This document shows, one piece after another, positions 1-64,000 of a stretch of DNA of 64,000 nt (the stretch's first letter is position 1; each line of letters opens with the position of its first letter). The position numbers were made by a program, and so were the translations under genes. The stretch is from Candidatus Oscillochloris fontis. Its GTDB lineage: Bacteria > Chloroflexota > Chloroflexia > Chloroflexales > Chloroflexaceae. Where the stretch lies: assembly GCF_004138135.1 (NCBI RefSeq), contig NZ_RYFD01000011.1:1-64000 (forward strand), in the 5' to 3' direction. The notes under the pieces were generated by a model. The model searched no databases, had not been told where the DNA came from, and saw only the letters and a list, made by a program, of their open reading frames with translations.

Positions 1-80
1 GGTGAGGTGCTGTTTTTTCATGCCACCAGTCTAAGTGACGTGGCGATAGAACACAAGAGGTCTTAATTTACGGACTAATA

Positions 81-107
81 ATCTGCGTAATCTGCGTAAT
101 CTGCGGA
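81..107. repeat. 9-bp tandem repeat tract (ATCTGCGTA)n
   Basis: Three successive copies of the unit ATCTGCGTA, the last changed to ATCTGCGGA. The same tract appears at 19.88-20.02 kb, 20.43-20.55 kb and 42.44-42.48 kb. Here it lies just past the stop codon of the leftward CHAT gene and has no gene of its own. The first 126 bases otherwise show nothing recognisable. Confidence 0.8.
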
Positions 108-126
108 TACATACCTGCGGACACCC

Positions 127-3100
127 CTACCCCCCCACCAACTCCCACCACGCCTGGCGCAGCGCCACGGGCCACGAGGTGATCGCCGGGGGCGGCGTGC
201 CGTCGCCGGTTACCCCTAGCCAGACCAGGGTCTGGATGGCGAGGCGGCGTAGGGTGGCAACCATGGGCACCTCGGCGCTGATGGGGGTTTCGATCATGTG
301 GCGGGCGGCCTGTTCGAGTTGGCTGCGCAGGGCGTCGTCTTGTGGGCCAGGGTTGCTCACGGCGCGTGCCAGCGCCATCTGGGCGAGGCTGGCCACCAAG
401 GGGATGCGCGGTTTCTGGCTGCGCTCGGCGAGCCAGGTGCGTAGGGCGGGGCGGTGTCCGGCGCAGGCTCCGACGATGTTGAGCATGAGGATCTCGGTGC
501 GCAGATCGAGATCGGCTTGGGCGAGCAGGGCCGGTTCGAGCAGATCGGCGAGGCGCTCGTCGGCCTCTAGGATGAGCGCGTCGGCGATGGCCGCCTGGGT
601 GGCCTGCCACTCCTTCTTGGCCCCTTCCCCCTCGCCGTGGAGCAGCAGATCGAGCAGGCGCTCCTGCACTCCCGGTTGGTCGCTCATGTCGCTCAGGGCG
701 AAGGCCGCCAAGGCGCGTTCATCGCTCTGGTAGTCGGGGGCGGTGAGGGCGGTGACGAGCGCTTCGTGCTGGGTGCGTCGCCACGCTTGCAGCAGACTTG
801 TGAAGTGGCCGTTCTCCTCGCTACTCCCCGGCATGTCGCGTAGCGCCCGCGCCGCAGCGGCGCGCACCAGGGGGCGATCATACTGCCATGCATCATCCAC
901 GAGCAGGACGCGCTCCGCCAGTTGCCTCCGCAGGGCGCTGCGTACCTGCGGGTAGGCAAGTTGCCCCAACGCCTCAGCCAGCATCGCCCGCAGCGCCGCG
1001 CTGGGTTCAAAACGCGGATCGAGTTGGATGAGCAGCCGATCAATCAGGCTGTTCAGGTGGCGCTCTTCAGCGGCGCTGGGACGCCGCACCAGCAGGCTCG
1101 AACTTTGCCGCTGCGCCTGGAAGAAGGCTCCGATACAGCGGGCGGCCACGACTGCTTGTGCGCCACTCAATTCTTGGGCGATGGCCGTCCAGATGGGCGT
1201 GAGCAGATCGAGGCGCTCGCTGCGCTGGGCCAACCCGATCAATACCGGGTTCCACCAGTCCATCCGTTGCGGCAACCCGGCCTGCACCATGATCTCGGTC
1301 AACTGGGTGGCCAGATCGGCCCGTTCTTGCAGCGCCAAGGCAGCGGCGTAGCTCTGAAGGGCCAGGTGGGGCATCTGCACCAGCGCCCCCCCGATTTCAA
1401 CCAGCGCTCCGGCTTGACACAGTGCGGTGTAGAGATCCGCCTCCGGCTCATACTCGCGCAAGAGCGCACGGGCCACAGTGATCGTCATACTGCTACGCAG
1501 ACTGCTATGCAGTGCCCAGGCCAGCGCGAGCATTCCCGCCCGCGCCCCCGCACGAGTGACACCGGCACTGGCTGCCCGTTCCACCAACCGATCAAGCAGT
1601 CCACTCAGCAACTCATCGCGGGTGAGCGTGCGGCTGCGCGTATCCTCAATCAGCCGCTCGGCAATCGCCGTGAGCATCTGCGGGTCATTCGCCAGATCAC
1701 GCAACCCGCCGCGCATAATCGCCCGCAGGTGTGAGAGGGCACGTGGGGGATCGCGGTAGCGCAGGTAGGCGCGGATCTGGCGTTCGCTGAGCGGAGTCAG
1801 GAGTAGCCAGAAGGTGTCGGACTGGCGTAACAGATCGGGGGCTTCGGCCTCTTCCACACTGATAACGATGCGCTGTGCGGGCCAGCGGCGGGCCAGGGTG
1901 GCGAGCAGTTCGGCCAACAGCATGCGGCGGGAAGGTTCGAGGCTCTCCAGGCCATCAATCAGCAGCACAAAACGCGCTGCACCGCCATCCTTGCCCTCGG
2001 CCAGCAGATTCATCAGCGCTACCCCGTGGGCCGGATCGAGCAGACTGGCGGCTTCGATCAAACGATCCTCAATGCGCATTCCGGCTTGCAGGTGGCGATC
2101 CTCGGCTAACGCAAGGTAGACCGCGACCATCTGCGCAGTCGTATCCCGATTCTGCTTCCAGGCCCACTGCTGGAGTAGGAGCGAACGGCTAATCCGCGAA
2201 CCACCACTCACCACCAGCGGCGCGGGGGTGGTCTGGCTCTGCCCCAGGGCGAGCAGATCATCGAGCAAGAGCCGCGCCTCACGCGGGTTGGGCTGTTCAT
2301 CGGGGGTGGTTTTGAGCAGATTGAGGCGCGCTCCGGCGGGTGCGGCGATGGCGGCGGGGCTAATCTGGGGGTCGTTACTGAGCAGACGGGCAAATTCGAG
2401 TTGGGCATTGGGAACAAAGAGCCGCCCATCGCGGCTGCGCAGATAGAGTACCGGGGTCGTCCAGTTGGCGCTCTGCGGGTCAAAGACTTGGCGGCGCGCA
2501 GCGACCATCGCACGGTCAATCATGCCATAGCGCAGCAGATAATCGCACAGGTACTGGGTGAAGGCGCGTGCCAGATCAATCTCGACCAGATCGCGCATGG
2601 CCACGACCGCCGGTACACCGCCATCACGCACGATCTGGATGCCCAGGTTGTCGAGAGCCGGATCGGCGCGCTGGGGGGCCGTATTGCATGAGATGAGCAC
2701 AAAGAGGGCCGGGCGGGTACCATTACGTCGCAGCGCGGCCACCAGATCATTGCCCGATAGCAACTGCCCCGCCCCATCAGCACGTTGCAGCATCAGGCTG
2801 GTACCGAGGCGTGGCGTATAGAGGCCATGGCCATAGAAGATGACCATCTGGTATCCATCCTCCATAGCTCGCAGCAGCGCCTCCGGGGTGGCGGGTTGTA
2901 AGAAACGGTACTCGATCTGGCCAGCGCTACTCACGGCATCCAACACCGCCGCGAGGCGGGATCGTTCCTCCACGAAATCCACCGGGGTCAAGCCGCCCCA
3001 GCGTGTTGCTAGGTCGTTGGGCGCACCAATCGCGATCAGCACCCGCAGCGGCCAGCGTTCCAGTGGAGCCACAAACGGGTTCGGGCTATCCACATAGCGT

Positions 3101-3495
3101 GAGAAGGCCACCAGCGGGTTCGCGGCGAGTGGCACCGGAGCGCCGGTCGCTTCCTGCACATAGAGCATCTCCCAGGGGATCGTCTGAAGTTCGGGGGCGT
3201 TACTCTTGATCCAGAGTTGCAGATGCAGCACACCGCGCCCGCGCTGGGCGGCGATCCAGGCTTGGCGAAAGAGCGCCAAGAGTGAGTCGGGGAAGAGGCG
3301 TTCAAAGAGCAACAGCCCGTAGGCCGCCAAATCACTGCCCCGCGCACGCGGCGCGGGCGGTGGGGGCAGATCAGCGAGAATCAGCCAATCACTTGCGGCA
3401 CTGCCATCGGCCAACGTCAGCCGTAAGGGAAAGGCATGGCGCATGGAGTCACGGTCGGCGATCTCAAGCACCAGGAGATTGAGGGGTTCGGTCAT
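127..3495 (-). CDS. CHAT-domain peptidase fused to a STAND-like NTPase and helical repeats
   Basis: 1122 aa from the ATG at 3495, whose ATGA overlaps the stop of the upstream gene, so translational coupling is likely. Residues about 150-355 form a CHAT (caspase-like) peptidase domain with the expected dyad: His223 in FYGHGLY and Cys270 in VLISCNTA. Residues about 425-700 look like a NACHT/STAND module. A Walker B-like strand (VLLIDGLE, Asp514) is clear, but the P-loop position reads SGGSRISRS and lacks the lysine. The rest is Ala/Leu/Arg-rich helical repeat of HEAT/TPR type. CHAT-STAND proteins are known as regulated proteases in bacterial conflict and cell-death systems; that role here is an inference. 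No signal peptide or membrane segment is seen, so it is probably cytosolic. Confidence 0.85.
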   Translation of the reverse strand: MTEPLNLLVLEIADRDSMRHAFPLRLTLADGSAASDWLILADLPPPPAPRARGSDLAAYGLLLFERLFPDSLLALFRQAWIAAQRGRGVLHLQLWIKSNAPELQTIPWEMLYVQEATGAPVPLAANPLVAFSRYVDSPNPFVAPLERWPLRVLIAIGAPNDLATRWGGLTPVDFVEERSRLAAVLDAVSSAGQIEYRFLQPATPEALLRAMEDGYQMVIFYGHGLYTPRLGTSLMLQRADGAGQLLSGNDLVAALRRNGTRPALFVLISCNTAPQRADPALDNLGIQIVRDGGVPAVVAMRDLVEIDLARAFTQYLCDYLLRYGMIDRAMVAARRQVFDPQSANWTTPVLYLRSRDGRLFVPNAQLEFARLLSNDPQISPAAIAAPAGARLNLLKTTPDEQPNPREARLLLDDLLALGQSQTTPAPLVVSGGSRISRSLLLQQWAWKQNRDTTAQMVAVYLALAEDRHLQAGMRIEDRLIEAASLLDPAHGVALMNLLAEGKDGGAARFVLLIDGLESLEPSRRMLLAELLATLARRWPAQRIVISVEEAEAPDLLRQSDTFWLLLTPLSERQIRAYLRYRDPPRALSHLRAIMRGGLRDLANDPQMLTAIAERLIEDTRSRTLTRDELLSGLLDRLVERAASAGVTRAGARAGMLALAWALHSSLRSSMTITVARALLREYEPEADLYTALCQAGALVEIGGALVQMPHLALQSYAAALALQERADLATQLTEIMVQAGLPQRMDWWNPVLIGLAQRSERLDLLTPIWTAIAQELSGAQAVVAARCIGAFFQAQRQSSSLLVRRPSAAEERHLNSLIDRLLIQLDPRFEPSAALRAMLAEALGQLAYPQVRSALRRQLAERVLLVDDAWQYDRPLVRAAAARALRDMPGSSEENGHFTSLLQAWRRTQHEALVTALTAPDYQSDERALAAFALSDMSDQPGVQERLLDLLLHGEGEGAKKEWQATQAAIADALILEADERLADLLEPALLAQADLDLRTEILMLNIVGACAGHRPALRTWLAERSQKPRIPLVASLAQMALARAVSNPGPQDDALRSQLEQAARHMIETPISAEVPMVATLRRLAIQTLVWLGVTGDGTPPPAITSWPVALRQAWWELVGG

Positions 3496-5876
3496 GATTT
3501 GTCTCCCAACGCCCGTCGCAGATCGAGCGGCCAAGTGGGGGCTTCAGCCGCTATGTCACTAAGATCGGCATCCTGAGCGAGCCAACGTAGCGCTTCGAGG
3601 GCCGTGCGGCGCAGATAGAGCCACCCAGTATCATCGGTGGGGAGATGGTGCAGTGTGAGGGCGGCGAGCGGCGTGGGCAGGTTGAGGTCGCTCCGTAGGC
3701 CGCGCCCAATCGCCAGGGCTGCCGCCAGCAAGGCCGGAGCAAGCGGCAGATCGCGGTGGGTACCCACAATCCACGCCAGCGAACGCAGCGCCTTGGCCTT
3801 GATCAGCGGATCGGGGTGCGCGACCAACTGCTGCACCAGCCAGTCCACACTGACCGGATCGTGCGTCCGTACCCGCCCGGCCAAATAGATCACCTGCCCC
3901 GCAGCCTCAGTACTGAGTTGCGGGCGACGACGAAGGATCGCGGTGATCAGGGTAGCGACGCTGGCAGCATCGGCGAGGGTGAGCGCGTCAGCGGCAGTGC
4001 GCGCCATCGCCGCATAGTCGTTGGGGTTGCCTAGCGGTGCCACGAGGATCATGCGCAACAGGAAGAAGAGATCGTGGGTACTGCTTGCCAGATCGGCCAG
4101 CGCGACCAGCGCCAGCATGCGCGCCTCAATCGGTGTACTCGCATCGTTACTGTATTGGCGCAGGCTGGCCTGATCACCCTCGCCTGCCGCCACCCATGCC
4201 CGCAGCACCGCAATACTGCGCGGCTCTTGGTTAACCCACAGCGCCGCCCCGGCGCTGTGGGTAGGTGGGCGGAAGAGCATCAGGTTGCGCAACCCCAGCG
4301 CTGCATGCAGGCGCACACTCGTATACTCATAATCGAGCCGCTGCCCCACCGCTGGGCGCACGCGCTCAGTAGCGAGACGCAGCAACGCCCGCACACTCGT
4401 CGGGTCGGGCAGGCAACCGAGAGCATCAGCAATCTGAGCGCGGCGGGCCGCCGACGGCTCGCGGGCGGGGTCGGCCCAAGCCGCGCAGGCATCAAGCAGC
4501 GCTCCGCGTGTCGTGGGTGGCAGCGATTCAAACCGGTCGCCGGGCAATGCCTGAAGACAACGCGCCAGCAGGAGCATATAGAGGCCGTTATTACTCTGCA
4601 AGGCAGATCGGCGAATGGGGGCGAGGAGATCGGTGCTACGCTCCAGCATCCCGGCCAGACTGATCAACACCGTCGCCCAGCGCTCGTGGCGATCCGTCAC
4701 CCCACACTGGGGTAGCAGATCGGCCAGGGTGGTCATCTGATCACTACGCTGCATCAACGCTAGGGCCGCGCAGTAGGCACGCTGTCCAGGGCGTTGGAAG
4801 GCGGTGCGCCAACGATCCACATCGTGCAGCATTCCCACCACACAGAGCTGATCATACAACTCTTCAAGGCTATAACTGCGCTCGCCACGTACCGCATTGA
4901 GCAACTGAAACGCCCGTTGTAGATCGAGCGCCTCATCGGGCTGCCAACTCATCTCCCAGGCTAGTGCGATCAGGCTCTGGCGGGCGACATCGCCGCGTTT
5001 GAGGTGGGTGGGCAGCGCGGAAATCTGAGCCTCCAGGCCATCCTGCAAAAGCTGATTACGGCTCAAACCCTCGGCATAACGCCCCTCCAAGCGGCGCAAC
5101 ATATCGGCGAGGAGCGGCGGCAGCGCAGCCAGATCGAGCAGGTGCGTCTCAAGGATCTGGGCAAAGCGCGTATTGGCCTGAGCCAGACTGCCCCGCCGCT
5201 GGCGTAGGTAGGCCAGCACCTCGCGCCCACTGAGGTACTGGAGCAAAAAGCGCTGCGCCAAGCCCTCTAAGTTAGCGGGCATAGCCTCACGGCGGCAACT
5301 GAGGATAAAACGTTGCGCTGTCAAACGACGATCTAGCACCAACTGGCGCAGTTCACGGCTCAGATCGGGACGCAGTTCCAACTGCACCGCCTCCAAGCCA
5401 TCCAGAATGATCACCAACCGAGTGGGGGAGGGGGCTGTGCGCACCAAGATCTCCGCCACCTCCTCGGCAAACTCGGGCACATAGCCCCCCGCCGCCTCAG
5501 CAATCGTCGCCACTAAACGGCGCACCCCACCGGGTTGAGTTGCATAACGCGCCAGATCAACCAAGATCGGCACCGTCTGAGCAGGTTGATCGGCCAACTG
5601 CCACGCCAAGCGGCGCAGCGCACTCGTCTGGCCAATGAAGGCCGGGCCAAGCACCGCCACTAAGCGCTGCTCTGCCTGATTCAGCGCCGCACTCAGCGCC
5701 GCCACCACCTCCACATCGGGTGGTGCAGCGTCAATCTGATCCAACACGGCATCCCATGCCAGCCCCGGTGCCAACCGCAGCGCTCGCAACGGGACATAGT
5801 CGCTCGTGCCCCAACGGGCAAACGCGGGATCAGCACGGAGGGCGTGGCAGTGGCGCAACGCGAGATCTGTGGGCAT
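3492..5876 (-). CDS. STAND/NACHT-like NTPase with helical repeats, partner of the CHAT protein
   Basis: 794 aa. Residues 77-85 read GPAFIGQTS, a P-loop in which the catalytic lysine position is Gln83. A Walker B strand follows (RLVIILDGLE, Asp159). C-terminal to this are long Ala/Leu/Arg-rich helical repeats resembling HEAT or Armadillo arrays. It precedes the CHAT gene with a 4-base ATGA overlap, so the two are one transcription unit. It shares the helical style and the defective P-loop with the NTPase region of the CHAT protein, which suggests a paralogous pair. A role as sensor or scaffold for the peptidase is an inference. No peptidase motif is visible in it. Confidence 0.75.
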   Translation of the reverse strand: MPTDLALRHCHALRADPAFARWGTSDYVPLRALRLAPGLAWDAVLDQIDAAPPDVEVVAALSAALNQAEQRLVAVLGPAFIGQTSALRRLAWQLADQPAQTVPILVDLARYATQPGGVRRLVATIAEAAGGYVPEFAEEVAEILVRTAPSPTRLVIILDGLEAVQLELRPDLSRELRQLVLDRRLTAQRFILSCRREAMPANLEGLAQRFLLQYLSGREVLAYLRQRRGSLAQANTRFAQILETHLLDLAALPPLLADMLRRLEGRYAEGLSRNQLLQDGLEAQISALPTHLKRGDVARQSLIALAWEMSWQPDEALDLQRAFQLLNAVRGERSYSLEELYDQLCVVGMLHDVDRWRTAFQRPGQRAYCAALALMQRSDQMTTLADLLPQCGVTDRHERWATVLISLAGMLERSTDLLAPIRRSALQSNNGLYMLLLARCLQALPGDRFESLPPTTRGALLDACAAWADPAREPSAARRAQIADALGCLPDPTSVRALLRLATERVRPAVGQRLDYEYTSVRLHAALGLRNLMLFRPPTHSAGAALWVNQEPRSIAVLRAWVAAGEGDQASLRQYSNDASTPIEARMLALVALADLASSTHDLFFLLRMILVAPLGNPNDYAAMARTAADALTLADAASVATLITAILRRRPQLSTEAAGQVIYLAGRVRTHDPVSVDWLVQQLVAHPDPLIKAKALRSLAWIVGTHRDLPLAPALLAAALAIGRGLRSDLNLPTPLAALTLHHLPTDDTGWLYLRRTALEALRWLAQDADLSDIAAEAPTWPLDLRRALGDKS

Positions 5877-6004
5877 GGAGTCTTCTCCACAAGCAGGATC
5901 TGGGAGGTATTATAACCCGTGTTGGCGTCATTCCCCGATTATCAAGCCCCACTTCCGTGCTGCATCCGCACTGGTTGGCATAGGGGTCAAAGCTCAGCCC
6001 GAAT

Positions 6005-6140
6005 GTAACTGTTCACACTTCTCCTAGCTTCCGGTTTTTGACGCAAAGACGCAGAGGCGCAAAGCCTGCAATAAAACCTTTGCGTCCTTGCGCCTTTGCG
6101 TCAATACGAGATTTCTTTTACCCCAAGTGTGAATAGTTAC
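6005..6140. mobile_element. 136-bp IS66-like MITE, copy 1, with 8-bp target duplication
   Basis: Begins GTAACTGTTCACACTT and ends AAGTGTGAATAGTTAC (one mismatch between arms). The inner part is a long imperfect hairpin of TTGACGCAAAG-type sequence. Directly repeated GCCCGAAT flanks it (5997-6004 and 6141-6148), which is a clean target site duplication. It encodes no protein. The rest of 5877-6437 holds the upstream region of the STAND gene, a possible gene remnant and a short palindrome. Confidence 0.85.
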
Positions 6141-6227
6141 GCCCGAATGGCATTTTGCGCTCCGTGAAAGACGATGATGAGTGGCAGGGGGGAGGCACTG
6201 ACGGCGGGTGGGACGTGCAGAATATAG

Positions 6228-6452
6228 GTGCGTCCCATATTGTACGATAATCTAGCGAATAGTAATCCCATGCAGCGCATTGGTAATCAGTGGTGTCTGG
6301 TTTGGATGTGGAACGACACCAAAGTTGGCGGACGCAATCCGTGGCCATGGCTCATCCTGACGTTGGCCACAGGCTCCATCGGAGCATTGATATACCTGAT
6401 GAAGTACAAAAATGCCCGTAGGGGCGATGCGTTGCCCCTACCCGAACGATAG
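6228..6452 (+). pseudogene. possible remnant of a small membrane protein
   Basis: A 74-codon open frame whose middle carries one plausible transmembrane helix (PWPWLILTLATGSIGALIYL). This resembles the C-terminal end of small multi-helix membrane proteins, but no complete family fold is present and the start is arbitrary. The last codons come from a dispersed GGGGCGATGCG palindrome at 6417-6441. I read it as a decayed gene end rather than a functional gene. Confidence 0.25.
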
Positions 6453-7199
6453 ATCGCTCGTCTCCAACCACTGCTCCTCTGGCGCATCCAACAAGCCCCA
6501 ACCAAAACGGCCCTGCGGCGTCACCACCAGATACTGGTTGTCTACCCAGGCCACAAAGCAGAGCGGCCCACGAGGTGAGGGTACCTGATCAAGTACCGCA
6601 ACTCCATCCACCAAGAGGCTGCTGACCCGTTCACCCCACACGATTTCATAGTCGTGCCAGTCGGTCATGCTGCTGTGGAGTTGTGCCTCCTGTACCCCCA
6701 CGCAGCGCTGGATTCCCGGCCAGAGCATGCGGTAGCCCGCGTAGCTGCGCATAAGCGGCACGGCCAGTGGTGCGAACGGGAGCAGCGTCAGTGCTTGGGG
6801 CCGCCCGGTATCCATCGTCGCGGCCTTCCAGCCATGCCCCGGCACCCCTAGCGCCAGCTCCATCGCGGCGGGTGGCGAGGCGAAGAAGAACCAGAGTGTC
6901 TGGGGGAGCACCGGATGGGTCAGGTTGGGGTAGTTCCACAACCCGAACCCGGCTGTGCCACGCAGTGCGTGGGCCGGGTGCGAGAAGCGCGCCCGCAGGC
7001 TGATGCGCAGCGGCGGCCTGCGCGGGAGGTGCAGCCCGCGCAGGCGATAGTCGTGGATCTGGGCGTCGCTGTAGCAACGCGCTGTGACGTTGCGGGTGGT
7101 CATGCGCAGCCCCGCCGCGCTGGCCGCCACCCGCCCCTCTCCCGCCTCGTAGATGCCCCAGGGGGCTTGGCGGTCTAAGATGTCACGGATCGTACTCAT
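6438..7199 (-). CDS. conserved hypothetical, concanavalin A/GH16-like beta-sandwich
   Basis: 253 aa from the ATG at 7199 (MSTIRD). Upstream in-frame codons come from a dispersed repeat and are not part of the gene. The sequence is rich in aromatic residues and short beta-strand stretches (GTAGFGLWNYP, LWFFFASPP, DWHDYEIVWGERVSSLLVDG). The last pattern is typical of LamG/GH16-like sandwiches that present a ligand-facing concave sheet. I cannot see the ExDxE catalytic motif of active GH16 enzymes, so hydrolase activity is not supported. No signal peptide is seen. The gene stands alone between repeats and ileS. Confidence 0.6.
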   Translation of the reverse strand: MSTIRDILDRQAPWGIYEAGEGRVAASAAGLRMTTRNVTARCYSDAQIHDYRLRGLHLPRRPPLRISLRARFSHPAHALRGTAGFGLWNYPNLTHPVLPQTLWFFFASPPAAMELALGVPGHGWKAATMDTGRPQALTLLPFAPLAVPLMRSYAGYRMLWPGIQRCVGVQEAQLHSSMTDWHDYEIVWGERVSSLLVDGVAVLDQVPSPRGPLCFVAWVDNQYLVVTPQGRFGWGLLDAPEEQWLETSDLSFG

Positions 7200-7200
7200 C

Positions 7201-7584
7201 TTCGCATCCCGGTTTTGACGCCAAGACGCCAAGGCGCAAAGCGTTCAATAAACCCTTTGCGCTTTGGCGTCAAGAAGAACATTCTGCCTTCTCCTGGCAT
7301 CCCAGTTTTGACGCCAAGACGCAGAGGCGCAAAGCGTTCAATAAACCCTTTGCGTCTTTGCGCCTTTGCGTCAAGAAGAACATTTTGTTTCCTCCAACCC
7401 TTTGCGTCTTTGCGCCTTTGCGTCAACACGAGATTTCTTTTACCCCAAGGGTGAATAGTTACCTGGCATCCCAGATTTTGACGCTAAGACGCAGAGGCGC
7501 AAAGCGTTCAATAAACCCTTTGCGTCTTTGCGCCTTTGCGTCAAGAAGAACATTTTGTTTCCTCCAACCCTTTGCGTCTTTGCG
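7201..7584. repeat. compound array of the GACGCAAAG hairpin repeat
   Basis: Several tandem, partly duplicated copies of the inner hairpin of the 136-bp element. One terminal arm is still visible (GTGAATAGTTAC ending at 7462). A segment beginning CTGGCATCCCAG is repeated at about 7294 and 7463. No gene is present; open frames here are translations of the palindromes. The array directly abuts the ends of the flanking genes, and its right-hand TTGACGC supplies the ileS stop codon. Confidence 0.8.
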
Positions 7585-10500
7585 TCAACATTCGGCGCGC
7601 ACGATACCCATCTGCACCGTCCCTTCACCCAACTCCACCGCCTCCACATGCGCCTCGGCGGGCATCGCCCCCACCACCAGGCTGGTGGCGAGTGTCTCGC
7701 TACCCACATACTCACCCCACACCGCCAGGGTCTGGCTGAGCATTTCGGCGGTGGCCGCGTCGCTCGCCTCCAGACTCAGGCTGATCCGATCCGAGATCGC
7801 CAACCCGGCCTGTTTGCGCGCATCCTGCACGCTGCGCACCAGATCGCGCGCCGCCCCTTCCATGCGCAACTCATCCGTCACGCTGGTATTGAGTGCCACC
7901 AACATACCATCCGCATCGGCGACCGCGTAGCCCTCTGGGGCGCTGCTCTCAACGAGCAACTCTTCGGGGAGGATGCTCAACTCCTGGCCCTCCACGTTCA
8001 GCACCACTGGCTGCCCGGCTTCGACTGCATGCGCGGCTGCGCGTGCCGCCACACCATCCAGTGCCTTGAGTGCGGCGGTAAGCGCGGGTACCTGCTTGCC
8101 GTACTTCTTGCCCACTAGGCGCAGGTTGGGCTTGAAGCGGTATTCGACAATCTCCGATCCGGCTTCCAGGTAGCGCACCGCCTTGACGTTCAGTTCATCA
8201 CGCAGATCCGACTCGAAGCGCCGCACGCCCTCGGTGGCTGCCGGGGTCTGGCCGCGCACCCACAGTTCGCTCAGTGGCTGGCGCACCTTCAGGTTGGCAT
8301 TCTTGCGTGCCGCTCGTCCCAGCGAGACCGCCGCCAGGAGCGCTTCGGTATCGGCGACGAGTTGGTCATCAAGGAGCGCCGCATCCACCTGCGGCCACGC
8401 CGCCAAGTGGACGCTCTCGGCAGCATCGGGCTGGCCGCTGCTCAGGTTGCGGTAGATCGCCTCGGCCATGAAGGGCGCGAAGGGCGACATCAGTTTGGAG
8501 ACGGTGAGTAGCGCGGTGTAGAGCGTCTGGTAGGCGGCCTGCTTATCCGCATCGGTCTCGCTCTTCCAGAAGCGCCGCCGGTTGCGCCGCACATACCAGT
8601 TGGAGAGTTCGTCTACAAAATGCTCAATGGCACGCCCTGCCGGGTAGACCTCATACTCCTCCAAACTCGCGGTGACATCGCGCACCAGGCCATTGAGCCG
8701 CGCCAAAGCCCAGCGGTCAATCGGCTGGAGCGCCGCACTCTCCGCCATCCCCGGCTTCCAATCATCCAGATTGGCATAGGTGACAAAGAAGCTATAGGTA
8801 TTCCAGAGCGTCAGCATGAACTTGCGCAGACTCTCATTCACCAGCGCCCCACTGAAGCGGCGCGGGTTGCCGGGAGGGGCAGCGGTGAAGAGATACCAGC
8901 GCAGCGCATCTACCCCGTACTGCGTGATCACCTCCTGGGGCGTGATCACATTGCCCCGGCTCTTACTCATCTTCAAGCCCTGCTCATCCAGAATATGACC
9001 CAGACAGATCACATTATTGAAGGCCGGGCGGTCGAAGAGCAGCGTACTCACCGCGTGCAGCGTATAGAACCACCCTCGCGTCTGATCCACCGCCTCGCAG
9101 ATATAGTCGGCGGGGTGTGCGGCCTCAAAGACCTCCTGGTTCTCGAAGGGGTAGTGCCACTGCGCTACCGGCATTGAGCCACTATCGTACCAACAGTCGG
9201 CCACATCGGAGATGCGGCGCATGGTGCCGTGCTGTGGGTGCTCCCAGGTCAGATCATCCACGTATGGGCGGTGCAGATCGAGATCCTGGAGCGAGCGCCC
9301 CACCTTCTGCTCCAACTCTTCGAGCGAGCCGATACACTCCATGTGGTTGCCATCGGCACTGACCCAGATCGGCAGCGGGGTGCCCCAGTAGCGCTCACGG
9401 CTGATTGCCCAGTCAATGTTATTCTCCAGCCAATTGCCGAAGCGACCATCACGGATATGCTCCGGCACCCAGTGGATCTGCTGGTTATTCGCAACCAGAT
9501 CGGGCTTAAAGGCGGTCGTCTTGATGTACCACGAACGCTTGGCATAGAAGAGCAGCGGCGAGTCACAGCGCCAGCAGAAGGGGTAGTAGTGGCGCACGCG
9601 CCCACTCTTCAGCAGCAGCCCGCGCTCGCGCAGGTTGCGCGTGATGTCGGGATCGGCCTGCTTGAAGAACTTACCCGCAAAGCCCAACTCGGCAAACTCC
9701 GGCATCACCATGCCATTCAGATCAACCGAGAAGAGCGTCGGTAGGCCGTGCTTCTTCCCCACCTCCAAGTCGCCATAGGCCGGGGCGATATGCACAATCC
9801 CGGTACCATCATCGAGCGACACCATCTCATCGGCGATGACGCGGTAGGCCGTCTCCAGATCGACCGTATCCCCCGCACCGGGCACACCCGTAAAGAGCTT
9901 CTCGTAGCGCAACCCCACCAGATCATTGCCGTTGAAGGTGCGCAGAACGGTATACTCCTCACCCAAGACCGCATGTAGCAGCGCCTCGGCCAGCACCAGC
10001 CGCTCGCCCTGATACTCGACCTCTGCGTAGGTTGCCTCGTGCTTCACCGCTAGGGCCACATTTGCCGGGAGCGTCCAGGGTGTCGTCGTCCAGGCCACGA
10101 GGAACGCCCCGACTAGCGTCTCCCCATTCGCGCCAGCGCGAGGCACCCCATCGCCACAGACGCGAAACTTAATAAAGACACTCGGATCATCCACATCGTC
10201 ACGCGCGCCCAGACTGACCTCGTGGTCACTCAGGCCGGTGCCACAGCGCGGACAGTGCATCGTCACCTTATAGTCACGGAAGAGCAGCCCGCGATCCCAG
10301 AGTTGGCGGAAGATCCACCAGAGCGACTCGATATACTTATTGTCGTAGGTATAGTAGCCATCATCGCTCACCCAGTAGGCAATGCGCTTGGTGAAGGTCT
10401 GCCACTCCTGGATATACTCCCAGACACTCTCGCGGCAGCGGGCATTAAACTCGGCAATCCCATACTTTTCAATATCGGGTTTCCCACTAAATCCGAGCTT

Positions 10501-10791
10501 CTTCTCAACCTCAATCTCCACCGGCAGACCGTGGGTATCCCAACCCTCACGGCGGCCCACGATCTTATAGCCCTGCATCGCCCGGTAGCGGCAGATCACA
10601 TCCTTAAAGATACGGCTGATAACATGGTGCAACCCTGGCCGCCCGTTAGCGGTCGGTGGCCCCTCATAGAAGACAAACGGCTTAGTACCCGACGCGAGCG
10701 ACTTGGCGACAATCTCATTCTTCTCCCACCACTCCAGGATCTGATCCTCAAGCTGGGGAAACGAGACATGCGTACCAACCGGAGTAAACAT
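7585..10791 (-). CDS. ileS: isoleucyl-tRNA synthetase
   Basis: 1068 aa from the ATG at 10791 (MFTPVGTHVSFPQ). It charges tRNA-Ile with isoleucine in the cytosol. The class I signature is seen as PTANGRPGLHH (residues about 46-56) and the second motif as KMSKSRGN (about residue 607). The editing (CP1) domain lies between, and the C-terminal anticodon-binding region is long. Over 1000 residues with this HIGH variant fits the long, eukaryote-like IleS class, which is often mupirocin-insensitive; that last point is family knowledge, not shown here. The last coding residues end in a repeat whose TTGACGC provides the stop. A T-box leader and a sigma-70-type promoter lie directly upstream. Confidence 0.97.
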   Translation of the reverse strand: MFTPVGTHVSFPQLEDQILEWWEKNEIVAKSLASGTKPFVFYEGPPTANGRPGLHHVISRIFKDVICRYRAMQGYKIVGRREGWDTHGLPVEIEVEKKLGFSGKPDIEKYGIAEFNARCRESVWEYIQEWQTFTKRIAYWVSDDGYYTYDNKYIESLWWIFRQLWDRGLLFRDYKVTMHCPRCGTGLSDHEVSLGARDDVDDPSVFIKFRVCGDGVPRAGANGETLVGAFLVAWTTTPWTLPANVALAVKHEATYAEVEYQGERLVLAEALLHAVLGEEYTVLRTFNGNDLVGLRYEKLFTGVPGAGDTVDLETAYRVIADEMVSLDDGTGIVHIAPAYGDLEVGKKHGLPTLFSVDLNGMVMPEFAELGFAGKFFKQADPDITRNLRERGLLLKSGRVRHYYPFCWRCDSPLLFYAKRSWYIKTTAFKPDLVANNQQIHWVPEHIRDGRFGNWLENNIDWAISRERYWGTPLPIWVSADGNHMECIGSLEELEQKVGRSLQDLDLHRPYVDDLTWEHPQHGTMRRISDVADCWYDSGSMPVAQWHYPFENQEVFEAAHPADYICEAVDQTRGWFYTLHAVSTLLFDRPAFNNVICLGHILDEQGLKMSKSRGNVITPQEVITQYGVDALRWYLFTAAPPGNPRRFSGALVNESLRKFMLTLWNTYSFFVTYANLDDWKPGMAESAALQPIDRWALARLNGLVRDVTASLEEYEVYPAGRAIEHFVDELSNWYVRRNRRRFWKSETDADKQAAYQTLYTALLTVSKLMSPFAPFMAEAIYRNLSSGQPDAAESVHLAAWPQVDAALLDDQLVADTEALLAAVSLGRAARKNANLKVRQPLSELWVRGQTPAATEGVRRFESDLRDELNVKAVRYLEAGSEIVEYRFKPNLRLVGKKYGKQVPALTAALKALDGVAARAAAHAVEAGQPVVLNVEGQELSILPEELLVESSAPEGYAVADADGMLVALNTSVTDELRMEGAARDLVRSVQDARKQAGLAISDRISLSLEASDAATAEMLSQTLAVWGEYVGSETLATSLVVGAMPAEAHVEAVELGEGTVQMGIVRAEC

Positions 10792-10799
10792 CAGCGCAA

Positions 10800-11125
10800 C
10801 CCTCCTTGAACCACAACAACAAAAAACCCCGCCCCACTGTGGTGGCCAACGGCCAACCAGACAGGGGACGAGGCGACATATGCCCCGTGGTACCACCCCG
10901 GTTCAATGTGTGATCGTGATCACGACACTGCACTCAGCGAACGTCCAATAACGCTCTGTGCCGCTAACGGGGCACAACACCGGGCGCAACTACTCACAGG
11001 TGTGGCCTGCTTTCACCTACCAGCTCAGGGGTGATCTTCACCATACGCCCGACCGCCCGGCTCACACCATCCCGGACTCGCTGGAGGGGTTGCGTAGGGT
11101 TACTCGTCCCCGTCATCGCTATTGG
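10800..11125 (-). promoter_or_regulatory. T-box riboswitch leader of ileS
   Basis: On the minus strand a stem I with the usual landmarks (GACGAGTA, GATGGTGTGAGCC) precedes GTGAAGATCACCCCTGAG. The ATC in this last stretch is the isoleucine specifier codon. Further on is the T-box core GGGGTGGTACCACGG, which pairs with the uncharged tRNA 3' end. A G+C-rich hairpin (CCTCGTCCCC with GGGGCGGGG) and a run of six T at about 10826-10831 complete a transcription attenuator. Uncharged tRNA-Ile should favour read-through into ileS. Confidence 0.93.
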
Positions 11126-11131
11126 TTAGGA

Positions 11132-11160
11132 AGTATAGCAATGCTTGGAGTGGGAGTCAA
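11132..11160 (-). promoter_or_regulatory. sigma-70-type promoter for the ileS T-box leader
   Basis: On the minus strand TTGACT (11160-11155) and TATACT (11137-11132) are separated by exactly 17 bases, just upstream of stem I of the T-box. Confidence 0.75.
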
Positions 11161-11174
11161 GTAGAAGACGGAAC

Positions 11175-11310
11175 GTAACTGTTCACACTTGGGGTAAAAG
11201 AAATCTTGTATTGACGCAAAGGCGCAAGGACGCAAAGGTTTTGTTGCAGGCTTTGCGCCTCTGCGTCTTTGCGTCAAAAACTGGAAGCTAGGAGAAGTGT
11301 GAACAGTTAC
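11175..11310. mobile_element. 136-bp IS66-like MITE, copy 2, with 8-bp target duplication
   Basis: Opposite orientation to the copy at 6005. The ends GTAACTGTTCACACTT and AAGTGTGAACAGTTAC are exact inverted repeats of 16 bases. The flanks are GACGGAAC on both sides (11167-11174 and 11311-11318). It sits immediately upstream of the ileS promoter. The remaining 11319-11477 holds no clear gene. Confidence 0.9.
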
Positions 11311-11477
11311 GACGGAACTGTTCACGATTGGGTCAGGGCATGTACAACGTTGTTGTCGCCTGCACTTCATCCTATATGGCCGGGTGGGTGCTGCTTTGCC
11401 CCTAGCGAATGATCGAAGAGCCACACCTCATATGTTAGAATACCCCAGTGGAGACGGCAACAAGTATACATAAGCGT

Positions 11478-12239
11478 ATGATGCATGGGCTTTCGGTTGC
11501 GATTATTGCGCGTGATGAGGCTCGGCATATCGAGGGATGTCTGGCCAGCCTGCTCGGCCTTGCCGATGAGGTGGTGGTGCTGGTTGATGCACGTACCCGC
11601 GATACCACCGCATCGCTCTGTGCGGCGTATGGCGCTCGCGTCTTTATTGAGCCGTGGCGCGGCTTTCCCGCCCAGCGTAACCGCGCCCTCGATCTCTGCC
11701 GTTACCCGTGGGTACTCTTCATTGACGCGGATGAGCGCGTTGAACCCGATCTGGCGGCTGAGATTCGTGCGCTCTTGTCGGCCACGCCGCTGGCGGTGGG
11801 GTACTGGATTCCGCGTCATAATCGTTTCTTTGGCCAGACGTTGCGCGGTGGTGGGTGGTACCCGGATTGCCAACTGCGTCTGTTGCGCCGCGATGTAGCA
11901 CGCTATGACGAGGCGCGCTTGGTGCATGAGTTTGCCGATCTGCATGGCGAGTTGGCGACGCTGCGGGGCCACTTTACCCACGAGAATATCGAGACGCTGG
12001 GCGAGTTTTGGGCTAAACAGACGAGCTACGCCTTAGCGCAGGCGCGCACCTTGGCGTCCGAGGGGCGGCGCACCCGCCTGCGCAACTTCTTCGGGGCACC
12101 GGCGCGTGAGTTTGTGCGCCGCTACATCCAGTTGGGTGGCTGGCGCGATGGTGCGCTGGGTCTCTTCTTGTGTGGCGCGTTGGCTTGGTTTGAGTTGGTG
12201 GCGTATGCCTTTCTGCTGCATATTCAAGCGAAAAAGTAA
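11478..12239 (+). CDS. family 2 glycosyltransferase (WaaE/KdtX-like)
   Basis: 253 aa from the ATG at 11478; an in-frame GTG at 11448 would add ten residues, and no strong ribosome site decides between them. A GT-A fold is indicated by SVAIIARDEARHIEGCL at the N terminus and by LFIDADER, the DxD-type metal/nucleotide-sugar site. The region AQRNRALDLC between them is typical of WaaE-like enzymes that add a sugar to a lipid-linked acceptor. A C-terminal hydrophobic stretch (GLFLCGALAWFELVAYAFLL) may anchor it to the membrane. Its TAA overlaps the ATG of the next gene by one base. The acceptor is unknown. Confidence 0.85.
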   Translation: MMHGLSVAIIARDEARHIEGCLASLLGLADEVVVLVDARTRDTTASLCAAYGARVFIEPWRGFPAQRNRALDLCRYPWVLFIDADERVEPDLAAEIRALLSATPLAVGYWIPRHNRFFGQTLRGGGWYPDCQLRLLRRDVARYDEARLVHEFADLHGELATLRGHFTHENIETLGEFWAKQTSYALAQARTLASEGRRTRLRNFFGAPAREFVRRYIQLGGWRDGALGLFLCGALAWFELVAYAFLLHIQAKK

Positions 12240-13174
12240 TGAGTGATCTGCACAGCTATGCAACATTCCTGCAACGTCTGTTGCTTGATCAGGTGGTAGT
12301 CGCGGCTCCACTCACTGATCTGGCTCGGTTGGAACACATGCTGACTCAGCCTGCCTTTGCTTTCCCCTATCTATTTACAGCGCATGTGGATGCGCTGCTA
12401 GAGACATGGCCAGATGGGGCGACGCTACGCCCGGAGAGTATTCCCCCCACACCGCTCTGGCTGGGAGCGGTACTCTATCAGATCGCGTGGTTGCATGATC
12501 ATCCCGATGAGGATTTGATCACCTTCACCGAGCGCATGATTGCGGCTCTACCAGTGGCCGAGGATCTGCCTACCCAGATCGGCTACCATTGCCTGATATG
12601 GGCATGGATGCGGGCGCAACGGGGCATCATTGCCGACCACCTGCAACCATTGCTGCGCGATCTGCTGGCGCGTAGCCCGCTCAGTGCGGTATGGTTCCTG
12701 CATCTAGAGGTATTGCCATCCCCACAGATGCTCAGTTCTCTACTTGTCTATACGCCGGTGCGGGCGGCACTGCGTGACCATTGGCTCAATCTGGGCTTGC
12801 GCCCCGCTGAGGTGCGACGCGGGCTGCGTCCGGAGCGCGTGGCGGCGAGTGCGGCGGTGGGGACGCTGCTGGGCCAGTTGTTGGCGCTGGATGTGGTGTG
12901 GCAGCCGTGGGTGTTGGACTTCTATGAGGTGGAGTGTATGCTCTCGCGGCAAGGCAATGATGAGCGCCCGCAGTGGCCACTCTTAGAACAATTGCGCCTC
13001 GCCCGCGTGCATGGGGATGCTCGTCAGCGCCGCTTGGTTGAGCGGGCTATGAAGCGTTACCGTCCCCTGCACACTATTATGAAGTCCGAAGCGGCCAGTT
13101 TGCGCCCATACATCTATTTGGATGTCCGCTTTCTCGAACAGATAGCGCGTCTGTATGCCAAATCTACCCCGTGA
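12239..13174 (+). CDS. hypothetical helical protein, first gene of the AAA+/vWA cluster
   Basis: 311 aa, not recognised. It is Leu/Ala/Arg-rich and predicted mostly alpha-helical, with no signal peptide, membrane segment or catalytic motif that I can see. It starts within the stop of the glycosyltransferase gene (TAATG). Its last codons (YAKSTP) lie in a 28-bp sequence duplicated at 13763-13790. Before the insertion described there, this gene would have overlapped the start of the TPR gene now at 13764. That original overlap argues it was translationally coupled to the TPR protein and belongs to the same system. Confidence 0.6.
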   Translation: MSDLHSYATFLQRLLLDQVVVAAPLTDLARLEHMLTQPAFAFPYLFTAHVDALLETWPDGATLRPESIPPTPLWLGAVLYQIAWLHDHPDEDLITFTERMIAALPVAEDLPTQIGYHCLIWAWMRAQRGIIADHLQPLLRDLLARSPLSAVWFLHLEVLPSPQMLSSLLVYTPVRAALRDHWLNLGLRPAEVRRGLRPERVAASAAVGTLLGQLLALDVVWQPWVLDFYEVECMLSRQGNDERPQWPLLEQLRLARVHGDARQRRLVERAMKRYRPLHTIMKSEAASLRPYIYLDVRFLEQIARLYAKSTP

Positions 13175-13181
13175 GTACCAT
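13154..13181. repeat. 28-bp direct repeat, left copy
   Basis: Starts TATGCCAAATCTACC and ends GTGAGTACCAT. It is identical over 28 bases to 13763-13790. It carries both the 3' end of the 311-aa gene and a silent copy of the start of the TPR gene. Confidence 0.95.
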
Positions 13182-13234
13182 AGCCGATATCGGATTATCA
13201 GATCGATTCAGTATATAATTGCGAGATAAAAAAC

Positions 13235-13783
13235 ATGGAGCGACCTACTCAACAATTAGAGGGTCAAGAACTGTATGAGCGCCAAAAGCAATTGCGCTCA
13301 CAAATGCTTTACCCGCCAGCGCCCCGTATTATTGCTGCAAATCTCCAAATTCCTGATAACTTGGGGAGTGTTCTTCGGCTTGCGGATGCGGCTGGAAGTA
13401 GTTCTGTCATATTCATTGGTGCTATCGAAATTGATCATAAGCGTATACATAAGATAGCCAGGAACTGTGATTCTTTAATACCTTGGGAGGTCTATGATAG
13501 TGATCGATTCTTTGAGGAGATTCACCTATTCCGTCCGCTGGTGGCTCTTGAAATAACATCTTGTTCAAGTGATATATTCTCAACAAATATGCCCGATAAC
13601 TGCACATTTGTTATTGGGAATGAGCGTCATGGTATACCAGAAAAGATATTATCTGAATGTGACTTTTCAGTGCATATTCCTATGTACGGAACAAATGGTT
13701 CAATGAATGTAACGCATGCCTTAGCGATAGCACTATTTGAATGGAGAAGACAAAAATTGCATTATGCCAAATCTACCCCGTGA
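13235..13783 (+). CDS. SpoU/TrmH-family RNA 2'-O-methyltransferase, inserted
   Basis: 182 aa. The three SPOUT motifs are present: NLGSVLRLADAAG (motif 1), FVIGNERHGI (motif 2) and IPMYGTNGSMNVTHALAIAL (motif 3). This predicts SAM-dependent 2'-O-methylation of a ribose in tRNA or rRNA. The gene is strikingly AT-rich compared with its GC-rich neighbours and lies between two perfect 28-bp direct repeats. Its last six residues (YAKSTP) are encoded by the right repeat, so its natural C terminus has probably been replaced. It is short for the family and has no N-terminal substrate-binding extension. The target RNA is unknown. Confidence 0.88.
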   Translation: MERPTQQLEGQELYERQKQLRSQMLYPPAPRIIAANLQIPDNLGSVLRLADAAGSSSVIFIGAIEIDHKRIHKIARNCDSLIPWEVYDSDRFFEEIHLFRPLVALEITSCSSDIFSTNMPDNCTFVIGNERHGIPEKILSECDFSVHIPMYGTNGSMNVTHALAIALFEWRRQKLHYAKSTP

Positions 13784-13790
13784 GTACCAT
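13763..13790. repeat. 28-bp direct repeat, right copy
   Basis: Identical to 13154-13181. It contains the functional ATG (13764) of the TPR gene and the stop codon of the inserted SpoU gene. Confidence 0.95.
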
Positions 13791-14444
13791 CTGCGCCGGG
13801 CGGTGCAGTCTTATGAGCAGTGTGGTGAATACCGGGCGGCGGCGGAGTTACTCGCGGCGTTCGGGACCCCCACGGCGAGTGCTGAGGCGGCGCGGCGGCT
13901 GCTGATCCTTGATGATCTCCCGGCGGCGGGCGAGGCGTTTCTGGCGGCCCAACAGCCGCGTGCGGCGCTCGAATGTTTCCGCCGCGCCGGGATGCCCGCC
14001 CGCGAGTTGGCGTGCCTCCAGGCACTCGGCGATGATCTGGCGGTGGGAACGCTGCTCTTAGATCTGGGGCGCGTGGCCGAGGCGGTGGCGCCGCTGCAAC
14101 GTGCGCTGGCCCAAGCCGAAGATCGGGTGATTCAGGCGCGTCTGCACCTCCAGGTGGCGCACGCCCTGGGCGACCCGGCTGGTCAGGCGGATTACCGGGC
14201 GGGCTTGGCGCTGCTGCCGCTGCTGCCCCACAGCGCCGAGAGCGCCCCGGTCTGGTTGGCGCTGGCCGCCTGGGGCGAGGCGGTCGGGCGGATGGATCGG
14301 GTGCAGGAGGGGTATGCCGAGGCGCTACGGTTGCTCGATCATCCCAGTACGGCGGCGGCGCACCAAGCTGCACTGCGGCGCTACCGGGCGGCGGCTGAGC
14401 GGATGGGGAATCGGGGGTTAGTGGATAGGTTGGGACAATCTTGA
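13764..14444 (+). CDS. TPR-like helical repeat protein
   Basis: 226 aa from the ATG at 13764 (MPNLPREYHLRRA). This start lies in the duplicated 28-bp sequence and overlaps the end of the inserted SpoU gene by 20 bases. The protein is made of Ala/Leu-rich helical hairpins with TPR-like spacing (YEQCGEYRAAAELL, AARRLLILDDLPAAGEAFL, LGRVAEAVAPLQRALAQ). It is probably a cytosolic protein-binding scaffold. Similar repeats occur at the C terminus of the 565-aa protein encoded at 21755, which supports a place in the same system. No catalytic motif is seen. Confidence 0.75.
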   Translation: MPNLPREYHLRRAVQSYEQCGEYRAAAELLAAFGTPTASAEAARRLLILDDLPAAGEAFLAAQQPRAALECFRRAGMPARELACLQALGDDLAVGTLLLDLGRVAEAVAPLQRALAQAEDRVIQARLHLQVAHALGDPAGQADYRAGLALLPLLPHSAESAPVWLALAAWGEAVGRMDRVQEGYAEALRLLDHPSTAAAHQAALRRYRAAAERMGNRGLVDRLGQS

Positions 14445-14486
14445 GGAGTGGTGGAGAAGGTTGGCGCTTATAGGAGTGAAACAACT

Positions 14487-15197
14487 ATGAATAATACCTA
14501 TAACATCTACTGCGATGAGAGTGGACATTTGGAACACGGCACACCATTAGTGATGGTTCTTGGTGCTATCTGGTGTCCTATGGAAAAGACACGCGAGATT
14601 ACTTGCCGAATACGTGAGATCAGCGAGCGTAATGGCATGTCACCGAATTTCGAGATCAAGTGGGGAAAGGTATCCTCGGCAAAAACGCAATTCTATCTCG
14701 ACTTAGTTGATTATTTCTTCGATGATGATGACTTGCATTTTCGTGCACTCGTTATTCCAGATAAAACACAACTTCAACATGAAAGATTTAAGCAAAAACA
14801 TGATGAATGGTACTATAAAATGTATTTTACTATGTTAAATGTGATTATTGATCCAGGATTGCATTACCGTATTTATCTTGACATCAAAGATACACGTAGT
14901 ACAGATAAAGTACAACATCTCCACACAGTACTTAGTAATAAAAATTACGATTTTAGTCGTACAATTATTGAGCGTATTCAAAACGTCCGTTCAAATGAAG
15001 TGAAAATTCTACAAGTGGCAGATCTCTTTATCGGCGCTGTAAGTTATGCTAATCGTCATTTGTCAGATAATGCAGGTAAAGTGGCAATCGTTGAGCGTAT
15101 CCGTGAGCGATCTAAATATACACTTACCCGATCTACGTTTCCTCGTGAGAATAAGGTCAATATCTTTATTTGGAAGCCTAACAGGGGGAATGTATGA
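14487..15197 (+). CDS. DUF3800 protein (RNase H-like fold), acquired
   Basis: 236 aa from the ATG at 14487, preceded by ATAGGAG. DUF3800 hallmarks are the N-terminal IYCDESGHLE, a central IYLDIKDTRS and the C-terminal KILQVADLFIGAVSYA. These carry the acidic residues expected for an RNase H-like metal site. Its base composition is AT-rich relative to the flanking cluster. The stop overlaps the start of the next gene (ATGA), so the two form a coupled pair. DUF3800 genes often occur on mobile or defence islands; the biochemical activity here is unproven. Confidence 0.85.
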   Translation: MNNTYNIYCDESGHLEHGTPLVMVLGAIWCPMEKTREITCRIREISERNGMSPNFEIKWGKVSSAKTQFYLDLVDYFFDDDDLHFRALVIPDKTQLQHERFKQKHDEWYYKMYFTMLNVIIDPGLHYRIYLDIKDTRSTDKVQHLHTVLSNKNYDFSRTIIERIQNVRSNEVKILQVADLFIGAVSYANRHLSDNAGKVAIVERIRERSKYTLTRSTFPRENKVNIFIWKPNRGNV

Positions 15198-15685
15198 CAT
15201 TACCTGATTGGCTTCCTCCAATGCTCGATCTAAGCGGAGACTGGAATGATATCCTTCATCAGCTTTATACCGTATTTACCCGTGATTTCAAAACGGGGTC
15301 GTTGTTTCTGGCTGGTGAGCCGATCTGGCATGACCGTCGTATCTTACCGGGTGAAGCTTACGAGGAGAGTTTCTGGCATCTTGTGACGCGCAAAGATAAC
15401 AAGAGTGGCGACCGCTTGCCAGATTTTCGTCGTGCTGAACGGCTGCCATGGTGTGCCCCCATTCTGCGCAATATCAATGATCCTGCGATCAAATTTTGGC
15501 ACTATCGGGAGGGGAATCAGCGTTTGCGCATGTATGCTTGGTTAGAAGCCGGGGATTATGTGGTCATACTTGAGCATAAGCCGAAACGCATTGGACAGGT
15601 GGCGTTTCTCATAACTGCATACCACCTTGATGGGGAATCGATGCGAAGGAGTATGCGTAAACGATACGAGCGGAGAGAATTATAA
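15194..15685 (+). CDS. hypothetical, possible RelE/BECR-fold nuclease-like partner of DUF3800
   Basis: 163 aa, coupled to the DUF3800 gene by an ATGA overlap. The pattern of its middle and end (DFRRAERLPWCAPILRNI, RLRMYAWLEAGDYVVILEH, VAFLITAYHLDG) recalls phage-type BECR nucleases. In those, an R..R..W start is followed by strands ending in a T-A-Y/H motif. The similarity is by eye only and could be wrong. If right, the pair may act as a toxin-like effector and partner. It has no membrane or secretion signal. Confidence 0.45.
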   Translation: MTLPDWLPPMLDLSGDWNDILHQLYTVFTRDFKTGSLFLAGEPIWHDRRILPGEAYEESFWHLVTRKDNKSGDRLPDFRRAERLPWCAPILRNINDPAIKFWHYREGNQRLRMYAWLEAGDYVVILEHKPKRIGQVAFLITAYHLDGESMRRSMRKRYERREL

Positions 15686-15784
15686 ATGCAACTGCCGCAG
15701 CCTTACAGCTACGGCAGAAGATCTCTTTCTACACCTGGCAGATGAGTCTAACGTTATTATACCACACATAATGGTTAAAAATCA
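15686..15784. other. AT-rich gap with a short hairpin
   Basis: Contains CTGCCG...CGGCAG at about 15691-15716, possibly a weak terminator for the DUF3800 pair. The next gene starts at 15785 without an obvious Shine-Dalgarno sequence. This gap is probably the right border of the acquired segment. Confidence 0.4.
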
Positions 15785-18073
15785 ATGACATTAAAAGTAA
15801 GTTTAGCACATGCTACCGGCCGCGCCCATTCTTGGCAGCAGCGTGCCGCCAGCCTCGCCCCGGCGTTGCCGTTGGGTCTCGTGGCCGATCTGGGGATGCT
15901 GCTGGTTGCCGAACAGCCGCTGCCCACTAGCGATGATGCGTATGCCCGCTTTCTGTGCGCGGTGGCTCAGTTGCCGGTGGTGGCCACCGCCCGCAGCCTC
16001 AGTCTGAATGATCTGGCCGTGGCTGCTATTCTGGCCCATCTTGCGGCTGGGGTACCCGCCACTGATGATCTGCCAGTGCTGCTTGCCCACCTCGGCACCC
16101 GGCTGCGCACCTTGGCCCCGGCGGATGTGCGCTTCCTGCACGCGGTGGCCACGCAGACGCCGGGGGTGGCCGAGGTGTCCGATCTGCGCGGGTTGCGCGA
16201 ATTGTTGGGGGTGGCCGATTTTCAGCATGCGCTCTTCGATGAGGTGCTGGCCTTCACTCCGGCGCTGGCCGATGTTGACCCCGGTGCGGGTATGCAGACC
16301 TATACCGCCGATGGTTATGGCGGTCTGGCGCGTACCGGTTCGCTCGATGCGATTGTGCCGAGTGAGTGGGCTTTGCCGAGTGAGTTGGTGGCGTACCGTT
16401 TTCTGAATGGCGAGTTGCTCTACTATGGCCACGAACGCCCCCCAGAGCGCCGCCCGCGTCTGTTGGTGCTGCTGGTGCAGTTGGGCGATGCGATGGCGGG
16501 TGATCTGGAGGTGCTGGCGAAGGCGGGGGCTTTGGCGCTGGCGCGTTCGGGTTTGGCGCATGGCATGGCGGTGCAGGTGATCAGCTTTGACCACCTGATT
16601 CATCCTCCCCAAGGTTTGGCGCGTCCCGCCGAGGTGGCGGCGCTGGTGCGGCGCAGCGGCCAGGGGCGGCCCGATCTGGGGCGGGTGGTGGGGCATGTGG
16701 CGACGCATCTGCGTGCTCAGGCCAGTACCTACAGCCAGATTGAGGTGTGTTGGTTTGTGCATAGCCAACTTGGCCTTGATGAGCGCGAGGATCTAGCCCG
16801 AATTAGTCCCGATCTGCGCCGTCAGGCGCGTAGCCGGGCGCTCTTCCTCAGCCCCGGTGCGCCGATCCCTCAGCCGGGGTTGGCCGATCTGCTGGCTGAC
16901 CAGTGGGTGAGTGTGGGGAGTGCGGCGCTCTACGATGCGGAAGAACAGGCACGGGCGATCCAGGCGCTGCGCGATCTGGCGCAGCCGCGCCGCCGGGTGC
17001 AGCCCAAGGAGGCTGCGCCATCCCCGCAGCGGCGGGTGGTGGTGGCGACGCCACGGGGTGATCCGGCGCAGCCGCTGTTGGAACAGGGAGCCTGGGATGC
17101 CGCCTTCGATCTGCTTGAACCCCGCGCCCGTAGCGGGGATGCGACGGCGCGGCGTTGGTTGGCCGTGCTGGTCGAGGGTGAACGGGGCGCAACGACCTTC
17201 CCGCCGTTGGGCTTGCGTCTGCGTGCGGCGGGTCTGGTGGGGGCGTTGGGTGATCCCCGGCTGCTTGATCCGCAGCGTGGCGATGCGCCGCTGGGCGGTT
17301 ATTGGTGCCACCTCCCGGCGGGGAGTTTCTGGTTTGGTGATGCGCAGGTGGGTCAGTTGGAGCGCCAGAGTCTGCCCTACGCCTTCAGTATTGGGCGTTA
17401 TTTGGTGACGAACACCGAATATCGGCGCTTCTTGCAGGCGGGGGGCTACCAGCAGCGTGAGTGGTGGAGCGCCAATGGTTGGCCCTTCTTGCAGGCGAGT
17501 GAGAGCCGCTTTAAGTCGAATGGACGCCAAATCACCCATCCCTGGTATTGGGCCGACCCGGAGTATAACCAGCCCAACCAGCCAGTGGTGGGCATCAGTT
17601 GGTGGGAGGCGGCGGCCTACTGTGCATGGCTGACGGCGCAGGGGCGGGCGGCGGGTTGGCTGGAGGCGAACGATCTGATTCGTCTGCCCACCGCGCTGGA
17701 GTGGGAGCATGCGGCGCGCGGTGAGCAGCCCCGGCGCTATCCGTGGGGTGATGCGGCTCCGAGTGCGGCACATGCCAATTTTGATCAGACCCGGATCGGG
17801 CGCACGACGCCGGTGGGGTGTTTCCCGCAGGGTGCGGCGGCATGTAGCGCCCTCGATCTGGCCGGGAATGTGATGGAGTGGCTGGCGACCCCAGAAGGTG
17901 AACCGAGCCACCCAACGCCCCTCAGTGACGTAGATCCGGATGCCCAGGTCTTACTTTCTCACGCCGCCTTTGATGATGATGCGAGTGCGCTACGCTGTGG
18001 GGCGCACAGTGAGAGTGGCCCGTTTGCGCGCTATTTGGATCGTGGATTTAGAATGGTGCTCATCCGGGAGTAA
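15785..18073 (+). CDS. vWA-like domain fused to FGE-sulfatase (SUMF1-like) domain
   Basis: 762 aa. Residues 1-210 are helical. Residues about 222-345 have the hydrophobic pattern of a von Willebrand A domain (RPRLLVLLVQLGDAM, then helix AKAGALALARSG and strand AVQVISFD). The metal-site DxSxS is replaced by VQLGDAM, so ion binding is doubtful. Residues about 500-762 form a formylglycine-generating-enzyme-like domain: LPAGSFWFGD, YLVTNTEYRRFL, VVGISWWEAAAYCAWL, RLPTALEWEHAARG, YPWGD, LDLAGNVMEWLA and terminal DRGFRMVL. Such FGE domains are often non-catalytic ligand-binding modules, as in diversity-generating systems. It is followed 3 bases later by the AAA+ gene. I infer it is the vWA component of a ternary NTPase system. 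Confidence 0.8.
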   Translation: MTLKVSLAHATGRAHSWQQRAASLAPALPLGLVADLGMLLVAEQPLPTSDDAYARFLCAVAQLPVVATARSLSLNDLAVAAILAHLAAGVPATDDLPVLLAHLGTRLRTLAPADVRFLHAVATQTPGVAEVSDLRGLRELLGVADFQHALFDEVLAFTPALADVDPGAGMQTYTADGYGGLARTGSLDAIVPSEWALPSELVAYRFLNGELLYYGHERPPERRPRLLVLLVQLGDAMAGDLEVLAKAGALALARSGLAHGMAVQVISFDHLIHPPQGLARPAEVAALVRRSGQGRPDLGRVVGHVATHLRAQASTYSQIEVCWFVHSQLGLDEREDLARISPDLRRQARSRALFLSPGAPIPQPGLADLLADQWVSVGSAALYDAEEQARAIQALRDLAQPRRRVQPKEAAPSPQRRVVVATPRGDPAQPLLEQGAWDAAFDLLEPRARSGDATARRWLAVLVEGERGATTFPPLGLRLRAAGLVGALGDPRLLDPQRGDAPLGGYWCHLPAGSFWFGDAQVGQLERQSLPYAFSIGRYLVTNTEYRRFLQAGGYQQREWWSANGWPFLQASESRFKSNGRQITHPWYWADPEYNQPNQPVVGISWWEAAAYCAWLTAQGRAAGWLEANDLIRLPTALEWEHAARGEQPRRYPWGDAAPSAAHANFDQTRIGRTTPVGCFPQGAAACSALDLAGNVMEWLATPEGEPSHPTPLSDVDPDAQVLLSHAAFDDDASALRCGAHSESGPFARYLDRGFRMVLIRE

Positions 18074-18076
18074 CCG

Positions 18077-19879
18077 ATGTACGAACTGCGCCTCGATTTT
18101 GCCGAACATAAGACCGCCGCCTTGATCGAGGCTGGGCGTACCCCGACCTTGCTCCTGCGCGACTTCTTGCAGCGTTTTCCGGCTCGTGCGGCGGCTCCCA
18201 TTCCTCCGGCTTGGCTTGATCTGCCCTTGAGTTCGTTTCGGCTCATTCCGGTGAGCCTTGGCCCGCTTGCGGTGCAGGCACTCAGTGCGCAGCCACAAGC
18301 AGTTCCCGTACCTCCCAAGCCTGCGGGAACGCCTGCCTACGCTCCGCAGGCGTTCCCGACCACGCTCACCGATAGCGAGGCGGTGGCACGCGCCTATGCG
18401 GGTGAGATTAGTAAGATCGGGCGCTACCTGAGCAATGATCTCTCGGTGTTGGTCGTCTGCGACAAGGTGCTGGCCGAATATATCTACCGCCACGCGGTGG
18501 CCCAATCCAACAAACGCCCCTTGTTAGAGAGCGACAGCGAGAATAGTGATCAGTTGCTCCTTCAGCGCGATATGCTTACCCCGGCGGTGCGGATTGCCGG
18601 TTTGAGCCGCCTGCTCGCCGGGATCAAGAGCGATCAGGTCTTGGTGGTGCGCCACCTCGATACCCTAGCTGGAAGTGGCGAAGGCCCGCTGAGTACCGAT
18701 GCGCGTATGCTGACCGAGGTACTTTACCGCAGCCAGGAGAGCATCCCGACCATCCTTGGCTTCATTGATCCGTCGCTCGGTCTGCCCAAGGTGATTGTGG
18801 ATCGCTTTGCGGTGCGGGTGGAATTGGCCGGTCTGAGCCGCGATGCCATCCCCTACCTGCTCACCCGTGCCGAGCGTGAGCGGTTTGCCCATTTTGAAGC
18901 CGAGACGCTCTTTAAGAATGTGTCGGGCTACAATGCCATCCAACTGCGCAATGTGATGCGCTACCTGCTCGCCAACAGCCAACCCACCACGCCCACCCCA
19001 CGGCTCATGGCGCTCATCCGCGAGTTTAAGCGCGGCAGCGGCGATGATGTCGAGATCCCCGATGTCACCTTCGCCGACATCGGTGGCTACGAGGAGGTCA
19101 AGACCGAGCTCTTCGAGGCTATCGAGCTGATCACCGGCAAGCGCCCGCCCTTTAGCCTAGAGGGCGAACCCGAACCTACCGAGCATCTCCCGCCACCCGC
19201 CGAGAGCGACGCCGAACGCACCCGGCGGCGCAAACTCGCTCCGCGTGGCTTCATCTTCCACGGGCCGCCCGGTACGGGCAAGACGCTCTTTGCCAAGGCG
19301 ATTGCCAACGCCATGAACGCGACGATTCAGGTGGTGAGTGGCCCCGAAATTATGGATATGTGGGTCGGTAAGAGCGAGAGCAATCTGCGTCGTCTCTTCA
19401 GTATTGCGCGCCGCAACGCCCCGGCGGTCATCTTCTTTGATGAGTTTGATAGCATCGCCACCCAGCGCAGCGGGCTAGGCGAGGGCGGCAGCCGGGCCTC
19501 GAATGCCGTCGTAGCACAGTTGTTAAGTGAAATTGACGGCTTCCGCCCCGATCAGGATCTGCTGGTGATCGGTACCACCAACCGGCTCGATATTATTGAC
19601 GAGGCGTTGCTGCGGCCCTCGCGGCTGCAACCCATCCACATTGCCCTGCCCGACCAAGCCACGCGGCGCAAGATTGCCGCGATCCATGCGCGGGGGTTCG
19701 AAGCTCCACTCCTCAGCCCCGATCTGCTCGATCTGATCGCGGCGCAGAGCGAGGGCTTCAATGGCGACGAGATCCGCGCCATTTTTCAGGAGATCGCCCG
19801 CCAGATCCGGCGCGGGGTGACGATTACCACCGAGGTTTATACGCAGCAGATCGAGGCCATCCGGCGGAGAAGACGGTAG
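18077..19879 (+). CDS. tandem AAA+ ATPase (FtsH/Cdc48-like core)
   Basis: 600 aa. The N-terminal half (about 100-310) is a degenerate AAA-like domain without a P-loop but with a Walker B-like strand (QVLVVRHLD). The C-terminal half is a classical AAA module. It begins at FADIGGYEEVK, has Walker A GPPGTGKT (about 395-402), pore loop MWVGKSE, Walker B VIFFDEFDSI, sensor GTTNR and an arginine-finger region ALLRPSR. No FtsH peptidase domain or membrane helix is present, so it is a soluble remodelling ATPase. A perfect 13-bp palindrome at 18324-18358 is translated in frame in the N-terminal linker. Gene order and overlaps place it with the vWA-FGE and MoxR genes. Confidence 0.88.
   Translation: MYELRLDFAEHKTAALIEAGRTPTLLLRDFLQRFPARAAAPIPPAWLDLPLSSFRLIPVSLGPLAVQALSAQPQAVPVPPKPAGTPAYAPQAFPTTLTDSEAVARAYAGEISKIGRYLSNDLSVLVVCDKVLAEYIYRHAVAQSNKRPLLESDSENSDQLLLQRDMLTPAVRIAGLSRLLAGIKSDQVLVVRHLDTLAGSGEGPLSTDARMLTEVLYRSQESIPTILGFIDPSLGLPKVIVDRFAVRVELAGLSRDAIPYLLTRAERERFAHFEAETLFKNVSGYNAIQLRNVMRYLLANSQPTTPTPRLMALIREFKRGSGDDVEIPDVTFADIGGYEEVKTELFEAIELITGKRPPFSLEGEPEPTEHLPPPAESDAERTRRRKLAPRGFIFHGPPGTGKTLFAKAIANAMNATIQVVSGPEIMDMWVGKSESNLRRLFSIARRNAPAVIFFDEFDSIATQRSGLGEGGSRASNAVVAQLLSEIDGFRPDQDLLVIGTTNRLDIIDEALLRPSRLQPIHIALPDQATRRKIAAIHARGFEAPLLSPDLLDLIAAQSEGFNGDEIRAIFQEIARQIRRGVTITTEVYTQQIEAIRRRRR
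18324..18358. repeat. coding palindrome inside the AAA+ gene
   Basis: CGGGAACGCCTGC (18324-18336) and GCAGGCGTTCCCG (18346-18358) form a perfect 13-bp hairpin with a 9-base loop. It is read through in frame in a Pro/Ala-rich linker, with no effect on the reading frame. Confidence 0.8.
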
Positions 19880-19881
19880 AT

Positions 19882-20012
19882 GTTATCCGCAGATTACGCA
19901 GATTACGCAGATTATTTAAAATCATAAAAATCTGCCTTAAAAAATCTGCGTAATCTGCGTAATCTGCGGACAAATATGCATAATCTGCGGACAAATATGC
20001 ATAATTTGCGGA
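19882..20012. repeat. inverted and direct (ATCTGCGTA)n tracts upstream of the GxxExxY gene
   Basis: ATCCGCAGATTACGCAG-type sequence faces copies of ATCTGCGTAATCTGCGGA, with smaller pieces (ATAATCTGCGGACAAATATG) repeated after it. The whole forms an inverted pair around an AT-rich centre. It separates the AAA+ gene from the inserted gene. Confidence 0.85.
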
Positions 20013-20029
20013 TACATCAAAGGGGTTTT

Positions 20030-20431
20030 ATGGTTATGGATCATAACGTACAGCGCGACCCCCAGACCTATGCCATTATTGGTGCCGCTATGGCTGTCCA
20101 CCGCGAATTGGGGCATGGCTTTCTTGAATCGGTCTACCAGGAAGCATTAGAGATTGAGCTTACGAAGCAAGGCATCCCCTTCTTGCGCGAAGTTTCTATT
20201 CCGATATACTACAAAGAGACGTTGCTCAAAACAACATATCGCCCAGATTTTATTTGCTTTGATGCAGTGATTGTCGAACTGAAAGCAATAGATACGCTTA
20301 GCAGTAAGGAAGAAGCTCAATTATTAAACTATCTGAAGGCGACTAAAAAACAAAGAGGCTTATTGCTTAATTTTGGCAACAAAAGCCTTCAGCATAAGCG
20401 AATGGTTCTAAATTTAAATGAAACTAGCTAA
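20030..20431 (+). CDS. GxxExxY family protein, probably inserted with its flanking repeats
   Basis: 133 aa from the ATG at 20030, preceded by AAAGGGG; upstream in-frame codons are repeat-derived. The name-giving motif is GFLESVYQEAL. Downstream elements are FLREVSIPIYYKE, YRPDFICFDAVIVELKAID and QLLNYLKAT. The last two resemble the core of PD-(D/E)xK nuclease-fold proteins (D...E-L-K). Activity has not been established for the family as far as I know. It is AT-rich relative to both neighbours and is embedded in ATCTGCGTA repeats, interrupting the AAA+/MoxR gene cluster. Its final codons are part of the tandem repeat that follows. Confidence 0.85.
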   Translation: MVMDHNVQRDPQTYAIIGAAMAVHRELGHGFLESVYQEALEIELTKQGIPFLREVSIPIYYKETLLKTTYRPDFICFDAVIVELKAIDTLSSKEEAQLLNYLKATKKQRGLLLNFGNKSLQHKRMVLNLNETS

Positions 20432-20547
20432 AAAATCTGCGTAATCTGCGTAATCTGCGGATGAAACTAGCTAAAAAAATCTGCGTAATCTGCGTAATCT
20501 GCGGATGAAACTAGCTAAAAAATCTGCGTAATCTGCGTAATCTGCGG
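20418..20547. repeat. three tandem 43-44-bp repeats including the 3' end of the GxxExxY gene
   Basis: Unit starts ATGAAACTAGCTAAAAAATC and ends in three ATCTGCG-type repeats, at 20418-20460, 20461-20504 and 20505-20547. The first unit contains the last codons and stop of the GxxExxY gene; the others are non-coding copies of that end. Confidence 0.9.
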
Positions 20548-20564
20548 ATGAAAAAGGAGCAAGC

Positions 20565-21758
20565 ATGTCCCTCAGCGATCTCATCAGCCTGTTGCGCTTT
20601 AATGTCAGCGACCGGCTGAAGCAGGATTTTGTCGGCAAGGATCAGGTCATTGATCTGATGCTGATTAGCGCGATTGCCCGCGAACATCTCTTGTTGGTTG
20701 GCCCACCCGGTACGGCCAAATCCGAGTTGGTGAAACGCTTTGTGTTGCTCCTGGGCGCACGCAAAGAGGCCGGGGATCTCTTTGAGTATCTGCTGACCCG
20801 CTTTACCGAGCCGAACGAGATCTTTGGCCCGGTCAACATCCGTGAGTTCCAGCAGGGCACCTTCACTCGTACCATCGAGCGCGCCTTACCGCAGGCCAAG
20901 ATCGCCTTTCTGGATGAGGTCTTTAAGGCCAATAGCGCCATCCTGAATGCGCTGCTCACCATCCTCAACGAGCGCTTCTTCTATAACGGCTTGGAACAGG
21001 TGGCCGTCCCGCTGATCAGCCTCTACGGGGCTACCAACGAGGTTCCCGAAGGTGATGAACTGGGCGCGATCTTCGACCGCTTCCTGTTGCGGGTACGCAC
21101 CGACCATGTGGACGAGCGCTACTTCCCCGATCTGTTGGCGAAGGGCTGGAGCCTGGAACGCGAACGCATCCGCCTGGGACGCACTGAATCGCTCGTTCCA
21201 GTCCTCGATAGCCTCGATCAGCTCCAGATCGCCTACGACGCCCTCGAACAGATCGCGCTGGCCCCGATCTTCGATGACTACCGCGAGGTCGTGCGCCAAA
21301 TCCGCGCCGAGGGCATCACCCTGAGTGACCGGCGGGCGGTCAAGTTGCTCAAGCTGATCGCCGCCGCTGCGCTGCTGCGTGGCTCCAATACCGCCAGCCC
21401 GGCCGATTTCTGGGTCTTGCTGCATGTCTGGAACCGCCCCGAACAGATCTCGGCACTCCAGGCGATTGTCGGCCCGCTGATCGAGCGTGCCGGTGGCCCG
21501 GCATCCACCGCTGAGCGCGATCTGGAGACGCTGGTTCAGGAGGTGGCGCGGTTGGCGTCGCGGGTGCATGATCAGAGCGAGGGGCGCGCCTATACCCCCA
21601 CCTACTTCGGTACGCTGCTGCACGATCTCGAACGGCTGCGCCAGGAGATCCTCGGCCATAGTGCCGGGCGCAATACGGCAACCCACGCCCGCTGGGACGA
21701 ACTGCTGGCCGAGGTGGAGCGTCTGATTGATGCCGCTCTGGATCGCTTGGAGGCGTGA
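20565..21758 (+). CDS. MoxR/RavA-like AAA+ ATPase
   Basis: 397 aa, preceded by AAAGGAGC. Walker A is GPPGTAKSE (about residues 46-54), Walker B is IAFLDEVFKAN (about 112-122), followed by ILNALLTILNER and the sensor ATNEVPEG. This insert pattern is typical of the MoxR/RavA clade, ATPases that act as chaperones with vWA-domain partners. The C-terminal part is helical. Its stop overlaps the start of the next gene (ATGA at 21755-21758). In this cluster it is the expected MoxR component, although the vWA partner gene lies upstream beyond the GxxExxY insertion. Confidence 0.92.
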   Translation: MSLSDLISLLRFNVSDRLKQDFVGKDQVIDLMLISAIAREHLLLVGPPGTAKSELVKRFVLLLGARKEAGDLFEYLLTRFTEPNEIFGPVNIREFQQGTFTRTIERALPQAKIAFLDEVFKANSAILNALLTILNERFFYNGLEQVAVPLISLYGATNEVPEGDELGAIFDRFLLRVRTDHVDERYFPDLLAKGWSLERERIRLGRTESLVPVLDSLDQLQIAYDALEQIALAPIFDDYREVVRQIRAEGITLSDRRAVKLLKLIAAAALLRGSNTASPADFWVLLHVWNRPEQISALQAIVGPLIERAGGPASTAERDLETLVQEVARLASRVHDQSEGRAYTPTYFGTLLHDLERLRQEILGHSAGRNTATHARWDELLAEVERLIDAALDRLEA

Positions 21759-23452
21759 TGCAGCAGCACAACTACCGCCCACTTGGCCCCGATGAGCCGC
21801 CAACCTGTGCGGCGCTGTGGCGCGATGCACGCGGCATGCTGGTGGGTGCGCAGGGCTACATCCGTGTGCAGGCTCCCCAGCGGCTGACGGCGCTCCTTGC
21901 GGCACTGGCGCAGCGTTTCGATCTGAGCCGTGGCGTGGCTGTGGAGGCGCTGGAAGATGGCACGATCCTGGTGCGCATCCAGCCCGCTGCTGCGGCTGAT
22001 GTACCGCTCTCGCTGCACTATGACGCGGTGCAGTCGGCGCTGGGGGCGGCGCACCTCAGCACTTTGGCGCGCCTCTTCGTAGGTGACGGAGAGATCGGGG
22101 TACCCTACGCCGATGCGCATGCCCCCCACGGCTATGATCTGGAGGGATCGGGAGCGCCGTGGCCCGCCGGTACGCCGCTGGCGCTGCGCGAGTATGTGTT
22201 GGGTGCCACCCCCGCGCTGCTACCCCCCGCCACTCATTCCCTCACCCTGACCCTGCTTACCGAGCGGCGCTTGGCGAGTCTCATTGCCGACTATGCGCAG
22301 CGCCATGGCTTGGCCTACGCGGTACGCTTTTTGCACTGGGAAGTGGCCGGAGCGCGGCGTGAAGCGGCGCTCTTCGATCTGGTGCATGCCGCAGAAGTGC
22401 GCCCGATTCCCGGTTTTGTCTGTGACTTCCTGCGCCGTCTGCCGCGTACCACACTGCTAGAAGATCTGCTCGGCAGTGTTGATCTCGACCAGGAGCCAGC
22501 GCGGCGCATGCTGGTGCCGTGGGGCTACCGTCCCCAAGCCTACCCGCCCCACATCCAGCATCTCTTTCCAGACCAGAGCATCGTGGTGCTGGGTGGGAGT
22601 GCCTGGGGAGCAGCGGTACTGACGGCTCCGCCACCACGTAGCCGGATGCAGGATCTCACCCTGGTTGCACTGCCCGATCTGGCCCAGGTGGCGGCGAGTA
22701 GCCCACCCGCAGCGCCGCTCCAGATCCAGATCGAACTGGTTCCCACGGAGAGAACCACTGGCTCGATCCATGCCCTGCTGCTCGATGCACCCGCCCTGGC
22801 CCGCCTGCAACGCATCGTGCGCCACCTCCCCGCACCCTTCTTCGCCACGGCGCGGATCGCGCTGGGCGAGGGTGTGGCACTGATCATTGCCGCCGACCAC
22901 GGCGAGGTAACGGGCCTGCCCCTTGGGTTAGCGCTGACCCGCAGCGAGCCGCCGCATCTGTTCCTGCCACGCGGCATCTCTATACGCCCCAGCCTGCCCC
23001 AAGATCTGCTAGTCGAGGCACTCAACCTGCAACCCGACACCCTCACCGTCTTGGGGCCACATGGGCGGCTGGATGTGCCATTGGCGGCCTTCAAACCGCT
23101 CACCAGCCTCTTGGCGCTCGCCATACCTACACAGAAGATTGCGCTGCGCCCGACGGCCCTGCCAACGCTCGATCTGCGCGAGTTGGCCCCAACCCCCACC
23201 AAGCCTCCCGCCGCTCCTGTAGCGCCTGTGGCCTCCCCTAGTGAGCCGGAGCAGCGCGGGATCTTCCAGCGCCTGATTGGCGGCAAGCCCGCCCCAGGTG
23301 GGAGTGGTGTGCCCTTCGATCAGGAACTGCGCCAGCGTGCCACTGCCCTAGAGCAGCGTGGCGACTATGAGTTGGCGGCGGCCTTCTACACCTACCTGGG
23401 CGATAGTAAACGTGCTGCGGCATGTTATCGGCGTATTGCTGAGATGCGTTAG
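21755..23452 (+). CDS. large partner protein of the MoxR ATPase with C-terminal TPR-like helices
   Basis: 565 aa, not matched to a family with confidence. The N-terminal 450 residues mix beta strands and helices, with no membrane segment or catalytic motif. A Pro/Ala linker (PTPTKPPAAPVAPVASPSEP) follows. The last 50 residues form a TPR-like helical hairpin (RATALEQRGDYELAAAFY), as in the TPR protein of this cluster. It is translationally coupled to MoxR. Uncharacterised partner domains of this size accompany FtsH-vWA-MoxR ternary systems. I suggest, without proof, that it is one of these. Confidence 0.6.
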   Translation: MMQQHNYRPLGPDEPPTCAALWRDARGMLVGAQGYIRVQAPQRLTALLAALAQRFDLSRGVAVEALEDGTILVRIQPAAAADVPLSLHYDAVQSALGAAHLSTLARLFVGDGEIGVPYADAHAPHGYDLEGSGAPWPAGTPLALREYVLGATPALLPPATHSLTLTLLTERRLASLIADYAQRHGLAYAVRFLHWEVAGARREAALFDLVHAAEVRPIPGFVCDFLRRLPRTTLLEDLLGSVDLDQEPARRMLVPWGYRPQAYPPHIQHLFPDQSIVVLGGSAWGAAVLTAPPPRSRMQDLTLVALPDLAQVAASSPPAAPLQIQIELVPTERTTGSIHALLLDAPALARLQRIVRHLPAPFFATARIALGEGVALIIAADHGEVTGLPLGLALTRSEPPHLFLPRGISIRPSLPQDLLVEALNLQPDTLTVLGPHGRLDVPLAAFKPLTSLLALAIPTQKIALRPTALPTLDLRELAPTPTKPPAAPVAPVASPSEPEQRGIFQRLIGGKPAPGGSGVPFDQELRQRATALEQRGDYELAAAFYTYLGDSKRAAACYRRIAEMR

Positions 23453-23458
23453 GTTACT

Positions 23459-23513
23459 GGTGGCTTCGACAGGCTCAACCACCGCCCCGCTGGCTGAGCT
23501 TGTCGAAGCCACC
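23459..23513. repeat. dispersed inverted repeat GGTGGCTTCGACA...TGTCGAAGCCACC
   Basis: Imperfect hairpin with GGTGGCTTCGAC and GTCGAAGCCACC arms, 7 bases after the stop of the 565-aa gene. It could end transcription but has no T-run, so I list it as a repeat. Confidence 0.7.
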
Positions 23514-23533
23514 GTACTAGAGATGCGCTAACC

Positions 23534-23564
23534 TGTAACTCGATCACAACCGGGACGTGTTACA
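23534..23564. promoter_or_regulatory. candidate BirA operator upstream of bioY
   Basis: TGTAAC (23534-23539) and GTTACA (23559-23564) form an inverted repeat spaced by 19 bases. The consensus bacterial BirA site, TGTAAACC-N14/15-GGTTTACA, has the same half-site spacing. The inner CC/GG bases are not conserved. A TACAAT box (23561-23566) overlaps the right half-site, which would suit repression. Confidence 0.45.
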
Positions 23565-23611
23565 ATCTTCAATACCAATTTGGATGTGATCTGTTAAGAA
23601 GGAGCTATGGT

Positions 23612-24247
23612 ATGACCCTCTCCCCCATCGGCACCATGGCCGACCGGCTTGTCCCTGCGCGTGGCCCTTTGGCCAGCGCCGTCGTTCGTGATGGCCTGCT
23701 CGTTGTTGCTGGTACGATCTTCATGGCGCTGCTGGCGCGGATTAGCCTGCCGCTGCCCTTCACCCCGGTTCCGATCACCGGGCAGACGCTGGGGGTAATC
23801 CTGATCGGTGCCCTGTATGGGCCGCGTCTGGGTGCGTTGACGATGCTGGCCTATCTGTTGGAAGGTCTGATGGGCATGCCGGTCTTCTCGATGGGCGCAA
23901 GCGCCTGGAGCCCCAGCCGCTTCCCCGGTCTACCGCTGATCTTCGGCCCCACCGCTGGCTACCTGATTGCCTTCCCCTTCGCCGCTTGGCTGGTGGGGCG
24001 CTTGGCCAGCCAGGGCTGGGATCGCCATCTCGCCACCGCCATCCCGGCCATGCTGGTGGGTGAGTTGGTCATTCTGGCGGTTGGCTTTAGCTGGTTGCTG
24101 GCGGCCACGGCCCTGCTGACTGGCAGCGCCAATCTAGGGCTGCTCTTCACTGCTGCGGTGCTGCCCTTCCTGCCCGGCACCGCGCTCAAGATCGCTCTGG
24201 CGGCCATGGCTCTGCCGGGTGGCTGGCAGTTGATTGGTAAGCGGTAG
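23612..24247 (+). CDS. bioY: biotin transporter substrate-binding membrane protein BioY
   Basis: 211 aa from the ATG at 23612, with GAAGGAG nine bases upstream. BioY is the S-component that binds biotin in an ECF-type importer, and it sometimes works alone. Five to six transmembrane helices are visible. The family signature lies around PLPFTPVPITGQTLGVILIG and PRLGALTMLAYLLEGLMGMP, ending with FGPTAGYLIAFPFAAWLVG. No EcfA or EcfT genes are adjacent, so it either shares a remote module or acts solo. A possible BirA site lies upstream. Confidence 0.95.
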   Translation: MTLSPIGTMADRLVPARGPLASAVVRDGLLVVAGTIFMALLARISLPLPFTPVPITGQTLGVILIGALYGPRLGALTMLAYLLEGLMGMPVFSMGASAWSPSRFPGLPLIFGPTAGYLIAFPFAAWLVGRLASQGWDRHLATAIPAMLVGELVILAVGFSWLLAATALLTGSANLGLLFTAAVLPFLPGTALKIALAAMALPGGWQLIGKR

Positions 24248-24252
24248 CGATA

Positions 24253-24385
24253 GATTGTAGGGGCGCATCGCGATGCGCTCCTACGCGCTGCGATACCCGA
24301 TCATCGCGTAGGGGCGAAGCATCGCCCACCATGTGCTCTGGGTAACACGAACTGGCTTGCAGGGCGATGCTTCGCCCCTACTCTG
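24253..24385. repeat. pair of GTAGGGGCG palindromes
   Basis: GTAGGGGCGCATCGCGATGCG followed by a second palindrome, GTAGGGGCGAAGCATCGCCC with GGGCGATGCTTCGCCCCTAC. The same GGGGCG-type palindromes occur at about 6417, 33118, 41751 and 48128. They fill the gap between bioY and the transporter. Confidence 0.8.
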
Positions 24386-24406
24386 CCCCTACCCCAAAGG
24401 CTGCCT

Positions 24407-25360
24407 ATGAGTATGATCGTCGCGGAGCGCCTCACCAAACAATTTGCGGGTGAGGCGCGGATGGCCGTCGATCAGGTCAGTTTCCAGGTTGAACCCGGTG
24501 AGTTAGTGGTGCTGCTTGGCCCTTCGGGCTGTGGCAAGACGACACTCCTCAAGTTGATCAATCGCCTCTATGAGCCAACGAGCGGTACGCTCTTGATCGA
24601 GGGGGTTGATGTGCGTAGTATGCCCGCCACAACACTGCGGCGGCGGATTGGCTATGCCATTCAGCAGACTGGCCTCTTCCCCCATTTGCGGATCGAACAG
24701 AATATCGCGGTGGTACCGCGCCTGTTGGGTTGGGATCGGCAGCGCATCGAGGCGCGTATTAATGAACTCCTCGATCTGGTTGGCTTGCCCCACAGCTACC
24801 GCCGTCGCTACCCGCGCCAACTCTCCGGCGGTGAACAGCAGCGCATCGGGTTGGCGCGTGCCCTCGCCGCCGACCCGGCGATCATGCTGATGGACGAGCC
24901 ATTCGGGGCACTCGATGCCCTCACCCGCACGCGACTCCAGGATGAGTTGCTGGCGATTCAGCGCCAATTGCGCAAGACGATCCTCTTTGTTACCCATGAT
25001 GTCGAGGAGGCGTTGCGCCTTGCCGACCGCATTATTGTGATGCGCGACGGACATATCGTGCAGTTCGATACCCCGTTGCATCTACTCACCCGCCCCAGTG
25101 ATGCCTTTGTGCGCCAATTGACTGGCGCAGATGATCTCTTGCGCCACCTTAGCCTGATGACGGTGGCAATGGCGCTGACACCGGGTGCGCCGCCTGCGAG
25201 TATCGCCAACTTACCGCCATTAGCGCCCCAAGACAATCTGCGCACGGCGTTGGTGCGCCTCTTGGCCACCAACGTCGAGGGCTTGCCGGTCGGGAACAAC
25301 GGCCATGCCGAGGGCTGGCTTAGTTTGGCGGTGCTGCGCCAAATGATGGTGCAGATCTAA
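24407..25360 (+). CDS. opuCA: Opu/Pro-type ABC transporter ATP-binding protein
   Basis: 317 aa. Walker [11 protein letters not shown]-loop [10 protein letters not shown], signature LSGGEQQR, Walker [13 protein letters not shown] and H-loop [10 protein letters not shown] are all intact. The [19 protein letters not shown] region is characteristic of quaternary-amine (glycine betaine/choline) importers. The C terminus lacks a convincing CBS-domain pair, so osmotic gating by CBS modules is not supported. The stop lies 1 base before the permease ATG. The substrate is inferred. Confidence 0.85.
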
Positions 25361-25361
25361 C

Positions 25362-25982
25362 ATGCGCTACCTCATCGCCAATTGGCCCTACGTCGGCGAG
25401 TTGTTCCTCGAACACCTCTGGCTGACGCTGTCGGCGCTGCTGATTGCTACCGCCATCGCCTTGCCGGTGGGCGTCATTCTGAGCCGCCTGCCACGCCTGC
25501 GCGGGCCGGTGCTGGGCATCTTGGGGGTGATCTATACCATCCCCAGCCTCTCGCTGCTGGTGCTCCTCATCCCCTTTTTGCGCCTGGGCTACCGGCCCGC
25601 CGTGGTGACACTGATCGCCTATGCGCAACTGGTACTCGTGCGCAGTGTGGTGGTCGGAATCAACGGGATTGAACCCGCCATCATCGAAGCCGCTAAGGGG
25701 ATGGGCATGAATAGCTGGCAACGCCTCATCCAGGTTGAACTCCCCCTGGCGCTGCCGGTGATGATCGCCGGATTGCGCGTCGCCACCCTCTCAACCATCG
25801 CGATTGCCACCATTGCTGCCTTCGTCAATGCGGGCGGCTTGGGGACACTGCTCTTCGATGGGGTGCGGAGCAGTAATAGTGAGAAGATCATTGTTGGGGC
25901 ACTCAGCGTCTCGGTACTGGCCATCGGGGCTAACATCCTCTTTCGCCGCGCCGAGATCTGGGCCACCCGCAGCCGAGGATAG
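25362..25982 (+). CDS. opuCB: Opu-type ABC transporter permease
   Basis: 206 aa with about five transmembrane helices. The conserved permease signature is VVGINGIEPAIIEAAKGMGMN, the EAA-type coupling helix. The preceding PVGVILSRLPRLRGPVLGI and IYTIPSLSLLVLLIPFLRLG fit OpuBB/OpuCB permeases. It pairs with the ATPase just upstream. No substrate-binding protein gene or fused binding domain is found in this window, so the transporter must use a partner encoded elsewhere. Confidence 0.85.
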   Translation: MRYLIANWPYVGELFLEHLWLTLSALLIATAIALPVGVILSRLPRLRGPVLGILGVIYTIPSLSLLVLLIPFLRLGYRPAVVTLIAYAQLVLVRSVVVGINGIEPAIIEAAKGMGMNSWQRLIQVELPLALPVMIAGLRVATLSTIAIATIAAFVNAGGLGTLLFDGVRSSNSEKIIVGALSVSVLAIGANILFRRAEIWATRSRG

Positions 25983-25984
25983 CT

Positions 25985-26419
25985 ATGCAACAGCGCACGA
26001 TCCTGCTCATCTGTACCGGCAACTACTATCGCAGCCGCTATGCTGAACTGCTCTTTAACGCGCAGGTTCCGGCGCACCTCGCCTGGCGCGCCGACTCGCG
26101 GGGCTTTGCGCCTGGCCCCTGGAACCATGGCCCGGTGGCCCCGATTGTCTTGGATCGCCTGCGGGCGGCTGAGTTACCCATCCCCGAACCATTGCGTGAG
26201 CCGCTGCGCCTCACCCATGCCGACCTCGAAGCTGCCGATCTGCTGATCGCACTTGATGAACGGGAACACCGGCCCTATGTGGAGGGTCTCGGACGGGTAT
26301 GGGCAGCACGCTTCACCTATTGGCAAGTCCCCGACCTGCACGAATGGCCCGCGCATCGCGCACTCGACGCGATTGAGAATGCGGTAGCGGGGTTGATCGC
26401 ACAGATCAGTCAAGCTTGA
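25985..26419 (+). CDS. low-molecular-weight protein tyrosine phosphatase-like protein
   Basis: 144 aa. The P-loop CX5R motif is CTGNYYRS, at the N-terminal strand end as in LMW-PTPs and arsenate reductases. The usual CxGNxCR(S) has its second Cys replaced by Tyr, and SP by SR. A late VPDL carries the likely general-acid Asp. It dephosphorylates tyrosine or a small phosphoester in the cytosol by family analogy. It begins 2 bases after the permease gene and is probably cotranscribed. A functional link to the transporter is not evident. Confidence 0.8.
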   Translation: MQQRTILLICTGNYYRSRYAELLFNAQVPAHLAWRADSRGFAPGPWNHGPVAPIVLDRLRAAELPIPEPLREPLRLTHADLEAADLLIALDEREHRPYVEGLGRVWAARFTYWQVPDLHEWPAHRALDAIENAVAGLIAQISQA

Positions 26420-26501
26420 CGCTAATGCTTCACTCTTTTTGGTTGATGTCCGTCTTTGTTTCAGCGACCACCAACTGTTATGACATAAAGGGAATATCGT
26501 T

Positions 26502-27239
26502 ATGGGCTTTAAAAGCAAGCTTAAGGGACTGCTTGAGCATCTGACAGGCACACATATATATCGTATACTGCCGCGTGGCTTCGATGTGGCTTCTGATATT
26601 GCGCATGCCTTGCCAATGTACCATGCTCAGGTTATTTTTGATGTTGGTGCTAATGTTGGACAATCTGCTCACGTATTTCGATCTAATTTTCCAAATTCGT
26701 GTATCTATTGTTTTGAACCTGTAACTAATACATACCGTCAACTTCAACGTAATGTACGAAAATATAAGCATGTTCATTGTTATCAGTTAGCATTGGGTTC
26801 TACCCAAAAAGATGGACAGATGGTACTTCAAGGTTCATCTGATATGTTTTTTTTACTAGGTCAATCAAGAGAGCAATCTCATAAAGACGTACAAACCGAA
26901 TCAGTACATGTTGATACATTAGATAATTTTTGTCATACGAATGGTATTAATTATATCAGTTACCTTAAAATAGACACAGAAGGAGGTGATATGGATGTCT
27001 TGGAAGGTGCTGTGAAGATGCTTGTCAAACAGAATATCGATATTATCCAGGTTGAGACCGGGATGAATCCGACCAATAGCAGACATGTATCATTTGAATC
27101 TGTAAAACAGTTCCTTGAATCTTACCACTATTACTTATTTGGGATCTATGAACAAGTAAATGAATGGCCTACTGGAAAACCTCATTTACGACGAACAAAT
27201 CCCATATTTATCTCTCAAAAACTTATCGAAAAGAAGTAA
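26502..27239 (+). CDS. FkbM family SAM-dependent methyltransferase, acquired
   Basis: 245 aa. SAM-binding motif I is VIFDVGANVGQSA. The FkbM hallmarks FEPVTNTYRQLQRNV, VDTLDNFC and YLKIDTEGGDMDVLEGA follow, with the late IIQVETGM strand. These enzymes O-methylate sugars or secondary metabolites. The gene is much more AT-rich than both neighbours and stands alone, which suggests horizontal transfer. RBS is weak (AAAGGGAATATCGTT). The acceptor is unknown. Confidence 0.9.
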   Translation: MGFKSKLKGLLEHLTGTHIYRILPRGFDVASDIAHALPMYHAQVIFDVGANVGQSAHVFRSNFPNSCIYCFEPVTNTYRQLQRNVRKYKHVHCYQLALGSTQKDGQMVLQGSSDMFFLLGQSREQSHKDVQTESVHVDTLDNFCHTNGINYISYLKIDTEGGDMDVLEGAVKMLVKQNIDIIQVETGMNPTNSRHVSFESVKQFLESYHYYLFGIYEQVNEWPTGKPHLRRTNPIFISQKLIEKK

Positions 27240-27282
27240 TGAGGCTCTATCTAACAACCCGGATTAAACTATTCTTTTCTCT

Positions 27283-27444
27283 TCAACATAATTTCCCATC
27301 CCGGTGGCCAGATCTGGATTTTGTTCTCGGGATCTTGACGCCATTCAGCAACTTCATGGCGCCATTTGGGCCAAATAGTATTGCAAGAATGGCTATGAAA
27401 AATGCAAACCAAACGAGTAGAGTTTGGTTTTGTTTAAAAGACAT
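27283..27444 (-). CDS. small single-helix membrane protein, possibly frameshifted
   Basis: 53 aa from the ATG at 27444, with AGGAG eight bases upstream. Residues 8-25 form one transmembrane helix (TLLVWFAFFIAILAILFG). The tail in this frame is basic and unremarkable. The next frame over the same tail reads WPKWRHEVAEWRQDPENK and ends WPPGWEIMLKRKE, which looks more like a real protein end. A single-base slip near 27375 may therefore have split the gene. It lies 37 bases downstream of fluC on the same strand. Function unknown. Confidence 0.35.
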   Translation of the reverse strand: MSFKQNQTLLVWFAFFIAILAILFGPNGAMKLLNGVKIPRTKSRSGHRDGKLC

Positions 27445-27481
27445 CAGGAAATACTCCTTAATAGAAGTAAGAAGCCAATTA

Positions 27482-27856
27482 TTACCACATCCGCCCCAAC
27501 TCTACCCCCACAAAGACCGCGATCAGCCCGACGATCATGCTCGTGCTGGCATAAATAATTGCGGCCAGCCAGTTGCCACTGTTGATCAGGTTGTAGGTCT
27601 CGTAGCCAAAACTGGAGAAGGTAGTGAAGCCGCCGAGTAAGCCAGTGACAAGGAGTAGTCGGGTGGTTTCGCTCAGTTGGATGCGCGCATTGGCGAGGCT
27701 GAGTAGTAGCCCGATGAGCAGGCACCCCAGGAGGTTGATCATCAGCGTGCCGTAGGGGAAGCTGGCTCCTAAGTGGCGAGTGGCCCACACGGAGATGGCG
27801 TAACGTAGATTGGCACCGACTGCCGCACCAATGGCGATGGCGATGATGTTGTGCAT
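27482..27856 (-). CDS. crcB: fluoride exporter FluC/CrcB
   Basis: 124 aa with four transmembrane helices, the usual length. It forms a dual-topology dimeric fluoride channel in the inner membrane. Signatures seen are GAAVGANLRYAIS, PYGTLMINLLGCLLIGLL and the pore motif GGFTTFSSFGYE, which bears the fluoride-coordinating Phe residues. It follows the upstream gene by 9 bases, so it is in an operon with it. No fluoride riboswitch was recognised upstream of either gene. Confidence 0.95.
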   Translation of the reverse strand: MHNIIAIAIGAAVGANLRYAISVWATRHLGASFPYGTLMINLLGCLLIGLLLSLANARIQLSETTRLLLVTGLLGGFTTFSSFGYETYNLINSGNWLAAIIYASTSMIVGLIAVFVGVELGRMW

Positions 27857-27865
27857 GCGCTCTTC

Positions 27866-28303
27866 CTACTGCGGAAAAATCGAGAGATCATGGAGTAGGC
27901 TCAGGCTTTGCCGTAGCGGCATGAGTTCCTCCAGGGGGATCTCCAACGCGCTGATCATACGGGCGATCAGGGGATGTGTTTCGGGGCGCTCGTCGCCCGC
28001 CGCCATGCGCCGGTGGCACATGTTGAGTAGCAGGCTCAACTTCTGCCTCCGGTTCAGGCGTTGGGTTGCCTCCTGCGCAAAGGTGTCCACTTCGACATGC
28101 TTCAGGTAATGCTCGATGCGCCCCAACAGATCCGGCTCGTAGGCGATGCCGCGCCGGGGTAGGAAGTCGGCTAAGGCTCCGCTCTGCCCGTTGGCGTAGA
28201 TGCTGCTGGCCCCGGCGAGATGTCCGAGTGCGACCAGTAGGGCGCTGGCGGGGGTGAGTACCCCTGGCGGGTAGGTGGCGTCAAATTCGGTCCATGAGCC
28301 CAT
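27866..28303 (-). CDS. hypothetical protein, perhaps TerB-like helical
   Basis: 145 aa with a good ribosome site (GAGGAGAAGGAT). It looks all-helical. The region RRQKLSLLLNMCHRRMAAGDERPETHPLIARMISAL-like pattern (residues about 88-120) recalls TerB domains, in which acidic residues after a helix precede a second E..L helix. This is a weak resemblance. No signal peptide or membrane segment is seen. It is probably the first gene of a two-gene unit with crcB. Confidence 0.55.
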   Translation of the reverse strand: MGSWTEFDATYPPGVLTPASALLVALGHLAGASSIYANGQSGALADFLPRRGIAYEPDLLGRIEHYLKHVEVDTFAQEATQRLNRRQKLSLLLNMCHRRMAAGDERPETHPLIARMISALEIPLEELMPLRQSLSLLHDLSIFPQ

Positions 28304-28320
28304 ATCCTTCTCCTCGCATT

Positions 28321-28456
28321 GTAACTGTTCACACTTCTCCTAGCTTCCAGGTTTTGACACCAAGACGCAGAGGCGCAAAGCCGGCAACAAAACCTTTGCG
28401 TCCTTGCGCCTTTGCGTCAACACGAGGTTTCTTTTACCCCAAGTGTGAACAGTTAC
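28321..28456. mobile_element. 136-bp IS66-like MITE, copy 3
   Basis: GTAACTGTTCACACTT at the left and AAGTGTGAACAGTTAC at the right, exact inverted repeats. The flanks are CTCGCATT and CTCGCATC, a target duplication with one change. It lies just upstream of the gene pair at 27482-28303. Confidence 0.9.
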
Positions 28457-28465
28457 CTCGCATCT

Positions 28466-31461
<2,996 letters not shown>

Positions 31462-31485
31462 GGTGGTATCTTCGGATGGTGGCAA

Positions 31486-31542
31486 TGGTGTTATGATGGT
31501 GCGGTTGGCCGCTTTGCGGCCAACCGCACCATCATAACACCA
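31486..31542. repeat. perfect 57-bp palindrome (27-bp arms, TTT loop)
   Basis: Arms begin TGGTGTTATGATGGTGCGG and meet at GGCCGC-TTT-GCGGCC. It lies between the acyl-CoA dehydrogenase and the McrB-like gene, both on the minus strand. There is no T-run after it, so a classical terminator is not supported, although the hairpin would be very stable in RNA. Confidence 0.9.
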
Positions 31543-31577
31543 TGTTTCGTGGGGGCCGCAGGCCCCAAGACCTACCC

Positions 31578-32717
31578 CTACTTCGTAATCTCACGCGAGA
31601 TCACGAGGCGCTGGATCTCGCTCGTACCCTCATAGATCTCGGTAATCTTAGCATCGCGGAAGAAGCGCTCGATGGGGTACTCCTTCGAGTAGCCGTTGGA
31701 GCCGTGCAACTGTAGCGCCTTGGTCGCCGTCCACATGGCCGTCTCGGAGGCGAAGACCTTGGCCATCGCGGCGTCCTTACCATAATCGAGACCCTGATCC
31801 TTGCGCCAGGCCGCCTCGTAGGTGAGCAGGCGTGCCGCCTTAATGCGCGTCGCCATATCGGCTAGGGCGAAGCCCACCGCCTGGAACTCGTGGATCGGCT
31901 TGCCGAACTGCTCGCGTATCTTCGTATAGGCCAGCGCTTCCTCGTAGGCCCCCTGCGCAATACCGAGCGCCTGCGCAGCAATCCCGATGCGCCCCGCATT
32001 GAGGATGGTCATGGCGATCTTAAAGCCCTGGCCCTCCTCGCCCAGCAAGCGCGAAGCCGGAACGCGGAAGTCATCATAGGCCATCTGCGAGCTATGGGCG
32101 CTGCGAATACCCAGTTTGTTCTCGACCTTGACCACGCGGCAACCCGGCTCCTTGGTGTCAATCAGGAAGGCACTAATGCCCTTGACACCCTTGGAGGGAT
32201 CGGTTATCGCCATGAGGATGATCATATCGGCGTGGTCGCCATTGGTGACCCAGTTCTTCACGCCATTGATGACATAATGATCGCCATCACGTACCGCAGT
32301 GGTCTTCTGGGCGGCGGCATCCGAGCCAGCGCCGGGTTCAGAGAGCGAGAAGGCACCCAGCATTTTGCCAGAAGCGAGCGGGATGAGAAATTCCTGCTTC
32401 TGTTGCTCGCTACCGAACTTCTCGATCCCATAGCAGACCAGCGAGTTATTGACCGAAGCAATCACACCCAACGAGGGATCAACCCGGCTGAGCTCCTCAA
32501 TCACAATCGCATAGGAGATATAATCGAGGCCCGCGCCACCATACTCCTCGCGCACCGCCACGCCAAGCAGGCCCAGTTCGCCCATCTTCTGCACAAGTTC
32601 TGTGGGCCAGATCGCGTGCTCATCGCGCTCGGCAGTGGTGGGCTTGGCCTCTTTCTCAACAAACTGGCGCACCATATCGCGCAACATCTGCTGATCTTCG
32701 TTGAGCTGAAACTCCAT
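31578..32717 (-). CDS. acyl-CoA dehydrogenase
   Basis: 379 aa from the ATG at 32717, preceded by AAGGAGAG. It is an FAD-dependent flavoprotein oxidising acyl-CoA at the alpha-beta position and passing electrons to ETF. Seen are [12 protein letters not shown] (FAD/substrate loop), [35 protein letters not shown] and, near the end, [18 protein letters not shown]. The Glu in YEGTSEIQ is the catalytic base in short- and branched-chain dehydrogenases. Substrate chain length cannot be fixed. It is a single gene followed by a strong palindrome. Confidence 0.95.
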
Positions 32718-32817
32718 TGTCTTCTCTCCTTGGTGATGTCTTGACATGTCTTGAGTGGACGATGAACGCGCTCCATTCTACGTCAGAATGGGATCTGCGG
32801 CAAGGAGGGGAGCAACG

Positions 32818-33088
32818 GTAACTATTCACACTTGGGGTAAAAGAAACCTCGTTTTGACGTAAAGGCGCGAAGACGCAAAGGGTTGTTGCAGGCTTTGCGT
32901 CTTTGCGTCAAAACCTGGAGGCTAGGTAACTGTTCACACTTGGGGTAAAAGAAATCTCGTATTGACGCAAAGGCGCAAGGACGCAAAGGTTTTGTTGCAG
33001 GCTTTGCGCCTCTGCGTCTTTGCGTCAAAAACTGGAAGCTAGGAGAAGTGTGAACAGTTCCGAGGCTAGGAGAAGTGTGAACAGTTCC
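32818..33088. mobile_element. tandem/nested pair of IS66-like MITEs, copy 4, with 8-bp target duplication
   Basis: Two units joined head to tail: 32818-32925 lacks its right arm, and 32926-33060 is nearly complete. A fragment of the right end (GGCTAGGAGAAGTGTGAACAG) is repeated to 33088. GAGCAACG flanks the whole (32810-32817 and 33089-33096). The outer end reads GTTCC instead of GTTAC. The region 33097-33281 carries another GGGGTGACGCATCG palindrome and no gene. Confidence 0.85.
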
Positions 33089-33281
33089 GAGCAACGTTGC
33101 CGGGTGCCCCGATCATTGCGTAGGGGTGACGCATCGCTCTCCAACTTTGTCTGGGTTTGCCTGCTCCATGAAATGCGATGCGTCGCCCCATGTCCCCACA
33201 TAGATCCCCACTGGCTGGTACAATAGGTAGGCCGATGCATTGATGCGTCGGTCTATCTGATTCTGTTGAGGATATGGTCTC

Positions 33282-34127
33282 GTGAGCCTGAAGATCTTTA
33301 CTCTTGCTGTGCTTGATGATCCAACATTTGTTCTTCTCACCGATCTGGTGGCGCGTTGTAATCAGGCCGAAAATCTTGATCTGCCCATTTCGGCTGACTT
33401 GGGTAGTGCAGCTAGGTTGCTCGTCGCCGATCTGGATGGTGAATTGGTTGGGCTGGCAACGATCAGTCTTGGGCGTGAAGCAGAGATCTGTCTGTGTGTT
33501 GATCCCCGGCGGCGGCGGCGGGGGATTGGGCGTGCCCTTGCCGTTGCTTCAGCAATGCGTGCTATCGCCGAAGGTTGCTCTGAACCGGTCTTTGTGGTTG
33601 ATCTGGCGGCAGATTCGGGATGTATCTTTGTCGTCCAGTTGGGTGCCCGATTCAGTCTTGCCGAACATCGCATGGATCTGGATCTGAGTCTCATTCCGCC
33701 CGCCCCCACACCGATCCATGGCCTCTGCATTCGCCCGGTGCGCTTTGATGATGCCCCTGCGATGAGTCAGATTCTCACGCTGGCTTTTGATGATCCGCCC
33801 GAATTGGTGGGCCATTTTGTCACAGAACGCCTCGCCAGCCGCTTCCACCGCTTCTTACTAGCAGAATTTGATGGTCAACCGGTGGGTACACTGCGTCTGA
33901 TCCAAGAAGATGGCTGGGTTTATATCACCACCTTTGGGGTTACTCCGCAGTATCAGGGCCGGGGTATCGGGCGCCAGATGTTGCTCTCTGTGATCACGAT
34001 GCTGCGCCACGAAGGCCAGCGGGCTATTCGTATTGAGGTCGAAACTCACAATAGCGCAGCTTTGTCACTCTATGAATCTTGTGGCTTCCGGCGGCGACGT
34101 ACCTTCGCCTACTATTGCTTGGCATAA
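33282..34127 (+). CDS. tandem GNAT acetyltransferase
   Basis: 281 aa from a GTG at 33282. Two GNAT domains: residues about 1-145 with RRRRRGIGRALAVA as the acetyl-CoA loop, and residues about 148-281 with VTPQYQGRGIGRQMLL as the second. The C-terminal ends NSAALSLYESCGFRRRRTFAYY is a standard GNAT tail. The N-terminal domain is more divergent and may be structural. The layout matches mycothiol-synthase-like double GNATs in form only; the substrate is unknown. Transcription is probably independent. Confidence 0.88.
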   Translation: MSLKIFTLAVLDDPTFVLLTDLVARCNQAENLDLPISADLGSAARLLVADLDGELVGLATISLGREAEICLCVDPRRRRRGIGRALAVASAMRAIAEGCSEPVFVVDLAADSGCIFVVQLGARFSLAEHRMDLDLSLIPPAPTPIHGLCIRPVRFDDAPAMSQILTLAFDDPPELVGHFVTERLASRFHRFLLAEFDGQPVGTLRLIQEDGWVYITTFGVTPQYQGRGIGRQMLLSVITMLRHEGQRAIRIEVETHNSAALSLYESCGFRRRRTFAYYCLA

Positions 34128-34160
34128 TCGTCCCGGTGTGCGTGATGCGCCCTGACCGAT

Positions 34161-34211
34161 TAAACCCGCCGCAAGCCGCCATGCTTTAGCCGAGCGGTTA
34201 GGCGGGTTTCT
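34161..34211. terminator. possible terminator after the GNAT gene
   Basis: AAACCCGCC and GGCGGGTTT enclose about 30 bases including a smaller hairpin. The right arm overlaps the end of the convergent RHH gene. It may serve both directions, or may be the left-end structure of the transposon. Confidence 0.4.
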
Positions 34212-34383
34212 CGCTGGCTTTAGCCAGAACAGTGGAAGCCTCGCTATCCGCGTTCTGGCGGGCAATCTTCTCTTGTAGGGCATCTCGGATGAACTGATTC
34301 ATGCTGATACCGGCTTGCGCTGCCGCAACCTTCATCGCACGATGTTCGGTTTCGGTGAACTGAAGCGGGAAGCGTTTGATCAT
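34198..34383 (-). CDS. ribbon-helix-helix DNA-binding protein
   Basis: 61 aa. The N-terminal strand KRFPLQFTETEHRAMK followed by helices AQAGISMNQFIRDALQEKI is a textbook RHH (Arc/MetJ) fold, as in antitoxins and small plasmid regulators. It is divergent from tnpB and separated from it by a perfect 18-bp palindrome, its likely operator. No toxin gene is next to it, so it is more likely a regulator carried by the transposon. The C-terminal tail is short and charged. Confidence 0.8.
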   Translation of the reverse strand: MIKRFPLQFTETEHRAMKVAAAQAGISMNQFIRDALQEKIARQNADSEASTVLAKASEKPA

Positions 34384-34391
34384 ATGTGCTG

Positions 34392-34433
34392 CCTATGGTA
34401 TAATTATTACTAATATAATAATTATACCATAGG
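34392..34433. promoter_or_regulatory. palindromic operator/promoter between RHH and tnpB
   Basis: Perfect 18-bp inverted repeat, CCTATGGTATAATTATTA with TAATAATTATACCATAGG, around CTAATA. Each arm contains a TATAAT-type -10 box, so the divergent promoters probably overlap the operator. Binding by the RHH protein is an inference. Confidence 0.65.
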
Positions 34434-34441
34434 TCACGGTC

Positions 34442-35572
34442 ATGGCACGGAAAGCCTTTCACTATCGTCTCTATCCGAGCCGCCCCCAGGCACGCCTGCT
34501 GGATGCGACCCTGGAGACCTGCCGCTTGTTCTACAACGACTGTCTTGCCGAACGCAAGGCGGCCTACCAGGAGCGGGGCGAAACGATAGGCAAGTACGAG
34601 CAACTGCGCTAGGTCAAGGAGCGCAAGGCGACAAACCCGTGGGCGAAACACGTGCATAGCCACGTCTTGCAGACGGTGGTACAGGATCTCGACAAGGCGT
34701 TTGATGCCTTCTTTCGGCGCGTCAAGGCAGGCGAGAAGCCCGGTTATCCGCGCTTCAAGGGGCGCAACCGTTGGCATTCGATGGGCTTCAAGGAGTACGG
34801 GAACGGCTTTCGGGTAGACGGGCGGCGGCTCAAGCTGTCGGGCATCGGGCGGGTCGCGGTGCGCTGGCATCGTCCGACCGAAGGCCAGATCAAGACGCTC
34901 CGCATCAGCAAGAAGGCTGGGAAGTGGTTCGCCAGCTTCTCGTGTGTGGTGGATGAGCCGACGCCGCTCCCCGCCACCGGCAAAGACGTAGGGATTGATG
35001 TGGGGCTGGCAAGTCTGATCACCACGAGTACCGGTGATCGGGTAGCGCATCCCCGTTTCTACCGCAAGGCGCAGCGCCGCTTGCGGGTGGCACAGCGCCG
35101 GGTGGCACGCCGCACCAAGGGTGGGAAGAACCGACGCAAGGCTATCGTGATGCTGCAACGGCAGCACGAGCGCATTGGGAACCAGCGCAAGGACTACCTC
35201 AACAAGCTGGCACGCACGCTGGTGGAGCAACACGACCGCATTGCCCTCGAAGACCTCACGATCACACGCATGGTGCATGGCAACCTCGCAACGAGCATTC
35301 TGGACGCCGGATGGGGCTACTTGGTTCAGCGACTCACGGACAAGGCTGCAAGTGCCGGTCGTGTGGTTGTCCTGGTAGACCCGCGAAACACGTCAAAAAC
35401 CTGCTCTGGGTGTGGGCGACTATTCGAGGGGCTTACCCTCAAAGACCGTTGGGTTGATTGCGCCTGTGGCCTGTCGCTTGATCGTGATCACAACGCCGCA
35501 ATCAACATACTCAACCGGGGCGGACAGCTCCGTTGGTCGTCAAGCTCGCCACTAGGCGGGTTGGGCCAATAA
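34442..35572 (+). pseudogene. tnpB: TnpB of an IS605/IS1341-type element, interrupted by an amber codon
   Basis: 376 codons from the ATG at 34442 if the in-frame TAG at 34610-34612 (codon 57) is ignored. The N terminus (FHYRLYPSRPQARLLDA, LFYNDCLAERKAAYQERG) is typical. Downstream are the RuvC-like pieces GIDVGLASLITTS, IALEDLTITRMV and the zinc-ribbon CSGCG...CACG followed by LDRDHNAAINIL. All three acidic residues are present. The TAG replaces what is most likely a Gln codon, a single C-to-T change. The gene is therefore recently inactivated, or restarts at the GTG at 34652. No TnpA is nearby. A guide omega RNA would be expected at the 3' end. Confidence 0.9.
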
Positions 35573-35603
35573 GCCGCGCCACGTTAGTGGCTGCGGAGTG
35601 TCA
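35573..35603. mobile_element. probable right-end hairpin of the TnpB element
   Basis: CCGCGCCAC-GTTA-GTGGCTGCGG forms a hairpin a few bases after the tnpB stop, in the place where IS605-type right ends and omega RNA 3' ends are found. The exact border is not established. Confidence 0.45.
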
Positions 35604-35605
35604 CC

Positions 35606-35690
35606 AACACGGGCGGCGATCCGGTGGTTGAGCTATAGACCAACTTTGGTGGTGGGAAGACCCATTCGATGTTGGCGTTCTACCATCCTG
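35606..35690 (+). pseudogene. relic of a DUF499-family ATPase gene
   Basis: Translation reads GGDPVVEL, then a stop, then TNFGGGKTHSMLAFYHP. This is the recognisable Walker A neighbourhood of DUF499 proteins (TNFGGGKTHS), large ATPases often found in defence islands. It has no start, contains a stop and runs into the convergent membrane gene. It begins where the transposon ends, so the transposon probably cut into it or moved a piece with it. Confidence 0.6.
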
Positions 35691-37893
35691 CCCAATCAAC
35701 CATCACCCCCAACTCGCGCCCATCGGGGGCGCTGAAGGTGGGGCTGCGTAGCTCAACCGGGCTACGCGGCGCAGCGGGGAGCAGGATCTGGATGGTCTGC
35801 CAGGCTCCGCCGATGCTCACGCTGTAACACGCGGCAGCGGCACAGATTTGGATCGGCACGGGTTGCCCGTCTGGGCGGGGGGCGGCGAGGCGCAACCGCA
35901 GGATGACCGGGCCTACTGCGGGGTTGCTCAGGCGCAACCATGCCCGCCCGCGTGTCCAGCGCAGGCTCGTGTCGCCCTGGGTTTCGGCGGGGTAGACGCC
36001 ACCCACCCAGCCGTAGTCGAGTCCGTTACCGAGATCGATCTGGGTGGTGGGGGGCGACGGTCGCATACGGTCGCTCCAGTCTACGAGGTGTTGCAGATCG
36101 AGGTAGCGCCCCAGGTAGGCCGTGCGGGCGGCTTCGTCCTGGCCCATGTCGCGCAGCAGGCTGCCCCAGGCGACGCTGGCACCCACGTAGGGTGGGCGGA
36201 GGGCGTGGGCGCGCCGGTAGGAATCCAGGGCGGCCTCGTTATCCCCAACGTGGCGCTGGAGATCGCCAAGGGCGATCCAGCCATCCGGGGTGGGGCTGGC
36301 CGCAAGGGCGTGGCGGTAGGCGTCTTCCGCTGCTTCATACGCAGCACGGCCCAGCAGGTGATCGCCGTAGGCGCGGTAGAGGCTGCGCACCACCCCGCTA
36401 CTGGCCCAGTCCCACGGGTAGTAGCGCAAGGCAGGGATGAGGGCGAGGAGGAGGGCGCTGAGGAGGAGGATGGTCACGGCCCTCACCCCCAGCCCCTCTC
36501 CCGCATGCGGGAGAGGGGGGATTCTGCATCCCGGTGCGTTCGATCCCCCCTCTCCCACGCAGTGGGAGAGGGGGTTAGGGGGTGAGGGCCGATACACACA
36601 TGCCGCCAGCGGGATGAGCACCAGAAAGAGGAAGTGGCGGTAGCGCCCTTCGGCGTGGGTGACGAGTGTGGCCGCACAGAAGGTGGCGATCCATAAGACG
36701 AAGAGCCACGCCAGCGGCTGGCGGCGCACCACGAGCAGACCCAACGGGGCGGCAACGAGGATGAGCAGGTAGAGCAGATCATCAAGGAGCAGTGCTGAGA
36801 TGAAGAGCGCCGGGGGCGGATCGCTATAGTAGTCGGCCATGAGGAAGCGATCTTCGATGGGGTTGACTGCCCAGATGCGCCGCCATTCGGCGGGGATCTT
36901 GCGCAGGATGATACTGGGATCTTCCTGTAGCCGCGCCATTCCGCGTGCGTTGGCCAGATCGGCGCGTTCCGCCGGATTAGCGACGGCTTCGAGGGCTTGG
37001 TTGATCGCCTCGATGCTCTCATGCGGCTCGTAAAAGGCCCACATATTGTAGGAACCACCGGTCTCGATCAGGATGCAGTGGCCATACGCCTGACAGTTGC
37101 GCAGCGTCCATGGGGCGATGACGGCACCGGCACCGAGGGCGAGGAGGATGAGGGGTAAGAAACCTTTTATTGACGCCGAACGGCCCTCACCCCCAGCCCC
37201 TCTCCCGTGGGCTTCGCCCACAGGCGAGGGGGGCACATGGCTGAGGTATCTCGGATCGTATCCCCCCCTCTCCTGTTCGCGCAGCGAACGGGAGAGGGGG
37301 GCTAGGGGGGTGAGGGCCATACCCACCCCCACCATCCACACTGCCACCAGGGGCAGCACCACCAACCCCGCCGAGCGCGTCAGGCAGGCGAGGCCGAAGA
37401 GTAGCCCGGCGAGCAGCGCCAGCAGCGGGCTGCGCTGGCGCTGCCAGTGGTGCGTCGCCAACAGGCCCAGGCCGAAGAGCAGGCTAAAGAGCGTCTCGCT
37501 CATGGAGAGGCTGGCGAAGGTGGCGTAGGTCTGGAGGAGGGCGGCAATACTGGCGGCCAGTAGGGGTGGGCCGGGGCGTTCGGTCAGGGCGCGGGTGAGC
37601 GCATACACCACCACCACCACACCCAGGCTGAGGGCGATGTTGGGCAACGCGGCCAGATGCAGGTCGCCGCCGCTGAGCCAGAGTGACCCGGCGAGGAAGA
37701 GCGGGTAGAGCGGGGCGCGCAGCCAGCGCCACGACTCATAGTAGACCCAGCCGCGCCCAGCCAGCAGATCGCGCGCCACCTGGATGTACTCCTGCTCATC
37801 GTTGGCGGGCAGGTGCAGTGGCTGCGCCCAGAGCAGCAGCCGCCACACGAGGGCGAGGAGCAGGATGAGGAGCAGTGGCAGGTGTTTACGCAT
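35680..37893 (-). CDS. GT-C family membrane glycosyltransferase with TPR-like C terminus
   Basis: 737 aa. The first loop has ANDEQEYIQVARDLLAG, the acidic loop typical of PMT/ArnT-type (GT39/GT83) enzymes that use polyprenyl-phosphate sugars. About ten transmembrane helices follow. After residue about 500 are TPR-like helices (YEAAEDAYRHALAASP, ALDSYRRAHALRP) and a final beta-rich domain. Two dispersed palindromic repeats (36479-36589 and 37182-37318) are translated in frame as Pro/Gly/Arg-rich extramembrane segments. The acceptor is unknown. The gene is single. Confidence 0.82.
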   Translation of the reverse strand: MRKHLPLLLILLLALVWRLLLWAQPLHLPANDEQEYIQVARDLLAGRGWVYYESWRWLRAPLYPLFLAGSLWLSGGDLHLAALPNIALSLGVVVVVYALTRALTERPGPPLLAASIAALLQTYATFASLSMSETLFSLLFGLGLLATHHWQRQRSPLLALLAGLLFGLACLTRSAGLVVLPLVAVWMVGVGMALTPLAPLSRSLREQERGGYDPRYLSHVPPSPVGEAHGRGAGGEGRSASIKGFLPLILLALGAGAVIAPWTLRNCQAYGHCILIETGGSYNMWAFYEPHESIEAINQALEAVANPAERADLANARGMARLQEDPSIILRKIPAEWRRIWAVNPIEDRFLMADYYSDPPPALFISALLLDDLLYLLILVAAPLGLLVVRRQPLAWLFVLWIATFCAATLVTHAEGRYRHFLFLVLIPLAACVYRPSPPNPLSHCVGEGGSNAPGCRIPPLPHAGEGLGVRAVTILLLSALLLALIPALRYYPWDWASSGVVRSLYRAYGDHLLGRAAYEAAEDAYRHALAASPTPDGWIALGDLQRHVGDNEAALDSYRRAHALRPPYVGASVAWGSLLRDMGQDEAARTAYLGRYLDLQHLVDWSDRMRPSPPTTQIDLGNGLDYGWVGGVYPAETQGDTSLRWTRGRAWLRLSNPAVGPVILRLRLAAPRPDGQPVPIQICAAAACYSVSIGGAWQTIQILLPAAPRSPVELRSPTFSAPDGRELGVMVDWAGW
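36479..36589. repeat. coding palindromic repeat in the membrane glycosyltransferase, unit 1
   Basis: GGCCCTCACCCCCAGCCCCT pairs with its complement GGGGGTGAGGGCC at the other end, with internal GGGAGAGGGG/CCCCTCTCCC hairpins. It is read in frame and adds about 37 residues in a loop. Confidence 0.85.
37182..37318. repeat. coding palindromic repeat in the membrane glycosyltransferase, unit 2
   Basis: Same family as 36479-36589 (GGCCCTCACCCC... ...GGGGTGAGGGCC) with two inner hairpins. It is also in frame, adding about 45 residues between transmembrane helices. Confidence 0.85.
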
Positions 37894-37902
37894 CGGATCA
37901 TT

Positions 37903-38697
37903 TTACCGCGCCATACGCAAGATCCGAAATGCCCCATAGCCGACCATCCCAAACACGAATGCTCCGATCAGCAGATCGGGGATCTTGGAGCCGGTGACAA
38001 AGACGAGGATGCCCGCAATGATCACCCCGATGTTGACCAGCACGTCGTTGGTGGTGAAGATCCAACTGGCCTTCATGTGGACTTCTTGGCTGCGGGCGCG
38101 TTGCAACACCACCAGTGAGGCGGCGTTCCCACTCAGAGCCAACAGTGAGATGCCGATCATCAGCATGAAGCCCGGTTCATCTCCGGCACCGAGGAATCGC
38201 CGTACCACTTCGGCCATACCGAGGATACCCAGGCAGAGTTGGAAGTAGCCGCTGATCTTGGCGACCTGTTGCTTGTGGCTGGCGGCGCGCCCAACCGCGT
38301 AGAGGCTCAGCGCATACACAATCGCGTCGGCCAGCATGTCGAGGCTGTCGGCGACGAGGCCCATAGACTGGGCGATCAGGCCGGTGATGAGTTCGATCAC
38401 GAACAGGGCCGCGTTGATCGCCAGCACCGTGATCAGCACCCGGCGTTGCAGATCGCCCTCGTCGGTAGCCTCGATGGCGGCCACCTCTGTGCGGGCCACC
38501 AGCACTGCCCCCAGGTTCAACGCGATCAACAGCCGTTCAATCAGCGCCGCATCATCGCTGTGGGTGATCACCAGCGTGCGACCGGGCAGATCAAACGTCA
38601 TGCGCCTGATCCCCGTGCGCTCGGCCAACTGCATACGGATCAACTGCTCCTCAGCGGGGCAGTCCATGTGGGGCACGTGAAAGGTTAACTGTTCCAT
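37903..38697 (-). CDS. CDF-type cation efflux protein with N-terminal HMA-like domain
   Basis: 264 aa. Residues 1-70 look like a heavy-metal-associated domain (HVPHMDCPAEEQLIRMQL), with the CxxC reduced to CPAEE. The membrane part has five to six helices. DSLDMLADAIVYALSL (second helix, metal-site Asp pair) and TTNDVLVNIGVI (fifth helix) match cation diffusion facilitators. It probably exports Zn(II) or a similar divalent cation. It lies downstream of the Znu-like importer on the same strand, separated by a 95-bp degenerate hairpin repeat. Uptake and efflux are thus adjacent. Confidence 0.82.
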   Translation of the reverse strand: MEQLTFHVPHMDCPAEEQLIRMQLAERTGIRRMTFDLPGRTLVITHSDDAALIERLLIALNLGAVLVARTEVAAIEATDEGDLQRRVLITVLAINAALFVIELITGLIAQSMGLVADSLDMLADAIVYALSLYAVGRAASHKQQVAKISGYFQLCLGILGMAEVVRRFLGAGDEPGFMLMIGISLLALSGNAASLVVLQRARSQEVHMKASWIFTTNDVLVNIGVIIAGILVFVTGSKIPDLLIGAFVFGMVGYGAFRILRMAR

Positions 38698-38699
38698 AG

Positions 38700-38785
38700 T
38701 TGCTCACGCGAAGCCGCGAAGGCGCGAAGGTTTTAGGTAGGCTATCAAAACTTTGCGCCTTGGCGTCTTTGCGTCAAAACCTTGG
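38700..38785. repeat. degenerate inner-hairpin repeat
   Basis: CGCGAAGGTTTTAGG...CTTTGCGCCTTGGCGTCTTTGCGTCAAAAC-type hairpin without terminal arms, between the CDF and znuB-like genes. Confidence 0.65.
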
Positions 38786-38792
38786 ACATCAT

Positions 38793-39620
38793 TCACACCC
38801 TACTCTGGCGGGTACGTAGCGTATTGTACCCCCATGCTACCCCAAAACATGCCGTACATGTCAGCACAATTGCGGCCCCCGATGCGACATCAGCATAGTA
38901 CGAGGCGTACAGCCCGACCAGCGCTGAAGCGACCGCGATCACTGCGGCGATGAACATCATCCGGGGCAGGCGGTTGGTGAGCAGGGCAGCGGCAGCCGCC
39001 GGGGTGACGAGTAGTGCTGAGGTGAGGATGACTCCCACGACCTGGATACATGTGACCACGGTGAGGGCAAGCAGGACGAGCAGCAGCATGCGCATGCGGT
39101 CGGCCTTGATGCCGATCACCTCGGCATAGGTGGGGTCATAGCTGGTGAGTTCGAGTTCTTTATGCAGCAGCCAGAGGGTGATCAGCACCCCCGCCGAGAT
39201 AATACTAATCTGGATCAGATCTTCGGGGCGCACGCCCAGGATGTTGCCGAAGAGGATGTGGCTCAGATCGCGGAAACTGCGCACCTTACTCATGAGCAGG
39301 ATACCGAGGGCAAACATGGCGGTAAAGATGACCCCAATGGCGGTATCCTCACGTACCGCACCGCGCCGCGAGACCCAGCCGATGCCGAGGGCGGTGAGTA
39401 ATCCGGCGATGATCGCGCCACCAAAGAGGCTCCAGCCCCCCAGATAGGCGACGACCAATCCTGGTAGCACCGTGTGGGATAGCGCATCGCCAATGAAGGC
39501 CATGCGGCGCAATACCACATAAGCCCCCAAGACCGCACAGGTGATCCCGACCAGAGTCGCAGCAACGAGGCCAGTCTGCATAAAACTGTAGCGGAATGGA
39601 GCCAAGAGCCAGTCAATCAT
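38793..39620 (-). CDS. znuB: zinc/manganese ABC transporter permease
   Basis: 275 aa with about eight transmembrane helices. Family signatures are YVVLRRMAFIGDALSHTVLPG and GVILTSALLVTPAAAAALL. The start ATGA overlaps the stop of the ATPase gene (39617-39620). The family handles Zn or Mn; zinc is favoured by the His-rich binding protein and the nearby Fur-family gene. Confidence 0.9.
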   Translation of the reverse strand: MIDWLLAPFRYSFMQTGLVAATLVGITCAVLGAYVVLRRMAFIGDALSHTVLPGLVVAYLGGWSLFGGAIIAGLLTALGIGWVSRRGAVREDTAIGVIFTAMFALGILLMSKVRSFRDLSHILFGNILGVRPEDLIQISIISAGVLITLWLLHKELELTSYDPTYAEVIGIKADRMRMLLLVLLALTVVTCIQVVGVILTSALLVTPAAAAALLTNRLPRMMFIAAVIAVASALVGLYASYYADVASGAAIVLTCTACFGVAWGYNTLRTRQSRV

Positions 39621-40357
39621 GCCACCTCCAGGCTGGCATAAAGGTTTTGTACCTGGGTTAATTCACCCTGTTCCATGCCAAAGACCTGATCAAACTCATC
39701 TTCGAGACGATCAAGATGATGGGTGGCAACCAGCGCCGTCTTGCCCTGTTGGCCGAGGCGCTCCAAAACCGTCGCAATGATCTCGCGGCTGGCGGCATCA
39801 ACTGCGCTGAGTGGTTCATCAAGGAGCAGCAGATCAGCTTCTTGCACGAGGGCGCGGGCGAGCAGGGTGCGTTGCTGCTGGCCGCCGGAGAGTTGGCTGA
39901 TCTGACGTTGGGCGAGATCGGCCAATCCCAACTGCTCAAGCACTGCCAACACCTGATGCTGATCGCTCTGCTTGGGGCTGCGCAGCCACCCCAGGTGGAC
40001 ATAACGCCCGGCCATCACCATGCGCTCCACCGTCACCGGGAAGCGCCAGTCAATCTCACCGCGCTGGGGCAGGTAGGCGACGCGATGGTGGCAAGCTCCG
40101 ACCGGGCGCCCGTAGATGCGGATACTCCCGGCGTGGGGATGCAACAACCCGGCGACTGCCTTGAGTAGGGTGGATTTGCCGGAGCCATTCGCCCCCACCA
40201 GCGCTGCCCGGCGACCAGTAGCGATACTCAGGCTGACCTCGCGTACAGCAGGCCGCGAGGCACCGGGATAGATGACCGTAAGCCCTTCCAAGGCAAGGGC
40301 GGGAGCGTGAGCTTGGGCGGGGGTAAAGCCCCGCCCACTATAGGCAATGGTGATCAT
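39617..40357 (-). CDS. znuC: zinc/manganese ABC transporter ATP-binding protein
   Basis: 246 aa. Walker A GANGSGKSTLL, the family-typical VAYLPQRGEIDWRFPVTV, signature LSGGQQQR, Walker B LLLLDEPLSAVD and switch His in VATHHLD are all intact. The YLPQ(R/K)...DW(R/D)FP motif is diagnostic of metal-chelate (Znu/Mnt/Tro) ATPases. It is coupled to znuB by a 4-base overlap and lies 7 bases after the binding-protein gene, giving the order A-C-B in one transcript. Confidence 0.92.
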   Translation of the reverse strand: MITIAYSGRGFTPAQAHAPALALEGLTVIYPGASRPAVREVSLSIATGRRAALVGANGSGKSTLLKAVAGLLHPHAGSIRIYGRPVGACHHRVAYLPQRGEIDWRFPVTVERMVMAGRYVHLGWLRSPKQSDQHQVLAVLEQLGLADLAQRQISQLSGGQQQRTLLARALVQEADLLLLDEPLSAVDAASREIIATVLERLGQQGKTALVATHHLDRLEDEFDQVFGMEQGELTQVQNLYASLEVA

Positions 40358-40364
40358 AGACCGA

Positions 40365-41729
40365 CTAACTTGCTAACGACTGAACAATCGTTGTGACATT
40401 GTACCGCATCATCTCGATGTAGCTCGCACCAGGGCTACCCGGTTCGCCGAGTGCATCGGTGTAGAGGGTGGGAGCCAGGATCACCCCCGCCTCACGCGAG
40501 ATGGTCTCCATCAGGGTGGTGTTGGCCACATTCTCGGCGAAGATGGCGCGCACCCCAGCGGCGCGAATGGCCTCGACCAGTTCCGCAATCTCGCCTGCGG
40601 ATGGATCGGCTGTCTCGGTCGTGACGCCGAGCGCGGTGCCGATCACCGTGAACCCATAGGCTTTGGCAAAGTAGCCGAAGGTGTCGTGGGTCGTGACGAG
40701 TTTGCGCTGATCTGCGGGCAGTTTGGCAACTTCAGCCTGAATGAAGGCATCGAGTTCCTTCAGTTCCGCCAGATAGCTTTCGGCATTGGCGGTATAGGCC
40801 GCCGCATTGGCCGGATCAGCCGCCACCAGTGCATCACGTATCGCCGCGACCATCAGTTGGGCATTGTTGGGGTCGTGCCAGATATGCGGATCATACTCAC
40901 CGTGGTTGTGAGTATCCTCGGCGTGAGCATCCTCGGTGTGGGTGTGGCCTTCAGCCATCTCCCAAACCAACAGCAGTTGGGTGGCATCACTCGGCCCAAC
41001 CTGAAGCGTATACGCACCCGGCGCGAGGTCGTATGTATAGACCACCTTGATCGCGTCACAACCACTAGTCACCTGCTGCATCGCCTCCGGCTCCAGCGTA
41101 GTCTCGCCCTGAAGGAGGCTCACCGGCAGATCGGCACCCAGGTAGAGGCTGACTTCGGCATCGGTATCACGGCTCAGTGTAACCGTACCAGCCCCAGCAT
41201 TCAGTTCGAGGGCATAGAGCGTATGGTCATCAGGAATGACCGCCGTGGCACTTGCATCAGCCACAACCGAGGTGGGCGTATCGCCAAAGTGCTTGCAGGG
41301 ATGTGCGAGCGGATCATCAGCATGATCGGTATGGACGTGGCCCTCCGGCGCGGGCAAGGGCGTGATCTGATCGCTCACCGCGACACGGGTAGCGTGTGAA
41401 CCCGCTGCGGTATAGAGATCATCAATCCAGCTCTCAAACTGCAACCCATTCTCAAACACCAGGGACGCCTCAGCCAACGCCGCACTATCACGCGGGGTTG
41501 GCTCGTAGGTGTGGGCATCCCCACCGGGGCCAACCAAGGTTGTCAGGGCAACATGCTCACCGCCGACATGCTGCACAAACTCACCCAGAATGCTGTAGGT
41601 TGCCACCACCTTGAGCGGCGCGGTGACGGGCGTAGGCGTGGTGGGCTGTGCAACTGGCGTAGTGCCACACGCCCCCAAGAGGCTCACGAGTGCAAGAAAC
41701 GCGAAGAAACGGGCGAACAAATGACGCAT
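40365..41729 (-). CDS. znuA: zinc ABC transporter binding lipoprotein with an inserted domain
   Basis: 454 aa from the ATG at 41729 (MRHLFARFF), preceded by AGGAG. The signal peptide ends at lipobox LLGAC (Cys21). Cluster 9 ligands are visible: GDAHTYEP (His73), DPHIWHDP (His282/His285) and VTTHDTFGYF. Residues about 143-259 are not part of the standard fold. They form a beta-rich insert (HTLYALELNAGAGTVTLS, GAYTLQVGPSDATQLLLVWE) with two Cys (145 and 224), flanked by His/Asp-rich stretches HVHTDHADD and GHTHTEDAHAEDTHNH. The insert occupies the usual flexible His-loop. It could be a zinc-buffering or sensing module. Confidence 0.9.
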   Translation of the reverse strand: MRHLFARFFAFLALVSLLGACGTTPVAQPTTPTPVTAPLKVVATYSILGEFVQHVGGEHVALTTLVGPGGDAHTYEPTPRDSAALAEASLVFENGLQFESWIDDLYTAAGSHATRVAVSDQITPLPAPEGHVHTDHADDPLAHPCKHFGDTPTSVVADASATAVIPDDHTLYALELNAGAGTVTLSRDTDAEVSLYLGADLPVSLLQGETTLEPEAMQQVTSGCDAIKVVYTYDLAPGAYTLQVGPSDATQLLLVWEMAEGHTHTEDAHAEDTHNHGEYDPHIWHDPNNAQLMVAAIRDALVAADPANAAAYTANAESYLAELKELDAFIQAEVAKLPADQRKLVTTHDTFGYFAKAYGFTVIGTALGVTTETADPSAGEIAELVEAIRAAGVRAIFAENVANTTLMETISREAGVILAPTLYTDALGEPGSPGASYIEMMRYNVTTIVQSLAS

Positions 41730-41750
41730 TGAAGAGACTCCTGATTCTGT

Positions 41751-41845
41751 TGTAGGGGCGCGTCGCGACGCGCCCCCCGGCGCGAAGATCGCGGCACCAT
41801 ACGGCGTGGGGACGCCTAGGGCGCGTCGCGACGCGCCCCTACAAT
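41751..41845. repeat. GTAGGGGCGCGTCGCGACGCG palindrome pair
   Basis: Two inverted copies, TGTAGGGGCGCGTCGCGACG and its complement ending CGCCCCTACAA, with about 40 bases between. They lie between znuA and zur, inside what must be their shared promoter region. Confidence 0.85.
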
Positions 41846-41853
41846 TTCCTATT

Positions 41854-41868
41854 TGATATAGACTATCA
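41854..41868. promoter_or_regulatory. candidate Zur/Fur operator
   Basis: TGATATAGACTATCA, a 5-5-5 inverted repeat in an AT-rich stretch between the divergent znuA and zur genes. Assignment rests on position and symmetry only. Confidence 0.4.
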
Positions 41869-41961
41869 TTAAATAAGAATCTTGTCAATAATTGCGAGAA
41901 GCTATCAATATAGGTATGGTAAAATGTAGAGATAGGTTTTGTGTTGTTATGGAGATGCCCG

Positions 41962-42429
41962 ATGAGCCGCTACCTGGATGCCCGCCGCGAAACCCTCCCC
42001 CCTGCTGTCACTGATCTCGCCGAGCAATTGGCCCAAGCGGGCTACAAAGTGACCGGCCCGCGCCTCGCGGTGCTACGCGCCGCCACCGCGCATAGCGGGG
42101 CTTTCAGTGTGCAGGAGATCGAACAGTGGCTGGTGGCACGCGGCGAATCGCCGGGGATTGCCAGCATCTTCCGTACCATCCGGCTACTCTGCGATCTGAA
42201 CATGATGCAGCGCATCCACGGCTTGGATGAGTGCCACCGCTATAGCCTCGGTGATGGCCACGGGCATCACCTTGTCTGTACGCGGTGTGGCGCGATGGTG
42301 CAGTTTGATGAGTGTGGGTTGCAGCCGCTGCTGCGCGAACTAGAGGCACGTACCGGGTTTCGGATCAGTGCGCATCTGGTGGAGTTGTTTGGGTTGTGTC
42401 CGGGGTGTTCTGCCGCAGGGGTGGGGTGA
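41962..42429 (+). CDS. zur: Fur-family metalloregulator, probably Zur
   Basis: 155 aa from the ATG at 41962 (MSRYLD), with GGAG upstream; a start at 41941 is less likely. The winged helix is QAGYKVTGPRLAVLRAATAHSGAFSVQEIEQWL, followed by GIASIFRTIRLLCDL for DNA contact. The dimerisation domain has GHGHHLVCTRCGAMVQFDEC and the second zinc pair LCPGC, giving the structural Cys4 site. Divergence from a zinc-type importer favours Zur over Fur or PerR. Repression of znuACB through the intergenic palindrome is an inference. Confidence 0.88.
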   Translation: MSRYLDARRETLPPAVTDLAEQLAQAGYKVTGPRLAVLRAATAHSGAFSVQEIEQWLVARGESPGIASIFRTIRLLCDLNMMQRIHGLDECHRYSLGDGHGHHLVCTRCGAMVQFDECGLQPLLRELEARTGFRISAHLVELFGLCPGCSAAGVG

Positions 42430-42447
42430 TCCGCCCCGGACGAGTGT

Positions 42448-42482
42448 CCGCAGATTACGCAGATTACGCAGATTACGCAGAT
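42448..42482. repeat. (ATCTGCGTA)n tract, reverse orientation
   Basis: GTCCGCAGATTACGCAGATT and two further TACGCAGAT units, between zur and the convergent SDR gene. No gene is associated. Confidence 0.8.
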
Positions 42483-42499
42483 GTTGTTGTTAGGGCTTA

Positions 42500-43300
42500 C
42501 TACCGCGTCACCCAGCGCGCCAGGTGCGGCAGCACCCCCGGTATGAAGCGCCCCGCCAGCGCGTAGGCTTGGGCGCGCCAACTGGGGTAGATGTGGCGTC
42601 GCCGCTGGGCCAGATCGCCGAGGATGCGTTGCACCACCGGCTCGGCCTCGTCCACCAGCCAGTTCGGGACATGCACATGGGTGCCGCCGTAGCGCGGTGC
42701 GGCGTGCAGCATCTCCGTGCGGGTGAACGAGGGATAGACCACCGACACCTCGACACCCGTGCGGTGCAGATCTTCGGCGAGCGCCTCGCCCAACCCGCGC
42801 AACCCGAACTTGGTGCTGGCGTAGACACTCACGCCGGGTAGTCCGCGCTGCCCAAAGATGGACGAGATCAGCACGATGTGGCCGGATTTGCGGGCGATCA
42901 TGGTGGGGAGGAAGCGCGTGGTGAGGCGCAATGGGGCCAGGAGGTTGATCTGCACCATCTGTTCCCAGGCATGTTGGGGGACGCTGTGCAGCGGGCCGTA
43001 GCTGGCAACCCCGGCGTTATTGATCAGCATATCCACCGGGTGGGGGAGTTCTTCGCATGCGCGGTGCAGTTCGGCGCAGCCCGCGTCGCTACTCAGATCT
43101 GCCGGAACGAGCTTGATGATCCGCCCCGGCCCACCCCCTGCCATCGCCTCGGCGGCGGCTTGTTCGAGTTTGTGCGGCTGGCGGCTGCTCAGGATGAGGT
43201 GTGCCCCCTGCTGGATGAGTTGGCGTGCCAGAGCTGAACCGAGTCCCCCACCTGCTCCGGTCAGCACGACCACCCGGCCCTCAAAATGGTTGGTTGCCAT
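42500..43300 (-). CDS. short-chain dehydrogenase/reductase
   Basis: 266 aa from the ATG at 43300 (MATNHFEG), preceded by AAGGAGC. Classical SDR: cofactor loop TGAGGGLGSALA (TGxxxGxG), NNAG in DMLINNAGVASYG, active-site Ser in HIVLISSIFG, and YASTK with the catalytic Tyr and Lys. The C-terminal region WLVDEAEPVVQRIL resembles acyl- or ketosteroid-type SDRs that may associate with membranes. An Arg just after the Gly motif (SSRQ) suggests NADP(H). The substrate is unknown. It is a single gene. Confidence 0.92.
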   Translation of the reverse strand: MATNHFEGRVVVLTGAGGGLGSALARQLIQQGAHLILSSRQPHKLEQAAAEAMAGGGPGRIIKLVPADLSSDAGCAELHRACEELPHPVDMLINNAGVASYGPLHSVPQHAWEQMVQINLLAPLRLTTRFLPTMIARKSGHIVLISSIFGQRGLPGVSVYASTKFGLRGLGEALAEDLHRTGVEVSVVYPSFTRTEMLHAAPRYGGTHVHVPNWLVDEAEPVVQRILGDLAQRRRHIYPSWRAQAYALAGRFIPGVLPHLARWVTR

Positions 43301-43415
43301 AGAATCTTGCTCCTTCGGGCGTAACTTTTTGGCCTGCTCTAACGGTTTATTGTAGCAGGGGAGACGCAAAATCTTGCGTCTCTACTCCTCCTGCTACAAC
43401 ATCCGAGGAGCCGCC

Positions 43416-44327
43416 ATGCCCCATCGCCCCGCCCCGCCCATCCTCGCCGTCACCCTGGCCCTGCTGGGGCTGGTGTTCAGCCTCGTTCTGCTCGTGGCGG
43501 CAGTGGGGTATGCTGCTCCCATCTCTGCCCCGCAGCCCCTCGATGCGTGTCGCACCTCGCCGCAGTTCCTCGCCGCCTTCAATGCTACGCCGGACATGGC
43601 CTTGGCCACCGATGGCACGGCTATGGGCTTGGTGCTGCGTAGCAGTACGGGTGATTACCAACTGCCCTCGTGGGACGACGCGGGCTACCTGGGGCCGCTG
43701 GCCTATGATCGGCGCGGTGATGTCTATGTCGCACCGACGCCGCGCCTCTCGCTGGCCGATAATCCGCTGGCTGGGGCGGCGACGATCTGGCGCGTCGATT
43801 CGGCCAGTGGGCTGATGCACCCCTTCACCACGCTATCCGGCGCGGCCAATGCGCGCAACCCGTTCGGGATTCTGGGGCTGGCTTATGCCTGCGATCTGGA
43901 TACGCTCTATGCCGGGACGGTGTTGGGTTCCACGCCGAGTAGCGAGCATGGCGGGGTGGTGGCTATTGGCCTTGCTGATCAGAACCAGCAGGTGGTGTTG
44001 CCCAACACCGATGTGATGAGTGTTTTGGTGCTGCGCCACGGGGGTGGGTACACGCTCTATGCCGGGTTAGCACGCCGCCCGCTAGTGCTGGCGTTGCCCC
44101 TCGATGCCCACGGCCAGCCACGCGGCCCCGCGCAGCCGCTGATTGACCTGAGCCAAGCCGGGGCCACGCCCCAAGAACGGGCACGCAAGTTGCGGCTGGT
44201 GGGCGAGCAGTTGCAGATCGATCTGGTGCCGTTTACCTACTCGCTCCAGGCCAACGCCACCGATACGCCCCAGATCCGTACATTAACGTGGCAGTGGGAT
44301 GCGGTGCATGGGGTGTGGGTGCGGTAG
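43416..44327 (+). CDS. secreted or membrane-anchored protein, beta-propeller-like
   Basis: 303 aa from the ATG at 43416, with GAGGAG eight bases upstream. Residues 8-33 form one hydrophobic signal/anchor (ILAVTLALLGLVFSLVLLVA). The rest resembles repeated propeller strands (LGPLAYDRRGDVYVAP, ATIWRVDSASGLMHPF, YTLYAGLARRPLVLALPLD). No catalytic residues are identified. It is convergent with the next gene, with only 6 bases between stops. The function is unknown; an extracytoplasmic binding role is plausible. Confidence 0.65.
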   Translation: MPHRPAPPILAVTLALLGLVFSLVLLVAAVGYAAPISAPQPLDACRTSPQFLAAFNATPDMALATDGTAMGLVLRSSTGDYQLPSWDDAGYLGPLAYDRRGDVYVAPTPRLSLADNPLAGAATIWRVDSASGLMHPFTTLSGAANARNPFGILGLAYACDLDTLYAGTVLGSTPSSEHGGVVAIGLADQNQQVVLPNTDVMSVLVLRHGGGYTLYAGLARRPLVLALPLDAHGQPRGPAQPLIDLSQAGATPQERARKLRLVGEQLQIDLVPFTYSLQANATDTPQIRTLTWQWDAVHGVWVR

Positions 44328-44333
44328 GAGGGG

Positions 44334-45884
44334 CTATGCTCGAATAACCGTAACCATACGTCCGCTGCCCGTCACCGCCGCCTCTGTCCGGGTGCGCTCG
44401 GCAATCGCGGGCTGGCCATGGCGCTGGTCAAAGATGATCAGCCAGCCGGTTGCAAGATTGAGGCGCGCCAGGTAGCCATCAAGCTGCGCCAGTCCATCCG
44501 GCAGCGGGTCGGGGCGCTGGTCACGCCAGACCTTCACCTCTATGCCGAAGACATCCGCACCATAACGGAGGCAGAGATCCATCCGGCCACGCCCGATGGC
44601 GTACTCACGCTCTATCGTCCCGCCGCCGTTAGCAACGCGGTGTAAAAAGGCCATCAGCACCAGATGCGGTGCAATCTCCGCATAGGGCGATGTGCTGAGC
44701 AGGGGTTCACCATGCTGCCGCCAGAATGCCAGGAACGCATCGAGAAGCAGTGCGGCTGCAATCCGCCCCTCGGAGGTGAGCCAAGTGGGGCTGATCTTGG
44801 GCAGCGAGGCGATGGTTGTGCTGGCCAGTACCCGTGGCAGTACCTCGTGGTAGATCGGGTTGGCGACAACCAGGCCATCGGTGGGGTCGAGGCGCACGAG
44901 GCCCAGATCCTGCACGAAGCGCAGATCATCGGGCGGCACGTTGCCCAAGGATTGCCCCGCCAGCATCGGTTCGATAATCGCCCGTACCCGTGGCTCCCGT
45001 AACCGCTCGGCGAGGCTATCCAGGTGCGTATCCTGGCGCATGATCAGGATCTCCTTCGCCTGATCCAGTAGCGTTGGCGTGATGACCTGGGTGCGGTCGG
45101 GGGCGAGTTGCTCAACCGTGATCTTGGCCAACGCATTGACCAGCCAGGGGTGGCCCTGGGTGAGCGTGAAGGCATAGGCGCTGGCTTCGGGGGTGAAGAT
45201 TTGGCCAGTCGCGGCGGTATGTTGGCTATAGAGCGCGGCTACATCGGCCTGATCAAATGTGGCCAGGGTCAGCGAGCGAGTCTTGATGTTGAAGGGACTA
45301 GCGGTAACGAGGCGCGGGCTACCGCCAGAGGCGACCTTGTAATCACGCACATCGCGCAACCCAATGAGGGCGAGTGCCCATGGGAATGCCTGTGGACGGC
45401 GGGGAAACCCGGCGCGGAGTTGGCGCAACACCGAGATGAGCGTGTGATCCTGAAGCGCATCAATCTCATCGAGGAAGACCACCAAGGGGCGGGGTGAGGC
45501 GTTCGCCCAGGCGCGCAGCGCCGATCCGATGCGGGTACCCGGCTCCGCAGCGGGCCAGGGTGGGGGATGCAATGCAGCGGGTAACTGCCATGTCGCAGCA
45601 TCATGCCAATCATTGAGGATGGCCAACTCGGCCGCACCCAGATCATTCTGAAAGGCCGCGCCGACCTCCATCGTCAACAAGACTGCCGTATAGGTTCCGG
45701 CTGCGGTCAACTCCTGCGCCAATGCCAGCATCGCGGTGGTCTTGCCGCTCTGACGCGGGGCGTGCAGGACAAAGTAGCTGCGCTCGGCTACCAGATCGGC
45801 AACTTCTGGTAGCCGCGCAGACGCAGGTAGCATGTAGTGAATATCGGGCTGGCATGGCCCGGCAATGTTGAACCAGTGGGGCAT
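44334..45884 (-). CDS. AAA ATPase with C-terminal PD-(D/E)xK-like domain
   Basis: 516 aa. N-terminal P-loop APRQSGKTT (about residues 43-51) and Walker B LVVFLDEIDAL (about 133-143) are intact. A winged-helix-like middle (ASAYAFTLTQGHPWLVNAL, VANPIYHEVLPRVL) follows. The C terminus has GRGRMDLCLRYG, FGIEVKVWRD and QLDGYLARL, the D...ExK...Q pattern of PD-(D/E)xK folds. This layout matches the widespread AAA-ATPase/nuclease-like proteins (AAA_14/DUF4143-related style) of mobile or defence character. The target is unknown. It is a lone gene. Confidence 0.8.
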   Translation of the reverse strand: MPHWFNIAGPCQPDIHYMLPASARLPEVADLVAERSYFVLHAPRQSGKTTAMLALAQELTAAGTYTAVLLTMEVGAAFQNDLGAAELAILNDWHDAATWQLPAALHPPPWPAAEPGTRIGSALRAWANASPRPLVVFLDEIDALQDHTLISVLRQLRAGFPRRPQAFPWALALIGLRDVRDYKVASGGSPRLVTASPFNIKTRSLTLATFDQADVAALYSQHTAATGQIFTPEASAYAFTLTQGHPWLVNALAKITVEQLAPDRTQVITPTLLDQAKEILIMRQDTHLDSLAERLREPRVRAIIEPMLAGQSLGNVPPDDLRFVQDLGLVRLDPTDGLVVANPIYHEVLPRVLASTTIASLPKISPTWLTSEGRIAAALLLDAFLAFWRQHGEPLLSTSPYAEIAPHLVLMAFLHRVANGGGTIEREYAIGRGRMDLCLRYGADVFGIEVKVWRDQRPDPLPDGLAQLDGYLARLNLATGWLIIFDQRHGQPAIAERTRTEAAVTGSGRMVTVIRA

Positions 45885-45931
45885 TGCACTGACCTCGCAA
45901 CCGTAAAGGTACGTGGCCTCAGTATAACACC

Positions 45932-48085
45932 CTACTCATTCACAAACACACTCGTGTAGGTCTCGTAGATGTTGCCGTCCATATCCTCGGCCTGTACACC
46001 CAGCACATAATCCCCCGCCGGGGCCAGCATCTCCTCCATGCTGAGCGGCTGTGTGCCAAAGGTGACGCTCGATCCGGGGACGCTGATGTACTCCTCCTCG
46101 GCATCCTCGTCATCACTGTGCAGCAGGATGATCTGGTTGTCTACCGTAAAGGTGTCGCCCGCTTGGGGTACGATGACGCTAGGGGCGCTGGCTTCGCCCT
46201 GCGGGCTGAAGGTAAGCACCTTGATTAGTTCGTAGTCCTTGAAGAAGAGGTGCGCCGGTCGCGCATTGCCATCGCTGAAGGTGTAGGTGCCACGCACCAC
46301 ATAGGTCGCCACCTCGTCGCCATAGTCCCACGGCTCAAACAGCGCGAAGATGGTCTGGTTGCCGTCGTTGATGCCATAACGCACCGGCTCCCAGTCGTAG
46401 CTGAACTCCACCGGGCGCTCTTCACCCCAGTCGGGGTACGAGACCCCATTGATCGTCAGGCTCTCCCCGGCGTCAATGTAGTCTACGTCGGCCACCAGGA
46501 TGCTGTCATCCTCTGGGTTGTAGAAGCCGGTGAAGAAGTAGATGAAGCCGATCTGCTCGCCATCCACACTGATGTCTACCGTGACCGCCTCGGCTTGGTT
46601 GATCTCATCCGCTGAGAGAACGAGCTCGGCAACGGTAAGCTCGCTCGCGCCGGGGGCGACGAGGCTGCGCACATTCGTTGGGCGCGGGTCGCTCATGGCG
46701 ACGTCGTAGTAGTAGAAATCGAGGTAGTTTTCCCATGCGGCTTCGTCGGCGAAGCGGCTGGCCACCTGCGCATAGACCTTGCGCCCGGCGTCACGCGATT
46801 TGTAGAGCTTGGAGGTCGGGAAGTAGATGGAAAGCCCGGTTGCGCCGGGGCGCGCTTCGCCGTGGGTTTCGGCGATCACCACCGCTTGCAGGGCATCCAG
46901 CAGTTGATCGGCAGCGGCCTGCACATCCTCGTCATCGCTCTTCTGCTTGAGCAGCGCCACGAAGTTGCCCAGATCAATATAGGGCGAGGGGCCATCGCCA
47001 AAGGTGTTCTCGAAGCGCTGTGCGTAGGTACGCGCCGAGGCTATCGGTTTCTTCTCGCTCTCGCTCATCGCGAGCGCGAGTTCATCCAGCGCACTGAGCA
47101 GATCGGGCAGTGCAGCCGTGTCGTAGGCAGCCAGCGTGACATCCAGGCTCATATCGGCGGCCACTTCTTCGGCACTCAGCTTGGCGCGGGTGTCGAAGTT
47201 CTCTTCCACAAACATGGCGCGCGCCCGATCATCCACGATGCGCTCATCCTGATGGATGTAGCTGTCTACGATCAGGGTCGACAGAGTGGCTCCGTCCATG
47301 CCGGGATCGGCCACCAACTCGCCCAAAAAGCTGGCGTAGGCCCAGCCCAGCGCCGGTTCAAGTTCTTCTGAGGCCACCACATAGTTGGCATGCGGGGCCA
47401 TCGCCGTCACCACCTCGATCTGACCCATGAGGCAGGCATCGAAGCCGATCACCTCAAAGGCGGCGATGCCGGTCTGGCTGCGGATCTCATCGAGAGCGGC
47501 GTCAATCTCGTCGAGCAGTAAGAGATCGCCATTTTCGGTTAGCCCTAGCCCATCGGGGCCGGGATCGGTGTGCGATTCATCACTCCAGCCACCCGGCCAG
47601 CCCATACCGTGGTCGGAGAGAATGAGGACGTGGTGATCGGCGGGGTAGGTCTCGGTCGCCCAGACCACAAAGTCAATCAGGGTCTGGCCATCGGCCATGT
47701 TGACTTCGCCCAGATCTTCAACCACATGCGAATTGAGTTGATCGAGATCATCATCCTGCTGAATCTCGATCCGGCGCGTCGAGTGCCAGTTGTCATCGCC
47801 CTTGAACCCACCGCGATAGCGATCTACCTGCGCTACAATCGTCACCTGATCGGACGAACCGGCGCGCTCGGCTTCGTTCAGGTCAATCACCATGTCCTGC
47901 TCCAGCACCTGATCATCGGCATCGGAGTAGAGCATCACCAGCCATGTATCAGCGGAAGAAGAGGTTGAGGCTGGAGGCGGACGACTAGGCGCGGACGTGG
48001 GGCTTAACGCCTCTTCCTCATCGGTGCAGGCGGTGAGGAGGAGGGCCAGGATGAGGAAGATCGCGAGAATGCGGAGGCGTGACAT
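45932..48085 (-). CDS. clostripain-family (C11) cysteine peptidase lipoprotein
   Basis: 717 aa from the ATG at 48085 (MSRLRI). The signal peptide ends at LLTAC, so it is a predicted lipoprotein outside the membrane. The C11 domain (residues about 45-420) shows TWLVMLYSDADDQVLEQD, the catalytic His in VLILSDHGMGW and the catalytic Cys in VIGFDACLMG. The remaining 300 residues are beta-rich, Ig-like in style, and may bind a wall or surface partner. Clostripain-like enzymes cleave after Arg or Lys. The 5' end overlaps the out-of-frame C-terminal extension of hoxW. Confidence 0.92.
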   Translation of the reverse strand: MSRLRILAIFLILALLLTACTDEEEALSPTSAPSRPPPASTSSSADTWLVMLYSDADDQVLEQDMVIDLNEAERAGSSDQVTIVAQVDRYRGGFKGDDNWHSTRRIEIQQDDDLDQLNSHVVEDLGEVNMADGQTLIDFVVWATETYPADHHVLILSDHGMGWPGGWSDESHTDPGPDGLGLTENGDLLLLDEIDAALDEIRSQTGIAAFEVIGFDACLMGQIEVVTAMAPHANYVVASEELEPALGWAYASFLGELVADPGMDGATLSTLIVDSYIHQDERIVDDRARAMFVEENFDTRAKLSAEEVAADMSLDVTLAAYDTAALPDLLSALDELALAMSESEKKPIASARTYAQRFENTFGDGPSPYIDLGNFVALLKQKSDDEDVQAAADQLLDALQAVVIAETHGEARPGATGLSIYFPTSKLYKSRDAGRKVYAQVASRFADEAAWENYLDFYYYDVAMSDPRPTNVRSLVAPGASELTVAELVLSADEINQAEAVTVDISVDGEQIGFIYFFTGFYNPEDDSILVADVDYIDAGESLTINGVSYPDWGEERPVEFSYDWEPVRYGINDGNQTIFALFEPWDYGDEVATYVVRGTYTFSDGNARPAHLFFKDYELIKVLTFSPQGEASAPSVIVPQAGDTFTVDNQIILLHSDDEDAEEEYISVPGSSVTFGTQPLSMEEMLAPAGDYVLGVQAEDMDGNIYETYTSVFVNE

Positions 48086-48768
48086 AGATGTGTCCTTATA
48101 GGGGCTACAATACACGATGTGATGTGCGTAGGGGCGCGTCGCGACGCGCCCCTACGGGATGATTGGGGGAGATAAGATCGCCTTATCAACCGACATGCCA
48201 CCGGCACAGCGTGGCGTGTCACAGATGAGAGCGGCGCACCCAAACTAAAATCGCGTGCCGGTAATGTTACCAGATACGCCCGTGGGGTGCGCGCATAGAG
48301 TACATGAGCCAGGGCGAGCAGGGCGCTGGGTTCACTTAGGTGCATGTTGATGTCAGCCTGGGAGCGAGCAGCACATGTGTAACGTCCCTTGCCCGGCCCG
48401 TAAACGGGCGGGCTATGTTTACGAAGCCCGCCTACGCGGGCTGACCCTAGGCCGCGTAGGCGGCCTTTGCCAGGGTAGCCCGCCCGTTTACGGGCTGGGT
48501 GATGGTATGCCGACGAATTTGGGACGCCCTCACTCCCAGAAAGGGCCACCCAACGCACCCCGCCCCGCCCGACCCGTGCATCCACAAAGATCACCCGATC
48601 CACCTCGGCGATCATCGTGGCGAGTTCCGGCGTCAGTTGGTGAACCGTCAGCAGCGTGGTACACGCCAAACCCCGTCGGGCGAGCGCGGCGACCACATGG
48701 TGGCCCGCCGCGTCATCGCCCAGCAGGGAGTTGCCATACCCAATCACTAAATTCGTGTAACTGTTCAC
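48004..48768 (-). CDS. hoxW: hydrogenase maturation protease, altered by repeats
   Basis: About 254 aa if translation starts at the GTG at 48768 inside the MITE end; another in-frame GTG is at 48747. It should cleave the C-terminal tail of HoxH after nickel insertion. Family motifs are VIGYGNSLLGDDAAGHHV, VIFVDARVG (metal-site Asp) and the later His in ADINMHLSEPSALL. Between these a palindromic repeat (48391-48500) adds roughly 40 residues. After TRHAVPVACRL the reading frame runs on through another repeat and into the neighbouring gene, adding about 60 odd residues. Typical HoxW is 150-190 aa. It is possibly functional but degraded at both ends. Confidence 0.75.
   Translation of the reverse strand: MNSYTNLVIGYGNSLLGDDAAGHHVVAALARRGLACTTLLTVHQLTPELATMIAEVDRVIFVDARVGRGGVRWVALSGSEGVPNSSAYHHPARKRAGYPGKGRLRGLGSARVGGLRKHSPPVYGPGKGRYTCAARSQADINMHLSEPSALLALAHVLYARTPRAYLVTLPARDFSLGAPLSSVTRHAVPVACRLIRRSYLPQSSRRGASRRAPTHITSCIVAPIRTHLCHASAFSRSSSSWPSSSPPAPMRKRR
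48128..48158. repeat. CGTAGGGGCGCGTCGCGACG palindrome
   Basis: Perfect palindrome of the GGGGCG family between the clostripain gene and the core of hoxW. It lies where the natural end of hoxW would be expected. Confidence 0.85.
48391..48500. repeat. coding palindromic repeat inside hoxW
   Basis: GCCCGGCCCGTAAACGGGCG and its complement CGCCCGTTTACGGGCTGGG enclose a second hairpin, GCCTACGCGGGC/GCCGCGTAGGC. It is in frame with hoxW. Confidence 0.8.
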
Positions 48769-49001
48769 AGTTCTCCTAGCATTCCGGTTTTGACGCCAAG
48801 ACGCCAAGGCGCAAAGCCTTCAATAAAACCTTTGCGTCTTCGCGCCTTTGCGTCAACACGAGGTTTCTTTTACCCCAAGTATGAACAGTTACCTAGCATT
48901 CCGGTTTTGACGCCAAGGCGCAAAGCCTTCAATAAAACCTTTGCGTCTTCGCGCCTTTGCGTCAATCAGAAGCTTCCTTTACCCCAAGTGTGAACAGTTA
49001 C
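48757..49001. mobile_element. IS66-like MITE, copy 5, plus an adjoining partial copy, between hoxH and hoxW
   Basis: A full 136-bp unit (48757-48892) is followed by a partial unit ending with AAGTGTGAACAGTTAC at 49001. Direct repeats AAATTCGT flank the pair (48749-48756 and 49002-49009). Removing the insert rejoins a GTG-AAT-ACG-AAT-TTA-GTG start of hoxW, six bases after the hoxH stop. Confidence 0.9.
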
Positions 49002-49020
49002 AAATTCGTATTCACGCGCC

Positions 49021-50442
49021 TCATCGTACTACTCGATCCAATTCCGCACCATCCGGGCCGATCAGTCGCACATCGAGCGCCATCTGTCCGGCGGCGTGGG
49101 TCGAACAACTCAGACAGGGATCGAAGGCGCGGATGCCCGCTTCAACCCGGTTGAGCATGCCTTCGGGAATGTTCGTACCGCGCACAAAGCGGCGCGCAAT
49201 CTGAGCGACGGTACGGTTCATCGCCAGGTTGTTCTGTCCCGTGGCGATGATCAGGTTGACGCGGGTGATCAGGCCGTGTTCATCCACCTGGTAGTGGTGA
49301 ATGAGTGAACCACGCGGCGCCTCGCTGATGCCCACCGACTCCAGGCGGTTGACACCCGCATCGGCGCGTAGGCGCCGCGAGGCGAGATCGGGGTCATCGA
49401 GCAGGATGGCGATGCGTTCCAGCGCCCCCAGGATCTCGACCAGCCGCGCATAGTGGTAGAAGAAACTGGCCTTGATGATCGCCCCACCGCGCTGGCGCAA
49501 CTCGATCAGTTCATCATCGGCCTGGGGCGTGCCGAACGAGCGGCAGACATTGAGGCGCGCCAACGGCCCGACGCGGTACATCCCGTCGGGGTAGCCACGC
49601 GGCAGATAGTAGGGGAACTTGAGGTAGCTCCACGGCTCCACCGCCTCGCCGATGATCTCGGCGTAGCGGCGCGCCTCGACGTGATCCTCCAGAATGGCCC
49701 CGGTGGCATCCACCACACGCAACGCACCGCCATAATGTTCCCACGTCCCATCTTCGGCCACCAACCCCATAAAAAGACTCTCGAAGGTACCAAAACTGGC
49801 CGCCTCATCGCGGTAGGTTTCGAGGAACGTCTTAAAGTGGCCAATCGCCGCACGCGCAATCGAGAAGGCTTCGGGCAACTTCTCGCGGATGGCGTGGCGC
49901 GCCTGATCGGGCAAGCCGGAGCGCACCCCACCCGGCACCGACCATGCGGGGTGGATCTTGCGCCCCCCCAGATGCTCGATCACCTCTTGGCCAAACTGGC
50001 GCAGCCGGATTCCGCTGCGCGCCAGTTCGGGGTTGGCCGCAATCAGCCCGAAGACATTGCGCGTCGCCGGGTCGCTATCGAAACCGAGGATGAAGTCGGG
50101 GCCACTCAGGTGGAAGAAACTGAGCGCGTGCGACTGCACGATCTGGGCCAGGTTCATCATGCGGCGCAACTTATCGGCGGCGGGCGGAATATCCACCGCC
50201 AGAATGCCATCACCCGCCTTGGCCGAGGCCAACAGGTGGCTCACCGGGCAGATGCCACAGATGCGTGCCGTAATCGCGGGCATCTCCCAGAAGGGTCGCC
50301 CCTCACAAAAACGCTCAAAGCCGCGAAACTCGGTGACATGGAAGCGGGCGTCACTCACCTCGCCCAGCGCATCCAGGTAGATACTTATCTTGGCGTGGCC
50401 CTCAATGCGGGTCACGGGATCAATCACAATCCGTTGGCTCAT
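49021..50442 (-). CDS. hoxH: bidirectional NiFe hydrogenase large subunit
   Basis: 473 aa. It carries the NiFe active site of a group 3d NAD(P)-linked hydrogenase. The L1 motif is [10 protein letters not shown] and the L2 motif DPCLSCSTH, giving the four nickel-binding Cys. After the L2 His a tail [15 protein letters not shown]... remains, the expected substrate of the HoxW protease. The N terminus has [19 protein letters not shown]. It is the last intact structural gene of hoxEFUYH, 15 bases after hoxY. The reaction is reversible H2 oxidation coupled to pyridine nucleotides. Confidence 0.97.
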
Positions 50443-50457
50443 AATCAGTCCTCTAGC

Positions 50458-51009
50458 TCACCCGAAGCGCAACATCTCAGGCCCCTGCGCATCGGGGGTA
50501 CGACCCTCCAACAGCGCCTCCAGCAACGCCCGAATGCGCGGCGCAGGCGGGGGGCAACCGGGCAAGAAGTGATCCACCGGCACCACCGCATGCACCGGCA
50601 CCACCGTATCGAGCAGCACCGGCACAATCCCCGGCTCTGCGGGGATGATTCCCCGTGGATCACCATGGTCAACATAGATCTGCTGAAGGGTGGGGGCGGC
50701 TGCGCCCAGCGGGTTGCGCAACGCGGTAACATTCCCCGTCACCGCGCAGTCACCCAACGAGACCAGGATGCGGCTCTGTTTGCGGATGGTATGCACCAGT
50801 TCCAGATGCTCATCATTCGCGATAGCCCCTTCCACCAGTGCCAGATCAACCCCAGCCGGGAAGATCTTGGTATCGGCGATAGGGCTATAGACGAGATCAA
50901 CATGCGCGGCGAGGTCAATCAGCCACTCATCAAGATCGAGCAGCGACATGTGACAGCCGGAGCATCCACCCAGCCAGACCGTTGCGAGGCGTAGTTTGGG
51001 ATTCATCAT
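50458..51009 (-). CDS. hoxY: bidirectional NiFe hydrogenase small subunit
   Basis: 183 aa, the short small-subunit form without a Tat signal, so the enzyme is cytosolic. It holds a single proximal 4Fe-4S cluster. Ligand motifs seen are VWLGGCSGCHMSLLD, VSLGDCAVTGN and the late FLPGCPPP. It starts 9 bases after the hoxU stop and is followed directly by hoxH. Confidence 0.97.
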   Translation of the reverse strand: MMNPKLRLATVWLGGCSGCHMSLLDLDEWLIDLAAHVDLVYSPIADTKIFPAGVDLALVEGAIANDEHLELVHTIRKQSRILVSLGDCAVTGNVTALRNPLGAAAPTLQQIYVDHGDPRGIIPAEPGIVPVLLDTVVPVHAVVPVDHFLPGCPPPAPRIRALLEALLEGRTPDAQGPEMLRFG

Positions 51010-51018
51010 TCTGTCCCT

Positions 51019-51720
51019 CTAGCCGCGCACCCGGCGCGACTCGACAATCATGGCGATGCGGGCCGGGGAATGCTCCATCTCGGCCACCGTTGCCCCGCGC
51101 TTGAAGAGCGCGCCGGTGGGGCAGGCCAGCAGGCACTTACCACAGGCGGTGCAGGTCTCCGATTCGCCCCAGGGCTGGTTCATATCGGTGATTACCCGTG
51201 CCGAGGTGCCGCGTCCAGCGACATCCCAGGTATGCACGCCCTCCACCTCATCGCAGGCACGCACACAGCGGCTACACAGGATGCAGCGGTTATGGTCAAG
51301 CCCGAAGCGCTCGTGGCTAATATCCACCGTACAGGTCGGCGCGAGGTACTCGTAGCGCACATGATCCATCCCCAGCGCCACCGCCATATCCTGTAGCTCA
51401 CAGTGGCCACTCGCCACACACACGGCACAGACGTGGCCGCGTTCGGCAAAGAGCAACTCGATGATCTGGCGTCGGTACGCCTTGAGCGCATCGGTATGCG
51501 TGCGTATATCCATCCCTTCGCTGACGGTGGTGGTACATGCTGGGCGCAAGCGTCCGCCCACTTCTACCAGACACAGGCGGCACGCGCCCACATCCGATAG
51601 GCCATCGAGATGGCACAGGGTGGGGATCTTCACCCCCGCATCGCGGGCGGCCTCCAGGATCGTCTCGTCCTCACGGGCGCTGACCATGGTGCCGTTAATG
51701 AGTAAGGTTTTTGCGGCCAT
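51019..51720 (-). CDS. hoxU: hydrogenase diaphorase small subunit
   Basis: 233 aa. The N-terminal 2Fe-2S domain has [19 protein letters not shown] and a fourth Cys in RPACTTT. A His-Cys3-type region follows ([16 protein letters not shown]). Two ferredoxin-like 4Fe-4S motifs are [16 protein letters not shown] and [14 protein letters not shown]. This is the length and layout expected for HoxU, which links the diaphorase to the hydrogenase dimer. Homology is to NuoG N terminus. Confidence 0.97.
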
Positions 51721-51728
51721 GGGTGATC

Positions 51729-53318
<1,590 letters not shown>

Positions 53319-53333
53319 AGATTCACCTTATGT

Positions 53334-53858
53334 TCAGCTTCCGAGAAGCTCAGGTGCGGATAACAGGGCAGCAACCTGGGCTGCGACATCATCAGACGTC
53401 ATGTGGCCGGTCACATTGCCATCTATGACCACCGCCGGGGCGATGCCGCATGCACCGATACAACGCACACTCGCCAGTGAAAGCTTTCCATCGGGTGTGG
53501 TATGACCAGCCGCAATGCCAGCCACGTCTTCGGCACGCGCTATCAACTCAGACGCTCCGCGCACATAGCAGGCCGTACCGAGGCAGATCGTACAGGTATG
53601 CGCACCCTGGGGCACTAATGAGAAGAAGTGGTAAAAGGTGGCGACACCATAGACGCGGCTGGGCGGCAAATGTAGGCTGCGGGCAATCCGCACGAGCAGA
53701 TCGGGCGACAGGAAACCGTAGATCTCCTGGGCCTTATGCAGCACCTCGATCAGGGCATCCGGGCGGTACTGGTTGCGCTTCATCGTGGCCTCAAGAATCT
53801 TGAGGCGGGTATCCCCCGCTGCCGCCGCAGCGTCGCGGGTGGGGTGTGGGGTAGCCAT
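53334..53858 (-). CDS. hoxE: hydrogenase-associated 2Fe-2S subunit
   Basis: 174 aa from the ATG at 53858 (MATPHP), preceded by GGAGGAG. It is a NuoE-like thioredoxin-fold protein. The four cluster Cys are in CTICLGTACYVRGA and RCIGACGIAP. The helical N-terminal region (ALIEVLHKAQEIYGFLS) is typical. It is the first gene of hoxEFUYHW, so the promoter is expected in the 300-bp gap that separates it from the divergent acyl-CoA synthetase gene. Confidence 0.96.
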   Translation of the reverse strand: MATPHPTRDAAAAAGDTRLKILEATMKRNQYRPDALIEVLHKAQEIYGFLSPDLLVRIARSLHLPPSRVYGVATFYHFFSLVPQGAHTCTICLGTACYVRGASELIARAEDVAGIAAGHTTPDGKLSLASVRCIGACGIAPAVVIDGNVTGHMTSDDVAAQVAALLSAPELLGS

Positions 53859-54161
53859 CGCCGCTCCTCCCTCCAACAAGGCAGGTCATCGGGTGTCATG
53901 GTAACATCCGCAGCTTGTGTTTGGGGGCGCACAGAGGTAAGGTTTGGCCATTCTAGGTTAATATTGTGACAAAGTTCACGGTTTGGCGGCTTCGCCGCCA
54001 ACATACGCGAAAAAAGCGGATCTGGGGGCGCAGCCCCAAACCCCAGTTTTGGAGGAAATGGGACGGCTTTGCCGCCACATTTCCCCAAACATTGTACAAT
54101 AGCGCCGTCTCAGGTTCCGATGCCGACCTGAATCGATACTGCTGTCGAAAGGATAGACTCT
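53859..54161. other. divergent promoter region of hoxE and the acyl-CoA synthetase gene
   Basis: Contains two palindromes (GGCGGCTTCGCCGCC near 53983 and GGCGGCTTTGCCGCC near 54063) and a GGGGGCGCAGCCCC hairpin near 54024. AT-rich boxes such as TTGTACAATA (54094-54103) may be part of promoters. No gene is seen. Confidence 0.6.
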
Positions 54162-55871
54162 ATGCCCAACGATGTCGTGGCACCCGTTACCGAGCGCTTC
54201 CGGGCCATGCGTGACTTCTTGATCGCGCAGCGCGAAGATTATGCAACGGCGTTACGCGATTTTACCTGGCCCCAGTTTGAGCAGTTTAACTGGGCACTCG
54301 ATTGGTTCGATGTGATCGCCCAGGGCAATGATCGTCTGGCGCTCTGGATTGTTGAAGAGGATGGGCACGAAACCCGCCGCACCTATGCCGAGATGTCCGC
54401 CCAGACCAACCGCGTGGCCAATTGGCTCCGCCAACTCGGTGTGCGCCGGGGCGACCGCATGATTCTGATGCTGGGCAACCAAGTTGAGTTGTGGGAGACC
54501 GTCCTCGCCGCGATGAAGCTCGGTGCGGTGATCATTCCCTCGGCCACCCTGCTGGCCTCCGCCGACCTGCAAGATCGCGTCGAGCGCGGGGCGGTGCGCC
54601 ATGTGGTGGCACGGGCGGTAGATGCGCCCAAGTTTGCCGAGGTACCCGGCGACTATACCCGCATCGCGGTTGGTGAGCTGGTTGAGGGTTGGCACAACTT
54701 TAGCGACGCCTATAGTGCTGCGCCCGACTTCACGCCGGATGGGGTGACGCAAGGGAGTGATCCGCTCCTCCTCTACTTCACCTCTGGCACTACTGCTCGC
54801 CCCAAGTTGGTGCAGCACACCTACACCTCCTACCCGGTCGGGCATCTCTCGACCATGTACTGGATCGGGTTGCAGCCGGGTGACATCCACCTGAATATCT
54901 CCTCGCCCGGTTGGGCCAAGCATGCCTGGAGCAACATCTTTGCACCCTGGAATGCCGAGGCGACGGTCTTTATTTATAACTACAGCCGCTTTAACGCACC
55001 TGCACTCTTGGAGCAACTGGTACGCTGCCAAGTGACCACCTTCTGCGCCCCGCCAACTGTCTGGCGCATGCTGATCCAAGAGGATCTGAGCGGCTGGAAG
55101 GTGGCGATGCGCGAGTTGGTGGGTGCGGGCGAACCACTCAACCCGGAGGTGATCGAGCAGGTGCAGCGCAGTTGGGGTCTCACCATCCGTGATGGCTTCG
55201 GCCAGACCGAGACCACCGCCCAGATCGGGAATCCGCCCGGCCAGCCGATCAAGGCCGGTTCGATGGGCCGCCCGCTGCCGGGCTACAAGATCGCCCTGAT
55301 TGACCCGCTCTCCGAAGCGGTGGGTGACGAGGGCGAAATCTGCCTCGATCTCTCGGCGCGCCCCTTGGGCCTGATGGTCGGCTACTTGGACGACAACATG
55401 CGCACCAGCAGCGCCATGCGCAACGGCTACTACCACACCGGCGATATTGCTTCGCGGGATGCTGATGGCTACATCACCTTCATCGGGCGCACCGATGATG
55501 TCTTCAAAGCCTCGGACTACCGTATTTCGCCGTTCGAGTTGGAGAGTGTGCTGCTCGAACATGAGGCGGTGGCCGAAGCGGCGGTGGTGCCCTCACCCGA
55601 CCCGATCCGCCTCGCGGTACCCAAGGCGTATGTGGTGTTGGCGGCGGGCTGGGAGCCGAACGCGGCTACTGCCGAGGCCATTCTGCGCTTCTGCCGGGAT
55701 CGGCTTGCGCCCTACAAGCGCATCCGCCGCATCGAGTTTGGCGAACTTCCCAAGACTATCTCCGGCAAGATCCGCCGCGTTGAGCTACGCGCCCACGAGG
55801 AGGAGATTCATGGCGGGGTTAAGCCAAATACCGAGTTCTCTGAGGAGGATTTTCCTGATCTGAAAAAATAA
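54162..55871 (+). CDS. acyl-CoA synthetase, AMP-forming (medium-chain type)
   Basis: 569 aa, preceded by AAAGGATAG. ANL superfamily: P-loop-like YFTSGTTARPKLVQHTY, adenylate motif DGFGQTETTAQIG, hinge YHTGDIASRDADGYITFIGR and the C-terminal catalytic Lys in KTISGKIRRVEL. The W-x-W rich N terminus (FNWALDWFDVIA) and PGWAKHAWSNIFAPW are typical of the medium-chain acyl-CoA synthetase clade. It activates a fatty or aromatic acid with ATP and CoA. The gene is alone on this strand. Confidence 0.93.
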   Translation: MPNDVVAPVTERFRAMRDFLIAQREDYATALRDFTWPQFEQFNWALDWFDVIAQGNDRLALWIVEEDGHETRRTYAEMSAQTNRVANWLRQLGVRRGDRMILMLGNQVELWETVLAAMKLGAVIIPSATLLASADLQDRVERGAVRHVVARAVDAPKFAEVPGDYTRIAVGELVEGWHNFSDAYSAAPDFTPDGVTQGSDPLLLYFTSGTTARPKLVQHTYTSYPVGHLSTMYWIGLQPGDIHLNISSPGWAKHAWSNIFAPWNAEATVFIYNYSRFNAPALLEQLVRCQVTTFCAPPTVWRMLIQEDLSGWKVAMRELVGAGEPLNPEVIEQVQRSWGLTIRDGFGQTETTAQIGNPPGQPIKAGSMGRPLPGYKIALIDPLSEAVGDEGEICLDLSARPLGLMVGYLDDNMRTSSAMRNGYYHTGDIASRDADGYITFIGRTDDVFKASDYRISPFELESVLLEHEAVAEAAVVPSPDPIRLAVPKAYVVLAAGWEPNAATAEAILRFCRDRLAPYKRIRRIEFGELPKTISGKIRRVELRAHEEEIHGGVKPNTEFSEEDFPDLKK

Positions 55872-55965
55872 TCCTCACATGCGTTTCATGTCTTGCAGTC
55901 TCAACCTGGGCAGAGTCATCAACGATTCTAAGCCAAGGTTCACCTGAGCTTGAGACTGCGCAGTA

Positions 55966-56026
55966 AAGGTAGCGCCAGCTTCCAGCCGGTTAGGACACCC
56001 CACCGCCGGGAAGCTGGCGCTACCTT
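55966..56026. repeat. inverted repeat AAGGTAGCGCCAGCTTCC
   Basis: AAGGTAGCGCCAGCTTCC and GGAAGCTGGCGCTACCTT, 18-bp perfect arms with a 25-base loop, downstream of the acyl-CoA synthetase gene. It could act as a transcription stop for it, but lacks a T-run. Confidence 0.85.
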
Positions 56027-56078
56027 CCGATTACACTGATTCGCCCCTTTTGAAACCATATCCATAAGGATGTTTGTA

Positions 56079-56819
56079 ATGATTAAATTGATTGAAAAAA
56101 TAGGTATATTTTATGCTTCATTGATTATTACCGTTCTTTCAATATTGTTATCACAAATGATAACTCATATGATTTACATAATAACACAAGATTCAATGTC
56201 AACCAGTGGAAAAATTGCTTCGCTTCTCTCTCCGTTGATTATTGCTCCGTTCTTTTCTTGGTGGTTCATGGGGATGCTTTTACGTATTCATGCGCTCGAA
56301 CGTAAAATGCGCTTCCTTGCAACCTACGACGTATTAACCGGCGTGTATAATAGGAATTCTTTTTTTATTTATGCGATTGATTTACTAAATTTGATACAAC
56401 AAGAACAGCATGAATTGACTGTACTCTATATTGATATAGATAATTTCAAAAATATTAATGATGTATACGGTCATGATATTGGTGATTCTGTACTTAAAAA
56501 TTTTGGTTTATATTTACGATTAAATGTTCGCGATAGTGATCTTATCGGAAGAATTGGTGGTGAGGAATTTGTAATTGCATTACCCAAAACCAGCCTTCTT
56601 CATGGACAAATGGTTGCAGAGGATTTACGTCAAGGATTAGAATATAAAGAAATGGCTTTATCAAGATCTGATTCGATCAATATAACAATAAGTATTGGTA
56701 TATCAAATTCTAATCATAAAAATTATCGAAATATTGATCAACTCATTAAGATGAGCGATACTGCTCTCTATGAGGCAAAGAAGAGTGGCAGAAATAGAAT
56801 TGTTGTGAGCCGGGAATAA
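56079..56819 (+). CDS. membrane-bound diguanylate cyclase (GGDEF), acquired
   Basis: 246 aa from the ATG at 56079, with AAGG nine bases upstream; an ATG at 56070 is also in frame. Two transmembrane helices (residues about 8-35 and 48-70) precede a GGDEF domain. The domain starts ATYDVLTGVYNRNSF and has the active-site loop GRIGGEEFVIALP. RDSD five residues before GGEEF is a product-inhibition I-site. It should make cyclic di-GMP from GTP. It is strongly AT-rich compared with the neighbouring genes. No sensor domain other than the membrane part is present. Confidence 0.92.
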   Translation: MIKLIEKIGIFYASLIITVLSILLSQMITHMIYIITQDSMSTSGKIASLLSPLIIAPFFSWWFMGMLLRIHALERKMRFLATYDVLTGVYNRNSFFIYAIDLLNLIQQEQHELTVLYIDIDNFKNINDVYGHDIGDSVLKNFGLYLRLNVRDSDLIGRIGGEEFVIALPKTSLLHGQMVAEDLRQGLEYKEMALSRSDSINITISIGISNSNHKNYRNIDQLIKMSDTALYEAKKSGRNRIVVSRE

Positions 56820-56881
56820 TGAGCAAGAAGGATGGCGGAGAGTTGCGAATCATAGAACATATCCCCACAAGTAGTATTATG

Positions 56882-56890
56882 TGGTATAAT
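56882..56890 (+). promoter_or_regulatory. extended -10 promoter for the cobalamin operon
   Basis: TGGTATAAT, a TGnTATAAT extended -10 box about 34 bases upstream of the riboswitch aptamer. No good -35 box is visible. Confidence 0.5.
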
Positions 56891-56923
56891 CCAAGCCACA
56901 TGTACATTCTATAACTTCATATC

Positions 56924-57049
56924 ATCGCGGTATCCCGCTAGCCCGGATGCTAGGGTGTAAAGGTGGAAGCTGGTGAAAGTCCAGCGCTGTGCCGCAACTG
57001 TAACCGGGTGCTCGTTTTGAGCACCGGAAGCCAGGATGCCTACCGCGAT
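56924..57049 (+). promoter_or_regulatory. cobalamin (B12) riboswitch
   Basis: The outer stem is ATCGCGGTA with TACCGCGAT. Inside are the conserved aptamer pieces GGTGAAAGTCCAGCG-CTG, GCCGCAACTGTAACCGG and GGAAGCCAGGATGCC, with the variable hairpin GGTGCTCGTTTTGAGCACC between. Adenosylcobalamin binding should lower expression of the downstream transporter and chelatase genes. Confidence 0.95.
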
Positions 57050-57130
57050 GTTGTTGTTCATTCCTTCTCGAGACAAGGAGGCCGAACATGACGGATAGTT
57101 AGTCATGGATACTATCTGGCACGTTTATCA

Positions 57131-57162
57131 CCCCGACTCTCGTATGAGAGCCGGGGTTTTTT
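57131..57162 (+). terminator. intrinsic terminator of the B12 riboswitch
   Basis: CCCCGACTCTC-GTAT-GAGAGCCGGGG followed by six T. It lies 81 bases past the aptamer and before the first gene, so it probably is the expression platform. Confidence 0.85.
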
Positions 57163-57217
57163 GTTTGCCATTCGGAGTTTCTATGAGGTGTAACGATGGT
57201 ATCTGAGGAGGTTCTCG

Positions 57218-57421
57218 ATGTCCATTCCACAGAATATGCATATTCATAATGCCCTCGCTGAATGTGAAGCGCGTATTATGGCATATGAACGTGAACTCGA
57301 ATTAATGACTTGGTTGCCTAGCGGATTCTATGTGATGGCGCTGGATCGTCTCGGCAATGAACGAGAACGCAAGAAGCGTCTCTTGCAACTCTTGTGGGAG
57401 AGAGCAATCCAGCCAAGATAG
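57218..57421 (+). CDS. small hypothetical protein, first gene under the riboswitch
   Basis: 67 aa, with a strong ribosome site GAGGAGG eight bases before the ATG. It is predicted to be helical with a charged coiled-coil-like start (ALAECEARIMAYERELELM) and an Arg/Lys-rich end. No cysteine pair, membrane helix or secretion signal is present. I do not recognise the family. Its position between terminator and btuF puts it under B12 control. Confidence 0.65.
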   Translation: MSIPQNMHIHNALAECEARIMAYERELELMTWLPSGFYVMALDRLGNERERKKRLLQLLWERAIQPR

Positions 57422-57536
57422 CTGGAGCCGCATACCAATTCCGCGCTTGGCTATCATTAACGTTAATGATATATACTATCATCTAAGAATGAGCTGCGCC
57501 ACAATGCCAGCTCGTCATCCTGAAAGGATCGTTCCC

Positions 57537-58802
57537 ATGGCTCGCGTGTGCCGCATCGCATTGTTGCTGATCCTCCTCGTTCTCAGCGCATGTACTGCGC
57601 AACCCACCGCTCAAACCGCAACCGAGGTACCAGTTAGCCCTCCCCAGGGTGTCACAGCGTCACCAGGTTTCCCCCCCCTTGCTCCAACCAATATCACCAC
57701 TGGCTGCGTGACCGACTATGATCCCACCCGCGACTACTTCCCCCAGAAGATCACGCTGACTGAGGCCGAGGGCTTTCACGTCGAATACTTCAATCACTAC
57801 AAGGTCGTTACCGTTGATGCACCCTGGCCAGGAGCCGATCAGCCGATCCGCTATGTGCTAGTGCAGTGTGGTACTCCGGCCCCATCCGATCCAACTCTTG
57901 CGGATGTTCCGATCATTGAGGTTCCAATCAAGAGCATTGTCACAATGTCTACAACCGAACTTGTCCCGCTTATCCAGGTGAATGCCCTTGATCGGCTGGT
58001 GGGGGTATCGAGTTTTAACTCCGTTAGCTCGGCTGAGGTGCGCGAACTCATCAATGCGAATAAGTTGATCGAAGTCGGGAATGGCAGTGAGGTGAATGTC
58101 GAGTTGCTGATCAATCTTCAACCTGATGTGGTGATGACCTCAGCAAGCGGCAATGCCGATCATGACGCGCATCCTAAGCTGAGCGAGGCAGGCATCCACG
58201 TCGTGTTCGATTCGGCATGGCTAGAGACTACTCCGCTTGGTCGTGCGGAGTGGATCAAGTATATGGGCCTCTTTGTCAATCAGGAGACGGCGGCTGAGCA
58301 TACCTTTGCCGAGATGGTGGATCGTTATACCGCAATGGCGGCGAAGGCGCGCGCTGTTACCGATAAGCCAACGGTGTTGGTTGGGTTTACCTATGATGGC
58401 ACGTGGTATGTTTCGGGTGGCAAGGGGTATGCGGCTCAGTTGCTCGCCGACGCCGGAGCCAATTACCTTTGGGCCAATGATGACTCGCTGGGAAGCCTCC
58501 AACTAAGTTTCGAGACGGTCTTTGATCGGGCACACGATGCTGACTTCTGGGTCAATGCGAGTGCCTACTGGTTCAGCCTCGCTGATGTGCGCAACGAGGA
58601 CGAGCGCTATACCCAGTTTGCGGCCTTCCAAAACGGTACGATCTATAACTACACTGCGCGGGTGAATGAGCATGGCGGCAATGATTACTGGGAGAGTGGG
58701 GTTGCCCATCCCGATGTGGTCTTGGCCGATCTGATCAAGATCTTCCACCCCGATCTCGTCCCCGATCACGAACTCTACTACTACCAGCGCCTTGAACCGT
58801 AG
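57537..58802 (+). CDS. btuF: corrinoid (BtuF-like) ABC transporter binding lipoprotein
   Basis: 421 aa from the ATG at 57537 (MARVCRIALL), with AAAGGA upstream; longer in-frame starts overlap the previous gene. The signal peptide ends at lipobox LSAC. The periplasmic-binding fold shows VPLIQVNALDRLVGVSSF, LLINLQPDVVMTS and GLFVNQETAAEH, typical of class III binding proteins for corrinoids, haem and siderophores. The riboswitch and the chelatase genes argue for a corrinoid ligand. It begins a coupled series of genes ending with a cobalt or magnesium chelatase. Confidence 0.88.
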   Translation: MARVCRIALLLILLVLSACTAQPTAQTATEVPVSPPQGVTASPGFPPLAPTNITTGCVTDYDPTRDYFPQKITLTEAEGFHVEYFNHYKVVTVDAPWPGADQPIRYVLVQCGTPAPSDPTLADVPIIEVPIKSIVTMSTTELVPLIQVNALDRLVGVSSFNSVSSAEVRELINANKLIEVGNGSEVNVELLINLQPDVVMTSASGNADHDAHPKLSEAGIHVVFDSAWLETTPLGRAEWIKYMGLFVNQETAAEHTFAEMVDRYTAMAAKARAVTDKPTVLVGFTYDGTWYVSGGKGYAAQLLADAGANYLWANDDSLGSLQLSFETVFDRAHDADFWVNASAYWFSLADVRNEDERYTQFAAFQNGTIYNYTARVNEHGGNDYWESGVAHPDVVLADLIKIFHPDLVPDHELYYYQRLEP

Positions 58803-58840
58803 ATGCGAACGACTAGGGGTGTTAAACCCACAGGAGGTGT

Positions 58841-59926
58841 ATGTCGAACACCATATCTATCCCCATCGAGAATCCCTGGCCCCGGCTCGGCCTGCGCCCG
58901 CTTGCCCTTGCTGTGATGCTGCTGGTGCTGATCGCTACCTTCTTTCTCAGTTTGAGCCTGGGGTCGGTACGTATCCCTTTTGATCAGGTGCTCACGATTA
59001 TGCTGGGCGGAACGCCTACCCGCGCAACGTGGGCCACGATCATCTACGATTTTCGGCTGCCCAAGGCGCTCACGGCCTCATTGGCCGGTGCGGCTCTGGC
59101 GGTGAGTGGCCTCCAGATGCAGACACTCTTTCGGAATCCTTTGGCCGACCCCTATGTCTTAGGAGTCAGTTCGGGAGCGAGTTTGGGGGTGGCACTGGTG
59201 GTACTGACGGTGGGCGCGGCCCAAACCACGCTGCTCTCGGTGGTGGGTGTGATGGGCAATCTGAGTATGGTCGTAGCGGCCTGCATCGGGGCGGCTGGCG
59301 TTTTGTTGCTCGTCCTCGCTTTGGCCCAGCACGTGCAGAGTAGTGTCACGCTGCTCATCTTGGGCCTGATGATTGGCTACCTGACCAGCGCAATCGTGAG
59401 TCTGTTGCTCTACTTCAGTATCGCCGAACGCATTCATGCCTATATCGCCTGGAGTTTTGGGAGTTTTGGTGGTGTGACATGGAACCAGTTGCAGGTTTTG
59501 GCTCCAGTTGTGCTGGTGGGGCTTGTCATGGCCTTCATCCTCACCAAGCCGCTCAATGCCCTGCTGCTCGGTGAATCCTACGCGCAGACGCTGGGCTTGC
59601 CCATCCGCCACGCCCGTATGGCGGTTGTGGTGGGTAGTGCTCTTTTGGCCGGTGCCGTGACCGCCTTTTGTGGCCCGGTCGGGTTTCTGGGGATTGCGGT
59701 GCCCCACTTGTGCCGCGCTCTGCTGCGCAGTGGCGATCATCGGGTTCTGGTGCCGGCATGTACGCTCCTGGGGGCCACGATTGCCTTGCTGGCCGACATC
59801 GCGGCTCAGGCTCCCGGTAGTGATGTGGTGCTGCCACTGAATGCGGTGACGGCCCTGATTGGTGCGCCGGTGGTGGTGTGGATGATGTTGCGGCGGGGGA
59901 TGGGACGGGAGGCATTTGGCGTATGA
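58841..59926 (+). CDS. btuC: corrinoid-type ABC transporter permease (FecCD family)
   Basis: 361 aa with AGGAGG just upstream. Ten transmembrane helices are expected. Family signatures are DFRLPKALTASLAGAALAVSG, QTLFRNPLADPYVLGVSSGA and GPVGFLGIAVPHLCRALL. Its stop overlaps the ATPase start (ATGA at 59923). It is a typical BtuC/FhuB-type dimer-forming permease for vitamin B12 or siderophores; B12 is favoured by the riboswitch. Confidence 0.93.
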   Translation: MSNTISIPIENPWPRLGLRPLALAVMLLVLIATFFLSLSLGSVRIPFDQVLTIMLGGTPTRATWATIIYDFRLPKALTASLAGAALAVSGLQMQTLFRNPLADPYVLGVSSGASLGVALVVLTVGAAQTTLLSVVGVMGNLSMVVAACIGAAGVLLLVLALAQHVQSSVTLLILGLMIGYLTSAIVSLLLYFSIAERIHAYIAWSFGSFGGVTWNQLQVLAPVVLVGLVMAFILTKPLNALLLGESYAQTLGLPIRHARMAVVVGSALLAGAVTAFCGPVGFLGIAVPHLCRALLRSGDHRVLVPACTLLGATIALLADIAAQAPGSDVVLPLNAVTALIGAPVVVWMMLRRGMGREAFGV

Positions 59927-60942
59927 AGGATGTCATTCTTGAAGCTAAGCAGGTAACCATTGGCTATACCGCACGCGGGCTTCCCACTCGCGTGGTGGCC
60001 TCCGATCTCAACCTGCACCTGCATACGGGCGAGGTGATCTGTCTGCTTGGCCCCAATGGGGTGGGGAAATCAACCCTCCTCCGTACTCTGGTGGGCATGC
60101 AAGCCCCACTGGCAGGCCATGTATTGCTTGGTGGGGCTGATCTCTTCACGCTGCCCCCCCGTGAACGTGCCCGACGTTTGAGTGTCGTGCTGACCGAGCG
60201 GGTTGAATTGGGCCAACTCTCGGTCTATGCCTTGGTGACGTTGGGGCGACATCCGCATACCGATTGGATGGGTCGCCTGAGTGCGCATGATGAGCAGGTG
60301 GCGCGTTGGGCATTGGAGGCGGTGGGTGCAACTAACTTGGCGCAACGCCAGGTGCATCAGTTGAGCGATGGTGAGCGCCAGCGGGTGATGGTGGCGCGTG
60401 CGTTGGCGCAAGAGCCATTGCTGATGGTGCTTGATGAACCAACCGCATTTCTCGATCTGCCCCGTCGGGTCGAGATGATGCACCTGCTACGCCGCTTGGC
60501 CCGTGAGACGAAGCGTGCCTTGTTGCTCTCAACCCACGATCTCGATTTGGCACTCCGTACCGCCGATGTACTCTGGCTCTTAGCTCCGGGTGGCACCATA
60601 TTCAGCGGGGCACCTGAAGATCTGGTGCTGACGGGAGCCTTCGAGGCAACCTTCGCTACTACTGGCATCGGGTTTGATCGTCACCACGGCAGTTTCCGGG
60701 TGCATCCGCCGGCCCAACGTCGGGTGGCTCTGGTTGGTGATGGACTGGTGGGAGCTTGGACGGCACGCGCACTCGAACGGGTTGGCTGTCAATTGGCCAC
60801 CGACGATGAATCTCCTTCACTGCGAGTGGTGGTTGGCGGTGATCCCCATGCCCCCCGCTGGGAAGTGGCCTTTAATGGTGGCCCACCGCAACAGGCTGCC
60901 TCGTTGCACGCTCTGGCAGCATTGGTATGTGAGCATGTATGA
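59923..60942 (+). CDS. btuD: corrinoid-type ABC ATPase with an extra C-terminal Rossmann-like domain
   Basis: 339 aa from the ATG at 59923, which overlaps the btuC stop. ABC core: Walker A GPNGVGKSTLL, signature LSDGERQRVMVA, Walker B LLMVLDEPTAFLD and switch His in LLSTHDLDLAL. The usual BtuD is about 250-270 aa. Here residues about 265-339 form an extra domain beginning RRVALVGDGLVGAWTARALE, a GxGxxG-type Rossmann signature. The extra domain ends [14 protein letters not shown]. Its role is unknown; nucleotide or corrinoid handling is a guess. The stop overlaps the next start (ATGA at 60939). Confidence 0.9.
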   Translation: MKDVILEAKQVTIGYTARGLPTRVVASDLNLHLHTGEVICLLGPNGVGKSTLLRTLVGMQAPLAGHVLLGGADLFTLPPRERARRLSVVLTERVELGQLSVYALVTLGRHPHTDWMGRLSAHDEQVARWALEAVGATNLAQRQVHQLSDGERQRVMVARALAQEPLLMVLDEPTAFLDLPRRVEMMHLLRRLARETKRALLLSTHDLDLALRTADVLWLLAPGGTIFSGAPEDLVLTGAFEATFATTGIGFDRHHGSFRVHPPAQRRVALVGDGLVGAWTARALERVGCQLATDDESPSLRVVVGGDPHAPRWEVAFNGGPPQQAASLHALAALVCEHV

Positions 60943-62816
60943 ATAGTGATACCGACACTCCTTTGCAAGCCCTCCGTCCACGCTATCCATTCTCGGCTAT
61001 CGCTGGTCAGCCCACGATGAAGTTGGCGCTCCAGTTGTTGCTGATAAACCCCGCGATTGGTGGGGTCTTAATCCGGGGTGCGAAGGGCACCGCCAAGTCT
61101 ACCGCCGTGCGCGCACTGCATGGCCTCTTGCCCGAACTTCCCCTGGTAGACCTGCCGCTCAATGCTACCGAGGAGATGCTGTTGGGTGGCCTCGATTGGG
61201 GCGCGGCGCTTCAGTCTGGGCAGCGCCAGATCCAGACGGGTCTCCTGGCGCGTGCCCACGGCGGCATGCTCTATGTTGATGAGATCAACCTGCTTGATGA
61301 TCACCTGATTGATGTGCTCCTTGATACCGTCGCTGGGGGTCGCCACATTGTTGAGCGCGAGGGGGTTTCGGCATGCCACGCGGCACGGGTGGCCCTGGTG
61401 GGCACGATGAATCCCGAAGAGGGTGAGTTGCGCCCGCAGTTGCTCGACCGTTTCGGGCTGTGTGTGGAGATCTCGGCTGAGGATGATCTGGCGGTGCGTC
61501 TGGAGGTGTTGGAGCGCCGCGAGCAGTTTGACGACAACCCACAGATCTTTCAGCGCCAGTTCCGTGCGCAGGAGGCGGTGTTGCGTGGGTGTCTCTTGGC
61601 GGCACGCGAACGGGTTGCAGCGGTGCGTGTGCCTGCCAATCTGCGCAGTTTTATTGCTGAGTTGTGTACCCAGCATCAGGTGGCAGGCCACCGTGCCGAT
61701 CTGGTTATTCAGCATGCGGCTGCGGCCTTGGCAGCTTATGAGGGGCGCTATCAGGTGACGTTGGCCGATATTGAAGTGGTAGCACCGCTCGCACTGCGCC
61801 ATCGCCAGCGCGATGCCCTCCCCGATCCACCACCTCCGCCGCCACCACCTCCGCCGCCACCTGATCCCCCGCCTGATCCACCTTCTCAAAGCGAGACGCC
61901 CCCGCCCGATCTTCCCGCTGAGTCACCGCCACCGGCTCCGGGTGAGACGCCCCCGCCGCCGGTCGGGGAAGACGAGCAGGTCTTTACGATTGGCAACAGT
62001 TTTGTCGTGCGACGGATCGAGGCGCGCAAGGATCGTGCTACCCGGCGTGGATCGGGGCGGCGCTCGCGTACCCGCACCATGCGCGCTGGGCGCTACATTC
62101 AGGCGCTGCCCAACCGTGGTGGGCGCGATATTGCCCTTGATGCGACGATTCGTGCGGCGGCTCCCGAACAGGCCCGCCGTCAGCCCCCGCCGGGCATGAT
62201 GATCGCGATCTGTTCCGAAGATCTCCGTGAGCGTCTGCGCGAACGCCGGATCGGGAACTTTCTGCTCTTCCTGGTTGATGCGAGTGGCTCGATGGGGGTG
62301 CAGGCGCGCATGGTGGCCACCAAGGGCGCGATTATGGCCCTGCTCTCCGATGCCTACCAGAAGCGTGACCGGGTTGCCCTGATTACCTTCCGCCGCCAGC
62401 AGGCCACCCTCGCACTCGCCCCGACCGCCTCGATTGAGTTGGCGGCGCGGCAGCTCCAGCAATTGCCGGTGGGTGGGCGCACGCCGCTCTCCGCCGGTCT
62501 CTTGGAGGCGCAGCGGGTCATCCAATACCAACTCGCTAAAGAGCCGACCTTGCGCCCCATCCTCATCGTTATCACCGATGGTAAGGCGAACGCTGCCTTA
62601 ACCCCCGGTGCCGATCCATGGGGCGAGGCGCTCCATATCGCTGGGCTGTTGGCCAATCATCCGCGATTGACCACGCTGGTGGTAGATACCGAGGTGCCGG
62701 GCATGCTCCGTTTTGGCTTGGCTCGCCCGTTAGCCCAGGCGCTAGGGGCCACCTATTACCCGATTGACGACTTGAAGGCACGCGATCTGATCGCTCTTGT
62801 ACAGCAAAGGTTCTAA
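60939..62816 (+). CDS. chelatase D subunit (AAA+ and vWA), BchD/CobT-like role
   Basis: 625 aa. Residues about 15-285 are an AAA+ module like ChlI ([15 protein letters not shown]-loop, [20 protein letters not shown] Walker [20 protein letters not shown]). A proline tract (residues about 292-345) and an Arg-rich linker follow. Residues about 430-625 are a vWA domain with an intact metal site DASGSM and ITDGKAN. This is the D-subunit layout of Mg- and Co-chelatases. Its place between a B12 transporter and a CobN-type gene under a B12 riboswitch favours cobalt insertion over bacteriochlorophyll synthesis. Coupled by ATGA to btuD. Confidence 0.9.
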
Positions 62817-62818
62817 TC

Positions 62819-63793
62819 ATGCAATTCACTCCCTACCCATTTGCCGCGATTGTGGGCCAGGAACAGATGAAACTGGCCCTCATCTTGAATGTCATCAACC
62901 CGCAGATCTCGGGTGTGCTGATCCGTGGTGAAAAGGGTACTGCGAAATCAACGGCGGTGCGCGCGCTCGCCGACATCCTGCCCGAAATCGAAGTTGTGGC
63001 TGGTGATCCCTTCCAGACGGCACCCGGCGATACATGGCGTGGATCTCACGAACCTCCGGGGCCAAGTATTCAACGTAAGGTGCGGGTGGTGGAACTGCCG
63101 GTTGGGGCTACCGAAGATCGTCTGGTTGGAACGCTCGATCTTGAGTACGCCCTTAAGCATGGCGAGAAGCGCTTTGAGCCAGGTCTCTTGGCGGCTGCAC
63201 ACCGAGGCATGCTCTATGTTGATGAGGTCAATTTGCTTGATGATCACTTGGTGGATGTCTTGCTGGATGCGGCTGCCATGGGCGTGAATACCGTCGAACG
63301 CGAAGGAGTTTCGTTTGCCCACCCGGCGCGCTTTACGCTGGTGGGAACGATGAACCCCGAAGAGGGTGAGTTGCGCCCGCAACTCCTTGATCGCTTCGGG
63401 CTGTGTGTTACGGTGGCGGGGATTAGCGGCACTGCCGAGCGAGTCGAGATTATGGAGCGCCGTTTGGCCTACGAGGCCGACCCGCACGCTTTTGCGCACC
63501 AGTGGGCCGCTGCCTCGCAGCAGATCCGTGAACGTATCGCGGCGGCGATTGCGTTGCACCCCCAGGTGCTGGCGGAGCGCCACCATCTGCTCACTATCGC
63601 AACCCAATGCCAGGAGTTGGGAGTGGATGGCCATCGCGCCGATATTATTACCCTCAAGACGGCCAAGGCACTGGCGGCATGGCATGGCCGTACTCAGGTT
63701 GAAACTGATGATCTGCGTCTGGCGGGTGAGTTATCACTGCCTCACCGTATGCGCCGCTTGCCTTTTGAGGCGGTGGGGGAGGTGCGCCGATGA
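62819..63793 (+). CDS. chelatase I subunit (ChlI/BchI-like AAA+ ATPase)
   Basis: 324 aa. P-loop [14 protein letters not shown], Walker [22 protein letters not shown] and [19 protein letters not shown] are intact. It starts with [19 protein letters not shown]. The length and sequence match the I subunit that powers Mg or Co insertion with ATP. Start is 2 bases after the D-subunit stop, and its stop overlaps the next start (ATGA at 63790). It may serve one chelatase or be shared by several, as in phototrophs. Confidence 0.93.
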
Positions 63794-64000
63794 ACATCGT
63801 TCTGATTAGTGCTACCGGGAATGGCATTCCGGCTGCGCGCCAAGCTCTGCTGCAACTTGAACCGCACGCCCCTGGTCAGTGGTGCATCCAGGCCCGTGCC
63901 GCGAGTAGCCTCGCCGATAAGGAAGTTGCCGCGCAGTTCTGTGCGCAGTATGTCCGTGATGCCGATGTCCTCATTGTCATCTTGCACGGCGGGGCAGCTT
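63790..64000 (+). CDS. cobN: chelatase large subunit (CobN/BchH type), partial at window end
   Basis: Only the first 70 codons are in the window. The N terminus [20 protein letters not shown] and [21 protein letters not shown] resemble the start of CobN/BchH-type subunits, which hold the tetrapyrrole and metal. The gene is coupled to the I subunit. The choice of CobN over BchH rests on context. The missing C-terminal part would be needed to decide. Confidence 0.7.

Follow-up and report, generated by a model that had tools for sequence, protein, structure and literature searches.

Loss of the P-loop lysine in a family of CHAT–NACHT–HEAT proteins of the Chloroflexi

At the start of a contig of Candidatus Oscillochloris fontis (NZ_RYFD01000011.1), whose first 64,000 nucleotides were analysed as one stretch (the window), a gene for a CHAT peptidase carrying an NTPase-like module (protein A) lies beside a gene for a second such module (protein B), and the P-loops of both modules are devoid of the lysine. 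A sequence-only reading of this locus proposed that the two modules may bind but not hydrolyse nucleotide, which would make the pair an unusual switch. The question is therefore whether the missing lysine is a genuine and maintained property of these proteins, and whether a protease could be controlled by such a body.

The two proteins of the locus

Both open reading frames are found on the minus strand, at 127..3534 and 3492..5876 (Table 1). The start of protein A is most likely the ATG at 3495, which gives 1122 amino acids and overlaps the stop codon of B as ATGA; a TTG at 3534, upstream of this ATG, is an alternative start. The window begins at base 1 of its contig, and the contig ends 126 bases past A, leaving one flank unseen. 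The CHAT domain of A is matched by the Pfam family PF12770 at 1.7e-23 (83.9 bits against a cut-off of 24). The NACHT family PF05729 matches B with 27.3 bits, barely above its cut-off of 26.7, and gives no match to A in the Pfam scan, so that A is counted as a NACHT protein only through its fold and its homology to B and to the C-type protein described below. B is a paralogue of residues 420-1115 of A (31% identity, E 3.9e-28), so that the partner repeats the regulatory body of A but has no protease; the Pfam scan found no effector domain in B, and no CHAT, and at E up to 10 it found no AlbA or SIR2 domain in either protein. On the minus strand, a promoter scan returned no hit ahead of B, and the PADLOC models of known anti-phage systems gave only weak partial matches (E 0.0077 or worse). 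A frameshift or sequencing artefact was rejected as an explanation for A and B, since the orthologues from two further assemblies are in agreement with them and dN/dS is low. The DNA between B and ileS contains an ORF of 264 amino acids surrounded by a repeat of ~109 nt, present in four copies that are 65-100% alike (window positions 6036-6144, 7213-7321, 7306-7414, and 7476-7584).

Table 1. Positions of the two genes and of their motifs in the window; the domain borders of protein A are our own reading of Pfam, the AlphaFold model, and fold matches.
Feature	Position	Strand	Remarks
Protein A	127..3495	-	1122 aa; CHAT peptidase (~residues 4-360), NACHT-WHD with degenerate P-loop (~400-730), HEAT-like repeats (~730-1120)
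Protein B	3492..5876	-	794 aa; NACHT-WHD module and HEAT-like repeats
CHAT catalytic His223 to Cys270 of A	2686..2829	-	Motif positions; invariant in alignment
Degenerate P-loop SGGSRISRS of A (residues 430-438)	2182..2208	-	Motif position; Lys to Arg
P-loop GPAFIGQTS of B (residues 77-85)	5622..5648	-	Motif position; Lys to Gln

The catalytic residues of the CHAT domain, His223 and Cys270 (numbered from the ATG at 3495), were described as intact in the sequence-only reading, and they are indeed invariant in the 21 rows of alignment A3. Since this pair is both intact and conserved, the CHAT effector is probably an active protease. The AlphaFold model of A is only moderate (mean pLDDT 74.0, pTM 0.52, and a pLDDT of ~70 at the P-loop). 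Its CHAT part resembles Csx29 (7y9x_B; Z 21.6 over 294 residues, rmsd 3.5), SAVED-CHAT (8tl0_D; Z 21.1, 20% identity over 195 residues), and separase (Z 19.1), and its residues ~398-890 resemble NLR proteins, with a best Z of 18.4 and an rmsd of 6.3. The helix of the P-loop starts at residue 434 in this model, three residues ahead of the Arg that replaces the Lys, which is a hint, and no more, of a collapsed P-loop. Residues 3-352 of the model also match DdvA, an entry titled transmembrane anti-sigma factor (8rot_A; Z 19.1, 20% identity), on which a literature search returned no paper. The model of B has a pLDDT of 85.5 and a pTM of 0.85, and it shows a strand at residues 72-76 and a helix that begins at the Gln, residue 83. 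It matches NLRC4 over residues 1-467 (8fw2_A; Z 19.7 over 405 residues, rmsd 7.4) and NOD2 over residues 1-486 (Z 18.4, rmsd 8.0). Structure prediction, which had been proposed as a check, thus gives an NLR fold for B and an NLR-like region for A, and by its model B keeps the NBD-HD1-WHD fold of NACHT/STAND proteins. Sequence searches for a solved structure returned none except alpha-Rep designs.

A wider family and its missing lysine

A third member of the family, a CHAT–NACHT–HEAT frame of 1236 amino acids, is encoded elsewhere in the window's genome (G000:C51) and belongs to what is the common member of the family that includes A and B, hereafter the C-type. It is present, whole or fragmentary, in 37 of the 41 genomes of one family-level group made up of Chloroflexus, Oscillochloris, and their kin. 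The NCBI taxonomy assigns these two genera to different families of Chloroflexineae (Chloroflexaceae for Chloroflexus, Oscillochloridaceae for Oscillochloris), and the group is accordingly wider than the NCBI Chloroflexaceae. Three genomes (G012, G021, and G026) hold only fragments in which the P-loop is not readable, and a fourth (G002) is counted through an N-terminal fragment and is absent from both the C-type tree and the tree of residue changes. When 400 genomes of the phylum were searched, scoring no more than two candidates in each, the highest score beyond the group was 72.8 bits, whereas even the shortest of the family fragments listed scored 188 bits. A contig scan with one HEAT-derived pattern yielded 25 loci, all titled as Chloroflexi or as genera within it, such as Chloroflexus, Oscillochloris, Ca. 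Chloroploca, and Ca. Viridilinea; L075, L079, and L091 were excluded from alignments A2 and A3 on account of stops or frame breaks, and the fragments L078 and L090 were also excluded from A3. L079 and L091, from the metagenome assemblies G014 and G025, each carry a C-type gene that is interrupted, by either real breaks or assembly errors, so that it spans at least two frames. The PF05729 cut-off was passed by one of four C-type proteins scanned, and the other three fell below it. Fourteen matches to A are found in the window's genome. Besides A, B, and the C-type protein, they comprise eleven frames of 432-1620 amino acids whose similarity is confined to the CHAT part of A (for example, G000:C46:74085-74981), one of which lies on the window's contig.

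The C-type gene is single-copy in most genomes of its group, and each of the seven genera represented by at least two rows is kept together in the C-type tree. The tree places A at its base (86/78) and B near G006/G007 (82/83), but these are long-branch placements and are not relied on. In five genomes of three genera (G000, G003, G005, G033, and G017), the gene adjoins a block that contains rho, AIM24, and a solute-binding protein; BLAST comparison of its surroundings, of which 9 of 18 were listed, gave no neighbour common to all those listed that would mark a conserved operon or a substrate. At the one locus scanned, in the window's genome, the gene sits among housekeeping genes. The C-type thus looks like a vertically inherited single gene rather than a component of a defence island.

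The distribution of A and B is much narrower. Orthologues of both were found in the same three of the 41 genomes, the window's own (G000), G003, and G005, with identities of 57-74% for A and 63-64% for B, so that the suggested check of their co-occurrence came out in favour of the pair. Its adjacency is another matter: A and B are neighbours in the window only and lie on different contigs in both sister species, where no partner copy is present within the 17-19 kb examined around either gene (B in G005 is 4.6 kb from a contig end). The view of the adjacent pair as a conserved unit must hence be given up, and the arrangement in the window is not demonstrably ancestral. In a tree of ileS, a gene named by NCBIfam, G002 and G004 form the sister group of G003 and G005, and G000 branches outside these four; G001 gave no ileS match at the cut-off, and its C-type protein groups with that of G004 in the C-type tree. 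The carriers of A and B do not form a clade on this tree and their pattern needs two changes, which would correspond to a joint gain and a joint loss or to two joint gains. Shuffled labels on the same tree of few genomes gave a count as low in 111 of 500 cases, and the shared presence pattern is modest evidence that the two proteins work together.

The absence of the lysine, correctly noted for A and B, was understated, because it extends to the whole family. None of the 40 distinct members whose P-loop is readable has Lys at this column, the residue being Gln (35), Arg (3), His (1), or Leu (1) instead; the 34 C-type proteins contribute 32 Gln, one His, and one Leu, the three B proteins Gln, and the three A proteins Arg. 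The supposed change from Lys to Gln therefore applies to B and not to A, in which Lys has become Arg. The Walker A signature GK[ST] of NACHT/STAND proteins, the retention of which in homologues would have spoken against the idea, occurs in none of the 40. A true P-loop elsewhere in A or B was likewise sought, and a whole-protein pattern scan for [GA]xxxx[GS]K[ST] found none; among 52 family ORFs, only the G011 protein has [GA]xxxxGK[ST], at its residue 954 and outside its NACHT module. In a profile alignment, the Gln or Arg of the family shares its column with the Lys of six other NACHT proteins (those aligned at E up to 1e-5, all with GK[ST]), and this correspondence, together with the family-wide extent of the loss, marks it as more than chance. 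The flanks of the C-type P-loop are strictly kept, with the first Gly, the Ser-Gly, and the Thr/Ser each in 34 of 34 proteins. At the upstream P-loop position the residue varies (14 Gln, 13 His, 4 Arg, and 3 Tyr). SGGSRISRS is identical in the three A proteins at about 60% overall identity.

The Gln is encoded by CAG in 19 and CAA in 16 members of the family, including CAG, CAG, and CAA in the three B proteins. On a FastTree phylogeny, at least eight changes between CAA and CAG are needed among the 34 Gln tips, compared to three residue changes over 39 tips, and codon switches under a retained residue imply that the Gln is maintained by selection. The Gln column is 94% conserved in the C-type, and only 47 of the 358 module columns, itself included, are as conserved or more. 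Base composition was considered as a cause of the loss and rejected, since 15 of the 18 PF05729 matches in the same genome have GK[ST] (12 at the motif, and three more, L139, L145, and L149, when the whole ORF was scanned for the pattern); the remaining three are B, the C-type protein, and a match with GTGRST, and A is outside the 18. That GTGRST belongs to an open frame of 2972 amino acids with two NACHT matches (G000:C65:23879-28369; L140 and L147), in which it is a second case of Lys to Arg in the window's genome, beside an intact sister module with GWGKST. A relocated lysine, of the kind known from WNK, was also rejected: no column of the C-type NACHT-WHD part exceeds 21.2% Lys, and the corresponding part of B has a single Lys in 316 residues.

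Other residues of the nucleotide site have changed as well. The six other NACHT proteins read D-G-L-[DN]-E at Walker B and [AC]-R at sensor 1. The Walker B aspartates of A (D514) and B (D159) remain, as was originally stated, and all 33 C-type, all three A, and all three B proteins have this Asp. The fourth position after it is Glu in all six comparison proteins, whereas the C-type has Glu in one and Asp in one of 33 rows, and A and B have neither in any of three each. The sensor-1 Arg is absent from all 33 C-type and all three A proteins and is present in all three B proteins; in the C-type rows of G007, G019, and G029, an Arg follows immediately after this column. The WHD position, which is His in all four GK-bearing NACHT proteins picked up by pattern, is Asn (27), Tyr (4), or Gln (2) in the C-type, Arg in the three B proteins, and His in the three A proteins. 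The Pro of LAxxPxLL is found in 31 of 33 C-type rows. The roles of the catalytic Glu, the sensor-1 Arg, the WHD His, and the HD1 Pro of the adenine pocket are taken here to be those assigned in NLR and AAA+ proteins. In addition, every one of the 33 C-type rows has an acid at the third position beyond the Walker B Asp, and 13 of the 33 have one directly after it (12 Asp and 1 Glu), the latter position being where other P-loop families keep their catalytic acid.

A protease gated without nucleotide turnover?

The reading that we favour, with moderate confidence, is that A and the C-type are CHAT proteases gated by a pseudo-STAND body that does not turn over NTP, and that B is the hetero-partner of A. 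These caspase-like cysteine proteases would be controlled by a NACHT-winged-helix-HEAT body of NLR fold that no longer hydrolyses NTP, the C-type regulator presumably being without most of the residues that read and cleave the gamma-phosphate. A ligand or protein could be recognised by the HEAT array; this recognition would shift or oligomerise the NACHT body, and the shift would free or align the CHAT site without a cycle of nucleotide hydrolysis. No substrate or ligand of A, B, or the C-type was found. In the pockets of the C-type and B, a nucleotide or other phosphate ligand could still sit as a fixed cofactor, as suggested by the near-invariant Gly, the Gly-Gln-[ST] loop, the Walker B Asp, and the adenine-pocket Pro. 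The original proposal of binding without hydrolysis thus fits the C-type and B, which keep both Gly, the [ST], and the Walker B Asp, whereas A, which by its SGGSRISRS motif is more degenerate than B and the C-type, may not bind nucleotide and has probably lost even ligand binding. The effector-less B might serve A as a scaffold, sensor, or brake, but taken alone this partnership is tentative, since it is drawn from three genomes, one reading-frame overlap, and one presence/absence pattern, with the genes unlinked in two of the three.

A challenge to this reading is that a P-loop without Lys can be active if another residue substitutes. The family could then be a non-canonical but real NTP switch that still binds nucleotide and turns it over slowly, an arginine from another position standing in for the lysine; replacement of the P-loop lysine by an upstream residue is reported for phage terminases and suggested for SAMD9, according to PMC5445408. 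The near-invariant glycines, [ST], Walker B Asp, and further acidic residue of the C-type are what such a switch would keep, and eight columns dominated by Lys/Arg/His, in fact by Arg, exceed 85% (for example, profile columns 92, 122, 126, and 235). Weak hydrolysis is conceivable given the acids that accompany the Walker B Asp (three places on in every C-type row, directly after it in 13 of 33), the displaced Arg near sensor 1 in G007, G019, and G029 may matter, B keeps its sensor-1 Arg, and the moderate model of A (pTM 0.52) limits what can be read from its P-loop. However, the lysine has not relocated (at most 21.2% in any C-type column, and one in 316 residues of B), the upstream position of the C-type varies, unlike the conserved upstream residue invoked for SAMD9, and the Glu, the sensor Arg, and the WHD His are lost as well, all of which makes a real switch unlikely.

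Relaxed decay would leave the NACHT modules as functionless, drifting remnants beside a CHAT domain that alone matters, if anything does. The dN/dS values (NG86) among the window's genome, G003, and G005 bear on this idea in both directions. In A, the NACHT part (0.22-0.46) and the HEAT part (0.28-0.38) are more relaxed than the CHAT part (0.14-0.23) in all three comparisons, and the HEAT part is more so than the NACHT part in two of them; A and B are, moreover, missing from 38 of the 41 genomes. Nevertheless, every segment of A, B, and C stays well below 1, at 0.13-0.46, with dS from 0.4 to 1.7 and the larger distances rough. The highly conserved Gln column, the persistence of Gln through at least eight synonymous changes, and the unchanged SGGSRISRS of diverged A proteins also argue against drift, and we give decay very little credence. 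The family could instead be a component of an iSTAND-type ternary conflict system with MoxR and vWA proteins, in which it would sense invaders and act through its peptidase. Inactive STAND modules with N-terminal caspase-like peptidases, among others, are described as enriched in multicellular bacteria (PMC7159879), and iSTAND2 systems are reported from Chloroflexi among others (PMC8195603). The Pfam scan of 20 neighbouring ORFs, taken around A and B in the window, G003, and G005 and around the C-type in G000 only, gave no MoxR or vWA match, five of them being without any family, and both the housekeeping surroundings of the C-type where scanned and its genus-by-genus tree run counter to such a system, which is thus improbable.

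The gated protease without turnover remains our preferred reading, and it can be extended to a vertically inherited 'pseudo-inflammasome', in which an NLR-like body in a fixed Gln-P-loop state controls a CHAT protease, and the derived and mostly unlinked A/B hetero-pair forms a nucleotide-independent switch, each partner with a different remnant of the nucleotide site (the WHD His in A and the sensor-1 Arg in B). We regard this extension as speculative and rather doubtful in its entirety. STAND proteins are commonly described as ATP/ADP switches. A gene present in most genomes of a family-level group, with the lysine and further residues of the nucleotide site replaced and held so, is a natural experiment that asks if a protease can be gated by an NLR body when there is no nucleotide cycle. 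The C-type gene is carried by cultured relatives such as Chloroflexus islandicus and Oscillochloris sp. ZM17-4, and the role of 'pseudo-NLRs', among them SAMD9 and iSTAND, could therefore be tested with a protease read-out.

Relation to known systems

A STAND module without the P-loop lysine has forerunners. In SAMD9/SAMD9L, a STAND-like P-loop shows a family-wide change of Lys to Gly, for which the authors consider NTP binding without hydrolysis (PMC5445408). The likeness lies in a STAND-type P-loop module whose lysine is replaced family-wide with the remaining signature kept, and SAMD9 (9zjs_B) is the top Foldseek row for the model of A by E-value (2.3e-07), at a low TM-score of 0.18 and a whole-length rmsd of 23.6. 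The SAMD9 P-loop is GGT/S, whereas Gln, His, Leu, or Arg is found here, in proteins with a CHAT protease effector and HEAT repeats and without a conserved upstream P-loop residue. The iSTAND and iSTAND2 modules are also inactive STANDs linked to peptidases in multicellular bacteria (PMC7159879, PMC8195603); compared by description and neighbourhood, the present family differs in the lack of MoxR/vWA among the 20 neighbours, in its sharply conserved P-loop skeleton, and in its single-copy common member.

The CHAT domain leads to other relatives. HetF, a CHAT divisome component of a filamentous cyanobacterium (PMC8406250), shares with this family a CHAT domain in a filamentous phototroph, and NCBIfam matched A and one C-type protein to a single family, CellDiv_HetF (2.3e-16 and 2.3e-19). 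The scores are, however, 59.3 and 69.2 bits against an equivalog cut-off of 1200 for NF045509, the match is confined to the CHAT part, and HetF is described with TM and TPR parts (PMC8406250) in place of the NACHT-HEAT body. The closest folds to the CHAT part of A, Csx29/TPR-CHAT (Craspase) and SAVED-CHAT, likewise have CHAT within a larger regulated protein. Going also by the entry titles, the other part of Csx29 is TPR with gRAMP and that of SAVED-CHAT is SAVED, neither of which is a NACHT body.

The NACHT-HD1-WHD body itself is shared with NLRC4, NOD2, NLRP3, and bacterial Avs proteins, to the first two of which the model of B is matched as given above. Avs5 loses immunity when Gly362 or Lys363 of its P-loop is mutated to Ala (PMC12931631); the lysine that is essential there is naturally absent here. 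Bacteria are also known to encode metacaspase–NACHT and NACHT–HEAT–metacaspase proteins, one of them a Trichodesmium protein with HEAT_PBS repeats (PMC3501461); they also join a caspase-like domain to NACHT, with HEAT_PBS in that one protein, but use a metacaspase in place of CHAT and another domain order. More generally, NACHT and CHAT domains are listed among the diversified sensors of multicellular bacteria (PMC10907252). A literature search, with subscription journals mostly outside its coverage, returned no paper recognised as describing a GQT CHAT–NACHT family. Collectively, STAND modules without the P-loop lysine have precedents in SAMD9 and iSTAND, and the Gln-P-loop combined with a CHAT protease is a new variation on them.

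Follow-up and report, generated by a model that had tools for sequence, protein, structure and literature searches.

Very probable insertion of a foreign SpoU-type RNA methyltransferase gene at a bacterial gene junction with duplication of 28 bp

The question raised by this locus is how a gene of foreign composition came to stand between two neighbouring genes, bounded on both sides by the same 28 bases. The gene, for a predicted RNA 2'-O-methyltransferase (the methylase), lies in a 64,000-nucleotide stretch of DNA from Candidatus Oscillochloris fontis (the window). The window is part of a 4.46-Mb draft assembly of 139 contigs, and the structure of the junctions is known from this assembly alone. 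A first-pass annotation had described a perfect 28-bp repeat flanking an AT-rich methyltransferase gene, and the description was exact in its coordinates (Table 1). The two copies are identical and run in the same direction, and the bases flanking them diverge immediately on both sides. For a 64-kb sequence of the same composition, chance would be expected to give only about 1e-8 exact repeats of at least 28 bp lying within 5 kb of each other. Moreover, the pair is unique in the genome: a check for wider spread of the 28-mer, allowing up to 3 mismatches across the 4.46 Mb, gave no further copy, and the proposed search of the same genome for other copies of the AT-rich unit likewise found none.

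Table 1. Positions of the repeat copies, the inserted DNA and the surrounding genes in the window
Feature	Position	Strand	Remarks
311-aa protein gene	12239..13174	+	3' end, with the stop codon, falls within repeat copy 1
Direct repeat copy 1 (TATGCCAAATCTACCCCGTGAGTACCAT)	13154..13181	.	holds the upstream gene's last codons and a dead duplicate of the first nine TPR codons
AT-rich inserted DNA, 581 bp, 41% GC	13182..13762	+	lies between the repeat copies
182-aa SpoU/TrmH-type RNA 2'-O-methyltransferase (predicted)	13235..13783	+	PF00588, 90 bits
Direct repeat copy 2	13763..13790	.	gives the methylase end and the TPR start (ATG 13764)
226-aa TPR-like protein gene, original downstream neighbour	13764..14444	+	homologues in relatives
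Further AT-rich insertion, separating the TPR gene from the 762-aa gene	14445..15784	+	DUF3800 protein and 163-aa protein

The DNA between the repeat copies differs sharply from its surroundings. Its GC content is 41%, against 63-67% in the flanks, and the GC3 of the methylase reading frame is 0.34, compared with 0.65-0.77 in the host-like neighbour genes. It holds one intact gene of 182 codons, the methylase being the only gene of any size in it, behind a 53-bp leader that carries a TATAAT hexamer at 13214-13219; no full sigma-70 promoter pair in the insert passed a promoter scan. No hairpins beyond those of shuffled sequences were detected at the insert junctions, and neither an RNA family nor a tRNA was found at the insertion site.

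If the flanks are joined at a single 28-mer, then the upstream gene ends in ...RLYAKSTP followed by its stop codon, the TPR gene starts with MPNLPREYHLRRAV, and the two genes overlap by 20 bases. In repeat copy 2, accordingly, the last six codons of the 311-aa gene are present a second time, together with its stop. Because the joined flanks restore both genes, and because each copy holds a duplicate of part of one neighbour, the sequence speaks strongly for the duplication of a single ancestral 28-bp segment upon insertion.

Comparison with relatives is consistent with this analysis. The 311-aa protein, which has no Pfam match, has homologues in four genomes (G016, G006, G020 and G027; 34-48% identity) and aligns with them up to RFLEQIA/RFLQQIA, directly before the repeat. 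The TPR protein has homologues in G004 (57%), G020 (50%) and G006 (48%), and here the N-termini align starting at the repeat (MPNLPREYHLRRA in comparison with RPHIPPSYYLRRA and RSTLPPEWYARRL). That the flanking proteins align up to the repeat on one side and from it on the other bears out the proposal that the insertion duplicated the junction and so preserved both the upstream stop and the downstream start. The alignment with methylase-free relatives, which had been suggested as a check, gave the expected empty site: in G006 and G020, which belong to two other genera of the same family and whose proteins are only 34-49% identical to those of the window, the 311-aa and TPR genes are adjacent with no methylase between them. 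Among 41 genomes of the family, no complete 311-aa/TPR pair was found besides these two. The ancestral gene overlap that had been proposed was upheld as regards the adjacency in both relatives and the 20-bp overlap of the joined flanks; an overlap of the same length was not seen in the relatives. In G006, where the start codon is uncertain, the TPR frame may begin with a GTG about 10 bases or less after the upstream stop, and in G020 a short gap follows the upstream stop and the TPR gene has a separate ATG. For this reason, we infer the exact length of the ancestral overlap from the window alone.

The methylase itself is a clear member of its superfamily. Its PF00588 match scores 90 bits against a curated cut-off of 29.7 and covers positions 3-142 of the 142 in the profile; the SpoU domain spans residues 31-168, and the usual SpoU motifs are kept (R48, G128-N129-E130, S156-M157-N158). 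This domain is common to the known SpoU/TrmH methyltransferases, including the TARBP1 C-terminal domain, TrmL and RlmB. In comparison with TrmL, RlmB and TrmH, however, the methylase is a stand-alone 182-aa form that scores below the NCBIfam equivalog cut-offs (RlmB, 59 of 160 bits; TrmL, 49 of 191; TrmH, 39 of 227). The nearest solved relatives are the TARBP1 SpoU domain (2ha8) and an RNA 2'-O-ribose methyltransferase (1ipa). Only two close sequences were found: G001, a genome of the same genus, encodes one that is 67% identical, and G351, a member of the phylum but a distant one, encodes another at 56%. The two genes occupy unrelated loci, are GC-richer and are free of a long flanking repeat. 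The next relatives are only about 33% identical. The organism's own genome holds no further member of this subfamily, its remaining SpoU paralogues being only 26-27% identical. No close relatives were found in viral contigs, and those on plasmids and phages are distant, at less than 60% identity. This patchy distribution of the subfamily, together with the foreign composition, points to horizontal arrival of the gene. Between the methylases of the window and G001, dS is saturated and dN is 0.26. Judged from such comparisons, the methylase family is under purifying selection, a property of the family that is not specifically shown for the time after the insertion.

The 3' end of the gene gives a further indication of how the insert was joined to its target. 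In the relatives of the methylase, the protein terminates at the position corresponding to residue 176 or at most 2 residues away, with ...LFEWRRQQAHMV and ...LFEWRRQHLE each followed directly by a stop codon. In the window, the insert stops after ...LFEWRRQKLH and the frame runs into repeat copy 2, where it is read as YAKSTP and a stop. Since the nearest methylases end at about the point where the insert ends, the YAKSTP residues and the stop are supported as target-derived, and the suggestion that the gene had borrowed its last six codons fits the position at which its relatives terminate. This origin of the last six residues sets the methylase apart from its SpoU/TrmH relatives. The donor stop codon may share its first base or two with the TA of the repeat. 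As alignments to 2ha8 and 1ipa reach methylase residues 175/176, the six extra residues should sit outside the fold.

In order to place the repeat pair in a wider context, 1.34 Mb (30% of the genome) were surveyed for exact repeats of at least 18 bp at spacings of 150-5000 bp. The survey gave 75 pairs with 18-mers occurring only twice, and among these the pair in the window shows the strongest GC contrast. The pair that ranks second, on contig C28 (L120), was rejected as a target duplication; it belongs to a cassette array of attC-like blocks. Three GC-rich blocks of 134 bp lie there at 1161-1294, 1902-2035 and 3133-3266. They begin with GCCCAAC and end with GTTGGGC, in the manner of attC sites (RYYYAAC...GTTRRRY), and between them are AT-rich open reading frames without a Pfam match. 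This arrangement probably represents an array of integron cassettes, in a genome of the Chloroflexales. The same contig carries a tandem array at about 1500-1800, with a unit near GTCGGCCACGTTCACCGCCCGTTGAAGA. Third by GC contrast is a 114-bp direct repeat on contig C15 (L098; 992-1105 and 3952-4062), 82% identical with 51 bp exact, which represents the 3' end of a sugar-kinase-like gene. It surrounds a 2.85-kb block encoding a ParE-type toxin, an F420H2-dependent quinone reductase family protein, a 4Fe-4S protein and a PadR regulator, and could represent an older event of similar logic, as a single case. In the 1.34 Mb surveyed, gene gain is thus not regularly accompanied by long exact duplications, and a dedicated mobile system finds no support.

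A further AT-rich insertion lies directly downstream of the TPR gene. Its DUF3800 protein matches phrog_3732 and its 163-aa protein matches phrog_16230. No flanking repeat was found around it, the only match being one of 12 bp inside genes. G006 has, shortly after its TPR homologue, a gene whose product is homologous to part of the 762-aa protein. The window also contains a dispersed repeat family of TTTGCGTC/GACGCAAAG units with ends like GTAACTGTTCACACTT, at 6000-7600, 11175-11310, 28320-28530, 32825-33090 and 48775-49000. Clusters of a short repeat with the unit AATCTGCGT (CGCAGATTA on the opposite strand) occur at 79-110, 19886-20560 and 42447-42490.

On the basis of these sequence comparisons, a foreign methylase gene was very probably inserted at the overlap of the 311-aa and TPR genes, with a 28-bp target duplication. 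Copy 1 would have kept the end of the 311-aa gene and copy 2 the start of the TPR gene. The methylase DNA would have arrived without its own stop codon, and copy 2 would have supplied six residues together with a stop, which overlaps the start of the TPR gene. Such an insertion could have been retained because no gene was broken and because the newcomer stands in a transcribed, translationally coupled gene row.

As to the mechanism of entry, a one-off illegitimate capture is the reading that we favour, with a little more than even confidence. For the route of a repair-type capture we infer two variants. In one, a replication or repair fork would have copied past the 28 bp, switched to methylase DNA and returned 28 bp upstream; in the other, a break with a long stagger would have been filled in around a captured fragment. 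Against accidental duplication it counts that 28 bp is long for one. The end-joining variant of capture is weakened because Ku was not found in this genome, which is rated 99.99% complete, and Ku-dependent end joining was dropped; the control search for Ku was positive in only 1 of 14 genomes, a result that is plausible for this family. Among the eukaryotic break-repair insertions of one study, target duplications (4-21 nt) occurred mainly with retrotransposed inserts, and repair-class insertions showed microhomology, deletions or filler (PMC2671141). Transposed genes of Arabidopsis carry flanking direct repeats homologous to the target site, for which the authors propose insertion of a circle made from tandem repeats (PMC2869330). 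There, as in the window, a single non-transposon gene lies between repeats homologous to a single-copy target; the present case, however, is bacterial, and nothing was seen in it of a circle derived from tandem repeats. Known repair or template-switch processes could conceivably produce an insertion like that of the methylase.

The alternatives to such a capture invoke an enzyme acting in trans, a transcript copy or an error of assembly. The insert contains no transposase or recombinase gene, and no positive-scoring inverted match, and hence no terminal inverted repeat, was detected between its ends. Elements of the IS1202 family have terminal inverted repeats of 24-26 bp. It is unlikely, on these grounds, that a transposase in trans moved the methylase as a non-autonomous element in the manner of the long-duplication group of that family, although a non-autonomous copy would itself lack a transposase. 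The right end of the insert falls, besides, within the last codons of the methylase, the genome has no second copy of the unit, and nowhere else in the 1.34 Mb surveyed does an exact-repeat pair enclose a non-repeated insert of comparable GC contrast. The window duplication is nevertheless exact and within the 16-28 bp range of that group, so that the length as such would be compatible with a transposase (PMC10132070). A small circle might also have been integrated by a tyrosine recombinase or XerCD in trans, with the 28 bp as attL and attR, but this is similarly improbable. The dif sites are likewise 28 bp long, and the older case on contig C15, with its gene-3'-end repeat around an AT-richer block, would suit such integration. 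But the 28-mer is coding sequence of the target, and a circle would have needed the same 28 bp beforehand; its dyad symmetry is 4/28 and its match to E. coli dif 10/28, and the repeat is absent around the methylase's relatives. The Xer comparison is a weak one, as a search of the genome with the dif consensus gave two weak matches, no better than a reversed control. The pdif-flanked dif modules of Acinetobacter plasmids also place a small gene unit between 28-bp sites, but the repeat described here shows little likeness to dif and belongs to the flanking coding sequence (PMC6449649). Of the two routes that the first-pass annotation had offered, repair-mediated capture or a recombinase, the former thus fits better, because no element ends, recombinase gene or second copy were found.

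An integron gene cassette was rejected: no attC pattern occurs in 13101-13850 on either strand, and the same pattern finds the three blocks on contig C28. Target-primed insertion by LINE-type elements gives target duplications of variable length, and reverse transcriptases are encoded at two places in the genome; it is still very improbable that a reverse-transcribed mRNA was inserted here with a long target duplication, as the insert does not resemble a transcript copy, starting upstream of the TATAAT (a possible -10 box) and ending within coding sequence. Since no promoter pair passed the scan, this argument carries limited weight. An assembly artefact, in which unrelated contigs were joined through the 28-mer, might be suspected in a draft of 139 contigs. 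It is highly unlikely, given that the methylase fragment would still need to carry the 28-mer at either end and that a subfamily member in the same genus attests the gene in these organisms. Scarcely any probability attaches to a mobile single-gene unit without classical ends, served by an undescribed enzyme that would make duplications of about 28 bp and prefer stop-start overlaps in gene rows.

Overall, the methylase locus presents gene capture in one tidy instance, and nothing in it indicates a new mobile element. By one-off capture, the duplication would have given the methylase a stop codon and its protein a new tail while leaving the stop-start overlap as it was, all in a single event. 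As one case the locus establishes no mechanism, and it can serve as an example when gene gain in operons is modelled. It would represent an unusually readable record of a foreign gene entering an overlapping bacterial gene row and leaving its neighbours unharmed.
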